A stretch of 64,000 nucleotides of DNA from contig NEWS02000001.1 in the NCBI GenBank assembly GCA_002869845.2, positions 26,727 through 90,726 of the forward strand, written 5' to 3'. The position numbers were made by a program, and so were the translations under genes. The notes under the pieces are model-generated. The model saw nothing but the letters and a program-made list of their open reading frames with translations, was not told the origin of the DNA and did not search any database. Below, piece by piece: positions 1 through 64,000 of this stretch. The number at the start of each line of letters is the position of its first letter. The first letter of the stretch is position 1. This stretch comes from Nitrospira sp. CG24B (GTDB lineage Bacteria; Nitrospirota; Nitrospiria; Nitrospirales; Nitrospiraceae).

Positions 1-236
1 GCGATGGTGACTCGTTCCCCCGTTGAGAGCAGCATATCCATCTCACGTTCATCGGGGGTAGCCGTTACGTCGTGTGCCAGCTTGAGCAATCGATCTGTTT
101 CACCACTCATGGCTGAGAGCACGACTACGATGCGATTCCCAGCCTGTTGCGTGTGAGCAACACGGTCGGCAACACGGTGGATCCGTTCGATCGTACCGAC
201 CGACGTTCCACCGTATTTTTGGACGATCAACGCCAC
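1..236 (-). CDS. lysC: Aspartate kinase, N-terminal part (partial, runs off left edge; GTG start)
   Basis: Reverse-strand translation [54 protein letters not shown]... has the KYGGTSV motif of aspartokinases; not in ORF track because it is truncated and GTG-started. Confidence 0.9.
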
Positions 237-241
237 AACGG

Positions 242-1459
242 TCAGCTCTTTGAGAAGAACTTCATGACAAACTTCGTGGCATCGCGGGTAGGCATGTTCG
301 CTGCGAGAGCATCCGCCTCAGTGAACCGGCGACCGACCGTCTCGGATCCCTTTCCGCCTCCTTCACCAAACGCATAGAACGCCGGGCCCTCAATTCCTGC
401 GGTGTGATCGCAAATCACAAGGAAACGATAGGGACCTAGTTTGGACAAGCCTTCGAATAACGGACCGACGAGATGGCGATCAAACTCTTCGATCCCCTGA
501 ACTTTGGCTTTGATATCAGTGCCGTGGATCACCTCATCCGCCAACTTGGCATGCACATACACAAAATCTCTCTTGGCAAGTTCCGCCAAGGCGACGGTCG
601 CCTTAGTATGGAGATCGCCGCCGGCCATCCGATCGGGATCCACAGCATCCAGGCCTGCACAGATCCCGACACCACGATGCACGTCGTTGGTCGCCACGAC
701 CGCTCCCGTAACCTGGTATTTCTCAACCAGACTCGGCCATGTGACCGCTCGCCCCTCGCCCCAGAGCCAGATACAATTCGCCGGTTTCTTCCCCGCAGCG
801 ACCCGTTCCTCATTGAGAGGATGATCGCGCAAGATGAAATAGGCCGCATCCATCAACTGGCGGAGAATATCGGCTCCATCGCCTTTCGGTAAGGCCTCTG
901 CGATGGATTGACCAAGGATCGTCTGCGGATCGGTGCAGATGGCTCGCGGGTTCCCCTTCACCCATACCATCAGGTGGCGGTGACCCGCCCCCGGATAGAA
1001 TTGGATGGTCTCCGAGCCGAGCTGCTCATTGATCGCCTCGATCAATTCGCGGGCCTCTTCGGTCTCGATCAGCCCGGCCGTTGCGTCGTCCAGGATGACG
1101 TGCTGGCCCAACTTTTTGATCTCACCACCCTTCCCGCTCTCCGGCATCACGGTGACCATCGTGCAGCGGAACACGACGTCCTGTTCCGTCCCGGACACAC
1201 CTAAACTTGCCGCTTCAAGCGGTCCAGGGCCCGGATAAAACTTCTTGGGATCGTACCCAAGGATTGCGGTGCCGACCAATCCGCCGCCATGATGCACCCC
1301 ATCGGCGGGAATCATCAGCTGACCCAGCTCTCCGCTCTGCGCTAGACGATCGAGATGAGGCGTCGCCGCCGCTTGGAGCGGCGTCCGACCGCCCAGTTCA
1401 TCTTGTGGGTGATGAGCCATTCCACCGGCATGCACAATCACATATTTCATAAGATCCAC
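242..1459 (-). CDS. ApgM-type 2,3-bisphosphoglycerate-independent phosphoglycerate mutase family protein (possible homoserine kinase analog)
   Basis: [43 protein letters not shown]... alkaline-phosphatase-superfamily ApgM-like N-terminus; lies between lysC and thrC. Confidence 0.85.
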
Positions 1460-1466
1460 ACGTCTC

Positions 1467-2528
1467 TCAGACTTTCAACAGACGAGCCACGTCTTCGCGC
1501 GTCGCCTTGACCGTCTGCGGTTGTTTCGACACGCTGATTGCCGTATCGGCATCTTTCAACCCATGCCCCGTCAACGTACATACGACTGTCTCTCCTTCTC
1601 GTAGCGCATTAGCTCGATGCAATTTGGCCACGCCGGCGACGGACGCCGCGGAAGCCGGTTCACAAAAGACCCCTTCGGTTGCCGCCACCATGGTGTAGGC
1701 CTGGAGGATTTCCTCATCTGTCACCAGATCGATCGCGCCCGCAGATTCCTCAACCGCCCTTACTGCTGAAGACCAGCTGGCGGGATTGCCGATTCGAATG
1801 GCCGTGGCAATGGTCTGTGGTTGCTCGACGACTCGGCCCAACACGATCGGAGCCGCACCAGCGGCTTGAAATCCCATCATGCGGGGCACCCTCGAAATCT
1901 GATTGGCCGCACGATATTCTTGGTACCCTTTCCAATAGGCGGTGATATTTCCGGCGTTTCCGACCGGCAACACATGAAGCGTCGGAGCCTCGCCAAGTTG
2001 ATCACACACCTCGAAGGCGGCGGTCTTCTGCCCGTCAATCCGGAACGGATTCACCGAGTTCACCAATTCGATGGGCAGTGTGGCCGAAAACTCCTTGACG
2101 AGCGTCAGGGCCTGGTCAAAGTTGCCTTCGATCTGGATCACCGTGGCCTGATGCATCATCGCCTGAGACAACTTGCCCATCGCGATCTTTCCGGCTGGAA
2201 TCAATACGAAAACGGACAACCCTGCGCGCGCCCCATACGCGGCGGCTGAGGCGGAGGTATTGCCGGTCGACGCACACATCACGGCCCGCACACCGCTTTC
2301 CACCGCCTTCGAGATGGCCAATGTCATGCCGCGATCCTTGAAGGACCCGGTTGGATTGGCCCCCTCGAACTTCAGATAAAGTTCGACCCCTGGCGCGATG
2401 GCCTGAGCTAATCTCGTGGCCCGAATCAGAGGGGTATTACCCTCTCCCAGGCTGATCACAGGAGTCTTCTCCGTCACGGGGAGGAATTTACGATACTCCT
2501 CAATCACACCACGCCAAGGGTTCATCAC
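1467..2528 (-). CDS. thrC: Threonine synthase
   Basis: PLP-dependent fold: [42 protein letters not shown]. Confidence 0.95.
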
Positions 2529-3842
2529 TTACTCATCCTTGCCTTCAATACGAATGAGCGTCGGCGGCTCGGAGACAAACGCCTTCCGATTGATTTCACG
2601 CAACGCGGTCTGGACATCCCGCTCCTTCGCCACATGGGTCTTGATGACAATCGGCACGGTCTGTCCTTCGCGGCGCCCCTGTTGCACCATCGACGAAATG
2701 CTGATTCCACAGCGTCCCAACTCACCAGCGATCTGCGCCAACACGCCGGGTCGATCGACAACGGTAAACCTGAGGTAATAGAGTGAGCTGATCTCGTCCA
2801 TCGATCTCAGCCGCAGCGGCCGTCGCTGATCTGGCTGAAACGACGCCACGGGCACGCGACCGGCGCTGCTTTTCAAAAGATTCCGTCCGATCGCAATCAC
2901 GTCGCTGACCACCGCGCTCCCGGTCGGCATGGATCCGGCCCCCCGACCATAGAGGACGACGTCACCGACCGCATCACCGACGAGCTGGATGGCATTGTAC
3001 ACATCCTCAACCTGGGCAATCGGAGACGCCGAGGGGAGCATCGTAGGATGAACCCGCGCCTCAATCTCTCCATCCACCAGTTTTGCGATACCGAGCAGCT
3101 TAATCGTGAAACCAAACTGCTTCGCGTAGGCGATATCGATTGGCGTGAGGTTGGTAATCCCTTCCGTATAGATGTCCTTGAAGTTGACCGGGGTCCCATA
3201 GGCAAGGTTGACGAGGATGGCCAGCTTGTGCGCCGAATCGATCCCGGCCACATCAAAGGTCGGATCAGCTTCGGCATACCCGGCTCGTTGTGCGTCCGTG
3301 AGCACGTCCTCGAAACTGTGCCCCTCACGGGTCATTCTCGACAAAATATAGTTGGACGTCCCGTTGATGATGCCGTAGATGGATTCGATCGTATTCCCGG
3401 CCAAGCCCTCCGTCAACGCACGAATAACGGGAATCCCGCCGCCGACGCTGGCTTCAAATCCTAGATCCACTCCTTTGCGCACGGCGGCGTCGAAGATTTC
3501 TTCTCCGTGAAGCGCCAGGAGCGCTTTGTTTGCCGTGACCACATGCTTCCCGGCCGCGATCGCATCCAGAATGACGCGTTTAGCCGTATCGTATCCGCCG
3601 ATGAGCTCAACGACGATATCGATGTCTGGAGCAGTCAGAACCTGTCTGCTGTCGGTCGTCAACACCCCGGCAGCCAAGGCGACGCCACGCTCCCTGACGA
3701 CATCCAGATCTGCCACGCGAACAAGTTCAACCGGGACACCGACGCGCCGTGTAATGAGGGCGGCATTATCGAGAAGGATTTTGGCGACTCCGGTGCCGAC
3801 CGTACCGAACCCTACAATCCCGATTCCGATACGCGATCTCAT
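2529..3842 (-). CDS. hom: Homoserine dehydrogenase with C-terminal ACT domain
   Basis: [44 protein letters not shown]-terminal ACT-like [22 protein letters not shown]. Confidence 0.95.
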
Positions 3843-5077
3843 TCCTCATCCCCATCGAACTTGAGGGCTTTCCGGATTCCTCTGACGGCCTGCCTGGTAC
3901 GATGTTCGTTTTCTACCAGCCCAAACCGCACGTATTCATCACCGCCTTCACCGAATCCGATCCCCGGAGAAACGGCTACTTTGGCCTCTTTGAGTAAGAG
4001 CTTTGAAAACTCCAAGGATCCCATGTGGCGATAGGGCACAGGGATACGTGCCCACACAAACATCGTGGCCAGGGGCTTTGCGACTTGCCAGCCGATCCGA
4101 TTCAGCCCGCCCACGAGGACATCCCTGCGCTTCTGGTACCGCAACACTGTCTCCTTGACACAGTCCTGAGGGCCATTCAAGGCAATCACGCTGGCGATCT
4201 GAATAGGTTGAAAAATACCATAGTCCAGATAACTTTTAATTTTCGCCAACGCTCCGACGACCTCTCGATTACCCACACAAAATCCGACTCGCCAGCCTGG
4301 CATACTGTACGCCTTCGATAACGTGTAGAACTCTACGCCACAATCTTTTGCTCCTGGGACCTGCAGAAAACTTGGAGCTTTATACCCATCGAACACCAAA
4401 TCGGCATAGGCAAGGTCGTGGATGACAATGACGTTGTGCGCCTTGGCGAACGCCACGATCTTCTTAAAGAACCCCAAATCCACAACGGCTGTCGTAGGAT
4501 TGTGGGGGAAATTGATGACGAGAATCTTCGGTCTCGGGAAAGTCTGCCGATAGACGCGCGTCAGATCTTCGAAAAAATCGCTATCCTGACGGAGTTCGAT
4601 ACCGCGGACCTCACCACCCGCAATGATGAAGCTGTACATGTGGATGGGATACGTCGGCGTCGGGGTCAGGACCACATCGCCCGGGCCGATCAAGGCCAAG
4701 GCCAGGTGGGCGAGACCTTCTTTTGATCCGATGGTGACAATCGCTTCAGTCTCCGGATCCAGCTCAACAGCGTAGTTTCGCTTGTACCACCCACAGATCG
4801 CATGCCGTAGTTTCGTGATGCCGCGCGAGGCCGAGTACCGATGATTCTTTCCTTTACGGGTGGCCTCGATCATCTTCTCGACGATATGAGGCGGAGTCGG
4901 TTGATCGGGATTTCCCATCCCAAAATCAATAATGTCGTGCCCACGTTGGCGAGCCTCAAGCTTGAGTGATTGAACTTGCGCGAACACGTACGGCGGGAGT
5001 CGCTTGATCCGATAAAAACCTTCGCCCAACCCCATGAACTTCCTTTTGACTGCTATTAAATATTTCTCAAAACTCAC
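3839..5077 (-). CDS. AlaC/LL-DAP-aminotransferase-like class I aminotransferase
   Basis: [45 protein letters not shown]. Confidence 0.85.
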
Positions 5078-5331
5078 TCATCCCGTCAAACTGAGTGAAG
5101 GGATCCTGAAGGGCCCTATTCTAATGGAGGGCTTTGGTCGAGTCAATTTACTCAATTTTCTATAGGGTTCTGAAGTTGTCAGATGCGGCTACTCCTCAAT
5201 CCGGTTCTTCACTGATCTATGAACCCGTTCTTGCCCCCTCTCGTTCCTTTCTGCTACTACTATCGCTGGATTGATGGCTCCAGCCTGTCTCACGCACGTG
5301 TTCTCCGGCTGAGTGGATGTAGGGAGGGGAG

Positions 5332-6045
5332 ATGGCCCGGCTTGGTGTGAATATCGACCATGTGGCGACGTTGCGACAAGCACGTGGAGGAACCGATCCA
5401 GATCCCTTGGCAGCTGCGGTGCTTGTCGAGCTGGCAGGAGCAGACGGCCTGGTCGTTCACCTGCGGGAAGACCGGCGCCATATCCAAGATCGAGATCTTC
5501 AACTCCTTCGTGAAATAACCCGCACCAAGCTCGACCTTGAAATGGCGGCCGACGCAGAAATGGCGAAGATCGCTCTGACCATCAAGCCCGACCTGGTCAC
5601 GTTGGTACCAGAAAAGCGACAGGAACTTACCACTGAAGGAGGCCTGGATATCGCCGGGCACCGTGACCGAATTCAAAGCATTGTAACTCTGTTACATAAC
5701 GGTGGGATTCCCGTCAGTGTCTTTGTTGAGCCCGATTTGAATCAGATCAGGGCTGCGCACAAGGTTGCGGCTGATTTCGTGGAGTTGCATACCGGTCGGT
5801 ACGCGAATGCCACCCGCTCTAAAGAAGCCGATGCGGAATTCGAAGCCATTACCCACGCCGCCAAGCTGGCCTACAAGCTTGGGATCGGCGTCAATGCCGG
5901 GCATGGGCTGAATTACCGCAACGTCAAACGCTTGACGCATATTCCTGAAATCGTCGAGTACAACATCGGACACAGTATCATCGCACGGGCGGTCCTCGTT
6001 GGTCTCGTAGAAGCCGTGAAAGAAATGAAGGCCCTACTCAGTTGA
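5332..6045 (+). CDS. pdxJ: Pyridoxine 5'-phosphate synthase
   Basis: [54 protein letters not shown]. Confidence 0.97.
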
Positions 6046-6095
6046 TGTGAGATCGTCGGCCTGCTGTGTCCGCCCGTTCTTCTCGTTAGTTCACC

Positions 6096-7694
6096 ATGAC
6101 CAAGATTATTACCGCTGCACAGATGCAGGCACTCGACCGCCGGACGATCTTCGAGGCCCGTATCCCTGCGACCACATTGATGGAGCGCGCCGGCTCGGGT
6201 GTTGTCTCTTGCCTTGAGCAACGGTTGGGGCCCGTACGGGGCAAGAGAATCACCGTGGTGTGCGGCAAAGGCAACAATGGGGGGGATGGATTCGTGGTTG
6301 CGCGCCTCCTCCGTCGACGCCATGCAAACGTGCGCGTTCTCGTCATGACGCCCACGTCCGAACTGGGCCGTGATGCTGCCACCATGTATAAGCAATTCGT
6401 TCGTGGCGCAGGGAAGTCCTCCGTCTACCTCTATGCGTCCAAGGCCCAGGCGCAGGCACTTCTACAAGATAGTGATATCCTCATCGATGCCCTCCTCGGA
6501 ACAGGACTCTCAGCCACTGTCACCGGGCGCTATGCCGAAGCCATTGACAGCATCAATGAAACCGGTCGTCCCGTGGTGGCTGTTGATCTTCCATCGGGCC
6601 TCCATGCTGATACTGGAACAATCCTTGGCCGAGCTATTCGTGCCTCCTTCACCGTGACCTTTGGGCTACCGAAGTTAGGCCTCTATCAGAATGATGGGAT
6701 CGACCTCGCTGGAGAGGTGGCGCTCGTCGACATCGGAATTCCGCCGGCCTACATCGACGCGGTCCAGAGCCGAACGACCTTGCTGACACCGCACGTGGTG
6801 CGCACATACCTGCCGAAACGGCAGCCATCGAGTCATAAAGGAACATTCGGCCATGCCGGTATCATCGCAGGATCCGTTGGAAAAACCGGTGCAGCCGCCA
6901 TGGCTGCTCAGGCGGCCCTGCGTGTCGGTGCGGGCCTCGTGACTGTCGCGATCCCTACAAGTGTCAACGATGTATTGGAAGCAAAGTTACTGGAAGCGAT
7001 GACGATTCCGATGCCTGAAACGAAAGCGCGCACCTTAGCGCGAACTGCATTCGATCGGCTCGTCGGCTTCATGGAGGCGAGAACTGCTATCGCTATCGGT
7101 CCAGGTCTCTCAACTCATCCTGAAACGGTGGAACTGGTTCGGGCCTTGACGAAACAGCTGGACCGACCGGCTGTGTTGGATGCGGACGCCCTGAATGCGT
7201 TGACGGGACGGACTGCCCTTCTGGCGGCTTGCAAAACACCGCCAATCATCACTCCTCATCCTGGAGAAATGGCACGACTAGAGGCTGACGCCACGCCTCA
7301 GACCGTCAATAGCGATCGGATCGGTACTGCCACCCGCTTCGCACGGGAACGGGGACTGTTCGTCGTTCTGAAAGGGGCTCGGACCGTCGTCGCCAGACCT
7401 GATGGAGTCGTCGCTATTTGCCCGACGGGTAATCCTGGCATGGCGACTGCTGGAACAGGCGATGTATTGACCGGCATGATCGTGGGACTCTTGGCCCAAG
7501 GCGTATCCTCCTGGGAAGCGGCCTGTGCCGCCACCTACCTGCATGGTGTTGCCGGGGATTTGGCTTCAGCGAGAAAGGGACAGGCTGGTTTGATCTCGAG
7601 CGATGTCATCGAGGAAATTCCCTGTGCCCTTAAGCTTATGCATCAGGCTCCATCAAACGACGCCAATGAGAAAATGCGGAACGATCCCATGTGA
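6096..7694 (+). CDS. nnr: Bifunctional NAD(P)H-hydrate epimerase / dehydratase
   Basis: YjeF_N part ([18 protein letters not shown]) fused to ADP-dependent dehydratase part ([30 protein letters not shown]). Confidence 0.95.
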
Positions 7695-7703
7695 GGACGT
7701 CCC

Positions 7704-8246
7704 ATGGCTACATCTGTCAGCTCTCTAGACCTTCTCCTCTCATCTCCTGGCAAGACAGAATCGTTCGGAAACGCTATTGGCCAGGTGCTTCGTGGAGGTG
7801 AGGTACTTGCCTTGATCGGTGAATTGGGAGCTGGTAAGACAGCACTGGTCCGCGGGGTCGTGGCTGGCCTCGGCGTCCCAGCTGCTTCTGTCACGAGTCC
7901 GACGTTCGTGCTGGTCCATGAATACCAAGGGAGGCTTCCGGTCATTCATATCGATCTATACCGATTGCAGAAGCCAGAAGAAGCCGAATCGATTGGACTG
8001 TCCGATTACCTTGCGGATGACGTGGCCGTCGCCATTGAGTGGGCAGATCGGTTTCCCCAGCTTCTTCCGGAGGACCGACTTGAAGTGAGGCTCGCCCATC
8101 GAACCAGGATGACCAGAAGAGCTTTGTTGGAAGCACGCGGTTCACGCTCTCGCTCACTTCTCGCTCGCATCAAGAAGATTTTGCGTCGAAGCCCTCGATC
8201 ATCTCAGTCTATCCTGCAACCAGACAGAAAGACTTCGCCGCGATGA
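7704..8246 (+). CDS. tsaE: tRNA threonylcarbamoyladenosine biosynthesis ATPase TsaE
   Basis: [52 protein letters not shown]. Confidence 0.92.
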
Positions 8247-8587
8247 CTCGACTGATTCTGATTGGCATTCTTGTGCTTCTTTCGTTGGCGTTCTTCCTTC
8301 AAAACCAAGAACAGGAAGTCACGCTCCGCTATTTCTTTGGATTACTTGAAGCCTCAACTCCTATTTACAAGCCCATTATGGCTGGATTTCTCATCGGCCT
8401 TTTAGTCGCAGCCATCTTGTTGTTTCCACCCTGGATCCGTGGGCGTATCGATCTTCGACGTAAGACGAAGGCCTTACAGGAAGCTGAATCGAACTTAGAG
8501 CGACTTCGGCAGTCTCTTGAGAAGATATCTGGACGCACCCACGCTCCCACACCGATGGAGTCTTCGAGAGACTTTACTGATGAGTGA
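8243..8587 (+). CDS. LapA-domain (DUF1049-like) membrane protein
   Basis: Two predicted TM segments with FFLQNQEQEVTLRYFFG between them; overlaps tsaE by 4 nt. Confidence 0.75.
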   Translation: MTRLILIGILVLLSLAFFLQNQEQEVTLRYFFGLLEASTPIYKPIMAGFLIGLLVAAILLFPPWIRGRIDLRRKTKALQEAESNLERLRQSLEKISGRTHAPTPMESSRDFTDE

Positions 8588-11234
8588 CCAGACCCTGAGC
8601 CCGCTTATGCGGCAGTATCGGGATATCAAGCAGGGATACCCTGAAGCCATCCTGTTGTTTCGGGTCGGGGATTTTTATGAGATGTTCTACGAGGACGCTC
8701 AGGAGGCGTCCCGACTCTTATCGATCGCCCTCACGTCTCGCGATAAGAACAGCGCCCATCCGGTTCCACTGTGCGGCGTTCCCTATCATGCCGCAACCGG
8801 CTATATCGCAAAGTTGTTGAAGGCCGGCCGTATCGTGGCATTGTGCGAACAAGTCGAGGATCCCAAAGTCGCCAAAGGTCTGGTACGCCGTGAAGTCGTC
8901 AGGCTCTATACTCCGGGCACACTCGTAGACACAGAATTTCTCGCCCCGTGCGAGCTCAATTATCTTGCCGCGTTCGTCCTCCAATCAGACACGGTTCATG
9001 GAAGATCGATCGGCTTGTCCGTCCTTGAGGTTTCAACTGGTGAATTTTGGGGGATGGAGTTTCACGGTTCTCACGCAGTCACGCAACTATTGAATGAAAT
9101 CTCTCGACTAGACCCTCGAGAGGTTCTTTTTCCAGCAAACCTCGTTCCTGAATGCTCCGATTGGATCCAACAAATCGTCGGAACACGCCTGTGTGAACGG
9201 CCTCCCACATCGTTCAACCAGCACTCCGCTGCTCAGACCTTAATGGCGCATTTCCACGTACAGGACTTTGGCGTCTTAGACTGTGCCGACAGCCTCGCCG
9301 CCAGTAGCGCAGCAGGCGCGGTCTTATCGTACTTGCGGGAGACTCAACCGACGGTTCCTCTGGATCATATTCGTCGATTGACTATCCAGCGCAATGACGA
9401 ATACATGCACCTGGATGGCACCACTATCCGCAACCTGGAACTTCTCAAACCATTGCTGTCGAACGAGAACGCGTTGGGCTCGAAGTCTACTACGCTCCTG
9501 AGCGTGCTGGATCGGACCTCCACGGCCATGGGAAGTCGACTCCTTCGCCAGTGGCTGGTACGGCCGTTACTCCATGACGATCAGATACGGCAGCGTCTTG
9601 ATGCGGTCGAAGAACTCAAAGACCACATGCAGGTCAGAACTGCATTACGGACCGCCTTGCGAGAGATCCAGGATATCGCACGACTTGGCAGTCGCATCGT
9701 ACTCGGCTTGGCTGGTCCGCGAGAACTTTTGGCCCTCAAGCAATCTCTTTCGGTTTTGCCCGAGATTGATGTCCAGCTAGCACCGCTTCAGAGTCTGCTG
9801 CTCTGTCAGGCGCGAACATCATGGGATAGCGGCCAGGATCTCTACGACGTGATTGAGCGTGCCATCCGACCCGATCTTCCACCTTCCATTCGAGACGGGA
9901 ACATCTTCACAGATGGCTATGACCCGGTCATCGACGAGTTGCGCAAAGCCAGCAAGGAGGGGAAAACTTGGATCGCTGCAATCGAGACGCAGGAACGTGA
10001 CCGAACGGGCATTGAGTCATTGAAGGTCCGTTACAATCAGGTGTTTGGCTATTACATCGAGATCACCAAAGCCAATCTTGCGCGGGTCCCCACTGACTAC
10101 ATTCGCAAGCAAACCCTGGTCAATGCCGAGCGATTTATGACCGCCGAATTAAAAGAGCTGGAAGAACGTGTCACCGGAGCCGAGGCCAAGCTTCTGGCTC
10201 GTGAGCAGGAGCTTTTTATTCAGCTTCGCTTGCGGTTGGCTCAAGAGGCCTCTCGATTGGACGCCATGGCGACCGCCCTTGCGCTCCTTGATGTCGTCGC
10301 CGGATTGGCCGAGGTGGCCGCTCTGTACCGGTATACCAAGCCGACGGTGACTGAAGGGGGTGCCCTTATCATCAGGGAAGGTCGTCACCCGGTCGTCGAG
10401 CGACTCTGTACGGATTCAGTATTCGTCCCGAATGATACCGTGTTGGACCTTGAACTGAACCGCCTCCTGATCATTACAGGACCAAACATGGCAGGAAAGA
10501 GCACCTATCTTCGTCAGGTCGCACTGATTATCTTGATGGCTCAGATTGGCAGCTTTGTACCCGCCTCAGAAGCGACGATTGGATTAACCGATCGCATCTT
10601 CACAAGAGTGGGAGCCTCGGATAATCTGGCCGGGGGTCAAAGCACCTTTATGGTCGAAATGGTGGAGACCGCGAACATTCTCCAAAACGCGACTTCCCGC
10701 AGCCTCATTCTGTTGGATGAAATCGGGCGCGGCACAAGCACCTACGATGGCCTGAGTATCGCATGGGCAATTGCGGAATATATTCACGACTGCACCAGGT
10801 TGGGCGCGCGCACTTTATTCGCAACCCACTATCATGAGATGACGCAACTGGAGCAACAACGGACCGGAATCAAGAACTATCGTGTCGCCGTCCAGGAATG
10901 TGATGGTGATGTGGTGTTTCTCAGAAAAATCGTGGCAGGGAAAGCTGACCGAAGTTACGGCATCCACGTGGCCAAACTGGCAGGGCTTCCTTCGGAGGTC
11001 ATACGCCGCGCACAAACGGTGCTGTCGCAGCTGGAACAACCGGAGTCTGTCAGTTCCGGGATGAATCAGGATGAACACCCGACGACATCAGAACTCCTTC
11101 CTCATCCTCATCCGATGATAGAAGAGGTCAAACAGATCGATCTATTTTCGATGACACCGCTCGATGCGCTCAATCGTCTTGCCGAGTTACAACGCATGTT
11201 GAGATCGGGGGACAACAATCCATCTGCTCAATAA
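8580..11234 (+). CDS. mutS: DNA mismatch repair protein MutS
   Basis: MSDQTLSPLMRQYRDIKQGYPEAILLFRVGDFYEMFYEDA, TGPNMAGKSTYLRQVALI, LLDEIGRGTSTYDGLSIAWA; start moved from track 8517 to ATG 8580. Confidence 0.97.
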   Translation: MSDQTLSPLMRQYRDIKQGYPEAILLFRVGDFYEMFYEDAQEASRLLSIALTSRDKNSAHPVPLCGVPYHAATGYIAKLLKAGRIVALCEQVEDPKVAKGLVRREVVRLYTPGTLVDTEFLAPCELNYLAAFVLQSDTVHGRSIGLSVLEVSTGEFWGMEFHGSHAVTQLLNEISRLDPREVLFPANLVPECSDWIQQIVGTRLCERPPTSFNQHSAAQTLMAHFHVQDFGVLDCADSLAASSAAGAVLSYLRETQPTVPLDHIRRLTIQRNDEYMHLDGTTIRNLELLKPLLSNENALGSKSTTLLSVLDRTSTAMGSRLLRQWLVRPLLHDDQIRQRLDAVEELKDHMQVRTALRTALREIQDIARLGSRIVLGLAGPRELLALKQSLSVLPEIDVQLAPLQSLLLCQARTSWDSGQDLYDVIERAIRPDLPPSIRDGNIFTDGYDPVIDELRKASKEGKTWIAAIETQERDRTGIESLKVRYNQVFGYYIEITKANLARVPTDYIRKQTLVNAERFMTAELKELEERVTGAEAKLLAREQELFIQLRLRLAQEASRLDAMATALALLDVVAGLAEVAALYRYTKPTVTEGGALIIREGRHPVVERLCTDSVFVPNDTVLDLELNRLLIITGPNMAGKSTYLRQVALIILMAQIGSFVPASEATIGLTDRIFTRVGASDNLAGGQSTFMVEMVETANILQNATSRSLILLDEIGRGTSTYDGLSIAWAIAEYIHDCTRLGARTLFATHYHEMTQLEQQRTGIKNYRVAVQECDGDVVFLRKIVAGKADRSYGIHVAKLAGLPSEVIRRAQTVLSQLEQPESVSSGMNQDEHPTTSELLPHPHPMIEEVKQIDLFSMTPLDALNRLAELQRMLRSGDNNPSAQ

Positions 11235-11264
11235 TCCAGATTGATCAGATGGTAAAAATTAAGC

Positions 11265-11293
11265 GGGCGGCATTCCAGATGGAAATGCCGCCC
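11265..11293 (-). terminator. Hairpin terminator for the minus-strand gene at 11315-11977, possibly bidirectional with mutS
   Basis: gggcggcattccagatggaaatgccgccc stem-loop; on minus strand followed closely by gcttaattttt. Confidence 0.6.
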
Positions 11294-11314
11294 ATTCGCA
11301 TCTTGCAATAGTCG

Positions 11315-11977
11315 TCAGTGCGCCTGATTATACTGTGCGGTCCAAGGAATCAACCCACCCACGGTTTTTCCGCCTGGAAGCATCACGTCGTACTGCATGC
11401 CGACATTGCCTCCATCCGGCGTGACGGGAGAAGTGTTGAGACCTGTCTTGGCTTTTGCACAGGTTGACTCGAATTCGTTTTTCCCAGCGCATTCCCTGAG
11501 GCGAACCGCGGAAATGCTCAGAGGTTTCCCCACGGAACCAGACACCTCAGGAATCTTCTTCACGGATGAAATCACCCGATGATTTTGCTCGGTTTCCGTG
11601 GCGACGAATTCGATCAAGTCCGTTGTGCTGCCAGGGGGAACTTCCTTGGCCGCTGTAGGTCCGGCATGAAGGCGACCCATCTTCTTCAGCTCTTGCCAGG
11701 CTGACTTATCAGCATAGAACTTCAGCGTTTTGCCTGGATGAACTTTTTGCCAATACAACCCGCTCTCCGCGTTACCACCGAAGACAGCTGTGTTAATCCA
11801 CACGGCTTCATCGTAGGGATCAAGGATGATCACCCGACCTTGAATGGTGGTCGGCTTGCTCATGTCACCCCATTCGAATCGTTCTTGAAATGACTCAATA
11901 GCCGAGGCAGTTGAAGCCAGGCCGGCTACCAGGGTAACGGCGGCCAGCACGGCGGCACCTTGCTTGTGCAACATCAT
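11315..11977 (-). CDS. Hypothetical exported protein
   Basis: Start MMLHKQGAAVLAAVTLVAGLASTASA (signal peptide) preceded by aaggaggacgcgatt RBS; no family recognised. Confidence 0.7.
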   Translation of the reverse strand: MMLHKQGAAVLAAVTLVAGLASTASAIESFQERFEWGDMSKPTTIQGRVIILDPYDEAVWINTAVFGGNAESGLYWQKVHPGKTLKFYADKSAWQELKKMGRLHAGPTAAKEVPPGSTTDLIEFVATETEQNHRVISSVKKIPEVSGSVGKPLSISAVRLRECAGKNEFESTCAKAKTGLNTSPVTPDGGNVGMQYDVMLPGGKTVGGLIPWTAQYNQAH

Positions 11978-12023
11978 AATCGCGTCCTCCTTGAACAACA
12001 TCATCTGTACGCTTTGAACGTGA

Positions 12024-12539
12024 CTAGTCCTTGATGACTTTGAACCCGGTGATGGTTCTGCCGTCCAGCGTGACTTCCATGGCAACCAATTCTTGAGAGG
12101 CCTTGATAATTTGGTCCATCAAGGCTTTGTCTTTGACCGCCAGTCGAACCGTGGTGGCCGCATGGTACCAGCCAGAATAGGTTGAATTTTTCTCACTACC
12201 TCCGGAGAATCCCCAGGCACAACAACTGAACAATGGATCAGGCGGCTTCACGTCAAGCATCGTTGATGATCGCCCTCCACTGTCGCCGGAGCCTGGTTCT
12301 CCCGTATTCCAATATTGAATGCCGAACAAGAGCTCCCCATCTGGGTTGTCCGCCCACTGCGACCAGACTCGGCCTTGCAGTTTCTTGGCTGCCTCAGCAG
12401 CCTTTAAGGGCTTCCCTCCAACGACTGCATCGGCGAGGCCTATGTGTTCTATTGCCCCTGCAGCGAACGAAAAATCAGCCGCTAGCAAACCGAAAGACGA
12501 AAAAACCGCCGCTGCTGCTAGAACGACAGCCCTTTTCAT
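12024..12539 (-). CDS. Hypothetical exported protein
   Basis: MKRAVVLAAAAVFSSFGLLAADFSFA signal peptide, RBS gaaggagg upstream; no family recognised. Confidence 0.7.
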   Translation of the reverse strand: MKRAVVLAAAAVFSSFGLLAADFSFAAGAIEHIGLADAVVGGKPLKAAEAAKKLQGRVWSQWADNPDGELLFGIQYWNTGEPGSGDSGGRSSTMLDVKPPDPLFSCCAWGFSGGSEKNSTYSGWYHAATTVRLAVKDKALMDQIIKASQELVAMEVTLDGRTITGFKVIKD

Positions 12540-12828
12540 ACGCAATCCCTCCTTCGTCAATTTGAGCCCGATATTCCGATGAGACATTAGCTCTTCCTAA
12601 TACGTGATCTTAAGATTAGGTCGAAAATCCTCTTAATAGTTTAGAGTCCTTCAATAACCTGGACCAAAATGAATGGAAAGCGGTCCGGTTGGTACCGGAA
12701 CGGTACTGAAACTACAACGCCCTGTCAAGAAAATGTTTGCCAGACTTATCACAGGAGGATACACAACCCTTACAGCATATACAAAACAATAAGTTATACG
12801 TCCTTTCCGACTGGAAAGCATGCTGTGG

Positions 12829-14106
12829 TCAGGCTGTGATGTTTTGGAATTGCCCGCTTAACGCCTTCACTTGCCGTGAGGAAAGTGGCCCCAACCCTGT
12901 CAGGGCTATTCTTTCAGGGGTGAAGAGATCCTGTGCGACTTGACGTATTTGTTGTGGTGTAATCCCATCTATTTTCAAAATCATGTCTTCCAGGTTCGTA
13001 TGGGCGCGGGAGATCAATTCATCTTTTGCGAGTTTGTTCATCCGGCTATGCGAACTTTCCAAGCTGAGCATGAGGCCGCCTTTCATCTGTTCTTTTGTCC
13101 GTTTTAGCTCATGCCGATCAATTCCATCTCTGCTCAAGCGCCGGATCTCGCGACTGACGAGTTCAAGAACGCGCTCAACCTCCCGAGCTTGCGTGCCTGC
13201 ATAGACGGTGATCGTACCGCCATCGGAATAACCCGACAAAAATGAGTAGATCGAATAGGATAGGCCCCTTTTTTCACGGATCTCCTGGAATAGTCTCGAA
13301 CTGACGCCACCGCCGAGGACACTGTTCAACGCATAGACCGCATATCGATCCTTATGACCGGCTGCAACGCCCTTGAGTCCCAGACAGAGGTGCACTTGCT
13401 CTAACGATTTGTGTTTCACGATGGCGCCACCACAGATTTCCGGAGGCCAACGTTTTCGAGGAAGGACGCCTGACGAGGGTCGATACTTCCCAAAGGTGCG
13501 AGCGATCGTCTTTTCGAGCTGCTGTTGATTGAAATTCCCGGCTACGGCGAGCACGATCTCTTCGGGACGATAGTGCGTATCAATGTACTCGAGGAGATCC
13601 TGTCGTCGGATCCTGGCGATTGTTGATTCCCGCCCAAGAATCGGACGACTCAAGGGATGTTGGCCCATCGCTAACTTGGTATGCAACTCTTGAACGAGAT
13701 CCTCGGGATCGTCTTGAACCATTCGAATTTCTTCAAGGACGACCTGCTTTTCCTTTTCAATTTCTTTCTTTCCGAGTCGGGAGCGGAGAAACAGATCTCC
13801 CAAAAGGTCGAGGGCCTTGGGGAGGTGTTGATCCAAGACCTTGACGTAGTAGGTTGTGGTTTCGCGCGTGGTAAAGGCGTTCATCTCGCCCCCCAACGCA
13901 TCGATTTCACGAGAAATCTCCGTGGCCGATCGAGTGGTCGTCCCCTTGAAGAACATATGTTCGATGAAATGGGCGTACCCAGCCTGTGTGGGGCTTTCAT
14001 CACGTGAGCCCGTATTGACCCAGATGCCTATGGTGACGGATTTGAGGGTTGGGATTCGCTCGGAAACCAAGCGAATCCCGTTCTCGAGGATGAGCTTACG
14101 GTACAA
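12829..14106 (-). CDS. M16 family zinc peptidase (processing protease-like)
   Basis: GYAHFIEHMFFKGT (HxxEH inverted zinc motif), GGEMNAFTTRETTTYY. Confidence 0.93.
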   Translation of the reverse strand: MYRKLILENGIRLVSERIPTLKSVTIGIWVNTGSRDESPTQAGYAHFIEHMFFKGTTTRSATEISREIDALGGEMNAFTTRETTTYYVKVLDQHLPKALDLLGDLFLRSRLGKKEIEKEKQVVLEEIRMVQDDPEDLVQELHTKLAMGQHPLSRPILGRESTIARIRRQDLLEYIDTHYRPEEIVLAVAGNFNQQQLEKTIARTFGKYRPSSGVLPRKRWPPEICGGAIVKHKSLEQVHLCLGLKGVAAGHKDRYAVYALNSVLGGGVSSRLFQEIREKRGLSYSIYSFLSGYSDGGTITVYAGTQAREVERVLELVSREIRRLSRDGIDRHELKRTKEQMKGGLMLSLESSHSRMNKLAKDELISRAHTNLEDMILKIDGITPQQIRQVAQDLFTPERIALTGLGPLSSRQVKALSGQFQNITA

Positions 14107-14109
14107 GTG

Positions 14110-16227
14110 TTACCCACCCACTGACTCGTTTGCACCGCCGCCCGTCGGTGCGGGCATGGTTTCTTTTCGGCTAAGCCGAATCTTGCCTTGTCTATCGATC
14201 TCCAGCACTTTCACAAGAATTTGATCGCCTTCGGCGACCTCGTCAGACACGGCTTTCACTCGATGATGCGCCAACTGTGAGATATGGACCAACCCATCGG
14301 TGCCTGGCAGCACCTCCACAAAGGCGCCAAAGTCCATAATCTTTCTGACCGTTCCCGTATAGACTTTCCCGACTTCGACTTCCTCAGTTAGTCGGTTGAT
14401 GATCTCTTTGGCTTTTTGTAAGGACGTCCCGTCCGCAGAAGCGATGGTCACAATCCCGGTATCTTCGACACTGATCTTAACGCCACAATCGGACTGAATG
14501 CCACGGATGGTTTTACCGCCCTGTCCGATAATGTCACGAATCTTATCTTGTTTGACCTTCATTGTGTAGATGCGAGGGGCGAACGTCGACAATTCGGTGC
14601 GATGACTGCTGAGGGCCTTCGCCATATGGCCAAGAATGTGGAGGCGTCCCAACCGGGCCTGCTCCAAGGCTTGCTGCATCAACGCTGTGGTAATGCCACC
14701 AATCTTAATGTCCATTTGCAGTGCTGTCACACCGTTCTTAGTCCCGCACACTTTGAAGTCCATATCACCCAGATGATCTTCAAGGCCGAGAATATCCGAC
14801 AAGATAATGACGTCGTCCCCTTCTTTGATCAACCCCATAGCAATGCCGGCGACTGGCTCCTTGATTGGAACGCCTGCGTCCATCATGGCCAGCGTCCCAC
14901 CGCACACGGTTGCCATCGAGGAAGACCCATTGGACTCCAGAATCTCAGACACAATCCGTAAGGTGTAGGGGAAGACATCCTTGCCTGGGATGACGGGCTT
15001 CAACGCCCGTTCCGCCAAGGCTCCGTGCCCAACCTCACGCCGTCCGGGCGAACGAAGCGGCCTCGCCTCACCGACGCTGAATGGCGGGAAGTTGTAATGC
15101 AGCATAAAGGTCCGCATGTACTCGCCTTCCAACGCATCGATACGCTGTTCATCGTCGGTCGTCCCTAGCGTCACCACCGCTAAGCTCTGTGTTTCGCCGC
15201 GGGTAAAGATCGCAGACCCATGGGCTCGCGGCAGAGCGCTCACCTCACACGTAATCGGACGAATATCCGCAGGACCGCGTCCGTCGGCGCGAGATCGCTT
15301 CTCCAAAATCATCTTCCGGACTTCTGTGTATTCCAATTGATGGAACACAATCTTGATATGCCGTTCCCTTGAGGAATCATCTGCCTTTTTCAGCTTGGCA
15401 ATGGTGTCGACCAGAATGTGGTCCAACCGCTCCTGCCTGGCAGTCTTGTTGGCAATCATGATGGCGTCACGAATGGGTTGCGCCACCAATGCCTTGATCT
15501 CGACCTGCAACGCCGAATCGATCGACTCTTGAACAACGACTCTCTTCACTCTGCCAACCTTCTTGGCCAATTCATTAATCTTGCTGACGATTTTCTTAAT
15601 TTCGGAGTGAGCCAATTCCAGCGCTTCAAGCATCATCTGCTCGGATAATTCATTGGCACCTGCCTCCACCATCATCACCGCGTCCGCTGTGCCCGCAACC
15701 ACCAGATGCAGCTCGCTCTGCTCCATCGTTTCAAGGTCAGGATTGATAACCAGCTGGCCATTGACGCGACCGATCCTCACACCAGCCACGGGGCCGTTGA
15801 ACGGAATGTTCGATACTGCGAGGGCCGCTGATGCCGCAGTGATTCCAATAACGTCGGACGAACCGGTCTTATCTGCCGATAGGACTGAGGCAATGACCTG
15901 CGTCTCGAAATAGTAGCCTTCGGGAAACAACGGGCGGAGGGGCCGGTCAATCAAGCGGCTGGTCAGGACTTCCTTTTCAGCCGGTCGGCCTTCTCGCTTG
16001 AAGTAGCCTCCAGGAATTTTCCCGGCCGCGTAGGCCTTTTCCTGGTAATCAACGGTCAAGGGAAGGAAATCAATCCCAGGCTTGGCCGTTTGCGCAGCCA
16101 CGGCCGTCGCAAGAATGACCGTGTCGCCATACGAAGCCCATATCGACCCGTCAGCTTGTTTTGCGATGCGGCCGGTTTCGAGGCGAAGGGTTCGACCTGC
16201 AATGTCGATTTCTACGACGTGTATCAT
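14110..16227 (-). CDS. pnp: Polyribonucleotide nucleotidyltransferase (PNPase)
   Basis: RNase PH repeats, KH (IIGQGGKTIRGIQSDCG) and S1 (VGKVYTGTVRKIMDFGAFVEVLPGTDGLVHISQ). Confidence 0.97.
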   Translation of the reverse strand: MIHVVEIDIAGRTLRLETGRIAKQADGSIWASYGDTVILATAVAAQTAKPGIDFLPLTVDYQEKAYAAGKIPGGYFKREGRPAEKEVLTSRLIDRPLRPLFPEGYYFETQVIASVLSADKTGSSDVIGITAASAALAVSNIPFNGPVAGVRIGRVNGQLVINPDLETMEQSELHLVVAGTADAVMMVEAGANELSEQMMLEALELAHSEIKKIVSKINELAKKVGRVKRVVVQESIDSALQVEIKALVAQPIRDAIMIANKTARQERLDHILVDTIAKLKKADDSSRERHIKIVFHQLEYTEVRKMILEKRSRADGRGPADIRPITCEVSALPRAHGSAIFTRGETQSLAVVTLGTTDDEQRIDALEGEYMRTFMLHYNFPPFSVGEARPLRSPGRREVGHGALAERALKPVIPGKDVFPYTLRIVSEILESNGSSSMATVCGGTLAMMDAGVPIKEPVAGIAMGLIKEGDDVIILSDILGLEDHLGDMDFKVCGTKNGVTALQMDIKIGGITTALMQQALEQARLGRLHILGHMAKALSSHRTELSTFAPRIYTMKVKQDKIRDIIGQGGKTIRGIQSDCGVKISVEDTGIVTIASADGTSLQKAKEIINRLTEEVEVGKVYTGTVRKIMDFGAFVEVLPGTDGLVHISQLAHHRVKAVSDEVAEGDQILVKVLEIDRQGKIRLSRKETMPAPTGGGANESVGG

Positions 16228-16249
16228 CTATGGTCTCCTCTGGTTAGAT

Positions 16250-16387
16250 CCACAGATGCCCACTGAGATACGCTCAGCAACAAGTGCGTAGTTAAAAAGC
16301 TGAAATCAGCGACTTCTCGCCAGCTTTACAGCTTTTCACTCTTACATCGCGCACTTGGTGTGAGCGCATGTCGGTGTTCATCTGTGG
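16250..16387 (-). promoter_or_regulatory. Long imperfect hairpin in the rpsO-pnp intergenic region
   Basis: Outer arms ccacagatg (16250-16258) / catctgtgg (16379-16387), further pairing cgctca/tgagcg, aagtgcg (16282-16288) / cgcactt (16350-16356), inner aaaagctg (16295-16302) / cagctttt (16329-16336). Confidence 0.65.
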
Positions 16388-16439
16388 GACATTCGAACGA
16401 TGCCATGGCGCCGGTCAACGCCGCTGTTCGCACGACCGG

Positions 16440-16709
16440 TTACTTGCGAATGTTGAGTCGCTCGATCACGGTTTTATAACGCGCTTCCTCCACACCGCGG
16501 AGATAGTCCAGAAGACGACGCCGGCGTCCAACCAGCTGCAACAATCCACGCCGCGAGTGGTGATCCTTTTTATGGGTCTTGAAATGTTCGGTGAGATACG
16601 TAATCCGGTTGGTCAACACCGCAATCTGAACTTCCGGCGATCCGGAATCCTTATCATGCTGCTGATATTGCTTGATGAGTTCACTCTTTACTTCTTTTAA
16701 CAACGCCAT
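16440..16709 (-). CDS. rpsO: 30S ribosomal protein S15
   Basis: [52 protein letters not shown]. Confidence 0.98.
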
Positions 16710-16725
16710 ACCTACTCCTTCCGTA

Positions 16726-17676
16726 TTAATGACTTACGAGACTCAACACTTTGCGAATTCGAATCGAGCCCACACCGCTGGCATCATGAGTTCCAATGGC
16801 TAACAACTGACCGGCTTCATCCTTGAGGCGTACCGAAACTGTGGAATGGGCAGGCGGGAGTTGCCCGACTCCCATCGGAAAAATTGGTGAGCCATTCAAG
16901 ACACGCTGCGCCTGTTCCGCGTTCACGACCACTGCCGGGAGTTGGACGAGGAGTTGATCCAACGACATGAATTGCCTCGAGAGAGTTCCCATCGTGAGAT
17001 GGCTGGCAACTTGATCAATCGTCACTGCCTGTTCGATGGACAGTGGGCCGACACGGCGACGCTCGAGAGCATAGAGATGCCCTCCGACCCCTAACGCCTG
17101 TCCGATATCGGCACACAAGGTGCGTATATACGTGCCTTTGGAACACACAATGCGCAGGGCCACGTCACGACCGTGAACGGCCACGATCTCTAGCTGATGA
17201 ATGGCAATCGACCGCTCTGCCCGATCGACCGTCTTGCCTGCCCTGGCTGCTTTATACAACGGCTGTCCGCCGACTTTCACAGCTGAATACATTGGTGGCA
17301 ATTGCTGCTGCACTCCTCGGAATTGGGCGATCACTGCCTGAAGCATATCTTCCGTGATCGCGCCTGGATCGACTCTGCTCAAAACCTGCCCGGTTGCATC
17401 CTGGGTGTCGGTCGTTTCCCCCAAGCGCATGACAGCGTGGTACTCCTTATCCCAATCGATCAGGTACTCGGCGATTCTCGTGGCCCGTCCGACAAGGATT
17501 GGCAACACACCTGTGGCGCTAGGATCCAGCGTACCGGCATGACCGACTTTGCTTCCTCTCAATAAGCTCCGGACCTTGGCGACGACATCGTGTGAGGTCC
17601 AGCCAGCTTCCTTATGGAGAACGAGGACTCCCTCCAGGACATCACTCAGGTCCGTTCTGATAGCTATCTGTTCCAT
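16726..17676 (-). CDS. truB: tRNA pseudouridine(55) synthase
   Basis: [46 protein letters not shown]; start set at [10 protein letters not shown] downstream of the track start. Confidence 0.95.
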
Positions 17677-17680
17677 ACCC

Positions 17681-18118
17681 TTAAGAGTCCGTGATTCTCT
17701 GAGCACTGCTCGGAGAATCCTGGGTTTCCTGCTGTTCAGGCTCCCCATGCAGGCCTTCCAAGAGCTGCATGATCCGGTCACCGCGAGGTCCGCTGACGTC
17801 CTTCTTGAAAATCACATCGGGCAGGTAGCGGAGCGAGAGGCGCCGCCCTAATTCCGACCGCACAAACCCACTGGCTTTTGAGAGGCCAGTAAAGACCTCG
17901 CGCTCGGCTTCCCCCGTTTCCATGGTCGTGACAAAAATATGCGCGATGCGCAAATCCGCTGTCAGCTCGACATCAGTAACCGTGACGTCATGGACCCGAG
18001 GATCCTTGATTTTTCGCATGAGAATATCCGCCACTTCCATGCGAATCTGGTCAGCCACTCGGTCTGCCCGTTTATAGGTCGCCTTCGACATCTTCGTACC
18101 CAGCCTTACCAGTCGCAA
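17681..18118 (-). CDS. rbfA: Ribosome-binding factor A (start may be the internal MSKATYKRADRVADQIR)
   Basis: RADRVADQIRMEVADILMRKIKDPRVHDVTVTDVELTADLRIAHIFV. Confidence 0.93.
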   Translation of the reverse strand: MRLVRLGTKMSKATYKRADRVADQIRMEVADILMRKIKDPRVHDVTVTDVELTADLRIAHIFVTTMETGEAEREVFTGLSKASGFVRSELGRRLSLRYLPDVIFKKDVSGPRGDRIMQLLEGLHGEPEQQETQDSPSSAQRITDS

Positions 18119-18132
18119 GCATGACAGGAGGG

Positions 18133-18414
18133 TTAGAGGAATTCCAACTGGACTCGTGACACTTCAACTGCTGGCATGCTTTTAATCAGATTCAACGCTT
18201 GTTCAAGCACCTGGTTCACATGGCTACGCTCATTCGACACACAAGCCATTCCAAGAATAGCCTTCTGCCAGAGATCCTGGCCATCCACTTCGGCGACTGA
18301 GAGGTTAAACTTGCCACGAAGCCTGTCCTTGATTCCATGAAGGACTTGCCGCTTGTCTTTAAGCGACTGGCTCCCCGAGATGAATAACTCGACGGTGTAT
18401 AAGCCCACGACCAT
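18133..18414 (-). CDS. DUF503 / YlxP-like protein
   Basis: ELFISGSQSLKDKRQVLHGIKDRLRGKFNLSVAEVD; position between infB and rbfA. Confidence 0.85.
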   Translation of the reverse strand: MVVGLYTVELFISGSQSLKDKRQVLHGIKDRLRGKFNLSVAEVDGQDLWQKAILGMACVSNERSHVNQVLEQALNLIKSMPAVEVSRVQLEFL

Positions 18415-18521
18415 GACCAGAATTCGGGTTAGTGTCGGCTCACAATAGAGGCGCCATGATTCAGCTTCATGAGCTTGTCAGGCCTTTCAGGTAAGAGGCT
18501 ACAATAAAAATCCTTCGGCTG

Positions 18522-21092
18522 CTACTCGAGCTTCGCCGCGATCTTATCGACTGCATAGGCCTCAATGATATCGCCTGATTTGACATCGTTGAAGTTTTCG
18601 ACGCTCAATCCGCATTCATATCCCTGCTGTACCTCACGCACATCATCCTTGAACCGCCGCAACGAACCAAGTTTCCCCTGATAGACCACCACATTGTCCC
18701 GAATCACTCGGACGCCGACGCTTGACCGAGAAATCGTCCCATCAATAACATACGCCCCTGCTACGGCTCCGACCTTTGGAATCGTAAAGACCTGCCGTAC
18801 TTCCACTCGTCCTAACACACGCTCCTTCAGGGTCGGCTCGAGCAAGCCTTCCATTGCAGCCTTGATGTCCGCAATAGCGTCATAAATGATCGTGTAGAGC
18901 CTGATATCGACACCCTGCTGTTCGGCCAATGCGGCTGCCTTTGGTTCTGGCCTGATATTGAAACCGATGATGATGGCTCGCGACGCGGAAGCAAGCAACA
19001 CATCAGATTCCATCACCCCACCAACTCCGTTATGAATCACGCGCAGCTTGACGGCATTCGTCGACAGCTTTTCGACCGCGCCAGCCAATGCTTCAGACGA
19101 TCCTTGCACGTCAGCCTTGATGACAATGGCCAACTCCTTCACGGATCCTTCTTGAATCTTCGCAAAGAGATCATCCAAGGTGACCTTCGCGGGGCCTGTC
19201 AGCTCTGCAGCTCGACGCTTTTGCGCTCGTTCCTCCGCGATCTCTCGCGCAACTCGCTCATTGGAGACAACATGGAAGACATCTCCCGCCGACGGCACGC
19301 CCGGCAAACCAATCACTTCCACCGGAATGGACGGCCCTGCCTGCTGCGCTTTTTCACCACGGTCGCTAAGGAGAGCCCGAACACGCCCGCTGAATGTTCC
19401 GACGACATAAGCGTCCCCCACCCGTAGAGTCCCGCTCTGAACCAACACCGTCGCAACCGGACCCCTCCCGCGTTCAATCTTGGCTTCGATGACGGTGCCT
19501 TTCGCCTGTCTGTGTGGATCCGCCTTGAGTTCAAGTACTTCCGCCTGAAGCAAAATCATCTCGAGGAGAGTATCAAGACCCATTTTTTCTTTGGCAGACA
19601 CCTCGACCATAATGGTATCGCCGCCCCAAGCTTCGGAAATCAATCCATGTTCCGAGAGAGCGTTTTTTACCCGATCAGGATTGGCGGTCGGCTTGTCGAT
19701 CTTATTCATCGCCACGATCAGCGGCACTCCGGCTGCCTTGGCATGGTTGATCGCCTCGATCGTTTGAGGCATCACACCGTCGTCTGCCGCAACAACCAAA
19801 ATGACGATATCCGTGACCTTCGCGCCACGAGATCGCATGGCCGTAAACGCCTCGTGACCGGGAGTGTCGAGAAAGGTGACCTGCTTGCCACGCACCGAGA
19901 CGGTATAGGCGCCGATATGCTGAGTAATGCCACCGGCTTCCCCTTCCGCTACTTTTGTTTGGCGAATCGCATCGAGGAGCGACGTCTTCCCGTGATCGAC
20001 GTGCCCCATAATGGTCACCACCGGCGGTCGAGGTTCCGGCCGTTCATCATCGCCGGTCTCAATGATATCTTGCAGCAACTCGTCCCCAATTTTCTCGACC
20101 GAGACCTCAACTTTAATCCCGCTTTCCTCGGCGAAAATCGATGCAGCGTCCAGACTCATAGGTTGGTGAAACGTCAACATTTGTCCCATATCCATTAGCT
20201 TCCGAACGATGTCTGCCGGCCGTTGACCGATCAACTCAGCGAACTCTTTCACCGTTGTCCGAGGGGTTACTTTCACGCTCTTGCGACGTGGTTTGGTGAT
20301 TTCTCCCGGAGTACTATGGTGGACATGCTTCGATCGGTCATCGCGGCGCTGCACCGGAATGGCACGAAGGTCCTGCCAGCGGGCGGCGTCTTCACGTAAT
20401 TTCACATCTTGCTGCTCGTCCTTAGGACGGCCTGTTTTTTTGGCTTTCTTGAGCTTTTCCTTGAGTGCCTCTGCCTCGATGGCCTCGAATGCCATGCTTT
20501 TCTTTTTACTGGCGACAGACTCGGGAGTCGCCACACCGGATATTGCCGGCGTGATGGTCGGCTTAGCCGGCGGCGCTTCCTGTTTCACATCGAGTGGCAC
20601 CGGTGCGGAGGGCGCAACCTCGTCCGGATCTTCTTTCACTGGAAGACTGAGGTCGACTGGACCATCGCTAGCAAGGAGGTCAACCGATGGAGTCGGTGTC
20701 GTTACAAGACTTGAGGACGCGGGCTGCGCTGAATGCTCAGTCTCACCAATCGAAGTTGAAAGAATGGCCTCAATCGGCTCGTCTTCCTTCTTTCGCTTGA
20801 TGAGAATGCGCCGCTTATCAGGCTTGAGCGGCTCTTCGACGACAGAACCCTTTGCCGCCACAGTTTTCCCCCGACTCGTATGCTCCGCCAACTTTGCACC
20901 GACCTCTCTCTCGATTCCCGTCCCTTGACTCGTCGATTTTGCGGCCAACTTATCCAACGCCTTCTGAACGATTTCCTCTTCAAGCGTACTGCTGTGAGAT
21001 GAAACCGAGACCCCCAGCTTCTTGAGCTCGGGGATGAGCACTCGATTTTCCATGCCTAACTTCTTCGCAAGTTCGTATACACGCATAGCCAT
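18522..21092 (-). CDS. infB: Translation initiation factor IF-2
   Basis: [50 protein letters not shown]. Confidence 0.98.
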
Positions 21093-21109
21093 GAGGACGG
21101 TTCCGTATT

Positions 21110-22261
21110 CTATCCGCTCGTTGCTTCCTCAGCTCTGGCAGCCTGCCGAGCTTCTTCTTGCAGTCGTTGCGCTTCGGCTTCGTCCGCAATCGCGGCTTTA
21201 ATTTCCTTATCACGCTCGACCTTCTCTTTTTCGTATTCCGTTGAGCTGATAATGTCAATCTTCCACCCGGTCAAGCGCGCGGCAAGCCGGACATTCTGAC
21301 CGTTTTTCCCGATGGCCAACGACAATTGCGAGTCGGCTGCGACCACGAGCGCCGACTTCTTCTCTTCGTCGATCCCGACCTTTTCGATTGTTGCGGGATT
21401 TAAGGCTTCGGCGATAAAGACTCGCGGATCCTGGGTCCAGGTAATGATATCGATCTTCTCGCCCCGCAGCTCGCGAACAACCGCCTGCACGCGGGAGCCC
21501 TTGATGCCGACGCAGGCCCCCACCGGATCCACAGCCTTTTCACGAGACGTGACCGCGATCTTTGTTCGGTCCCCTGGCTCTCGAACGACGGATCGGATTT
21601 CAATGATCTTTTCCATGACCTCTGGCACTTCGAGCTCAAAGAGTTTTGCCACAAACTGCGGATGGCTACGAGACAGAATGACTTGAACATCCTTGGGCGT
21701 CCGACGCACCTCCAACAACATCGCCTTCACGCGATCGCCGCGCCGATATGTTTCACGAGGAATCTGCTCTTGGATCGGCAGGATGGCCTCCGTCTTTCCG
21801 AGGTCCACCAGGTAATTCCGGCGCTCCATGCCGAGGATAATTCCCGTCACGAGATCGCCCTGACGTGTGGAATATTCCTTTTGAACCGCTTCCCATTCCG
21901 CTTCGCGCACCTTCTGGAAGATCACTTGCTTCGCCGTTTGCGCGGCGATTCTCCCCAATTCGTTCATTTCGATCAGCGATCCAATTTCGTCCCCGACTTC
22001 CGCCTCGCTATCGTATTGGCGGGCCTCCTGAAGAGAGATCTCCGCCTTGGGGTTGCTGACCGTTTCTACGATGATCTTCTTGGAGACGACGGAAATTTCC
22101 CCGGTTTTGGGGTCGATCTCCACTTGGATATTTTCGGCCTGACCAAAGCGTTTCTTCGCGGCGGTCTGCAGGGCGGATTCGATGGCCCCAATGACTCGGG
22201 CTTTGTCGATCCCTTTCTGACGCCCGATTTCGTCGATCACGGAAATCAGTTCACGGTTCAT
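21110..22261 (-). CDS. nusA: Transcription termination/antitermination protein NusA
   Basis: [63 protein letters not shown] (KH). Confidence 0.97.
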
Positions 22262-22314
22262 ACGTCACGCTCCTGCATCCGGTTACCACTTAACATCTCC
22301 AACGTTCCGCCCCT

Positions 22315-22890
22315 CTAGATCTTCACAACCAGCTTTGCTTCAGCAATCATGTCTCGACTCAATTTCACCGTCTGGGATGTTCGCGCAGCAACCACCCTCA
22401 GCACGACCGCCTCTTCATCCACCTGCATCAGTTGGCCAGCAATCTTCCACTGGCCCTCGAGAGGCTCTCGAAGCTTGAGACTCACCTCTTTTCCAATCGC
22501 CCGTTGATAATCCTGGGATCTCTTGAAGGGTCGATCAAGACCCGGAGAAGAGACTTCAAGGGTATAGGCATGGGGAAATGGATCGGCCACGTCAAGCGCC
22601 GGTCCTAGAGCCTTATGTGCCTGCTCACAATCTGTGATGCTGACTCCATCCGATTTAGTGATCAGAACGCGAACGACCGAGCGAGGGCCTTTTCCCACGC
22701 ACACCACATCAACCAACTCAAGCCCGAGCGTCCATAGGATCGGCGAAATAATTTCGTGCAACCGGTTGGCAACCGGCTGATGACTACTGCCCGGTATACT
22801 CAGCCCATTTCCCTTTGACATGTATCCAAACAAAAAAGTGGGCATGAGCCCACTTACAGAGGCAGCACCATACCATGCACCCCGGTGCAA
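22315..22890 (-). CDS. rimP: Ribosome maturation factor RimP (upstream start uncertain)
   Basis: LHEIISPILWTLGLELVDVV, VSSPGLDRPFKRSQDYQRAIGKEVSLKL; first gene of the nusA-infB cluster. Confidence 0.92.
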   Translation of the reverse strand: MHRGAWYGAASVSGLMPTFLFGYMSKGNGLSIPGSSHQPVANRLHEIISPILWTLGLELVDVVCVGKGPRSVVRVLITKSDGVSITDCEQAHKALGPALDVADPFPHAYTLEVSSPGLDRPFKRSQDYQRAIGKEVSLKLREPLEGQWKIAGQLMQVDEEAVVLRVVAARTSQTVKLSRDMIAEAKLVVKI

Positions 22891-22900
22891 AGCAAGGGCA

Positions 22901-23740
22901 CTAGCCGGTTAACAAGGCCCAGCGAGCAGCCAGTGTTTTTGTGATGGGACCCGGCTGGCCAGAGCCAATGGTTCTTCCATCGATCTGGACAACACCGAGT
23001 ACTTCGAGCGTGGTCCCCGTCAGAAAGACTTCATCTGCATGATACAGAACATCGAGCGGTATGAACCGTTCTTCGATGACAATGTCGTCCTTTTTCGCCA
23101 ACTCTAAGACCACGGTCCGTGTGACGCCGGATAGAATTCGGGGACCTTCGGGAGCCGTCATGACCACCCCATCCTGAATCGCCATAACATTGCTCAGCGC
23201 ACCTTCCATGACGAAACCGTCTCTGACTAAAATCGTTTCGAAAACGCCGGCCTTCTTCGCTTCTTCACGGGCAAGGACGTTGGCTAGAAGATTGACGCTT
23301 TTGATATCACAACGCCCCCACCGGAGATCCTCTCTGGTGCAGGCGCTGACGCCGGTGCGGCGGACGTCCGGTGTCAGAGGATGAAACTCCCTGATGGTCA
23401 TCACGACCGTTGGAAGAGTATCGGTGGGGAAACCATGCTCGCGGGGAGCCACCCCTCTGGTGACCTGAATGTAGATCTTGGCATCTTGATAACCGGCCAG
23501 GCTAAGTCCTTGTTGAATCCACCTAGTCCATTGCGCCTTAGTATAAGGCTGGCAAATCGAAAGTTCTCCCACGCTCCGATTCAGCCTGGCAAGATGTGCG
23601 GCAAACTCGAACGGCGTCCCTCGATACGTGCGAATGACTTCGTAGACGGCATCTCCAAATTGGAAACCCCGGTCATCAATGGAAACGGTCGCCTCCTCCC
23701 AAGGTAAAAATCGACCATTGATGAACGCGATGTCTGGCAT
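22901..23740 (-). CDS. Class IV PLP-dependent aminotransferase (D-amino-acid transaminase-like)
   Basis: FINGRFLPWEEATVSIDDRGFQFGDAVYEVIRTYRG, DIKSVNLLANVLA, EGALSNVMAI. Confidence 0.88.
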   Translation of the reverse strand: MPDIAFINGRFLPWEEATVSIDDRGFQFGDAVYEVIRTYRGTPFEFAAHLARLNRSVGELSICQPYTKAQWTRWIQQGLSLAGYQDAKIYIQVTRGVAPREHGFPTDTLPTVVMTIREFHPLTPDVRRTGVSACTREDLRWGRCDIKSVNLLANVLAREEAKKAGVFETILVRDGFVMEGALSNVMAIQDGVVMTAPEGPRILSGVTRTVVLELAKKDDIVIEERFIPLDVLYHADEVFLTGTTLEVLGVVQIDGRTIGSGQPGPITKTLAARWALLTG

Positions 23741-23744
23741 TGGC

Positions 23745-24083
23745 TCAATTCCCGAATGGTGGCTGTGCTTCGATTCTGAATACGCGCCGATCTTCCGCGG
23801 TAAATTTCCACCCCATGCGCTTTTCGAAAATCAGCTCATAGTCCCCTGACTGCACGGCCTTCAACTCAAAGATGCGTTGCCCATTCTCCACGGCGTTATT
23901 ACTCGCGATGCGGAGAAATTCATCGTTGAGAAGGGTAAGCCCTTTGGCATCATAGGCCGGCACCCACTGTTCACCTCTGGTGCGATCTTCCCACAAATGG
24001 ATGACGAATGGCTGGTCGACCGTGACCACGCGGCAATCACTGCTGTCCAATGTAGGATTGTGATCGGCACTGGAAATGCGCAC
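23745..24083 (-). CDS. Chagasin-like (I42 family) cysteine protease inhibitor
   Basis: FVIHLWEDRTRGEQWVPAYDAKGLTLLNDEF, ...IFELKAVQSGDYELIFEKRMGWKF matches the chagasin loop/strand arrangement. Confidence 0.65.
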   Translation of the reverse strand: MRISSADHNPTLDSSDCRVVTVDQPFVIHLWEDRTRGEQWVPAYDAKGLTLLNDEFLRIASNNAVENGQRIFELKAVQSGDYELIFEKRMGWKFTAEDRRVFRIEAQPPFGN

Positions 24084-24136
24084 GTCGATATCCCAATCCG
24101 TGTCGCGAGGACACCTGTTCCACCTAATTTCTCTTG

Positions 24137-24457
24137 TTATGCTTTCCGCCGAGAGCCAATCAAAATATCATTGCCGTCCACCCGGACTTCGTAGCTCCCT
24201 ACGCAATACCCGCCACCGTCGGTGCCTTGCCCATTTCTGATGTCGAACGCCAGATCATGCCAAGGGCAGGCAATGACATACCCCTTGAGTCTCCCCTCAA
24301 TAAGCGGACCCCCTTCATGGGGACAGCTATTATGGATGGCGTACAACTTCCCCTCGACGTTGAACAACGCGAGCGGACGGTCATTAACCGTGACAATCTT
24401 TGACTGTCCCGGAGGCACCTCATCGATCTGTGCAACCTTCTGAAACCCATCCATCAT
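24137..24457 (-). CDS. Rieske [2Fe-2S] ferredoxin-like protein
   Basis: CPHEGGPLIEGRLKGYVIACPWHDLAFD (CxH...CxxH Rieske motif). Confidence 0.92.
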   Translation of the reverse strand: MMDGFQKVAQIDEVPPGQSKIVTVNDRPLALFNVEGKLYAIHNSCPHEGGPLIEGRLKGYVIACPWHDLAFDIRNGQGTDGGGYCVGSYEVRVDGNDILIGSRRKA

Positions 24458-24486
24458 GCGTGATTCCTCGACCCTCTTCGTAGACG

Positions 24487-25032
24487 CTACATACGAAGGG
24501 CATACTTGAGCTCGTCGCCTTTTGCAACTCCTGTTGTCTTAATGAACCCCGATTCTGTCTGTATCACATACCGAGCTTCCTCCGGCGGTGGCCCAAAAAA
24601 TGGGCACGGGTCTTTCGCGCATGGTTCTGCATGTTCCAGCATATGCACGACATGATGCCCCTCATCCACCCACAGAATATCGATAGGGAATCGATATTCC
24701 CTGGTTGTCACGCGATGCATTCCATTTTGCTCAAAGATATAAAGCATGCCTCCGCCTGGGGGCAAGGTCTCCCGAAAGGCAAGTCCAAAGAGCAATTTCT
24801 CCGGCGTGTTTGCCACTTCGGCTTCGAGCTCAACACCGCTCGGAAACTTGACGACGATGATGTCCGATTCCTTACGTTCAATGAGAAACACCGACACACT
24901 CATCAGGAGAAGGGCAAGCAGGATCATCATGATGATCCGCTTCTTCTGCTGCTCTCGATTGCTCACCTGGGCTTGATCAGCTGCCATTGAGGTATTCGGC
25001 GGTCTCTTTCTCTTCTGGGCCCAATGCCCCAT
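24487..25032 (-). CDS. DUF192 family membrane-anchored/exported protein
   Basis: VEVANTPEKLLFGLAFRETLPPGGGMLYIFE-like region, FPIDILWVDEGHHVVHM; N-terminal TM. Confidence 0.85.
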   Translation of the reverse strand: MGHWAQKRKRPPNTSMAADQAQVSNREQQKKRIIMMILLALLLMSVSVFLIERKESDIIVVKFPSGVELEAEVANTPEKLLFGLAFRETLPPGGGMLYIFEQNGMHRVTTREYRFPIDILWVDEGHHVVHMLEHAEPCAKDPCPFFGPPPEEARYVIQTESGFIKTTGVAKGDELKYALRM

Positions 25033-25186
25033 GCCGAGGCGTGAGCTAGGTCTTCTGACCGGATTCCGTTCGATTGACTTGGAAAAGAATCACGGAATAA
25101 AATATCACTTCGCGACCTGCTCATCACACGTCAATGCGAGCACTATGGTGTGAGCTGCGTGAACTTGTCAACGTGCTAGTAGTTAG

Positions 25187-25567
<381 letters not shown>

Positions 25568-25591
25568 CTATACTTTACGTGATGTATTGAA

Positions 25592-25628
25592 GGGCCCTGG
25601 TTCCATCCAGAACCAGGGCCCTTTGTTT
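25592..25628 (+). terminator. Rho-independent terminator after the ferredoxin gene
   Basis: gggccctggttc-catcca-gaaccagggccc followed by tttgtttt. Confidence 0.9.
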
Positions 25629-25650
25629 TGGGCTGTTGTGACCGAACAAT

Positions 25651-25686
25651 AAAAAAGGCCCCGGTGAGCTTCACCGAGGCCTTTTT
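25651..25686 (-). terminator. Rho-independent terminator for the minus-strand cupredoxin gene
   Basis: aaaaaaggccccggtgagcttcaccgaggccttttt: GC stem flanked by A- and T-tracts, could act on both strands. Confidence 0.85.
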
Positions 25687-25708
25687 CGCCGACTGAAATC
25701 CAGACAAC

Positions 25709-26185
25709 CTACTTCAGCATAAGCAACTTGCCGCCGACATGGCCAGGATGCAAGTGGCAACGATATTCAAGAACATTTCCCCCGGAATAAAACAGATCGC
25801 TGGTCGGAACACCGATATACTGCGTTTCCCCAGGCTTGAGCACGATCTTGGTATGCAAGACAGTCGGTGCAGATTGATTCACGGCGGCGCTGAGCTGGAA
25901 CCCGTGCTCAGCCGTTGCGTTATTTGTCACTTTTAACAACACTGGAGCACCGGGACGCGCTTTAAAATCGATGACGGTCATCGGCGGATACCAGATCTTC
26001 ATGTTTCCAATTTCAACAGCAAAGAACGCAACATCTACGCTCAGCTCCTTAAACGGCTGACCGACGACAGAACCCGTTTCCAGGTCGCCGGTCTCTACAC
26101 CTCCCGCTTGAAGCGCATACGAACTCGAAGCCCCAGCCAACACCATTCCAAGGCCAAAGAAGACCGCCAACATCGTCTTGCCCAT
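25709..26185 (-). CDS. Exported cupredoxin-domain protein, nitrosocyanin-like Cu motif
   Basis: MGKTMLAVFFGLGMVLAGASSSYA signal; NNATAEHGFQLSA ... VLKPGETQYI ... LEYRCHLHPGHVGGKLLMLK. Confidence 0.8.
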   Translation of the reverse strand: MGKTMLAVFFGLGMVLAGASSSYALQAGGVETGDLETGSVVGQPFKELSVDVAFFAVEIGNMKIWYPPMTVIDFKARPGAPVLLKVTNNATAEHGFQLSAAVNQSAPTVLHTKIVLKPGETQYIGVPTSDLFYSGGNVLEYRCHLHPGHVGGKLLMLK

Positions 26186-26590
26186 GACTACCCCCTTGCG
26201 AATATTAAGAAGAAACAAATAAAGGCTTGTGAATATGTAGCCGCCAAACTTACAAAGGACACGACTAGTTCCAATAACACACTCGTTGTCTTCGACTAGG
26301 TCCCGACATTCACGACATTATAATATTGTTTGTATAGCATATGGGTCAAAACGGAAGCAATTGATTTGGAACTGCCGAGGTTGCTTGAACCGTAGCTCAC
26401 GCGATGGAATCCAGCTCCACAGGGGATGGCCCTGAATAGGGTGTCCGCCCTCTCGGTGCCGGACAATTAACACTAATTGTGGCAGAGCACCCCGTACTCT
26501 CGCTAAACATTCGCTTGGTCACCCGCTTGGTCACCGGTCTCGCTTAAGTATTTCCCGAAAACTCCGATAGGGCAGTTGAGGAGCTGCAAC

Positions 26591-27205
26591 ATGTCCATCA
26601 TTCTGGCGGTCAACGGAATCGTGGAAACGTATCCGGTCAAACCGGCTGTTTCACGGAATGCCCGGCCTGAATACGCGAGGGAGCGGGAACATCATGGCCA
26701 ACACGCTTCTTCTCTGGATCACTCAGCCTTGGCAGCGCAAACCGCCTATCAACAGCAGAACAGCGAGCAATCGCACCCGAAACCGGCGATTCTAGCGCGT
26801 GACCTGATGAGTACTCCGGTTATCTCTCTCCCCTCCGATAACACCTGGCTTGACGCCTGGACGAGCATGTCAGACAAGGGATTCCATCATATCCCCGTCA
26901 CGTCGATGCACGATACCCTCGTCGGGATGGTATCGTATCGTGACTTGCTCCGCCATGCCCCTGAACTGATCACAGCAGCCGATACGCGACAGGCCTCCAG
27001 ACGGCGATTGGCTGACATCATGACGTCCCGAGTTATTTCGGCGACTCCCGTCACAGAGGTCCGTGAAATTGCCCGCGTCATGTTGGATGAACAGATTCAT
27101 GCGGTTCCAATTTTGGATCACCATCGCCGTCTGATCGGCATCCTTGCTGCCCGAGATCTACTGCAGGGTATCGCAAACCACGGCCCTCTCGAACTTTGGA
27201 CCTGA
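26591..27205 (+). CDS. CBS-domain pair protein
   Basis: ILARDLMSTPVISLPSDNTWLDAWTSMSDKGFHHIPVTS... LADIMTSRVISATPVTEVREIARVMLDEQIHAVPILD; ATG 26591. Confidence 0.9.
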   Translation: MSIILAVNGIVETYPVKPAVSRNARPEYAREREHHGQHASSLDHSALAAQTAYQQQNSEQSHPKPAILARDLMSTPVISLPSDNTWLDAWTSMSDKGFHHIPVTSMHDTLVGMVSYRDLLRHAPELITAADTRQASRRRLADIMTSRVISATPVTEVREIARVMLDEQIHAVPILDHHRRLIGILAARDLLQGIANHGPLELWT

Positions 27206-27338
27206 CTTCTCCGTTGATGACTTCATAGACAGACTCTCGTCGATCGTGCTCCTCCGACCGGTCTCGGCTCGACTCGATGCGGTGATCGTCGTCGTAACCA
27301 ATCCGGAAGGGTTCCGGGCTACTCCCTCGCCTTGATCA

Positions 27339-27857
27339 TCACAAGTATGACCATTGAGAGAACGCGGCCGCTTGACCGATGTGGTGTCCGGCAAGATCGA
27401 TCACATTCCAAATCACGGCTTGCTCGACACGAAATCGCCTCCCCATTGAGGAAATTCGCACCCCCCGATATCCATCGTAGTAACCCTTGGCCCTTGCTTG
27501 CATCAACATCCGCTCTCGCTCAGTACGGTCATCCGCTTCGGCCGTGAGTCGCGATGGCGTCTGGATGAATTGCTCCCAGGACAGCTCCCACAGATCCAAG
27601 GCGGCTTGATTGCCATAATTCAAGATCGGGTCCCGCTCCACACCGTGCGATACAACGACAATGGCTGCTTCGAATAACCGGAGGGCCTGTGCCTTTCGAT
27701 CGCCCGCCCGATCAATGAGGTCTTGTCCGATCCAATAGTGGTAGCTCTCCAGTAATCGGTGACTCCACTCAACAATGCACGGCTCGCTCCAGGGTCTGGA
27801 TTTCATCGGTGCGGTGGTACCACGTCTCGTAGAGCAGGGCAAGCTCTGGACGCGCAC
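27339..27857 (-). CDS. MEKHLA-domain protein
   Basis: VVVSHGVERDPILNYGNQAALDLWELSWEQFIQTPSRLTAEADDRTERERML ... AVIWNVIDLAGHHIGQAA. Confidence 0.85.
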   Translation of the reverse strand: MRVQSLPCSTRRGTTAPMKSRPWSEPCIVEWSHRLLESYHYWIGQDLIDRAGDRKAQALRLFEAAIVVVSHGVERDPILNYGNQAALDLWELSWEQFIQTPSRLTAEADDRTERERMLMQARAKGYYDGYRGVRISSMGRRFRVEQAVIWNVIDLAGHHIGQAAAFSQWSYL

Positions 27858-27858
27858 T

Positions 27859-27889
27859 TGTCAAGACCATAGGACTTCTCTGTATAATG
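27859..27889 (+). promoter_or_regulatory. Candidate sigma-70-type promoter for leuCD
   Basis: ttgtca - 19 nt - tataat, about 30 nt upstream of the leuC start; spacing is slightly long. Confidence 0.4.
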
Positions 27890-27920
27890 GCGGTTCGAAT
27901 TCCTAAAGACGGGAGTAGCT

Positions 27921-29324
27921 ATGGCAGGCAAAACACTATTCGATAAAATTTGGGATACGCATGTCGTTCGGGCGGAAGCAGATGGGACTACGCTCCTCTA
28001 TATTGATCGACAATTGGTTCATGAAGTGACCTCGCCTCAAGCGTTTGAAGGGTTGAAGCTGGCTGGGCGAACGCCTCGACGACCGGCTGCAACCCTGGCC
28101 GTCCCGGATCACAATGTTCCGACGACCGACCGGAAGCTACCGATCGCCGATCAGATCAGCGCGAAGCAGATTCGGACCCTTGAGGACAACTGTCGGGACT
28201 TCGGCATTACCTACTTTGGCATGGATGATATCCGACAAGGCGTTGTGCACGTCATTGGCCCCGAGCAAGGATTCACCCTGCCAGGGACGACGATCGTGTG
28301 CGGAGATTCTCACACATCGACCCACGGAGCATTCGGTGCATTGGCATTCGGTATTGGGACCAGCGAGGTCGAACATGTGCTGGCGACGCAATGCCTCGTC
28401 CAAAAACGACCAAAGACGATGGAGGTCCGGGTTGAGGGGACCCTTTCCAATCACTGCTCAGCAAAGGACATTATTCTTGCGATTATCGGAAAAATTGGCG
28501 CAGCCGGTGGAACCGGTTACGTGATTGAGTATACAGGGTCGGCTATTCGCGCACTGAGCATGGAAGGGCGCATGACCCTCTGCAATATGTCGATCGAGGG
28601 GGGGGCCCGCGCTGGGTTAGTGGCCCCCGATGAGAAGACGATCGCCTATCTGAAGGAACGGCCGCTCGTTCCGAAAGGGGATATGTTCGAACACGCCGTG
28701 CAGGCATGGCAGCGGCTCACTACTGACACGGATGCGAAATACGATGAGACCGTCTCGGTACAGGCTGAAGACATCGCGCCTCAGGTCAGTTGGGGAACGA
28801 GTCCAGGGATGGTGCTGGGTGTCGATCAAAAGATCCCAGACCCACGAACGATGTCCGATGCCAACACGAAGAGCGCGACGGAACGTGCCTTGACCTACAT
28901 GGGACTTTCGCCCAACACACCCATTACGGATATTGTAATCGACCGCGTCTTCATCGGCTCATGCACGAATTCACGAATTGAAGACCTCCGGCTGGCAGCC
29001 AGCCTTGCCAAGGGGAAAAGAGTTGCCAAGTCCGTGCATGCCATGGTGGTCCCAGGGTCAGGACTCGTCAAACAACAGGCTGAGGCGGAAGGCCTTGATC
29101 ACGTATTTCGCGAAGCAGGATTCGAATGGCGAGAGGCTGGATGCAGCATGTGTCTGGCCATGAATGCCGACGTCCTGCAGCCAGGGGAACGTTGTGCGTC
29201 CACCAGCAATCGAAATTTTGAAGGCCGTCAGGGCGCAGGTGGGAGAACCCATCTGGTGTCCCCTGCGATGGCGGTCGCCGCGGCTATTGAAGGTCACTTC
29301 GTCGATATTCGACATTGGAGCTGA
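27921..29324 (+). CDS. leuC: 3-isopropylmalate dehydratase large subunit
   Basis: [61 protein letters not shown]. Confidence 0.98.
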
Positions 29325-29331
29325 TGACGCT

Positions 29332-29955
29332 ATGGAACCGTTTACTCTTCTCACCGGTCTCGTTGCCCCGTTGGATCTCATCAACGTCGACACGGATCAG
29401 ATCATTCCGAAGCAGTTTTTAAAGACGATCAAACGGACAGGACTCCGCGAAGGCCTCTTTTTTGACTGGAGAAAGAAAAAAGATGGATCGCCCGATCCGA
29501 ATTTTTTCTTGAATCAACCTCGCTATCAATCGGCCTCGATCTTATTAACGCGCGATAATTTTGGTTGCGGCTCCTCTCGTGAGCATGCGCCGTGGGCCCT
29601 GTTGGATCAGGGGTTCCGCTGCATCATTGCGCCGAGTTTTGCAGACATTTTTTACAACAACTGTTTTCAGAACGGCATTCTCCCCGTTGTACTGAAGGCA
29701 GATGAAGTGCTGGCTCTCATGAAACAGGCCGTCGGTACCGAGGGATACCGGCTTACCGTCGATCTTGGCAGCCAAACGGTCACATCACCCGAGAAGACAA
29801 CATACCGGTTCGAAATCGACCCCTTCCGCAAGGATTGCCTCTATCGAGGGCTTGATTCGATCGGCCTCACGCTCCAACATGAGTCTGAGATCTCGGCCTA
29901 TGAGTCTCGTCGAAAGACTGACGCTCCTTGGTTGTTCAGCGACATTCATTCGTAA
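29332..29955 (+). CDS. leuD: 3-isopropylmalate dehydratase small subunit
   Basis: [51 protein letters not shown] 29332. Confidence 0.97.
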
Positions 29956-29969
29956 CTGAGGAGATACCG

Positions 29970-30311
29970 GTGAAACTATTTGTGACGCTGCTCTTCTTTC
30001 TAGGCGCTGCCTACCTGACGGTCGTGTTCAACTGGACCTATTCCGATGGAAACCGGGCCGGCTACATTCAGAAGTTTTCAACGAAGGGCTGGCTGTGTAA
30101 GAGCCATGAAGGAGAGTTGGCCATGACGACCGTACCGGGAACGGCACCTGTTCTCTGGCCGTTTACGATCTCGGACGATAAAGTCGCCGCGCAACTGTCA
30201 GAGGTCATGGGGAAACGGGTGATCTTGCATTACAAGGAGTATCGCTACATTCCCTCCACCTGCTTCGGTGACACCACCTATTTCGTGGACAAAGTCGAAG
30301 TCCAAGAATAG
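29970..30311 (+). CDS. Hypothetical membrane-anchored protein
   Basis: GTG start after aggagata RBS; VKLFVTLLFFLGAAYLTVVFNWTYSDGNRAGYIQKFSTKGWLCKSHEGELAM. Confidence 0.75.
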   Translation: MKLFVTLLFFLGAAYLTVVFNWTYSDGNRAGYIQKFSTKGWLCKSHEGELAMTTVPGTAPVLWPFTISDDKVAAQLSEVMGKRVILHYKEYRYIPSTCFGDTTYFVDKVEVQE

Positions 30312-30324
30312 TTGCACCAACTCC

Positions 30325-30388
30325 CAGGATGTTCAAAAAGTCCAGACATCTCACCCCCCAACCCCGGCGCGCCAAGACACGCCTCTCC
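30325..30388. repeat. Dispersed repeat copy 1 (about 64 bp)
   Basis: caggatgttcaaaaagtccagacatctcacc...ccggcgcgccaagacacgcctctcc resembles the reverse complement of 56795-56859. Confidence 0.75.
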
Positions 30389-30515
30389 GCATGCAAGGCC
30401 GCAGCTCTCCAGATCTTTCCCGCTGTTCTATTCCGCGCTTCACGCTTCACGAGATGCACTTCACCTGTTTCAAAATGACGCGAGAACGACGCTCGAGGGC
30501 TTTTTCAACATCCTG

Positions 30516-31619
30516 CTACAGCCATTTCTTTCGACGGAACCCGATGAGCATGATGGCAGCGACGAGACCCATGATGCCGATCGCCATCGGGTAGCCCCAC
30601 GGCCATTTCAACTCCGGCATATACTCGAAATTCATGCCGTAGATGCCCGCGATAAAGGTGAGCGGCATGAAAATCGTCGTGATCACCGTCAGCACTCGCA
30701 TGACGGCGTTGAGCCGATAGCTGACGCTTGAAAGATAGATATCGAGGCTCGCCGAAACCATTTCACGCAATGTCTCAATGGTGTCAACGATCTGCACGAC
30801 ATGGTCATAGACGTCTCGAAAAAAGACCTTGATGGGTTCATGCAAAAAGGGACAGTCCGAACGAGATAGGTTATTGATCGCTTCCCGGAGCGGCCACACG
30901 GCACGGCGCACGAACAACAACTGCTGTTTCAGCCCATGAATGTCTTTGAGGATGTCCGGCTTGGGATCGGTGATCACTCGCTCTTGCAGCGATTCGATCC
31001 GTTCTCCCAGCATTTCGAGCACTGCGAAATATTGGTCGACCACGGCATCAATGAGCGCATACAGCAGATAATCAGACCCATTTTGCCGGAGACGCCCTTT
31101 GCCGCCTCTCAGACGATCCCGCACTGACTGGAACACATCCGTCCCGTTCTCCTGGAACGACAGGACATAATTGCGTCCGAGGACGAAACTGACCTGTTCG
31201 ACCACAATGTCCCCTCCCTCAGAAGTCGTGAGCATCTTCATGACGAGAAAAAAATAGGTCTCATAGTCATCGAGCTTCGGACGCTGATCCGTGTTGGCGA
31301 TGTCTTCCAGCAAAAGAGGGTGAAGGCCAAAATGTTTCCCGAATCCTTCCAACACATCCACTTTATGGACCCCACCGACATTCACCCACGTCACGGTTTC
31401 ATCGGCAGGCAGTCGAAGCGCATTCACATCTGTGACCAGCTGCTCCTCGCACCGCGCACCGGCATAATTGAACAGGGTCATGCTCACAGCCTCAGTTCGC
31501 TGTTCGCCGATGTGAACAAGCGTGCCTGGTGAGAGCCCCGTCTTCTTCGACCGTTTCTGGACCAGTTTCATCGTAACCTGCTTGTACGCAGATTCAACGG
31601 CCAGGTCAAGTCGGCACAT
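30516..31619 (-). CDS. corA: CorA-type Mg/Co transporter (start may be internal MKLVQKR at about 31571)
   Basis: C-terminal MPLTFIAGIYGMNFEYMPELKWPWGYPM (GMN signature) and two TM segments. Confidence 0.95.
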   Translation of the reverse strand: MCRLDLAVESAYKQVTMKLVQKRSKKTGLSPGTLVHIGEQRTEAVSMTLFNYAGARCEEQLVTDVNALRLPADETVTWVNVGGVHKVDVLEGFGKHFGLHPLLLEDIANTDQRPKLDDYETYFFLVMKMLTTSEGGDIVVEQVSFVLGRNYVLSFQENGTDVFQSVRDRLRGGKGRLRQNGSDYLLYALIDAVVDQYFAVLEMLGERIESLQERVITDPKPDILKDIHGLKQQLLFVRRAVWPLREAINNLSRSDCPFLHEPIKVFFRDVYDHVVQIVDTIETLREMVSASLDIYLSSVSYRLNAVMRVLTVITTIFMPLTFIAGIYGMNFEYMPELKWPWGYPMAIGIMGLVAAIMLIGFRRKKWL

Positions 31620-31663
31620 GCTTGGTTCTTTTCATCTGTCGCCAGGCCTGCTACTCTCCTGTC

Positions 31664-32470
31664 ATGACATGGGACAATGAACTGGATGTTCTCAGCATGG
31701 CGATTCGGAAGGCTGGAGCAGAGGCCTTACGGTTCGCCGTTGATGGCTTTGAGACGATTCAGAAGCCGGACCAATCCCCAGTGACCTCGGCGGACCTGGC
31801 CGTGAATGAGGTCCTTCTCTCCCACCTGATGTCCGCGTTTCCTGAGGATGGATGGCTCTCTGAAGAATCACCTGATCATCTAGACCGACTTCAGAAACGA
31901 CGGGTCTGGGTGGTTGATCCGATAGACGGGACGAAAGCGTTCATCAGTGGTGAACCGGAGTATTGCATTTCCGTCGGCCTCATTGAACAGGGCCGACCGA
32001 TCGTGGCAGGCATCTTCAACCCTTCCACGGACGAATTATTCACTGCTACTCGAGGTGGAGGTCTGCGCCTCAATCATAAACCAGTTGCTCCACCAGCTTC
32101 GTGGTACGGTCGACATCCGGTCATCGGCCTGAATCAATGGGAACAACAGATCGGCCGCTTCCCCTCCCTGGAGCCATCGATCAATAAGCGGGCTATCCGC
32201 TCAATCGCTTGGGTACTCGCACTTGCCGCAACTGGCCGTATGGAGGGAGTCGTCACGTGGGAACCAGAAAATGAATGGGATGTGGCTGCGGGGACGCTTC
32301 TCATCACGGAGGCAGGGGGAACCATCTCCGATGGCCTCGGACAGGAACTACGCTTTAACCAACGCACGCCTCGCTATCGCGGCATCATCGCCACAGGCCC
32401 ACACTGTCCCGAGGTGCTCGCGCGACAACTCAGGTGCCTGACTTGTGGGACCGACAACGGCATTGCGTAA
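31664..32470 (+). CDS. 3'(2'),5'-bisphosphate nucleotidase / inositol monophosphatase family (CysQ-like)
   Basis: GWLSEESPDHLDRLQKRRVWVVDPIDGTKAFISGEPEYCISVGL, EWDVAAGTLLITEAGG. Confidence 0.9.
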   Translation: MTWDNELDVLSMAIRKAGAEALRFAVDGFETIQKPDQSPVTSADLAVNEVLLSHLMSAFPEDGWLSEESPDHLDRLQKRRVWVVDPIDGTKAFISGEPEYCISVGLIEQGRPIVAGIFNPSTDELFTATRGGGLRLNHKPVAPPASWYGRHPVIGLNQWEQQIGRFPSLEPSINKRAIRSIAWVLALAATGRMEGVVTWEPENEWDVAAGTLLITEAGGTISDGLGQELRFNQRTPRYRGIIATGPHCPEVLARQLRCLTCGTDNGIA

Positions 32471-32487
32471 TAGTGAGTGATGGAAGA

Positions 32488-33000
32488 TCAGGGTGCGGGA
32501 GGAGTGTCGCCAAGTCGTGTCATGGAGGTTTTCCTCGTCAGGTGGAACGTGCCACCCTTCTCTGATGGTGACGTGTTGGCACCAATTCGCTCATACCACC
32601 AGGTCCCGTCGCCTTCCACAGCGTCGGCAGAGAGGTTTACAACGAAACCGCCTTCCCGATCGTTTTCTTTCTGAGACCACTTACCGATCCATGTCCGGCC
32701 GTTGAGCTGAAGAGTTTCAAATCGCCCATCCTTGAATGCGTACGTACCGTTGCCCTGATCATCGAGTCGAAGAACGACCGCCCCGCCGTCTTCGTATTCC
32801 CATTCCCCTTCCAGGACGGAACGATCACCAGCCGAATGGTCTGCGGAGACAGAGAGAGGAACAGTGGCCCGATGACCGCATCCCGTCAACAGCAGCGCAG
32901 CAACAGCAGCGACTATGGGAGCGAGGTGCAGACTCATGGTCGAGTTCATAGCACGGGCTCTGGCTTCAGGCAAGAAACGGCCGCTTCCTCGCGCGCGCAT
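32488..33000 (-). CDS. Hypothetical lipoprotein (start uncertain)
   Basis: Lipobox-like APIVAAVAALLLTGCGHRA; no family recognised. Confidence 0.65.
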   Translation of the reverse strand: MRARGSGRFLPEARARAMNSTMSLHLAPIVAAVAALLLTGCGHRATVPLSVSADHSAGDRSVLEGEWEYEDGGAVVLRLDDQGNGTYAFKDGRFETLQLNGRTWIGKWSQKENDREGGFVVNLSADAVEGDGTWWYERIGANTSPSEKGGTFHLTRKTSMTRLGDTPPAP

Positions 33001-34158
33001 TTACAAGCCAGCTTGGGTCAACCGCCGACAGGCTTCATCGAGATCTAGGTCGGTCTTGGCATAACTGAAACGGACGAAGTTGGCCCCTGCCACACCGGGG
33101 ATAAAGGCCTCTCCCGGTACACCAGCCACACCGGTTTGTTCCAACAGATACATGGCGCGAGCTTTCCCGCTATCGCCTGGAAGTCGGGACACATCCGCCA
33201 ACACGTAATAGGCCCCCTCTGGGATCGAGGGAGTGAGTCCCGCCTTCGCCAGAGCGCTGCAAAATCTGTCGCGCTTGTGCTGGTAGTCTCGAGCCAGGCT
33301 CCCATAGAAATCGTCCGGCAAGTCTCGAATGCCACGAGCCACGCCCATTTGAAGCGGCGCCGGAGCACAAACATAGAGGAGATCGTTCATCGCGCCAATC
33401 GCTCGCGTCCACATCTGCGCAGCCACACTGTACCCGATCCGCCACCCCGTCACGCTGAATGTCTTGGAGTACCCTCCGATGGTCACCGTCCGTTCGGCCA
33501 TATTCGGCAAGGAGGCCATACTCACATGCCGTCGCCCGTCATAGAGAAAGTATTCGTAGATTTCATCCGTCAGGACAAACAGATCGTGCCGGCACGCAAA
33601 CTCTGCCAACGCCTCAAGTTCCGTTCGGCTGAAGACCTTGCCCGAGGGGTTGCCTGGCGAATTGACGATGATGGCCTTTGTTCTCGTGGTCACGAGCTGC
33701 TCAAGCTGAATCAACGAATAGGTCCAGGCTGGTGGCTGCATGTGGACCACCACAGGGACTGCTTCAACCGCCATGAGCGCGCTGATATGGTATTGATAGT
33801 ACGGCTCAAAGAGAATGACTTCATCACCGGGATTCAGTAGCGCAGCACAGGCACAGTGAAAGGCGCCGGTTGCCCCAGCGCTGACGGTGACTTCGGTTTC
33901 AGGATCGGCGCGAATCCCGTTATAGTGGGCCAGTTTGTCAGCGATGGCCTGCCGTAATTCAGGCAACCCATCGAAGCGCGTGTAGACGTTATGCCCATCT
34001 CTGATTGCCCGTTCAGCACCTTCAAGGACGATCGGCGGCACCGGCGTATCACAGACCCCCTGTGCCATATTGAGGCCCTTCGCATTCGCGCAGGCCTGGG
34101 TCATCGCCCGAATTTCCGATTGCGCGAGATCTCCCATCCGTCGACTGACTGTTCGCAT
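33001..34158 (-). CDS. Class I/II PLP-dependent aminotransferase
   Basis: NMAQGVCDTPVPPIV, VNSPGNPSGKVFSRTELEALAEF, GGYSKTFSVTGWRIGY; start at MRTVSRRMGD. Confidence 0.9.
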   Translation of the reverse strand: MRTVSRRMGDLAQSEIRAMTQACANAKGLNMAQGVCDTPVPPIVLEGAERAIRDGHNVYTRFDGLPELRQAIADKLAHYNGIRADPETEVTVSAGATGAFHCACAALLNPGDEVILFEPYYQYHISALMAVEAVPVVVHMQPPAWTYSLIQLEQLVTTRTKAIIVNSPGNPSGKVFSRTELEALAEFACRHDLFVLTDEIYEYFLYDGRRHVSMASLPNMAERTVTIGGYSKTFSVTGWRIGYSVAAQMWTRAIGAMNDLLYVCAPAPLQMGVARGIRDLPDDFYGSLARDYQHKRDRFCSALAKAGLTPSIPEGAYYVLADVSRLPGDSGKARAMYLLEQTGVAGVPGEAFIPGVAGANFVRFSYAKTDLDLDEACRRLTQAGL

Positions 34159-34367
34159 GACCCTTCTCCTTCTCCAGGCTCCACGATCGGTGTCCTTTGT
34201 GGCAGAGGATGATGCCGGCGTCAAGATGGAGTCAGGATTGTGAGCGTGGTCGAAGCAGTCATAGATGTCACCCTAGGTACAATAGAGATTCTGCTTGCTC
34301 AGGCCGGCTCTATGCGTACACTAAAGGCTGCTGGCCCCCCGATCTTCAATTGGAAAGGACCACTGCC

Positions 34368-34724
34368 GTGGCATCAAAGACATCTCGGGAACTCAGTCAG
34401 GCAGATGCGAACCAACAGGACCGACGTGGCAGAAGACTTGCCCTCTCCTGCCGCCTGTTTTTCTTTGGCGATGATGACTTTGAAGGTGAAGCGAAGATTC
34501 TGGACATATCAACAAACGGGTGCAGCGCCGAATCATCGATCGACGTGACAGTTGGGATGCTGCTGAAACTGTCCTTGTTTCTTCCTGATTTTAAGTGGCC
34601 CCTCCGCGTCGATCAGGCCATCGTGCGTTGGATCGATGGAAAACAGTTCGGCCTGGAGTTCACCAGCATTCGCCTGGCCCAGCGCGAACGATTAAGAGGC
34701 CTGATCATGAAGGTCAGGCCTTAA
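34368..34724 (+). CDS. PilZ-domain protein
   Basis: QDRRGRRLALSCRLFFFGDD...EGEAKILDISTNGCSAES...FGLEFTSI; GTG 34368. Confidence 0.75.
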   Translation: MASKTSRELSQADANQQDRRGRRLALSCRLFFFGDDDFEGEAKILDISTNGCSAESSIDVTVGMLLKLSLFLPDFKWPLRVDQAIVRWIDGKQFGLEFTSIRLAQRERLRGLIMKVRP

Positions 34725-35003
34725 GAGCGATCCGTCTCAATTGAGGCCCTAATGATGGAGGTTTCTCCATCGAAGTTTGATGCGATGGGCGTCTACAAAT
34801 ACGCAGTAAGCAGAATGCCGATCAGTCAATGCGCATGTCAGGCCCCACTTCTCTGGCGGGTCATCTACAATCGCGGCTATGGCAAACACGACGAGAAGTC
34901 AAAACAGTAAGCGACAAAGAGCTGCCATCTCCGTCCGCTCTCAGGGCGCTACTCGGCAACGAGATTCAGAAAGTGCTTCCCCGTTCATGATCGTACCGCT
35001 TCC

Positions 35004-35579
35004 ATGCCTGCGTTGTGGTTGCCTGACCGTCTCGATCACCCCTCTATTCTTCTCTTCCTTGTCGGTCGAGGCACCTCGACTTTTATCTGTCGGTCGTGCG
35101 AGGCACAGCATTACCTATCAGTCACCCGGCGGAGGGATGGTTTCGACATTTGCTTTCAACGGTACACGCGTCGATATCCCTTGGAGTACGACGACGACGG
35201 CGAACTGCCTCCGATTGTCACTTTGAACGCCTGTCGACACTCGGCGGGTGAGTCGAACGACGACAGGTTTGCGGGACCCATCGTGGTCTATCCTCGTAAG
35301 AAGAGCTTTTCGCGGTCTGAAGTCGAAGCGATCTGGCGAGCTACGAAGGGGCGCTGCCACATCTGTCGTCAGTGCTGGCCGCTCGACCGACACGGAAAGC
35401 GCGGATGGCACATCGATCACGTCATTCCTCACATCGGCGGCGGGCGCGAAGTCGAGAAACTTCCGAACTTCAGGGTTGCGTGTGCCAGATGTAACCTTAA
35501 GAAAGGGAAGGGCTTCACGGAAGCGAGTATTCGCCAGGGGCTCCGTCAACTCGTTGAGCTTCTCGCGCAGCATATGTAG
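35004..35579 (+). CDS. HNH endonuclease-domain protein (N-terminus possibly frameshifted)
   Basis: WRATKGRCHICRQCWPLDRHGKRGWHIDHVIPHIGGGREVEKLPNFRVACARCNLKKGKG. Confidence 0.8.
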   Translation: MPALWLPDRLDHPSILLFLVGRGTSTFICRSCEAQHYLSVTRRRDGFDICFQRYTRRYPLEYDDDGELPPIVTLNACRHSAGESNDDRFAGPIVVYPRKKSFSRSEVEAIWRATKGRCHICRQCWPLDRHGKRGWHIDHVIPHIGGGREVEKLPNFRVACARCNLKKGKGFTEASIRQGLRQLVELLAQHM

Positions 35580-35761
35580 TCGAATGGATTAGATATTAAT
35601 ATTTACGTATTTACAATTAGCGTTCATCGAAGGATCACAAAGAAGTGAATGCATACGCCAAAGACGGTTGGAAGGCCGCTGACCTCTTTGGTGCCGGCTA
35701 AGGACTTGAAGACCAAGTAATTGAGATCAACGCCTTCACAATACCCCAGACACTCCCATCC

Positions 35762-36382
35762 CTACGACTTCCCCCACAAGCCTTCCAACCGCTGGGCTCT
35801 GCCACAGCCGTACTTGTAATACTTATACCGGAGCGGGTTTTTCTTGTAGTAATCCTGATGGTACTCTTCAGCCTGGTAGAAGGTTGAGGCTTGAACCAGC
35901 TGAGTCACGATGGGCTGGGGAAAGCGCTTCGACTCTTCGATCGCACGTTTTGACTCTTCCGAGAGCCGCTTTTCTTCGTCAGTTGAATAGAAGATGGCTG
36001 CGCGGTACTGGGTCCCATGGTCGCAGAATTGCGCGTTCGGCGTGACCGGATCGATGTTGTGCCAAAAGGCATCCAAGAGTTTCTGGTACGTGACTTTCGT
36101 TGGATCGTAGGTGACTTCAACCGCTTCTGCGTGACCCGTCCGTCCAGCCGAGACCTCTTCGTAGGTGGGGTTGGCCACAGTGCCGCCCATGTAGCCCGAG
36201 ACTGCGGTGAGGACTCCGTCCACCTTTTCGAAGGCCTCTTCCATGCACCAGAAACAGCCGCCTGCAAAATACGCCTTAGCGGTGGTCGGTGCGCTCTGCA
36301 CTCCACTTGAGGGCCAGCCTGTGAGAGTCGCACAGATCACGAGACTAATGCTGATAGATGTCAGACGCTGCAGGATTGTCAT
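35762..36382 (-). CDS. msrA: Peptide-methionine (S)-S-oxide reductase, exported form
   Basis: AYFAGGCFWCMEEAFEKVDGVLTAVSGYMGGTVANPTYEEVSAGRTGHAEAVEV; N-terminal hydrophobic signal. Confidence 0.96.
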   Translation of the reverse strand: MTILQRLTSISISLVICATLTGWPSSGVQSAPTTAKAYFAGGCFWCMEEAFEKVDGVLTAVSGYMGGTVANPTYEEVSAGRTGHAEAVEVTYDPTKVTYQKLLDAFWHNIDPVTPNAQFCDHGTQYRAAIFYSTDEEKRLSEESKRAIEESKRFPQPIVTQLVQASTFYQAEEYHQDYYKKNPLRYKYYKYGCGRAQRLEGLWGKS

Positions 36383-36518
36383 GATCGTCTCCTCCTTCTT
36401 CTTCAGAGTCGTCGCAGTAGTCTTATTCTTACATCTTACTACGACGCGTGCGGAGAGGTGGATGTGGGGAGAACTCGCGTGGTAGCAGACAGGAGCCGAT
36501 ATGTGAGTCCTTCACGCG

Positions 36519-37061
36519 TCAAACTGGAATATACTGGTCGAGATCCCGTTCTGTACGACGCGCTCGTCGCTGGCGCCCATCCATGAGTTTCATGATCAGT
36601 TCAATAGCCTCCTCCGGTGAGGCAGCGGCTTGGACCAATCGCGTATCGAGTTTTCGAAAAAAAGCGACATCGGCAGGAGACGCCTCGACGAGAATGACCG
36701 GCTTCCCAGCCTTCACGGCCAACGCTACTTCCGACACTGTGCCCGAACCACTTAATCCGCAGGCCACCACAACATGACTGGTCAGAACATTGATATTGTT
36801 TCGGCCACTGCCCATTTCCGTGATGATCGGCACGTCCACATGGCGGGACACCTTGTCCTTGGCCGTCGGCAAGACCCCGATGGTCAAGCTTCCGCCCACC
36901 CGCTTGGCTCCTTCGCACGCCGCGTCCATGACACCCACGTTTCGACCACCGGTCAAGACAACCCAACCACGCCGGGCAATAAATTCTCCAAGGATCCTGG
37001 CATTCTCAAGGTCCTTCTTCGCAGCCTTGGCCGGCCCCATTACTCCCACCACAAATCGCAT
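36519..37061 (-). CDS. LOG-like / TIGR00725-type nucleotide-binding protein
   Basis: MRFVVGVMGPAKAAKKDLENARILGEFIARRGWVVLTGGRNVGVMDAACEGAK ... GSGTVSEVALAVKAGKPVILV. Confidence 0.8.
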   Translation of the reverse strand: MRFVVGVMGPAKAAKKDLENARILGEFIARRGWVVLTGGRNVGVMDAACEGAKRVGGSLTIGVLPTAKDKVSRHVDVPIITEMGSGRNNINVLTSHVVVACGLSGSGTVSEVALAVKAGKPVILVEASPADVAFFRKLDTRLVQAAASPEEAIELIMKLMDGRQRRARRTERDLDQYIPV

Positions 37062-37090
37062 CAATCCTCCTTCAGTTCGCTTCCTCTTCC

Positions 37091-38728
37091 TCAAAACCGA
37101 GAGGCGGTGAGGGTCACATCCGCATGTTCCCAGACTTGTTTCCATTGTTCTTCCGCGGCATCGGCTTCACGGCCTTTCCGCTGAGCGCGAAGACTCTGCA
37201 TGAGTCCAAACTGGGCCCAGCCGTTCCGTGGATTCTTGGTCAGATCCGCTCGGTAGACCGCTTCCGCCTTACCCGGCAGACCGGCCTTCAACAAGACGGC
37301 GCCGAGATAGTGGCGAATGGGAATCGGCCAGAACGGCGGTTCGGTGTAAGGCAGCTCCTCCTCCAGCTTGACGGCATCCGTGAGGGATTTGATGGCCTCA
37401 TCGTATTGACGGCGATGCGTCGCCAGCTCACCAGCCAGCAGCCGTTCCGCGATCTTCAGGAGGGTCCGTTCCGTTTTCTCTTCCCGCGTCCGATCACGCC
37501 CGAGGCGCTTCGCCAGGCCAGCTAACACCACGTGCTCGCCCTCGGCCCCGGGCATACGACCGGACGTCGCGAGCGCCATTCCCCTTCCCAGTCGCCACAT
37601 CCCCTGTTGCACGTGCAGCGACTTTGGAGGAGGCGGTTCACGCAGCAAGTCATCCCATTGTCCAAACCTGATCATCGACCACAAGGGAGCTGGAAGGTAC
37701 AATTCCTTCCAGGCATCTTTCCGCACTTCCTCTTCGGTAATCGTCCCCGCCAGTTGACGGGCCACCTTCAAAGCCTCGGTTTTTCTTCCCTCCATCACCA
37801 ATGAAGCCCAGAGAAAATGGAGGTTGTGGGTGTAATAGCCGTCGGCATAGTCGCCGTGTAACTGTCTCCTGGCCAGATAGTTGCGATCGACCTCCGCCGC
37901 ATGCGCATTCTGTTCAGCCGCCTCGTGGTATCGACCGAGTCGCATATAGATGTGGGCCGGCATGTGGACCAGGTGAGCAGCACCCGGCATCAGCCCGGGC
38001 AGTCGCTCTGCACAAGCGACGGCTCGGTCCGGGTTCGGAGAGGCTTCGACCGCATGGATATAGTAGTGGCACGCTCCTGGATGATCCGGGAAACGCGCCA
38101 GAATCGATTCTAACGCCGACACGATTTCTTGAGTGCCTGGTTGGGGCCGCCCGTCTGCCGTCCATAAATCCCACGGCCGCAGGTCCATCAAGGCTTCGGC
38201 GAACAACACGCCGGCATCCGGATCGTTCGGATGTTGCTGCCAAACTACACGCATCGCGTCCGCATACGCTTTATCGAGGGCCGGTCGTGCATGTCCACGG
38301 AGCTCGTATCGCTTGCCGATCGCGTCGATATAAGCCTGTTCGGCTGCGCTCACGCGGGCACGATGCGCGCGAGCATTTTGTACGGCCTCCCACGCCCGTC
38401 GTTCAGCTGCCTTATCCATCGCCGCATTGATGTTCGGACCCGATGCGAGCGCCACCCCCCAATAGGCCATGGCGGCAGAGGGGTCCAGGCGAGCGGCTTC
38501 TTCGAAGGCCTGGATCGCCTCTTCATGGTTGAAGGCGTACACAAACCGCAAACCTTGATCAAAATATTGCTGCGCCTCGTGTGAACTCGTCGTGATGGGG
38601 AGATGGAGAGTACCGAGATTCTCAAAGAGGGGCACCCGAGCGGTAAAACGTTCAGAGGCTGCACTGAGATCGATCGGCAACAAGCTGAGCCACAGCACAG
38701 CCCGCAAGAGAACACGAACGGTGGTCAT
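37091..38728 (-). CDS. Exported TPR-repeat protein
   Basis: YFDQGLRFVYAFNHEEAIQAFEEAARLDPSAAMAYWGVALASG; signal peptide; C-terminal TPR-like repeats. Confidence 0.85.
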   Translation of the reverse strand: MTTVRVLLRAVLWLSLLPIDLSAASERFTARVPLFENLGTLHLPITTSSHEAQQYFDQGLRFVYAFNHEEAIQAFEEAARLDPSAAMAYWGVALASGPNINAAMDKAAERRAWEAVQNARAHRARVSAAEQAYIDAIGKRYELRGHARPALDKAYADAMRVVWQQHPNDPDAGVLFAEALMDLRPWDLWTADGRPQPGTQEIVSALESILARFPDHPGACHYYIHAVEASPNPDRAVACAERLPGLMPGAAHLVHMPAHIYMRLGRYHEAAEQNAHAAEVDRNYLARRQLHGDYADGYYTHNLHFLWASLVMEGRKTEALKVARQLAGTITEEEVRKDAWKELYLPAPLWSMIRFGQWDDLLREPPPPKSLHVQQGMWRLGRGMALATSGRMPGAEGEHVVLAGLAKRLGRDRTREEKTERTLLKIAERLLAGELATHRRQYDEAIKSLTDAVKLEEELPYTEPPFWPIPIRHYLGAVLLKAGLPGKAEAVYRADLTKNPRNGWAQFGLMQSLRAQRKGREADAAEEQWKQVWEHADVTLTASRF

Positions 38729-38878
38729 TGCCGAATTTTTAGCAGACGCGACCCCTATCTGGCTAGAGGAGCAGATGCGCCTGTATGACGGGATCGTTGT
38801 CGGGTCAGTAGGATTCGCCCTTTTCTAACGGCGAAGCGATGGAGAAGTATTCAGCGTCAACGGCTCACCGGGACAAGC

Positions 38879-39579
38879 TTACAGATGGAGCGACTGACCA
38901 TCACTTTCCTGAGGATGAAACGGGTGCTCATGTTCCTGATGAGGATTGGGCGTCTCGCTGACCGTCGGTTTCTTCCGACCGATACGGTTTCGCTTGAGAG
39001 AGGCAGCCGCCGTGCTGGTAGTAGATACCTGTGAAAATGTACCGGCTTCTAGCTCTTTTCCAAGATGAACGAGGACCTCCTGCTGAGAGGTCACCAAGGA
39101 GGTCAGCTCTTGAATGTGCGACGTCAGCCTGGCAATCTCATCTTGCTGCCCGATCATGCAGGCTCGGATTTCGGCGACTTCTTCCGACTGAACAAGAGCC
39201 GGCACCGGAGACGGCTGTTGTAGGATTGTGACTTTCGCGGCCACCGGGCTCTCTGCTTCCTGGATTGGCTCCCCCACTCCATTCGGCCAGACGGGACCCT
39301 CCCTTGCCCTTGGATCGTGGAATGCTCCATCCTTCGGTCGGGGAGCGCAAGGGGTTTACGCAGGCGTGGATGGATCTCATCCTCATAGCGCGTGACGTAG
39401 GCAAAGAGGTCAACCACCTTGCGCCAGCACAGGGCGCTAGCATTGAGCAGGATCTGACCGTAGGGCCTGGCGACCGGCCGAGCTTCATCAATCTGCTTCT
39501 GTGATGGGATTCGGTGAATGAGGTTGATGGGTTCTTTATTGAATCGTGGGGCCATCTGGCAGATCCCCTTCCCCTTCAA
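38879..39579 (-). pseudogene. Hypothetical coiled-coil protein split by one frameshift (or sequencing error)
   Basis: Frame A encodes ...LLNASALCWRKVVDLFAYVTRYEDEIHPRLRKPLALP; frame B continues RPKDGAFHDPRAREGPVWPNGVGEPIQEAESPVAAKVTILQQ...; switch is at a C-rich stretch near 39330-39355. Confidence 0.6.
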
Positions 39580-39684
39580 TCAGACCTAGTGGGATACCTT
39601 TATTGTACCTACTCCTCGCGCACAGAAGAGTCAACCCTTTTATTCTGCGGTCGATTAAACATGTTTGGAGTCCTCATGAGACAG

Positions 39685-41025
39685 CTAGAACCGTGTGACG
39701 CTTGAGAAACGAAAATGCGGGAGGGCCAACGCTGGAACCAACATCTTCCCGGTCTCTGAGTTCACCGCCTCCATCGGCGTCGTCCAAGCCGTGAGGTGTC
39801 GAAATGCCTGGATCGGGCTTTCATGAAATCGAAAATTTTTTACAGCTGAGACGATCTCCCCCTTCTCGATCAGAAACGTTCCATCTCGCGTCATTCCGGT
39901 CAGCATGAGGTCCTGAGGATTCACAGGACGGATATACCAAAAATTCGTTACCAGGATCGCACGGTCCATGTTCTTCATGAGATCCTGAATCGAGGCCATC
40001 GGAAGGCCCTCAACCGACAAGACCGGGGCCTCCAGTGTCGGAATGGGGTGTATGCCATCAGCCTTCGCCGTAAACCGGTCGTAGGCAAGCTGTCTGAGAA
40101 TCCCATGGTCGATCCACAGGGAGGCTGTACTCGGCAGACCATCATGGGTAAATCCTTCTCCAAGCAGGTCGGCATGATCGGGGTGATTCTTGAGCGTGAG
40201 CCGTTCGTCCACGATGGCCTGGCCCAGCTTGCCGGCGAAGGGGCTCGTTCCCTTTGTGTAAGACTTGGCGTCCAGAGACCAGAGCACCCACGCCCACAGT
40301 CCGGCCACGGCTGCCGGCTCAAGGATCACGGGATACTGCCCCGCCGGCATCTCACACACATCCCGGCCTCGCTTGGCTTTGGCAATGGCCGCCAAGGTCC
40401 GCTCTTGAACTTTCAAATGATCGATCGACCGATGTGCTGCCGCACTCCAGCCCGTCGCGTCACCAGTTTGGACCGTAAGACTAAACCTCGCGTCTCCTCG
40501 CACCTCATAGCCGAATAGCCCATTGCTCGCCGCAATCCCGACCGCGGTCCCGGATGATGCCACGACGCCGGCCGCCATGAGGTTCTCCATCCGGCAATGT
40601 CCGATGGCTTCATTCGCATACTCCAGACGTTTGACCGGTCCTGCCGCCAGAGTTTCTGGTTTCGCCGCCGCTCGCACAGGGAACAGGCACGGATCGGGAG
40701 GTGGAAGGTATTCCGGATCAACCGGTGAGACCCGAGCAATCCGTTCAGCGCGCGCCAATGCGTCCTGAATCGCGCCGGCGGTAAAATCCGTCGTGCTCGC
40801 GGTCCCCTGCTGTCCCCCGAAGGCAACCGTCACGGCCAGTGAGCCCCGTCTCGCATCGACATTCTGGATGACTTGATTGTTGGCGAATCTCGTCGTGCCG
40901 GCGTGGTGATCGCGAAGACGGACGATCGTCTGATCAGCGGATGAGCGGGTCAGGACCAGATCGCTCAGAAAGCGAAACTCCTCGCTGCTGGTCAGCTTCG
41001 GCCAGGTGCCGCTCAGTACGGTCAT
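39685..41025 (-). CDS. tldE: TldE/PmbA-family protein
   Basis: Overlaps the tldD stop; TldD/PmbA family: KGTSPFAGKLGQAIVDERLTLKNHPDHADLLGEGFTHDGLPS. Confidence 0.85.
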   Translation of the reverse strand: MTVLSGTWPKLTSSEEFRFLSDLVLTRSSADQTIVRLRDHHAGTTRFANNQVIQNVDARRGSLAVTVAFGGQQGTASTTDFTAGAIQDALARAERIARVSPVDPEYLPPPDPCLFPVRAAAKPETLAAGPVKRLEYANEAIGHCRMENLMAAGVVASSGTAVGIAASNGLFGYEVRGDARFSLTVQTGDATGWSAAAHRSIDHLKVQERTLAAIAKAKRGRDVCEMPAGQYPVILEPAAVAGLWAWVLWSLDAKSYTKGTSPFAGKLGQAIVDERLTLKNHPDHADLLGEGFTHDGLPSTASLWIDHGILRQLAYDRFTAKADGIHPIPTLEAPVLSVEGLPMASIQDLMKNMDRAILVTNFWYIRPVNPQDLMLTGMTRDGTFLIEKGEIVSAVKNFRFHESPIQAFRHLTAWTTPMEAVNSETGKMLVPALALPHFRFSSVTRF

Positions 41026-42479
41026 GCGCTTCCCTCTCCTCGGATCACGTGGATCTGGCGAAACCTCGCCGGTGAGGCGGCATGAGTCATCCAACCAGAC
41101 TGGCCTGGCTGCCCCTTGCCACACGTGATGAAGCCGTATCGACGGCGAGCAGTTCGGTCGGCCACTCCATCGCAGCTGTTCCAGAATTCCGGTGTGATCC
41201 CATGATAGATCACGTCCCGCAGCATGTGGGCACGCCTGCCGTTCTCAATCAGCCAGAACGCATCACCGCCGAACTGGAAATTGTAGCGACGCTGATCGAT
41301 GCTGTAGGACCCATGGCCTTCGATGTAGATACCGTGCTTCACATCGGCAATCAGTTGCTCAACGGTCGCTGAGCCTGGCTCAAGTCCGATATTCGCGATG
41401 CGCACCATCGGAACGTGGCTCCACCCATCAGCCCGATTGGAGCCACGTGAACGAGATTCACCAATCTTCGACGCGACTTCACGGTTCGTGCAATACCCGA
41501 CGAACACCCCGTTCCGGACAATGTCCCATTGTTGACACTGAACCCCGTCATCATCATAGCCAGTCGCCGCCATTGTTTCCGGTTCGGTGTTATCGGCAAC
41601 TAAATTCACATGCCGCGAGCCATAGCGAAAGGTGCCCAGTTTGTCGGGCGTCAGGAAGCTGGTCCCTGCGTAATTAGCTTCGTAGCCAAGCGCACGGTCC
41701 AGTTCGCTCGGATGGCCGCAAGATTCATGGATCGTCAATGAAAGATGTTCCGGATCAAGCACGAGGTCATACTGGCCCGCATCGACCGCCGGGGCCTTGA
41801 CCTTTTCGATCGCCTGGGCAGCAACGCGTGTCGCTTCTCGCAGGAGATCGGCCTCTTCAATCAGTTCATAGCCTCTCCGGAGATGCGGCGTGTTGAAGCC
41901 GCGCGAAGCAAACCGACCTTCATGCAGCGCAGTCGCTGTACAGTCGCCTTGCCCCGCCAACAGATCGAATTCCACACGAGACCCTTCCGTCGACACGAAC
42001 AATTTGCGGTCTCGGCGCGCCCACAGGCTTGCGCTGCTCCGTGCGATACCGGATTGTCGATGGAGTGTTTCCATCGTATTCAGCAATAAGTCGGTTTTCT
42101 TCTCAAGCGGGATAGTGAAGGGATCGATACGATAGGGCGTGACGACGCGGTCACGATGGACTGGTTCCGGTGCCAATCGCACTTTTTCCAGGGCCACCGA
42201 TGCAGACCCTCTGGCGATCTCAATGGCCAGATTAGCCACCCGTGGGACTTCTTCCAGCGACAAGACTGAACTCGCGGCAAAACCCCAGGCTCCATGGTAG
42301 AGCACACGCACGCCGAAGCCGATATCCCGGATATCTCGAATCGACGCGATTCGTCGATCCTCACCTTCGATGTGCTCCGTGCTGCTGTCTTGAATGCGGA
42401 TGTCGCCGTACTCAGCGCCTGACGCCGTAATACGTTTCAGTGCAAGCTCGGCACATTCATCCCAGGTTGGAGAGTTCAT
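41022..42479 (-). CDS. tldD: TldD-family metalloprotease
   Basis: LTIHESCGHPSELDRALGYEANYAGTSFLTPDKLGTFRYGS (HExxxH motif). Confidence 0.92.
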   Translation of the reverse strand: MNSPTWDECAELALKRITASGAEYGDIRIQDSSTEHIEGEDRRIASIRDIRDIGFGVRVLYHGAWGFAASSVLSLEEVPRVANLAIEIARGSASVALEKVRLAPEPVHRDRVVTPYRIDPFTIPLEKKTDLLLNTMETLHRQSGIARSSASLWARRDRKLFVSTEGSRVEFDLLAGQGDCTATALHEGRFASRGFNTPHLRRGYELIEEADLLREATRVAAQAIEKVKAPAVDAGQYDLVLDPEHLSLTIHESCGHPSELDRALGYEANYAGTSFLTPDKLGTFRYGSRHVNLVADNTEPETMAATGYDDDGVQCQQWDIVRNGVFVGYCTNREVASKIGESRSRGSNRADGWSHVPMVRIANIGLEPGSATVEQLIADVKHGIYIEGHGSYSIDQRRYNFQFGGDAFWLIENGRRAHMLRDVIYHGITPEFWNSCDGVADRTARRRYGFITCGKGQPGQSGWMTHAASPARFRQIHVIRGEGSA

Positions 42480-42664
42480 AGCGATCACTCTCAAATTGAA
42501 TGACGGGATGGGTTAGTATAACAGGTGGGAAGAAAAACGGTGAGAGCAGGTGGAGCGAACGAACTGGACTAGAACAAATCGAGAGCACCGGCAGAGAGTT
42601 TCCTATCGACAGGCAAGTCCATTGTTCTCTTCTCGTTGGAGGGTCATGCTTTATTATTGAAGCA

Positions 42665-43036
42665 CTACAACCATGACAGTATGAGGTCTACCAACGGGGG
42701 AATAAGACACACTGCGCCCAACACAAAGTGCAACCACGCAGTGACATATGCCGCAGCCTCCACGGATTTTGGACCATAACGGACCTTCACCGTGGCAGGA
42801 AAATAGAAAGCAAACATCCACTCGGGTGGATCAGTGACCCAACGCCATTTTTGTTTCAGGCCATAGATAAGTACGCCTCCATAGATGGTGCTCATCCCGA
42901 AGACAATGGCTTTAAGCAGGTTCATGTCCATGATTTTAAAGTATGACGTTAACGACCAACAAGCAACGCTCGTACCTTTTCGTGCAAGAATGCACTTCCC
43001 ACGATTTTTGTCTACTATGAGGGGGCCCTCATGCAA
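42665..43036 (-). CDS. Small hypothetical membrane protein (start uncertain, possibly MDMNLLKAIVF)
   Basis: Hydrophobic segments KAIVFGMSTIYGGVLIYGL and AYVTAWLHFVLGAVCLIPPLVDLILSW. Confidence 0.55.
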   Translation of the reverse strand: MHEGPLIVDKNRGKCILARKGTSVACWSLTSYFKIMDMNLLKAIVFGMSTIYGGVLIYGLKQKWRWVTDPPEWMFAFYFPATVKVRYGPKSVEAAAYVTAWLHFVLGAVCLIPPLVDLILSWL

Positions 43037-43192
43037 CAGAACGATACGGCTGTGATCAAATAAGATGCCGGGTGGTGGATCGGCTGGATCGAAGAGGTGC
43101 TGGGTGTGAATTGTCAGGAACGTAGCCGAGAGGCTTTAGTTGAGACGCTCCGCGCACGCTACAGGGAAGCAGTGGAGCGTTCGGCTGGATAG
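43031..43192 (+). pseudogene. HicB-like antitoxin remnant with in-frame stop
   Basis: Single-frame translation MQQNDTAVIK*DAGWWIGWIEEVLGVNCQERSREALVETLRARYREAVERSAG*; one TAA inside an otherwise HicB-like sequence. Confidence 0.7.
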
Positions 43193-43197
43193 GCTTG

Positions 43198-43495
43198 TTA
43201 TGGTTCATCCCTTCCAACCCAGCAGTCTGGCTTTCGGTGTTAATGGGCAACCGCGATGACAAGAACATGGTCCGCTTCCACGGAATACATCTTATTATGG
43301 AAACTTGTGGAGGAGACACTTCCTGACTTCACCCCGCTCTAAGGACCAGGCTTTGGGATACTCGGCAACTCGTAAGGCAGCCTTTTTCACTTCCTCCTTG
43401 AACTTGTGTCCGAGCCCTACATATTCCAGCTCATAAAAACGGACAGCATCTTCCAATTCTTGCGTCGCTATTCTGGTGAATATGACGCGCATCAT
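43198..43495 (-). pseudogene. ParE/RelE-family toxin remnant (frameshift plus stop)
   Basis: MMRVIFTRIATQELEDAVRFYELEYVGLGHKFKEEVKKAALRVAEYPKAW...VRKCLLHKFP then, after a frameshift, KMYSVEADHVLVIAVAH*HRKPDCWVGRDEP*. Confidence 0.8.
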
Positions 43496-43698
43496 TTGTC
43501 CTTGAATAGGTCCTCCATCGGAACGCCTGTAAGCTTTCCGTCCCGATAAGCCTTGAGTCGCTTTTCCGCTTCTTCCGCCCATATTTCATCGAGCTTCTTA
43601 TCCGGCTCATCCAGGCTCTTTATCAGACCCTCAACCAAGGTGAACCGTTCCTCCGGTTTCAGCTTCATGGCCTCGTCTAATAAGTCTTTCGTGCTCAT
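43492..43698 (-). CDS. Addiction-module antitoxin (TIGR02574-type)
   Basis: MSTKDLLDEAMKLKPEERFTLVEGLIKSLDEPDKKLDEIWAEEAEKRLKAYRDGKLTGVPMEDLF; overlaps toxin start. Confidence 0.85.
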   Translation of the reverse strand: MSTKDLLDEAMKLKPEERFTLVEGLIKSLDEPDKKLDEIWAEEAEKRLKAYRDGKLTGVPMEDLFKDK

Positions 43699-43870
43699 AG
43701 TGTTTACCTCCGATTTCCATGAAGCGTACCACTGGTTAAACCGATACGCATAAGAGCTGGATCTGCCTCTTTCTTCTCATGCAATACGCCAGAACTGTTG
43801 GTAAGCAATATGCCCTACCCGTGCCATTCAAGGAGTTGAGACTGCGTACGGGCCTTTATGCGGAACTGAG

Positions 43871-44635
43871 TTAGAACAGCCCCGCGATACCGGTGGCGAT
43901 CTTTTCTTGCACGATAGGAGTCGCTTCTGGAATGTCGAGACTTTTTTGCCGGATGTGGCCCACCATCCGCATCTGCTGCACTTTCGGACCGGCTGCGGCT
44001 TGACCGCCGACCGGCTGGCCAAGAGGTTTACCCATCTTGCGATCGGTAATCTGCACGTCGGTGACGCACAGGTAGGTCACGCCATCTTCCTTCGGTGGTG
44101 GCTGCATGCCGGGCATCCCGCCAAAACCCGCGCCTCCGCCGCTCATGGCCATGGCCTGCCTCATCATGGCGCTCATATCCGGCATGCCTCCGCCCATGGA
44201 CATCGCGCTCATACCGGCCATGCTCATAGAGGGATCACCGCCGGTTGCAGTGACCGAGGCCATGACGGTTCCCCCACTGCTGACACCGGCTCCAAATCCG
44301 GCCTTCGCCACCTGTTCGGGCGTCACGCCCTCTGCGGCTTTATGACAGTAGACCACCTTGGCCTGAATCCAATAATTCGCTTGTTGGGGATCGGCGGAAA
44401 CTTGGTAGCCTTTGGCATTCAGCTTGGTCTGAATGTCGGTGAGGGCAATCTGTTGGTTCTCTGAAATATTTCGCAGCTGGAGATAGGCCGTGCGGTTCAT
44501 GCTGGGATCGAGAAAGACCGTGTTGCTGTTCATGAGGCCGGAGCGGATGACGTTGGAACAGCCGGTGGTCAGTGCGAGCAACAACAAGATCGTAAGAAGT
44601 AAGGGGTAAGGCGTGAGGCGATTATGCGAAGGCAT
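43871..44635 (-). CDS. TraT-like outer-membrane lipoprotein with Met/Gly-rich insert
   Basis: Lipobox LALTTGCSNV; NSNTVFLDPSMNRTAYLQLRNISENQQIALTDIQTKLNAKGYQVSADPQQANYWIQAKVVYC. Confidence 0.65.
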   Translation of the reverse strand: MPSHNRLTPYPLLLTILLLLALTTGCSNVIRSGLMNSNTVFLDPSMNRTAYLQLRNISENQQIALTDIQTKLNAKGYQVSADPQQANYWIQAKVVYCHKAAEGVTPEQVAKAGFGAGVSSGGTVMASVTATGGDPSMSMAGMSAMSMGGGMPDMSAMMRQAMAMSGGGAGFGGMPGMQPPPKEDGVTYLCVTDVQITDRKMGKPLGQPVGGQAAAGPKVQQMRMVGHIRQKSLDIPEATPIVQEKIATGIAGLF

Positions 44636-44637
44636 GA

Positions 44638-45336
44638 CTAAAAATTTCCGGCTACAGCGGCGCTCAGCTTCTGTTGTAGCAATGGTGTGGCTTCTTCCTC
44701 ATTCAGCTTTTTCTGATGCACATCGGCGGCCAGTCTGGTTTGATACACGCCGGGCTCCTCGCCTGTTCCTGTCTTCATTCCGCTTGGGACTGGCACGGGA
44801 CTCTGCTCGGTAATTTGCACGTCGGCCACGCAGGCATAATTCACGTCGTCCGGCATTTTGGGAGCAGATGACGAAGAACTGAAGAGATCACCGATGCCTT
44901 GGATCGCGCTCAACCCCATCGAAGCTGCGGCACCGCCCATCGCCCCGTAGGGTCCCGCCATGCTCGCCATGCTGGTGAGACCCTGCATGGCGCCCATCGC
45001 CGAGTTGAACGCGGATCCATAGCCGCTCGCCACCATCGCTTCAACGGGCATGTCCGGCTTTGTAATATTGCAATAGACGATGTTCGCGAGCACGACGTAA
45101 TGAGCGGCGCTGGGATCTTGGATGATCTGATAGCCCTTTGCGGTTAAACGGGCGCCGAGATCGGAGAGCGACACGCCTTGGTTGTCCGATGAATTGCGCG
45201 CCTGAATAAACACGGTCTTCGCCGTCGATGGCGGCAAGAAGAACGTATTGCTCGTGATGAGATCGGAGTCTTTGATATTGCCGGCGTAGGCGGGGAACGG
45301 GAGGCAGAGAGCGATGGTCAACGCGAAATAGCGCAC
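44638..45336 (-). CDS. TraT-like exported protein, paralog of the neighbour
   Basis: TSNTFFLPPSTAKTVFIQARNSSDNQGVSLSDLGARLTAKGYQIIQDPSAAHYVVLANIVYC aligns with the 43871 product; signal peptide. Confidence 0.6.
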   Translation of the reverse strand: MRYFALTIALCLPFPAYAGNIKDSDLITSNTFFLPPSTAKTVFIQARNSSDNQGVSLSDLGARLTAKGYQIIQDPSAAHYVVLANIVYCNITKPDMPVEAMVASGYGSAFNSAMGAMQGLTSMASMAGPYGAMGGAAASMGLSAIQGIGDLFSSSSSAPKMPDDVNYACVADVQITEQSPVPVPSGMKTGTGEEPGVYQTRLAADVHQKKLNEEEATPLLQQKLSAAVAGNF

Positions 45337-45411
45337 GCTCCGTTCCTCCTTTCAATTGCGGGGGATTGTACGCCAACGATAGTGGAACGGCAACTACTCA
45401 GAATTCTCCGT

Positions 45412-47481
45412 TTAAGGGCCGCCACTGCCGGTCGGTTGGGCCGTTTGGCTCGATTTCCGCCTCAGCGTCATGGTCGTGACTTCGTTGCACAGTTTGTTGC
45501 AAGTAGTCTTCATCGTCTTGGTTGCCAGCACGTCGCCTTGGTTCACGATCGTCCAGCCCTTCACGGGGAAACCAGCCAGTTGCCAATTGAACGTCATAAA
45601 CCGTGTGATATTGAACAGGCCGCTCCAGAAGGCCGTCGGCACTGGAGGCGGGGGAGGTCCTTTGCAGGGTATGACGCGCCCGATTTCATCCGTATCGCCT
45701 GGTCGAATGAACAGCCCATAATCCACCACCGCTCCGTTACGCTGTTGAGGCAAGCCCGCGGTCACATCGAACGTGGTTACTCCCTTTCCCTCGACGATCA
45801 CAATACAGGGCGCCATCAGTGACGGGACCGTCTCGTAATACAGCGGCCCCTGACCGACGTAGCCTCGCTCTCGCGTATACCGCAAGGGCACGACGGCGCG
45901 CGCATGCGATTTTCCATATTGCACCGTGCCGACGATCATGCTGTCGAACTCCAGCACCAGCGACAGCGCGGCTATTTGCCAGAGATTCTTGGACTTGATG
46001 CGGCCCGCCCTCGATGTGCCTTTGTTGACATAAAAGCCCGGCGGATCGTTCGGATCGCCCAAGTCCGATGGAGCGACAAACCGAAAGACGGCCGGCGTAC
46101 TGGGCGCAGTTCCGACGGAAGCCGGCGACGCATGACCGCCTCGATAGTCTTCGATCTCGGATAGCCGGCCCCAGGTCGGTTGAGCGCTCTTCACCGTACG
46201 GATCTCCGCTTTCACGTCGGTGGATTGGCCCGGCGCCACCTCCTCCGTTTTCGTCGGCGGAGTAAAGTGCAGTTTCACGCACTCGCTGCCGTTCTGCTGA
46301 TCGTCCGGCTTGTTCCATTTCTCTTCGGCTTCGCCATAGGCTTTCTTCGCGAGATACGCGATGATGTCTACGCCCTTTCGCGCCATCGAGAGGCAATCAC
46401 CGTCCAAGACCCCGGACATGCCAAGTGTTCCTTGTGACACCGTGCAAGTCGGAGCCGACATCTGCAGAATGCCGCCGCCCGGGTCGAGCACCGCCTTGAC
46501 CGTGGCGCGAACGGTCGTGGCTTCTGCCGCAGCATGTCTGACCAGACCTCCACCCCGTGAGGTCATTTCGCTCACGAGTGTCACATCCACCCGAATCTCT
46601 TTGAGCCTGGCCTCGTCCGTCACCTGACCCTCGGTTTGCGCGGTGACACTTTCCACCTTTCGGCTGATCGTCGTCTGACCACCCTCGGTGACCGAGCTGG
46701 AAAGGTCTACGGTGAGTTGAGCATCTCCCGACACGATCCCTTCAGCCGTCGGGCAACGCGGTACGACGGCCCTGATCTTCATCCCAAATTTCCCGCCCCC
46801 TGAGACGCTCTTGTCCTTCGCCTCGGCGTCGACGCCGAACCCATATCCGTCGTCTGATCCGACATGTTCATTGTCGACTGCCAGCGTGTCGAGCGTCATT
46901 GACACAGTCGCGGACCCCTTGTCGCTGGATTGGGTCATTGAGCCGCCGCCGGTGTGCATGGCACCCCCCATTGGTCCGTCCACCAGAGTCAGCTGAGGAT
47001 CTCGATTGGGCGCCGCATGGCCAGAAGGGAAGAAGCGCTTGAGCGTTGGAGGGTTTGGATAGGATACCGGCCGCACGATGGCTGGTGATTCATCCAATTC
47101 CAGCCATGACGCGTTCGGCAGTGTTTGTCGCCGCCGTTCCAGCTCCTTGCGCGCCTGCTGTTCGACTTGCGGGAACATGGTGCGGAGGTTCGGCAGATGG
47201 GGAGTGAGCATCCTGTCAAAAGCTGGCCGCGCGTCCGGTGATAGCCAGTCGTTCGACAGGATCTGTTCAAAGAAGAAACGGCTCCTCTTTTCTGAAATCG
47301 GTTCGGCCATGAGCGTCATCCACATCGATTGCAGACGGATGCTCTCGATCATGTGATCGTGAATATCCCGTTGTTCTTCTGCGTTCAGCGACAGCGGCTT
47401 ATCGAACTGTTTGGCGGTCTGCTGAGCTGAGGCAATGACCGGAATCAGGTTCGGCACAAAGCTCGTGAGGAGGCAGAACAC
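45412..47481 (-). CDS. Exported protein, paralog A of the four-member family (start uncertain)
   Basis: RCPTAEGIVSGD...; ECVKLHFTPPTKTEEVAPGQSTDVKAEIRT; C-term WSGLFNITRFMTFNWQ...KGWTIVNQGDVLATKTMKTTC. Confidence 0.75.
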   Translation of the reverse strand: MFCLLTSFVPNLIPVIASAQQTAKQFDKPLSLNAEEQRDIHDHMIESIRLQSMWMTLMAEPISEKRSRFFFEQILSNDWLSPDARPAFDRMLTPHLPNLRTMFPQVEQQARKELERRRQTLPNASWLELDESPAIVRPVSYPNPPTLKRFFPSGHAAPNRDPQLTLVDGPMGGAMHTGGGSMTQSSDKGSATVSMTLDTLAVDNEHVGSDDGYGFGVDAEAKDKSVSGGGKFGMKIRAVVPRCPTAEGIVSGDAQLTVDLSSSVTEGGQTTISRKVESVTAQTEGQVTDEARLKEIRVDVTLVSEMTSRGGGLVRHAAAEATTVRATVKAVLDPGGGILQMSAPTCTVSQGTLGMSGVLDGDCLSMARKGVDIIAYLAKKAYGEAEEKWNKPDDQQNGSECVKLHFTPPTKTEEVAPGQSTDVKAEIRTVKSAQPTWGRLSEIEDYRGGHASPASVGTAPSTPAVFRFVAPSDLGDPNDPPGFYVNKGTSRAGRIKSKNLWQIAALSLVLEFDSMIVGTVQYGKSHARAVVPLRYTRERGYVGQGPLYYETVPSLMAPCIVIVEGKGVTTFDVTAGLPQQRNGAVVDYGLFIRPGDTDEIGRVIPCKGPPPPPVPTAFWSGLFNITRFMTFNWQLAGFPVKGWTIVNQGDVLATKTMKTTCNKLCNEVTTMTLRRKSSQTAQPTGSGGP

Positions 47482-47682
47482 CAGAGAGAGTGCGCCGTGG
47501 ACTCGTCGTGTTCCGGTGATGATAATCCTCTTGTGAGGTGGGAGATGCCGCCCAGATTGTACGAGACCAGCGGTCCCTATACAAGAAATCTCTCCTGCCT
47601 AGGTGGTTGAAGAACAGCGCCACATCCGCTAGCATGGCGGCTACCATTGCCGCTTTGGTTGTTCCAGTAGGGAGGACTATCG

Positions 47683-49815
47683 ATGCGATTCCGCATCCTC
47701 TTTTTCCTTGCCCTGCTCACCACTGCAGCATGCGGCGGCGGAGACAAGCATCTGCCGTCTTCGAACCCGCCTGAGTACGATCCGACGAAACTCTACACCA
47801 CACAGGCTACGCCACCGAGCGCGCCAGCCACGTCGGTTGCAAAGCCGATAGAACCAGTCCCCTCGCCGATACAGTTACCTCCGCTGGAACCGGGACCGAA
47901 TGAAAAGGGCGAATGGAAGAACGTGCCGGTTAGCCCGGAGTCGCTGCAATTATTCAAAAGCGTCAATAGCCCCTGTGAAGCTTTGTCGAAAATTGTCCAG
48001 GGCCTTGGCAGTACACAACTCTTCGCAGGGAAAGACGGTCAAGCGTTCAATAAATTGCTCGGTGCTCAGGCCGAATCGATTGCGCAATCCTTAGATCAGC
48101 AGTTGTTCGAGAACTTCAAGGCACTACTCGGCCCGACTGTCGCCGCTTGTCCCTCGCCAACGTCTACGCGCAAGAGCAGTCTCGGCGAGTCTTTTCGCGC
48201 ACCTCGCCTCCTGTTGGCCACAGGACCGGCTCAGGGATCTTTTCAACTCGCACAGGCGCCGGCAGTTTCCCCAATAAGAAGCGAATCGAGACAACAGGCG
48301 CCTCCGGGCTGGATTGGATGGACAACTACGGCTCGATCGATCTGGCCGGAGACGGCAGGGAATAGAAGAAGCATCGTCACAATCCTTGGCGGCAAGGCGC
48401 TCAAGTGTCCAGCACCCGATGGAGTGGTCCCAGGAGATTTCGAGTTTGCTGTTGTTCTTGATCAGACAGTTGTGGAGTCAGGCATCACGCGAATGATTCA
48501 CATCGGCCTCCACGCGTCAGCGACGCTGAAGGGGCAGGTGGGTGACGATGCCAAGGTGCAATATATCGAAGGGGACCTTTCTACTGTCGCTGAGCGGAAT
48601 GGCATGGATGTGCCAGCTTCACTTAGAAGACAGCGTAGTCAATTTCGATTCGTTCCGAGTCGCGATGAATTGTGGTCCGGGTTTCCCACCAATGTTACAG
48701 CCTCAGCAGCTGGATGGGATATGGAAGGTGCCACTCCACAAGAAAATAGCTTCGTGAGTGATGCTATTGCAGCGGTCATGCTTTGGGGAGGTCAAAACTA
48801 CTTGGCTGCTGAAGTCGAATGGAACAAGCCCAACACCTGTGTGGAGATTGTCTTCAATCCCCCCACGAAGACCAAGAAGTTCGAGCCAAACGCATCGACG
48901 CCTGTCAAGACTGAGCTGCGCACGAAAAAAGAACAGGCGGTCGTTCCCGCGAAACTCAAGGATGTAAAGGAGCGGCCCAGGGAGGGCACTGGCCGTGTGT
49001 CGCCGAGGGAAGACAAGTCAGAGATCAATAGGCCGGCGACGTTTACCTACCAGGCGCCGGCGACCAAGGTGCAGCACAGTGGATTCCGGGTGAAGGCGGT
49101 CTCCCGCGCGGGGGTCGCAGAAGAGAAGGATGGGGAATGGGAACTCGCTCCTTCTTCTTATGTCCTTGAATTCAAGTCGCACATCGTTCAGGAGCCGTTG
49201 AATCTTCCGAATCCCTCATTCGGCATGTTTATGAGTTCGAATGGGTTCGATGCCCATGTCCAGGCGACCGTCCCGCTCCGGCGCAGGGACGATGGCCAAT
49301 GGGTTGGGGAAGGCGTGATGCAGTACGCCACTCACACATTGACTCAGCCGGCCTCGTGCGAAATCCGCATTCAGGGCACCGGCATGACCACCTTTCATGT
49401 GAACGGTGGTTCGATCAGCAGTGACCCTGATCCATTTGCCGTGAACTTGATTATCCTTCCAGGACAATCAGGCGAAGTCGCGGAAACCCACTGTACCAGC
49501 GGTAATACGCCCCAAAAATTAAAAGAGCTGTTTGCATCGCAAGGTGTCCAAGGCGGTGAAGCTCATGTCGCGTCAAAAGGTGGGGGATGGAGCGGGGCCT
49601 TCAACTTCACTCGCTTCAGGACATTCAAATGGGAGAGCGGTAGGCAAGGCTATGAGATCGGAGGCTGGACACCGGTGCGCGACTCCGACGTGATTGCCAG
49701 AAAGACGATGTCGGTCAATTGCAGCACCATGGGAATGAGCGCATGCCGGGAAGAAACGACGCTGACCTTGCGACTGGCGGATGAGCCAACTTCAGGTACG
49801 TCCCCGCCGCAATGA
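47683..49815 (+). CDS. Lipoprotein, paralog B of the four-member family
   Basis: Lipobox LLTTAACGGG; KCPAPDGVVPGDFEFAVVLDQTV; TCVEIVFNPPTKTKKFEPNASTPVKTELRTK; WSGAFNFTRFRTFKW...GGWTPVRDSDVIARKTMSVNC. Confidence 0.8.
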   Translation: MRFRILFFLALLTTAACGGGDKHLPSSNPPEYDPTKLYTTQATPPSAPATSVAKPIEPVPSPIQLPPLEPGPNEKGEWKNVPVSPESLQLFKSVNSPCEALSKIVQGLGSTQLFAGKDGQAFNKLLGAQAESIAQSLDQQLFENFKALLGPTVAACPSPTSTRKSSLGESFRAPRLLLATGPAQGSFQLAQAPAVSPIRSESRQQAPPGWIGWTTTARSIWPETAGNRRSIVTILGGKALKCPAPDGVVPGDFEFAVVLDQTVVESGITRMIHIGLHASATLKGQVGDDAKVQYIEGDLSTVAERNGMDVPASLRRQRSQFRFVPSRDELWSGFPTNVTASAAGWDMEGATPQENSFVSDAIAAVMLWGGQNYLAAEVEWNKPNTCVEIVFNPPTKTKKFEPNASTPVKTELRTKKEQAVVPAKLKDVKERPREGTGRVSPREDKSEINRPATFTYQAPATKVQHSGFRVKAVSRAGVAEEKDGEWELAPSSYVLEFKSHIVQEPLNLPNPSFGMFMSSNGFDAHVQATVPLRRRDDGQWVGEGVMQYATHTLTQPASCEIRIQGTGMTTFHVNGGSISSDPDPFAVNLIILPGQSGEVAETHCTSGNTPQKLKELFASQGVQGGEAHVASKGGGWSGAFNFTRFRTFKWESGRQGYEIGGWTPVRDSDVIARKTMSVNCSTMGMSACREETTLTLRLADEPTSGTSPPQ

Positions 49816-49876
49816 AACATCATGACGGATTGCGAGTGGGCGTCGGGCGGAGACCGACGTGGACAGGGTGTGAGTA

Positions 49877-51184
49877 ATGGAGCGCCCCACTGGAGATGAC
49901 AATCTCGTGTTTGCGCGCATGACAGCCGGTTTTATCTTAGCTACGATCGTCGCTGGAGGTGCCCCTCTCGTGCTCGCGCAAGAACGATTGGACTTGACGC
50001 GCTACAGTCTCACGATACCGACCGGCTGGTCATCGACGGTCGAGAGTGAGCGCTGGAAGCTGTCCCCCACGGGAGGCGAGAACGAACTGGGCATGGTGCC
50101 GGTTGGAAATGGCTTGCCGATCGGCCCGGCGCTCACGCATGCCGATGCGCATCGGCAACTCTGGGCCACCGCGCTTGGCAGTCACCGAGTGTTGCAAGCC
50201 AACCCTACCCAAGAACAGAAGGGCGACGATGGACGCACGTGGCTGATCGAATCAGCGGCGATCGATGCAGGCGGTGTGCCTTATCTCTTGATTGTGAGCA
50301 TGGTGGAACTCGACGGTCGTGCGGAGGGATTCCTTGTACTGGGGACGCCGCAAGCGATTGAACGGCATCAGCAGGCGATCGATTCCATCTTAAATTCGGT
50401 GCGCCCTCGTGGAATGCCAAGCGCGGTACTGACTCGTGCGCGTGATACGGTACCCGTGTTCGGCCAACCGAGTCCACTCGGCAATCCTGGACCAAATCGT
50501 TTGGCCGGCGTGTGGACTACCACAACTCACGAATTACGAATCGGGATGTCCGGGCTTGCGAATACACCATCGGTTTCTGAATTGATCTTGTTCGCTGATG
50601 GGTCGGCGCTCTGGAGGATGCCCGGAGAGGGTCTCTTAGGTTTTGATCGAGCAACACACCGCGCCCGCTCTCCTGAGCGATGGGGCACCTACCAGCTAAA
50701 GGACAAGCGGCTGACGATCACGAGAGGTAGAGATCCAAGGCAGTATGTCGTGCTGCTGGATGGAACGCTTGAGAACCGATATGCGGAGGGTGGGCAGGAA
50801 CGTACCGGCGAGAAATTTCTTTTACGTCCGAGTCTCGACAACGTGCGGCTCGACGGTGAAGTGCGGCGTAAGGACCACTGGCCGGCACCGGGGAATACCA
50901 GCGGAATCGGCACGTTGCCCGGCCTCACCTTCTCAAAAGACGGGACATTCCGTGATGAAAAACTGCTGTGGATCGTGCTGCCTGAGCGGACAGGAGAAGA
51001 CAAGGCGGCGCATGAGGCGCGTGTCGCGCCGGGAACTGGGCGTTACCGGTTCGAGCATTGGACGCTGGTGCTCCAATACGACGACGGCCGGGTCAACCAG
51101 ATCAGTTTCGTCCCCACGGACCGGGAGCACCCAACCAAGGGCGCGATCTTGAACGGGTACCCGATTGAGCCGAAGCCCTACTAG
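49877..51184 (+). CDS. Hypothetical exported protein (start may be 49919)
   Basis: MTAGFILATIVAGGAPLVLAQERLDLTRYSLTIPTGWSSTVESERWKLSP; no family recognised; codirectional with the paralog cluster. Confidence 0.7.
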   Translation: MERPTGDDNLVFARMTAGFILATIVAGGAPLVLAQERLDLTRYSLTIPTGWSSTVESERWKLSPTGGENELGMVPVGNGLPIGPALTHADAHRQLWATALGSHRVLQANPTQEQKGDDGRTWLIESAAIDAGGVPYLLIVSMVELDGRAEGFLVLGTPQAIERHQQAIDSILNSVRPRGMPSAVLTRARDTVPVFGQPSPLGNPGPNRLAGVWTTTTHELRIGMSGLANTPSVSELILFADGSALWRMPGEGLLGFDRATHRARSPERWGTYQLKDKRLTITRGRDPRQYVVLLDGTLENRYAEGGQERTGEKFLLRPSLDNVRLDGEVRRKDHWPAPGNTSGIGTLPGLTFSKDGTFRDEKLLWIVLPERTGEDKAAHEARVAPGTGRYRFEHWTLVLQYDDGRVNQISFVPTDREHPTKGAILNGYPIEPKPY

Positions 51185-51220
51185 GGTGCTATCTTGCAAT
51201 CTATACAATTGGGAAGACGC

Positions 51221-52615
51221 ATGGGAGCTCTGATTCGGTTTCTGAAATCAGGACGATGGATGGGGTTGAGACTCTTGGTCTGTGTCACAGGAATATTAGG
51301 TACGGTGTGGTTGGTGCAGCAGCCCTCACTCGTTCAAGGGGCGAAAAATTCCTGTCCACTCACCGTGCGACAGGAAACCAAAGCCGCTAAAGCGTTCAAG
51401 AACCTGGCGCCGGTGTTTCAAGAGCCCCGCTGCCTGAACTGCCATGGCGCAGTGAATCCATTTTCCCGAACGGGTGGACACGGTGGGGGCTACATCGATA
51501 TTCGGAAAGAGGCGCAGCAGTTTCTCAAGATGCCGAACTTCCAGACTTCCCTGACTGTGGGGGCCGACCCTGACGGGACTCGGACCGCCAAGGCTATTGC
51601 GCAACTCAGGGAAATCGCTGAGAGTGCGTCCGAAATCTCTGACACTGATCTCATCCGGCAGAAGGCCTTCGATCCGATGCGGAAGGCTTGCAAAGAATGT
51701 CATATCTCATCCTGGATTATTCCGATGAGACATAACCATTTTGTCGGTCGAAGCGCCACGGACATGTGCGTACACATGAAGACGTCCATACTCACTAATC
51801 AGCCGGACCTCTTTCTTCGCCACATGCAGGATGACGAACTGGTTCGGGAGGGATTTAAGGGAAGACGTGGCCTGCTCGATGCGATTGGCCCGGAACCTCC
51901 CACGATGTCATTCGCCACGCTTGAAAAGTATGCCAATGAATGGATCGACGCCATGGGTGGCAAGTTTCACCGCCCTCCCGATTGCGGGTGCGTGGTTCAC
52001 GGTGATTACATTCTTGAATTCAGTTCGAAAATTGTCTCAACAAGCAAGGTTGCTCCTGCGCAATCACAGGCGTCGGCGATCATTCGCCTGGAAACCAAAG
52101 ATGAGGAAGTCCCCAATGGCGAAACGAAGTACGCGGGACAAGGGATGATCGGCTACCAAACTGGTCCGTTGCCGAAGTGGAATACGTGCGACCCATTCGT
52201 TCAGGGAAAAGGCACGGTGCCCATGCGCGTGTTTCAGGCTTTCATTCACATCGATGAGCCGCCGGGTGAGTCGATGGTATCTCCAGGAGGTTCGGCGAAG
52301 ATTGAACTGCTCTACGGCATACTCGGAATGTCGCAGGAAATCAGCACGGGCATGCACTATATGCTTAATTATAAATGTGTCACCAATCAGCCCATGCTGG
52401 ACCCCTTCTGGTCCACCATGTATGTCAGCGGGCGTGGCGAAATAAGCACCGATCCGATGAAAATGTTTCTATTGAAAGATTGGACTTATATAGGCCGAGA
52501 CGGTGTGGTGGCGACTAAGACGCTCAGAAGCACGTGTGGTGGCATGTGTGACGAGGAAGTGGCGACGTTTACGCTCAAAGAGGGAGATGGTTCTGGAGAT
52601 TCTTCACCGAAATAA
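51221..52615 (+). CDS. Diheme c-type cytochrome segment fused to the family C-terminal domain (paralog C; track start TTG 51194)
   Basis: CLNCHGAVNPF and CKECHISSW (two CxxCH); C-term LLKDWTYIGRDGVVATKTLRSTCGGMCDEEVATFTLKEGD. Confidence 0.8.
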   Translation: MGALIRFLKSGRWMGLRLLVCVTGILGTVWLVQQPSLVQGAKNSCPLTVRQETKAAKAFKNLAPVFQEPRCLNCHGAVNPFSRTGGHGGGYIDIRKEAQQFLKMPNFQTSLTVGADPDGTRTAKAIAQLREIAESASEISDTDLIRQKAFDPMRKACKECHISSWIIPMRHNHFVGRSATDMCVHMKTSILTNQPDLFLRHMQDDELVREGFKGRRGLLDAIGPEPPTMSFATLEKYANEWIDAMGGKFHRPPDCGCVVHGDYILEFSSKIVSTSKVAPAQSQASAIIRLETKDEEVPNGETKYAGQGMIGYQTGPLPKWNTCDPFVQGKGTVPMRVFQAFIHIDEPPGESMVSPGGSAKIELLYGILGMSQEISTGMHYMLNYKCVTNQPMLDPFWSTMYVSGRGEISTDPMKMFLLKDWTYIGRDGVVATKTLRSTCGGMCDEEVATFTLKEGDGSGDSSPK

Positions 52616-52727
52616 AAGTTGTGCGGATTTTATGGGCACTTGGCGCGCGTGAGGCGTTCCGGTAAACCCTGACCCTGCACCCAAATCCGACCGTTCACCA
52701 TCTGCCCTCACTGCGCCGTCTACTGCT

Positions 52728-52934
52728 GTCAGACCGCCGTGCCCATACGCGATTCGTCGACGAAGGTCTCCGTTGAATCATCGATGGCCCGACCCTGACG
52801 GCCCTTCGCCGGAAGGATGTAGAGTTCTTTCGCGTCGATCTTGTCTTTCTTCTCGGGCGGCGGCGTCATTTCGTAGACTACTGGCCGGCGGTGATCCGCC
52901 ATTTGCAGCTCGGGATTGTAGACGCTGTTGAACT
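52728..52934 (-). repeat. 207-bp duplicate of the hpnR-like 3' end (copy 1, truncated gene remnant)
   Basis: Near-identical to 54353-54559; I count 6 mismatches over 207 bp. Confidence 0.95.
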
Positions 52935-54291
52935 CAATGGGGGCTATGCCAAGAAATGCCCTACACCGGACCTCGGCGAGCAAGGAGCCTATGTCGTCGA
53001 GGGCGACTATGAATTCTCGCTGGTCGTGGACCAAACGATCAATTATTCCAATTCCGTTCGAACCGAGTACTACGCCGTGGGTGTTCACGCCACCCTCAAA
53101 GGCCGCGTCGACGATGATGCGAAGCTCCAGTACGTCGATCTTGATGCGTCGTTGGTGTTCGGGCGTGGAGGGTCGAATGCGGCGACATCGTTTGCTCATC
53201 AACACCAGCATGTCCGGTTCGTGCCTGATCGTGGAACGGGAGGCATGCCGTCGCAGTTTTCCAATTGGTCGGTCTCGGAATGGGACTCTGCTTTGGCCGG
53301 TACAGCCCAACGTGGCGCGATGAACATGTTGCTGTTGGCCGTGACGTGGTTCTCCGGGCCGTTCTACCTGGCCGCTGAAGGCGAATGGACGACGCCCAAC
53401 ACCTGCGTAGAGATTACGTTCGAGCCAGCCACTAAGACGAAGAAACTTGGGCCGAACGAATCCGTCGCGGTGAAGACGGAGCTTCGCACCAAGGAGGGAT
53501 CGACAGTTGTTCCGGCGAAGTTCAAAGAGGCGAAGGAGCAGCCAAAAGAAGGCAATGGCCGTGTGTCGCCGAGGGAAGACAAGTCACAACCTGGCACGCC
53601 CGCCACGTTCTCCTACAAAATGCCGGAGAAGCGGGTCAAGCACAGCGGTTTTTTTGTGGGAGCTGTCTCTCGCGCGGGCGTTGCGGAGGCGAAGAAGGGA
53701 GAATGGGAAGTGGCGGATGCGTCATATGTCTTGGAATTCCAATCCAGAATTGTCTCACGTGAGATTACGGAGCCGGTCGAGTCGGTGGCTGCCGCGAAAG
53801 TCGTTTTGACGCCGGTGGAAGGAAAGGAGGGTTGGTATCGCGGAAGCGGCATGCTGGGTTATCAGACCGGTCCACCTCCAAACAGAGCCCCCTGTTCGAA
53901 TCTTGTTATGGGTCATGGGACTACTGGGTTCGAGGTTGCCGGAATATCCATCAAACTGCCTGAGGGAACCGGCGCAAGTAGTAGTCAGACCGGTTCAGCT
54001 GACATTGAGTTGCACTACCTGATCCATCCAACACATGAAACGGTACGGCCATGGACAATGGAAGAATTCAAGTGTGTTCCGGGAAAACAGTTGCCCGATC
54101 CATTCTTTTATATGATGTACGCCGTCGCTCGTGGCGCTGATGAAATTAACCTCTTGAAGGGCTGGACCTACGTCGGCAAGGATGGTGTAGTGGCGAGGAA
54201 AGTGCTCAGGGGCAATTGCGGCGACTCCTGCGAGGACCAGACCATCTTTACGCTGAAAGAGGCGGACGACGGTGCAGCCCAGCCGAAGTAA
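52891..54291 (+). pseudogene. Paralog D of the four-member family, 5'-truncated; ORF opens inside antisense hpnR-like remnant
   Basis: First 15 aa (MIRHLQLGIVDAVEL) are antisense hpnR; then GGYAKKCPTPD...VEGDYEFSLVVDQTI, TCVEITFEPATKTKKLGPNESVAVKTELRTKEG, LLKGWTYVGKDGVVARKVLRGNC. Confidence 0.75.
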
Positions 54292-54352
54292 ATCGGCTGG
54301 AGTATTTCAAAAGCCTTATCTTATATTGCAGGCTCCTGTTGCGTTGACGGTC

Positions 54353-54559
54353 GTCAGACCGCTGTGCCCATACGCGATTCATCGACGAAGGTCTCCGTTG
54401 AATCGTCGATGGCCCGACCCTGACGGCCCTTCGCCGGGAGGATGTAGAGTTCTTTCGCGTCGATCTTGTCTTTCTTCTCGGGCGGCGGCGACATTTCGTA
54501 GACCACTGGCCGGCGGTGATCCGCCATTTGCAGCTCGGGATTGTAGACGCTGTTGAACT
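54353..54559 (-). repeat. 207-bp direct repeat copy 2 (3' end of the intact hpnR-like gene)
   Basis: Matches 52728-52934 in the same orientation. Confidence 0.95.
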
Positions 54560-55898
54560 TCCAGAGCATCTTGATGAAGTTGGTTTGGCCCTTCATCAAG
54601 TGCCCAGCTGCGATCTTGGCCGTCCCCTTGAGCGCAGCCCAGCCCAAATGCTTCTTGTTCAAGACCTGTTGGGTCTTGACCAGTTCCGCGTAAAACTCCG
54701 GGAGCGGCATCTTGGTCGGCATCACGGCGTGCTGAATGTCGAACAGGCGGTAGTCCCGCGTGTGCATCTTGCGGGATTCCGTCACCCAGCTCTCCGTGCC
54801 AGGATACGGGGTGTTGACGCTGATATTCACGATCTCCGGGATGTCCAAGCACCACTGCCGAACAACTTCAAACCGTTGCCGGTCCCAGTCCGGATCAGCG
54901 ATGAGATTGATTGCGACGGTGATTCCGAGAGATCGAGCGAATTCAAGCGCCTCGAAGTTTCGGCCCAACGAGATGCGTTTGCGGTGCATCTTGAGGCCTT
55001 CCGCATCGATGGCCTCGACGCCCAAGAACATGTACTGCAATCCGAGCGTCTTCCAAAATTGGAAGACTTCCTTGTTGCGCAGCAAGACATCGCCGCGCGT
55101 CTCCATATAATACTGCTTCTTGATTCCGCGCCGCGCCACCGCTTCGCCGATCTCCATGCCCTGTTTGCCCTGGATGAAGGCGACGTCGTCAACGAGGAAA
55201 ATCCCTGGTTCCTGAACTTGCTCCAGCTCCTCGACGGCTTTCTCCGGACTGACCATGCGATAGCTACGCCCATAAAAGGTCCAGGCGCTGCAGAAGGAAC
55301 AATCCCATGGACAGCCTCGTGCAAACTCGACCGAGGCGCAGGGGTCGAGCACACCAATGAAGTATTTGTGCCGGTTTCTGAGCAGATCGCGCGCGGGACG
55401 GACATCATCCAGATTTTCGATGAATTGTGGCGGTGGTCCTTCACCGTCCAGCGTCACCACTCCCGGGACTTTGGTGATGGCCTTGCGATCCTGTTCAACC
55501 GCCATCAGCAATTTAGGAACGGCAACCTCCCCTTCGCCCTTGAGGACGCAATCGATGGCCCCGTTGCCGTGTTCCAAAAAGTCCTTCGCCACAAATGAGG
55601 CACTATGGCCACCGACGAAGACGAAGCTGTTGGGCAACTCTTTTTTCGTTAACTTTGCCAGGTCCACAATCTCCGGAACGTTCGCCAGATAGTTACACCC
55701 GAATGCCACCGCGTCGGGTTTCCAGGAACGGATGAGCGCTTCATAGTCTTTCCACGTATCAGCCTGCAGATCGATCAGGCGAACTTCATGCCCAGCTTGG
55801 CGGACTGCCTGGGCCACCATCTCCAAACCGAGCGGCTCCAGACGCAGATAGATCTTGGTGTACATGAGCGGACCTGGATGGACTGCGAGAAACTTCAT
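54354..55898 (-). CDS. hpnR: B12-binding radical SAM protein, HpnR-like (hopanoid C-3 methylase)
   Basis: MKFLAVHPGPLMYTKIYLRLEPLGLEMVAQAVRQAGHEVRLIDLQ; radical SAM motif EFARGCPWDCSFCSAWTFYGRSYR. Confidence 0.75.
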   Translation of the reverse strand: MKFLAVHPGPLMYTKIYLRLEPLGLEMVAQAVRQAGHEVRLIDLQADTWKDYEALIRSWKPDAVAFGCNYLANVPEIVDLAKLTKKELPNSFVFVGGHSASFVAKDFLEHGNGAIDCVLKGEGEVAVPKLLMAVEQDRKAITKVPGVVTLDGEGPPPQFIENLDDVRPARDLLRNRHKYFIGVLDPCASVEFARGCPWDCSFCSAWTFYGRSYRMVSPEKAVEELEQVQEPGIFLVDDVAFIQGKQGMEIGEAVARRGIKKQYYMETRGDVLLRNKEVFQFWKTLGLQYMFLGVEAIDAEGLKMHRKRISLGRNFEALEFARSLGITVAINLIADPDWDRQRFEVVRQWCLDIPEIVNISVNTPYPGTESWVTESRKMHTRDYRLFDIQHAVMPTKMPLPEFYAELVKTQQVLNKKHLGWAALKGTAKIAAGHLMKGQTNFIKMLWKFNSVYNPELQMADHRRPVVYEMSPPPEKKDKIDAKELYILPAKGRQGRAIDDSTETFVDESRMGTAV

Positions 55899-56126
55899 TG
55901 CCCCAAACCTCCTGGTCTATAGCACACTGGCCAGATACCAATTGTCCGAAGACGACGGAAAGGCCCGGCCAGTGAATTGATCATGATGTGGTAACTGATG
56001 CGGAGACGGATTGTGCCAGAATGGAGGCGTCGGTGCAACCTTTAAGTGCGCAAGACTTAAGACGATTCATCGAAAATCAGCTAAGACTGTCTAGATTTTC
56101 CGTGCCCCAGTCCTTACCATACAGGC

Positions 56127-56489
56127 ATGTTGCCGCTCGAACGGACCCTGCGTCAGCGCCTCATTGATCTCCTGACGGATACGCGAATGGCCACCGATCA
56201 ATTGGCTCGCATGCTCGGGATTCCTGAACGGCAGGTAGAGGAGCACTTGGCTCATGTGGTAAAAACGGTGTCGCGGGACCGTGCACGACGGTTTGTCCTC
56301 GAGCCGTCCATCTGTTTGGATTGTAAATTTATGTTCCGTGATCGCACCAGATTGACGCGACCAAGCCGCTGTCCACAATGCCGAAGCGAAGGGATCTCCG
56401 CTCCACGCTACGGAATCGACTCTCTCGGATCAGGATTGACTCACGCGAACACGAAGGTGTCACAGCGGAGAGACGCCTGGAAAGGATGA
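56127..56489 (+). CDS. HTH plus zinc-ribbon predicted transcriptional regulator
   Basis: DQLARMLGIPERQVEEHLAHVVKTV (HTH) and CLDCKFMFRDRTRLTRPSRCPQCRSEGI (zinc ribbon). Confidence 0.75.
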   Translation: MLPLERTLRQRLIDLLTDTRMATDQLARMLGIPERQVEEHLAHVVKTVSRDRARRFVLEPSICLDCKFMFRDRTRLTRPSRCPQCRSEGISAPRYGIDSLGSGLTHANTKVSQRRDAWKG

Positions 56490-56713
56490 CGATGATAACC
56501 GCACGACTTGTACTCTGTGCCCTCTGCTTGATGTTGCTCGGCTGCTCCGATCAAAAAGCGAACGAGCTGTTTGAAACGGCGGCCTTCGAAGAAAACCAAG
56601 GAAATGTCCCCCATGCCAAGCAGCTCTACCAAGAACTGGTAAATCTCTACCCATCCACCAAAGTGGCTGAGATCGCTCGTGCACGGCTTGCCGATCTCGA
56701 CAGCAAGAAATAA
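56486..56713 (+). CDS. Small lipoprotein with TPR-like helix pair
   Basis: MTMITARLVLCALCLMLLGCSDQKANELFETAAFEENQGNVPHAKQLYQELVNLYPSTKVAEIARARL. Confidence 0.75.
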   Translation: MTMITARLVLCALCLMLLGCSDQKANELFETAAFEENQGNVPHAKQLYQELVNLYPSTKVAEIARARLADLDSKK

Positions 56714-56794
56714 ACGCTGTGGCGTTGCCAGCAAGTCGGTGGTGGCACCTGAGAAAGGCTCTTTCAATACCTTAGGCTCAGCGGGCTTGCCTGT

Positions 56795-56859
56795 GGAGAG
56801 GCGCGTCTTGGCGCGCCGGGGGCGGGAGGGTGAGAACAGTGGACTTTGTGCACATCCTG
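56795..56859. repeat. Dispersed repeat copy 2 (about 65 bp, inverted relative to 30325-30388)
   Basis: ggagaggcgcgtcttggcgcgccgggggcgggagggtgagaacagtggactttgtgcacatcctg. Confidence 0.75.
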
Positions 56860-56960
56860 CATGTCTGTCCAGCGTTGTCTCAACCCTCGATGCTCGTAAT
56901 GGCTACAGGGGCAGCATGAGTTGTTTCGCAGCCTGCTCGGCAACGGTCAGCCTGACGGCG

Positions 56961-57797
56961 TCATGAATGAATGGACGTCTCCGGCCCTTGCCGCGGGTGC
57001 CATGGGAAAAACGCATTGGTCGTCGCCTGATAGGCTTTATACGCTTCCCCACGGCTTACAAGGGCTTGCTCCTCTGCCCGTGGAATACCAGTCACCTTGT
57101 ACAGTAACAAGCCCATCCCGATCGGACCAATCCAGGTGAATAACCAGCCGGGTGCCCCCATCGTCATGACGACATACGAGCACCAGTGCAGCCAGTCGAA
57201 AAAGTAATTCGGGTGGCGGGAGTAGTGCCACAGCCCCTCTCTGCAGACGCGGCCCTCATTCTTCGGATCGGCGCGGAAATGAGCAAGCTGCCGGTCTGCC
57301 TTCGCCTCACCAGCGACGGCCACGCTCCAAATCAGCAATCCGACCATCTCGACCACTGAAGATGGAATCCGGGTATTCCAGAGCACCACCAGAAACGGAA
57401 GGGAAAAAACCGCCACGGACAGCGCCTTCCATTGAAAATACACAAACATATTCACCGACTCTGCATCACCCCATTTTTGTCGTAGGCGGCGGTAGCGCGC
57501 ATCCTCTGATTGCCCGTCCACCCGTTGGAAATAAATATGGAGTCCCAGACGGCCGGCATAGAGCAGGACAAGCATCGCTGTGAGCAGGATGCGCTCGACT
57601 CCGGCGGGAGCCTGAGTCATATACGACAACACCGCGGCGATCAGCCCCGCACACCACGCGACGTCGACGATGGCAGCATTTTTTGTCTTCCGCTGCACAA
57701 CCCACAGGAAACCCATGACGACCGCCATGACGACATAGGTGATTACGACAAGCTGCAACGGATCCGATACGTCTATTCCTTCTTCTGGTCCCATCAT
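56961..57797 (-). CDS. DUF1295 / steroid-5-alpha-reductase-like membrane protein
   Basis: GLWHYSRHPNYFFDWLHWCSYVVM and multiple TM segments. Confidence 0.88.
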   Translation of the reverse strand: MMGPEEGIDVSDPLQLVVITYVVMAVVMGFLWVVQRKTKNAAIVDVAWCAGLIAAVLSYMTQAPAGVERILLTAMLVLLYAGRLGLHIYFQRVDGQSEDARYRRLRQKWGDAESVNMFVYFQWKALSVAVFSLPFLVVLWNTRIPSSVVEMVGLLIWSVAVAGEAKADRQLAHFRADPKNEGRVCREGLWHYSRHPNYFFDWLHWCSYVVMTMGAPGWLFTWIGPIGMGLLLYKVTGIPRAEEQALVSRGEAYKAYQATTNAFFPWHPRQGPETSIHS

Positions 57798-57806
57798 CCC
57801 TTCCCT

Positions 57807-58688
57807 TTACGACACACTCGGTTCATAGTCCCATACGTCGATACCTTGGCGCTTCCGATCCTTCAACCAACTGCGAAACCCTGGGATAGGAAACGACAAG
57901 AGCGCCTGGATTTTTTCACAGTCTAAGGAAAGATCCGCAGGCCTGGAGGCACCGCTATGCTCCCCAGCGGATCCTTCGACCAAATGGCCTTGCAGCTCTG
58001 GATACCACTGTAGCAGCGCCTGTCCGATCTCCCAGCGTGACAGCCGTTCTCCTCCACCCAGGTGATAGAGACCGGGAGCGTCTTGATCGAGTAACTCCCA
58101 TACCGAGCGAGTAATCGCCCCGGCCGGCAACGGGCAGCGGAATTCATCGCCATACAGTGTCACCTGCTTGCCATTCTTCACAGACCGGCACATATCTTCC
58201 ACGAAACTTCGATCGCCATACTGTGAGGCACCCGCCGTGAGGACAATCCGAACCGCCGTATGTCGAGGATTCTCCAATACGCGCTGTTCCGCTTCAAGCT
58301 TGGTCTTGCCGTAGATATTGATTGGATGGGGCTCATCGGTCTCTTGGTACCAACCCGCCTTGCCGTCGAAGACTTCGCCGCTCGACAAGAAGATAAAGGG
58401 AATGTCCCGGGAGAGTCGCGCCAGATACGCCGTGGTGTCCACATTCATACGACGGGCTACCTGAGGATTGCGCTCGCACTCTGTCGTTCGACTTACAGCC
58501 GCGCAGTGGATGACTGCGTTGGGCTTGAGACGCCGCCAGACTTGTTCGGCGGCGGCGTGGTCCGTGAGATCAAGGTCAGCCCGGCTGAGGCCACAGACCT
58601 CCCATCCGGGCGCCCATCGAACGGCGGACCTCACGAAGTACTGTCCTATCAGTCCTGCCGTTCCGGTGACGATGACACGTGGCTTCAT
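57807..58688 (-). CDS. RmlD-like sugar-nucleotide reductase (SDR)
   Basis: VIVTGTAGLIGQYFVRSA, VIHCAAVSRTTECERNPQVARRMNVDTTAYLA, NIYGKTKLEAEQ. Confidence 0.85.
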   Translation of the reverse strand: MKPRVIVTGTAGLIGQYFVRSAVRWAPGWEVCGLSRADLDLTDHAAAEQVWRRLKPNAVIHCAAVSRTTECERNPQVARRMNVDTTAYLARLSRDIPFIFLSSGEVFDGKAGWYQETDEPHPINIYGKTKLEAEQRVLENPRHTAVRIVLTAGASQYGDRSFVEDMCRSVKNGKQVTLYGDEFRCPLPAGAITRSVWELLDQDAPGLYHLGGGERLSRWEIGQALLQWYPELQGHLVEGSAGEHSGASRPADLSLDCEKIQALLSFPIPGFRSWLKDRKRQGIDVWDYEPSVS

Positions 58689-58980
58689 AGTGCGTCAATG
58701 GGGAAAGCGCGCTCGTAGCAACCGCCTCACGCAAGCCATCTGGAGCGCTGGCCGCTATGTATGGTGCCTATCTATTACGATGCGCCATCGATGCGCATCA
58801 ACTCAAATTGGAAACAGCAAATTGTACGACTTCAGGCTGTTCGTTTGGAAGATGCGATACGCGATGAATGGCCTGGTATCGGGCGGGGTCCGCCAGAGCC
58901 TATGGCCACAGGTTCACATGCAAGCTGGCACAGAGGTCGAGAATGAGGGGAAGGACTTGGTCATTCCGGTTTCCTCACGA

Positions 58981-61900
58981 CTACGCTGCTTTCGATTCCG
59001 TCTCGGCTGGGACCTGGCCATGCGGCAGCCAGCGATTCAGGGCCGCTGTTAGCGATTTACTCGTGACCGGCTTACTGAGAAAGTCATCCATACCAACCGC
59101 CTGACATCGATCACGATCCTCCTTCATCGCGTTGGCCGTCATCGCGATGATTGGCAGGTGTTGTGACTTGCCGACCGCGTGCAGAAGACTCTCCTCCTGG
59201 CTTCTGATCACTCGTGTCGCTTCAAACCCATCCATTTCAGGCATCTGACAGTCCATAAAAACCAAGTCGTACGAAATCCGTGCGAGCGACTCAACGGCTT
59301 CTCGCCCGTTAGCGGCAACATTGACCCGATAGCCAAGTTTTTCAATCATCTTGACTGCGACCTTTTGATTGACCGGATTGTCCTCTACCACCAAAATAAG
59401 CGGACGAGCCTTCATCATGGATTCCAATACCGTGTGCTGCGTAATAATCGAAGCCGCTGCGCAATCGGCTGACCTACCAATACGAGGCATGTGCCCCAGG
59501 GCGGTGCCGAGACACTCGAACAGCAGCGACCGGCGAATCGGTCTCGTCAGGTACGCGTCGAAACCAGCCTCCTGCGCTGCTTGGGCATCTCCACGTTGAC
59601 CACCCGATGTCAGAAGCACCAGCCGCGTGGCCCTGATCGCCTGATCTGACTTGATCCGCTGGGCTAATTCCAGCCCATTCATGCCAGGCATGTGCAAATC
59701 CAAAATGGCTAAATCAAACGGCGTACGACGAGCAACCGCCTGACGCAGACAGTGCAAGGCCAGCTCCCCATTCTCGACACTTTGGCACGTGACATCTGCT
59801 CCGGTGAGATAGTGCTGAAGAACCCTCCGATTCGTGGCATGATCGTCCACGATCAGAATGTTCCGGCCTTTGAGCGCCACTTGAGGCGGAGGAATCTGCT
59901 GGGCACCTTCTGGTTGAAGCTGAAAAGGCACGGTAATCCAAAAAACACTGCCGACACCAACCGTGCTGTCTACACCGATTCGCCCACCAAGCAATTCCAC
60001 AAGCTTTTTGCAGATGGCCAGTCCGAGGCCGGTGCCGCCGTATTTCCTTGTGGTGGACCCGTCTGCTTGCGTGAAGGATTGAAAGAGTTTGGCTTGTTGG
60101 TCTGGCGCGATACCGATTCCAGTGTCTGACACTTCAATTCGGAACCACTGACGCGGTGGAGTCACGATTGTCGATGTAGGGTGCTCTTGCTCTCCCGAAG
60201 TACCGATCCTCACAATGATTTCGCCCTGTACAGTAAATTTAATGGCATTGCCGACCATATTCACCAGAATTTGGCGCAGACGACCAGGGTCACCTCGCAG
60301 CAGTGTTGGCAGACCGGCTTGCACAAGAGAGGTGAGTTCCAGACTCTTGGCATTAGCCTGCTCTCCAAGGAGACCAAGGGTATCCTCCACCGTCGTGTGA
60401 AGGTCGAAGTTGACGTGCTCCAGGTCCAGCTTCCCAGCTTCGATTTTCGAGAAATCAAGGATTTCGTTAATGATATCCAACAGGTGTTCGCCGGACAGCC
60501 TGACAGTCTCTGCATATTCGCGCTGCTCCGGGGTTAACGTCGTGTCGAGCAGAAGTCCGGTCATGCCGATGACCCCATTCATGGGTGTCCGAATTTCATG
60601 GCTCATCGTTGCCAGGAACTCTGCCTTGGTCTTCACAGCCTCCAACGCTTTATCTCTGGCCACTTCGAGATCCTTGTTCTTTTGTTCCAAATCCTGGGCA
60701 GCCTGTGTCAGCTTGACCTCTGCCTGCTTCTGAGCGGTGATGTCGATGGCAAACTTCAGGACCTTGGAGATGTTGCCGCTTGTATCAAAGATCGGGCTGT
60801 AAGAGGCCTGGATCCAGACTTCTCTTCCCCCCTTGCCGATGCGCCGATACACCCCAGCATCAAACTCTCCCCGGTTCAACTTCTTCCAGAAAGCGCTATA
60901 GGCCTGGCTACTCGCATAGACTGAGTCACAGAACATCCGGTGATGCTGCCACAAGACTTCATCAAGCCCATAACCCATCACGTTTAATAAGTTGTCGTTG
61001 GCCATCAGGAGCGTTCCGTCGTGCGCGAACTCGGCGATCCCCTGTACTGCGTCGATGGCAAGGGAGACGCTTCTCAGCTCCGCCGTAGTCGCGGCAATTT
61101 CGGCCTGTGCCTGCTCACGAGCGCAGAACTGGCTCAGCTGGTCGGCGACGGCCTGGAATGTCGTCAGGAGCGAGCGATCTTCGGGCAGGATCTCGTGATG
61201 GAAAAATTCCAGCACCGCATAGACACGATCAGCCAGTCTGACGGGAAAGGCTGCCGCCGCATGGAAACCTGCCTGCTCAGCCAACGCCGCTCGAGGGAAA
61301 TTTTGATCCTGAGTCACATCTGCAATCCATTCCGGTTTGGCACTCGCCCAAACCCGACCGGGTAGCCCGACACCACACTGAAAGGTCAGCTCTCGGCTCG
61401 CCGTGCCGTAGTGTTCCGATGCGATGCCCGATACAGTCCACATGGAGCGGCATCGAAGTCTCTGGGCCGACTCCTCCACCACCCACAGTAACCCTTCATT
61501 CCACCCCAAGGCTTCACACACCGGTTGCAGAATCGCCGCCATCGTATTGTCCAGTCCGGAAGCGCACGCCAACACGTTGGCGACCTCGTGCTGGAGAGTC
61601 AGCCTCTGCTCAAGTTGCTTCTGCTTTGTAATATCCCTATGGGTGCCAAAGACACGGAGGGGTGCACCATCTTGAGTTCGTGGAACAATCTTTCCTCGTG
61701 TATCGATCCATTTGTAGGACCCATCCTTGCACCGCATCCGATAATCAGCAGCCCACCGGAGATTCCCCCCCTGGACCAATTGCTGAAGAGCAGCCCGAGC
61801 CTCCAACCGATCATCTGGATGGATAAGAGCACACCATTCGTCGAAGCTGTTTCCGACGGCACCCTCTGCGTAGCCGAACAGAGCATTCCACTCGTTTGAA

Positions 61901-62058
61901 CGCACCACGCTGTTCGCGGTGACATCCCATTCCCACACACCAATACCACTGCCTTCGAGCGCGACCGCCCAGTACTGGTTGTTGAGATGGACCGTCCGTG
62001 CAGCCGCGTTTCCTGAGTTCCAGTGGGTCATGAGGACACCGGATGTGGCAGGAAACAC
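58981..62058 (-). CDS. Hybrid sensor histidine kinase: PAS-GAF-PAS-HisKA-HATPase-REC-REC
   Basis: FLATMSHEIRTPMNGVIGMTGLLLDTTL, YGGTGLGLAICKKLVELLGG, DLAILDLHMPGMNGLELA, DLVFMDCQMPEMDGFEATR. Confidence 0.95.
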   Translation of the reverse strand: MFPATSGVLMTHWNSGNAAARTVHLNNQYWAVALEGSGIGVWEWDVTANSVVRSNEWNALFGYAEGAVGNSFDEWCALIHPDDRLEARAALQQLVQGGNLRWAADYRMRCKDGSYKWIDTRGKIVPRTQDGAPLRVFGTHRDITKQKQLEQRLTLQHEVANVLACASGLDNTMAAILQPVCEALGWNEGLLWVVEESAQRLRCRSMWTVSGIASEHYGTASRELTFQCGVGLPGRVWASAKPEWIADVTQDQNFPRAALAEQAGFHAAAAFPVRLADRVYAVLEFFHHEILPEDRSLLTTFQAVADQLSQFCAREQAQAEIAATTAELRSVSLAIDAVQGIAEFAHDGTLLMANDNLLNVMGYGLDEVLWQHHRMFCDSVYASSQAYSAFWKKLNRGEFDAGVYRRIGKGGREVWIQASYSPIFDTSGNISKVLKFAIDITAQKQAEVKLTQAAQDLEQKNKDLEVARDKALEAVKTKAEFLATMSHEIRTPMNGVIGMTGLLLDTTLTPEQREYAETVRLSGEHLLDIINEILDFSKIEAGKLDLEHVNFDLHTTVEDTLGLLGEQANAKSLELTSLVQAGLPTLLRGDPGRLRQILVNMVGNAIKFTVQGEIIVRIGTSGEQEHPTSTIVTPPRQWFRIEVSDTGIGIAPDQQAKLFQSFTQADGSTTRKYGGTGLGLAICKKLVELLGGRIGVDSTVGVGSVFWITVPFQLQPEGAQQIPPPQVALKGRNILIVDDHATNRRVLQHYLTGADVTCQSVENGELALHCLRQAVARRTPFDLAILDLHMPGMNGLELAQRIKSDQAIRATRLVLLTSGGQRGDAQAAQEAGFDAYLTRPIRRSLLFECLGTALGHMPRIGRSADCAAASIITQHTVLESMMKARPLILVVEDNPVNQKVAVKMIEKLGYRVNVAANGREAVESLARISYDLVFMDCQMPEMDGFEATRVIRSQEESLLHAVGKSQHLPIIAMTANAMKEDRDRCQAVGMDDFLSKPVTSKSLTAALNRWLPHGQVPAETESKAA

Positions 62059-62442
62059 TCACGATATTGTTGGCGGTCTTCCGAGGAGTGTTGAAACAGG
62101 CAGGAGTGGTGTCGATTCCGGAATGAGTCTGGGTTCATGCGCCGCTCCCTGGATCCTCTGCCTGGCGATGCTGAACCCTTGAGGCTCACACCGATCGGCA
62201 GAGACCTGAGCGGCACAGAATCGGCCAAACGTACCATCGCCTGTCTTTCAGACTCGATGGTGCTCTTCTCTGCTCCGTCGTTATATCGGTAGGCTACCAA
62301 CAGATCTTGAGGAAATGTAGCGCGGAGAGTTCAGCAGCCCTCCCACAAAACACCCATCGAGCAGCAGTCTTGGCCGACGCCTCCATGCCATATGGTCACC
62401 TTCGCTCACAAGAGCGATCGGTCGTATACCAGGTAGGACTTC

Positions 62443-64000
62443 TTAGCGAGTCAGCTTACGGTATCGAATCCGATGTGGTTGATCGGCATCTTTGCCCAAG
62501 CGCCTCTTCCGATCCGCTTCGTAGTCGCTGTAATTGCCTTCGAACCAAACCACCTTACTGTCGCCTTCAAACGCGAGGATGTGGGTGGCGAGGCGATCGA
62601 GGAACCAGCGGTCGTGGCTGCTGATCACGGCGCAGCCGGCGAAATTCTCCAGTCCTTCCTCAAGCGCCCGCAAGGTATTCACGTCGAGATCGTTCGTCGG
62701 TTCGTCGAGAATGATGAGGTTCGCGCCCTCTTTCAGCATGCGCGCAAGATGCACCCGATTACGCTCGCCGCCTGAGAGCTCCTTCACTTTTTTCTGCTGA
62801 TCCGTCCCGGCGAAGTTGAAGCGGGCGCAGTAGCCGCGGGCATTGACCTCCGCCTTTCCGAGCTTGATCGTGTCTTGACCACCCGAAATGATCTCGTACA
62901 CGGTCTTGTTCCCGTCCAAGCTCCGATCCTGATCGACATAGCCGAGCTTGACCGTCTCACCGATCTTGATCGATCCGGCATCCGGCTTTTCCTTGCCGAT
63001 GATCATCTTGAACATGGTCGTCTTGCCCGCGCCGTTCGGCCCAACCACCCCGACGATGCCGCCCTTCGGCAGGTTGAAATTCACGTTCTCGTAGAGCACA
63101 TTGTCGCCGAAGGCTTTGCTGATCCCGTTGGCGTCAATGACGACATCGCCGAGCCGAGGTCCTGGTGGAATATAGATTTCCAGATCATTCGCCACCTGGT
63201 CCTGTTTCTGATTCACCAGTTCTTCATAGCGGTTCAACCGCGCCTTGCCCTTCGATTGCCGCGCCTTCGGCGACATCCGGATCCATTCCAACTCGTGTTC
63301 AAGCGTTTTCTTCCGCTTCGACTCCGCCTTCTCCTCTTTTTCTAGTCGATCCCTCTTCTGTTCCAACCACGAGGTGTAATTGCCTTGGAACGGAATCCCA
63401 TGGCCTCTGTCTAACTCCAAAATCCACCCAGCCACATTGTCCAAAAAGTACCGGTCGTGCGTCACGGCAATGACCGTCCCCTTGTACTGTTGTAGATGCT
63501 GTTCGAGCCACTGAACCGATTCAGCATCGAGATGGTTCGTCGGCTCGTCGAGTAACAGAATATCCGGCTCTTGGATCATCAGGCGGCAGAGCGCGACTCG
63601 GCGCTTTTCTCCACCGGACAGCGTCCCCACCTTCTGATCAGCGGGCGGACAGCGCAAGGCATCCATGGCAAGGTCGAGTTGATTTTCCAGTTCCCAGCCG
63701 TTGGCGGCTTCGATCTTCTCTTGCAGCTGCGCCTGCTTGTCGATAAGCTTTTCCATCTCATCAGGGCCAACTTCACCGATCTTATTGCTGACGGCCTCAT
63801 ATTCGTGCATCAGGGCAACCAGTTCGGCTTTACCCTCTTCGACCACTTCCTTGACCGTCTTGTTCGGGTCCAGCTGGGGTTCCTGCTCCAGCAGGCCGAC
63901 GCTGTAGCCTTTCGACCGCGTAATTTCACCGGTATAGTTCGGATCGGCCCCTGCGATGATCTTGAGCAGCGAACTCTTCCCTGAACCATTCAGACCCAGG
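62443..64000 (-). CDS. ettA: Energy-dependent translational throttle protein EttA (ABC-F), partial at right edge
   Basis: Upstream of the track start the frame continues [56 protein letters not shown]; two ABC cassettes with [15 protein letters not shown] and [15 protein letters not shown]. Confidence 0.95.

Follow-up and report, generated by a model that had tools for sequence, protein, structure and literature searches.

The window, a stretch of 64,000 nucleotides from Nitrospira sp. CG24B, carries four open reading frames, designated A to D, between two genes for TraT paralogues (T1 and T2) on one side and hpnR on the other (Table 1). All four ORFs lie where the first-pass annotation had placed them, to within one start codon: ORF C begins at TTG 51194, where the internal ATG 51221 had been taken. 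T1 and T2 both exceed the PF05818 cut-off of 31 and cover profile positions 9–214 of 214, and a putative N-terminal cysteine for lipid attachment is present in T1 and absent from T2 (...AYAGN). Because A, T2, and T1 are on the same strand, with gaps of 75 bp between A and T2 and 2 bp between T2 and T1, they are a candidate operon. A 12-mer containing the TAGCAT of the promoter-like element upstream of B is common to 20 upstream regions among those compared, and the full element sits approximately 95 nt ahead of the codon for the lipid-bearing cysteine. A c-di-GMP-like riboswitch was also considered for this conserved stretch; the Rfam search was empty, and a promoter is the better reading.

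Table 1. Genes, modules, and other features of the locus (positions in the window).
Feature	Position	Strand	Remarks
TraT paralogue T1	43871–44635	-	PF05818 132.7 bits, E 2.1e-38; lipoprotein signal ...TTGCSN
TraT paralogue T2	44638–45336	-	PF05818 123.6 bits, E 1.3e-35; signal peptide without lipobox
ORF A	45412–47481	-	N-terminal region, core class 5, Ig-like domain, C-terminal class 5
ORF A, C-terminal class 5	45415–45981	-	
ORF A, Ig-like domain	45982–46311	-	
ORF A, core class 5	46312–46881	-	
Promoter-like element TTGAAG-N17-TAGCAT	47608–47636	+	Upstream of B; conserved in relatives
ORF B	47683–49815	+	Lipoprotein signal, KHLPSSNPPEYDP motif, helical linker, core class 2, Ig-like domain, C-terminal class 3
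ORF B, KHLPSSNPPEYDP motif	47764–47784	+	
ORF B, core class 2	48262–48831	+	
ORF B, Ig-like domain	48832–49146	+	
ORF B, C-terminal class 3	49147–49815	+	
ORF E	49877–51184	+	Exported protein, no known family; between B and C
ORF C	51194–52615	+	Signal peptide
ORF C, cytochrome-like two-CXXCH head	51194–51988	+	
ORF C, C-terminal class 2	51989–52615	+	
Duplicate of hpnR 3′ end	52728–52934	+	207 bp, 97%; original at 54353–54559; replaces 5′ end of D
ORF D	52891–54291	+	5′-truncated cassette; no signal or conserved promoter
ORF D, core class 3	from about 52935	+	
ORF D, Ig-like domain	53398–53712	+	
ORF D, C-terminal class 1	53713–54291	+	
hpnR, hopanoid C-3 methylase	54354–55898	-	TIGR04367 912 bits, cut-off 650

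The C-terminal domain attributed to all four proteins is genuine: A–D are paralogous over their C-terminal ~190–220 residues, and A, B, and D are additionally homologous across the core and the C-terminal domain together, i.e., ~450 residues. BLASTP aligned A with B at E 3e-47 over 479 columns, B with D at E 9e-91, A with D at E 2e-33, C with D at E 2.5e-34 over the last 207 residues, and A with C at E 1e-10. As had also been stated, ORF C has neither the core nor the C-V-[EK]-x-F block, and its matches are restricted to its last ~207 residues. The export signals that the first-pass annotation assigned to A–C can be read from the sequence, being of the lipoprotein type in B and non-lipid in A and C, whereas D is probably not exported. 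Searches of the four ORFs against Pfam, NCBIfam, PHROGs, and PADLOC gave nothing above curated cut-offs, in keeping with the claim of an undescribed family. The observation of a four-paralogue exported family sharing a C-terminal domain is therefore confirmed at the level of sequence, and its function, previously given as unknown, can be narrowed to that of a Nitrospiraceae locus for lipoproteins that swap modules and are linked to TraT.

A sequence search of the PDB gave a single 37-residue match that looks like chance (E 0.0036), the remainder being at E 0.58 or worse. The predicted fold of B is of moderate quality (mean pLDDT 67.7), with parts of the core above 90, and a fold search with this model gave 652 matches from the PDB and 307 viral ones at E ≤ 10, of which not one reached E ≤ 0.001 and whose superpositions were meaningless; the model of C (pLDDT 39.9) is unusable. 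Exposure is thus not readable from structure, since the B model is only moderate and no fold was matched. An origin in a mobile element was rejected, the B protein having no match in 72,556 plasmid and 50,697 phage records. Internal duplication between the core and the C-terminal domain was likewise discarded, with no hhalign match among those listed above probability 30.

Briefly, the standard gene of the family encodes a lipoprotein signal, the unique KHLPSSNPPEYDP motif, a linker, a core, an Ig-like domain, and a C-terminal domain, and in the predicted structure of B the linker is helical, the core beta-rich, and the last two domains Ig-like and beta, respectively. Standard members with an intact N-terminus have a hydrophobic stretch and then a cysteine, mostly as C-[GS]-G, that ends the signal ahead of KHLPSSNPPEYDP; lipoprotein signals were judged by regular expression and by eye, and some members miss the strict lipobox. 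In ORF B, Cys 17 is followed by Gly, with no Asp at +2, and its orthologues mostly have C-G or C-S; one of these orthologues, in the cultured species Nitrospira moscoviensis, is encoded at 8001–10178 of L040. C and A carry no lipid-anchor motif. Clustering of the extracted loci yielded five core classes and six C-terminal classes (ct1–ct6), and besides the five cores there are an unrelated core of 500 residues and the cytochrome-like head with two CXXCH motifs. Identity between core classes is 15–39%, as against 75–89% within multi-member classes, and the corresponding ranges for the C-terminal classes are 16–44% and 74–82%. At least 11 combinations of core and C-terminal class occur: core 3 with ct1, ct2, or ct3; core 4 with ct1, ct3, or ct6; core 1 with ct3 or ct4; core 2 with ct3; core 5 with ct5; the cytochrome-like head with ct2; and the unrelated core 6 with ct2 or ct6. 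The last arrangement is found in L047, L048, and L093, where the same anchor precedes the ~500-residue core 6. Classes ct1–ct5 are homologous (pairwise hhalign E ≤ 3.5e-11), and ct6 had no hhalign partner among the matches listed; cores 1–3 are clearly homologous, and cores 4 and 5 more weakly so.

The head of ORF C contains CLNCH at residue 80 and CKECH at residue 166. Both motifs are kept in its relatives L036, L038, and L049, and L075 has CLNCH and CQQCH; owing to this conservation the head is probably a two-haem cytochrome fused to the shared C-terminal domain, the best Pfam cytochrome profiles giving E 0.057–0.089, below the cut-off. In G361, of the same order, a relative of the head that lacks the shared C-terminal domain directly adjoins a TraT gene (L075: TraT at 307–987, two-CXXCH protein at 1006–2403). 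ORF D has no signal, lipid anchor, or conserved promoter element. The missing signal is accounted for by the copy of the hpnR 3′ end that forms the 5′ end of D; this duplicate lies ~1.6 kb from its original, a segmental duplication having truncated D. The best reading of D is that of a truncated cassette, probably neither exported nor even expressed in its present form. ORF E recurs beside or between family genes in L036 (91%) and L097 (78%). Furthermore, Nitrospira RSF1 carries B-E-C-hpnR (L036) and A-T2-T1 (L046) on separate contigs and not at their ends; the two blocks adjoin in the window, which indicates a recent rearrangement.

Among 396 genomes of the phylum, several of the positive ones being draft MAGs, the A/B/D profile matched 28 and the C-terminal profile 27, with no match to either outside Nitrospiraceae among those listed. 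A scan of 84,980 species, made with two core peptides only, recovered Nitrospira and one likely contaminant: a Rhizorhabdus MAG contig (L044, NZ_JAGMXV010000379.1) that encodes A at 92% together with the TraT pair was not accepted as true spread and is probably Nitrospira contamination. T2 matched 75 of 175 genomes of the family, usually as a T2-T1 pair, and 60 neighbourhoods around these matches were extracted for locus comparison. In Nitrospira-type genera, the start of a family gene is usually 28–170 bp from T2 on the opposite strand; the window is an exception, as the neighbour of T2 is A, on T2's own strand. On the right, hpnR is a frequent boundary of the variable locus in Nitrospiraceae; in 17 of the 19 loci where it follows, 31–188 bp separate it from the last family gene. 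Empty loci (L104, where T2 is followed by hpnR, L112, and L113) and loci with remnants only (L116, L117, and L120) also occur. The NPPEYDP codon pattern was found once each in 32 of the 175 Nitrospiraceae genomes, with none for the reversed-pattern control, and T2 homologues accompany it in 31 of these (hypergeometric p 1e-12, uncorrected for kinship). The linkage to TraT has exceptions in G115 and G210, whose core6-type gene lies away from the TraT pair, and G406 has the motif with no T2 match. On contig C3 of G437, around 266702–267144, the motif stands beside a 54-residue fragment of T2, which suggests decay of TraT at a locus otherwise retained.

Exchange of modules between versions of the gene is highly probable; in several pairs of loci, otherwise near-identical genes change class sharply where one domain meets the next. 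Between the B genes of the window and RSF1, whose closeness as genomes was judged from single genes, sliding DNA identity is 90–100% over most of the first 540 nt, 42–65% through the core, and mostly 87–100% downstream, and that of hpnR is 96–100%. L097 and L103 are 92–100% identical over ~1.2 kb and 28–48% from the C-terminal domain on, the difference between L094 and L096 is confined to the C-terminal domain, and L111 and L115 differ in the linker and core (core 39–58%) within flanks of 88–99%. When mapped on a tree built from T2, T1, and HpnR for 25 loci, core class needs 12 changes against a shuffled mean of 12.7, i.e., it carries no signal on the flanking-gene tree. The ct3 tree likewise requires nine changes of core class against 8.9 with shuffled labels, and no core class survives the AU test as a clade (p 0.009, 4e-5, and 5e-5). 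At third positions, window B and L091 share 82% in the core as against 57% in T2 and 70% in HpnR, and L095 and L102 share 98% in the core and 73% in T2; same-class cores can thus be much closer than the flanks in distant hosts, which implies that modules move between genomes. A ct3 gene is directly followed by 155–185 residues of ct2 in L107 and L108 and by 49 residues of ct1 in L114, and such orphan pieces 3′ of intact genes are what one would see if a newly acquired end pushed its predecessor aside. Partial copies may also act as donors, with D as a possible silent one.

Median dN/dS within classes is 0.14–0.24, compared with 0.069 for T2 and 0.028 for HpnR, indicating that the family proteins are kept functional under looser constraint than the neighbouring genes. 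Values so far below 1 give no sign of site-wise positive selection, and the diversity lies between classes.

The favoured explanation, held with slightly better than even confidence, is that of an outer-membrane lipoprotein, linked to TraT, that has become diverse through the exchange of modules and that would be exposed and would serve recognition or evasion together with TraT. It is preferred because an exported, lipid-anchored protein whose old versions are freely exchanged at one constant locus fits the pattern of surface molecules selected for variety, and because of the precedent of TraA and the rings formed by TraT, both considered below. Surface exposure by itself appears reasonably probable, and the partnership with TraT is put forward tentatively. 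Under the favoured explanation, a variable slot beside the TraT pair in Nitrospiraceae, often closed on its far side by hpnR, would encode an outer-membrane lipoprotein held by a lipid anchor with KHLPSSNPPEYDP, and its deeply diverged core and C-terminal versions would be swapped independently by recombination at domain boundaries, with other species and probably also partial copies within the same locus as donors. The purpose would most likely be the display of an exposed protein in numerous versions, by which a phage, grazer, or partner cell recognising one of them is escaped or matched, and selection would favour such variants; the lipoprotein would probably act with the neighbouring outer-membrane TraT assembly.

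The linkage to TraT, and the candidate A-T2-T1 operon with its short gaps, would also suit accessory lipoproteins, periplasmic or on the inner leaflet, of a TraT-based envelope complex, whose classes co-evolve with the machinery and not with outside selection; the cytochrome-like head of C and the lone cytochrome-like protein beside TraT in G361 also suggest a periplasmic process. This account is considered unlikely, since T2 is conserved and its neighbour's class switches without regard to the TraT/HpnR tree; if every class depended on a TraT of its own, this would not be expected. Tandem paralogues in the window, L097, L098, and L101, the segmental duplication of the hpnR tail, and the frequent decay and fragments (L087, L100, L116, L117, and L120) are what a recombination-prone family would leave behind if its paralogues converted one another neutrally, with no selection for variety; this is rather improbable, because deep classes last across genera under purifying selection and single-gene loci switch class between sisters (L111/L115), which calls for donors from other genomes. 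A polymorphic toxin system, with an anchored N-terminus, an exchangeable C-terminal toxin, and orphan cassettes, is very improbable, for although the C-terminal cassettes (L097 vs. L103) and orphans (L107, L108, and L114) resemble such loci (PMC3482391), the interval to hpnR leaves no space for an immunity gene, ct1–ct5 are versions of one domain, the core varies as well, and no toxin model of Pfam, NCBIfam, PHROG, or PADLOC matched.

Beyond the favoured explanation of an exposed, module-exchanging lipoprotein, a more specific and quite unlikely proposal is that chromosomal TraT and the NPPEYDP lipoproteins act together in a polymorphic system for recognition or exclusion at the cell surface, in which the TraT ring is constant and the lipoproteins set specificity. 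If true, specificity would be the choice of the phage, plasmid donor, or neighbour cell accepted, and the so far unexplained chromosomal TraT proteins would gain a partner and a role. A conserved genetic partner of chromosomal TraT is now available for testing. Nitrospira drives the oxidation of nitrite in soils, waters, and treatment plants, and what its cell surface displays to phages, grazers, and neighbours is little settled; phage resistance, floc formation, and strain co-existence could be examined against the class of this locus, and metagenomes could be typed for it.

Among known systems, T1 and T2 are homologues of TraT, whereas the variable lipoproteins themselves are not. TraT, a surface-exclusion lipoprotein, assembles into decameric rings in the outer membrane; its chromosomal form, which is found in several Gram-negative phyla in variable context, is described as being without a known role; the parts of that account drawn on here do not mention a conserved polymorphic partner beside TraT (PMC11733297). 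None of the papers searched names Nitrospira and TraT together. Polymorphic toxin, CDI, and Rhs systems share downstream C-terminal remnants, a constant N-terminus, and an exchangeable C-terminus (PMC3482391). The Nitrospira family, by contrast, has no immunity gene or toxin domain, its C-terminal classes are homologous, and its core is variable. The meningococcal factor H binding protein is a modular, recombining outer-membrane lipoprotein, and resembles the present family in its few deeply diverged variants with recombined segments. Nitrospira is not known to face a host immune system. The variant groups of factor H binding protein have been described (PMC3731240); it is unrelated to the Nitrospira family, which swaps whole domains and even unrelated heads. 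The self-recognition receptor TraA of Myxococcus has phylogenies of its variable domain and of the full-length protein that disagree, which was attributed to horizontal transfer and recombination (PMC6372800). Both are cases of an outer-membrane surface protein, putatively so in Nitrospira, in which one portion is conserved and a domain attached to it varies, and phylogenies are likewise incongruent here. No sequence relation was found, the four ORFs having no Pfam match above cut-off to the PA14-like, Cys-rich repeat, or MYXO-CTERM features of TraA. Whereas TraA combines a PA14-like variable domain with Cys-rich repeats, MYXO-CTERM, and the partner TraB, the Nitrospira family has an N-terminal lipid anchor, two variable modules, and TraT as its neighbour.
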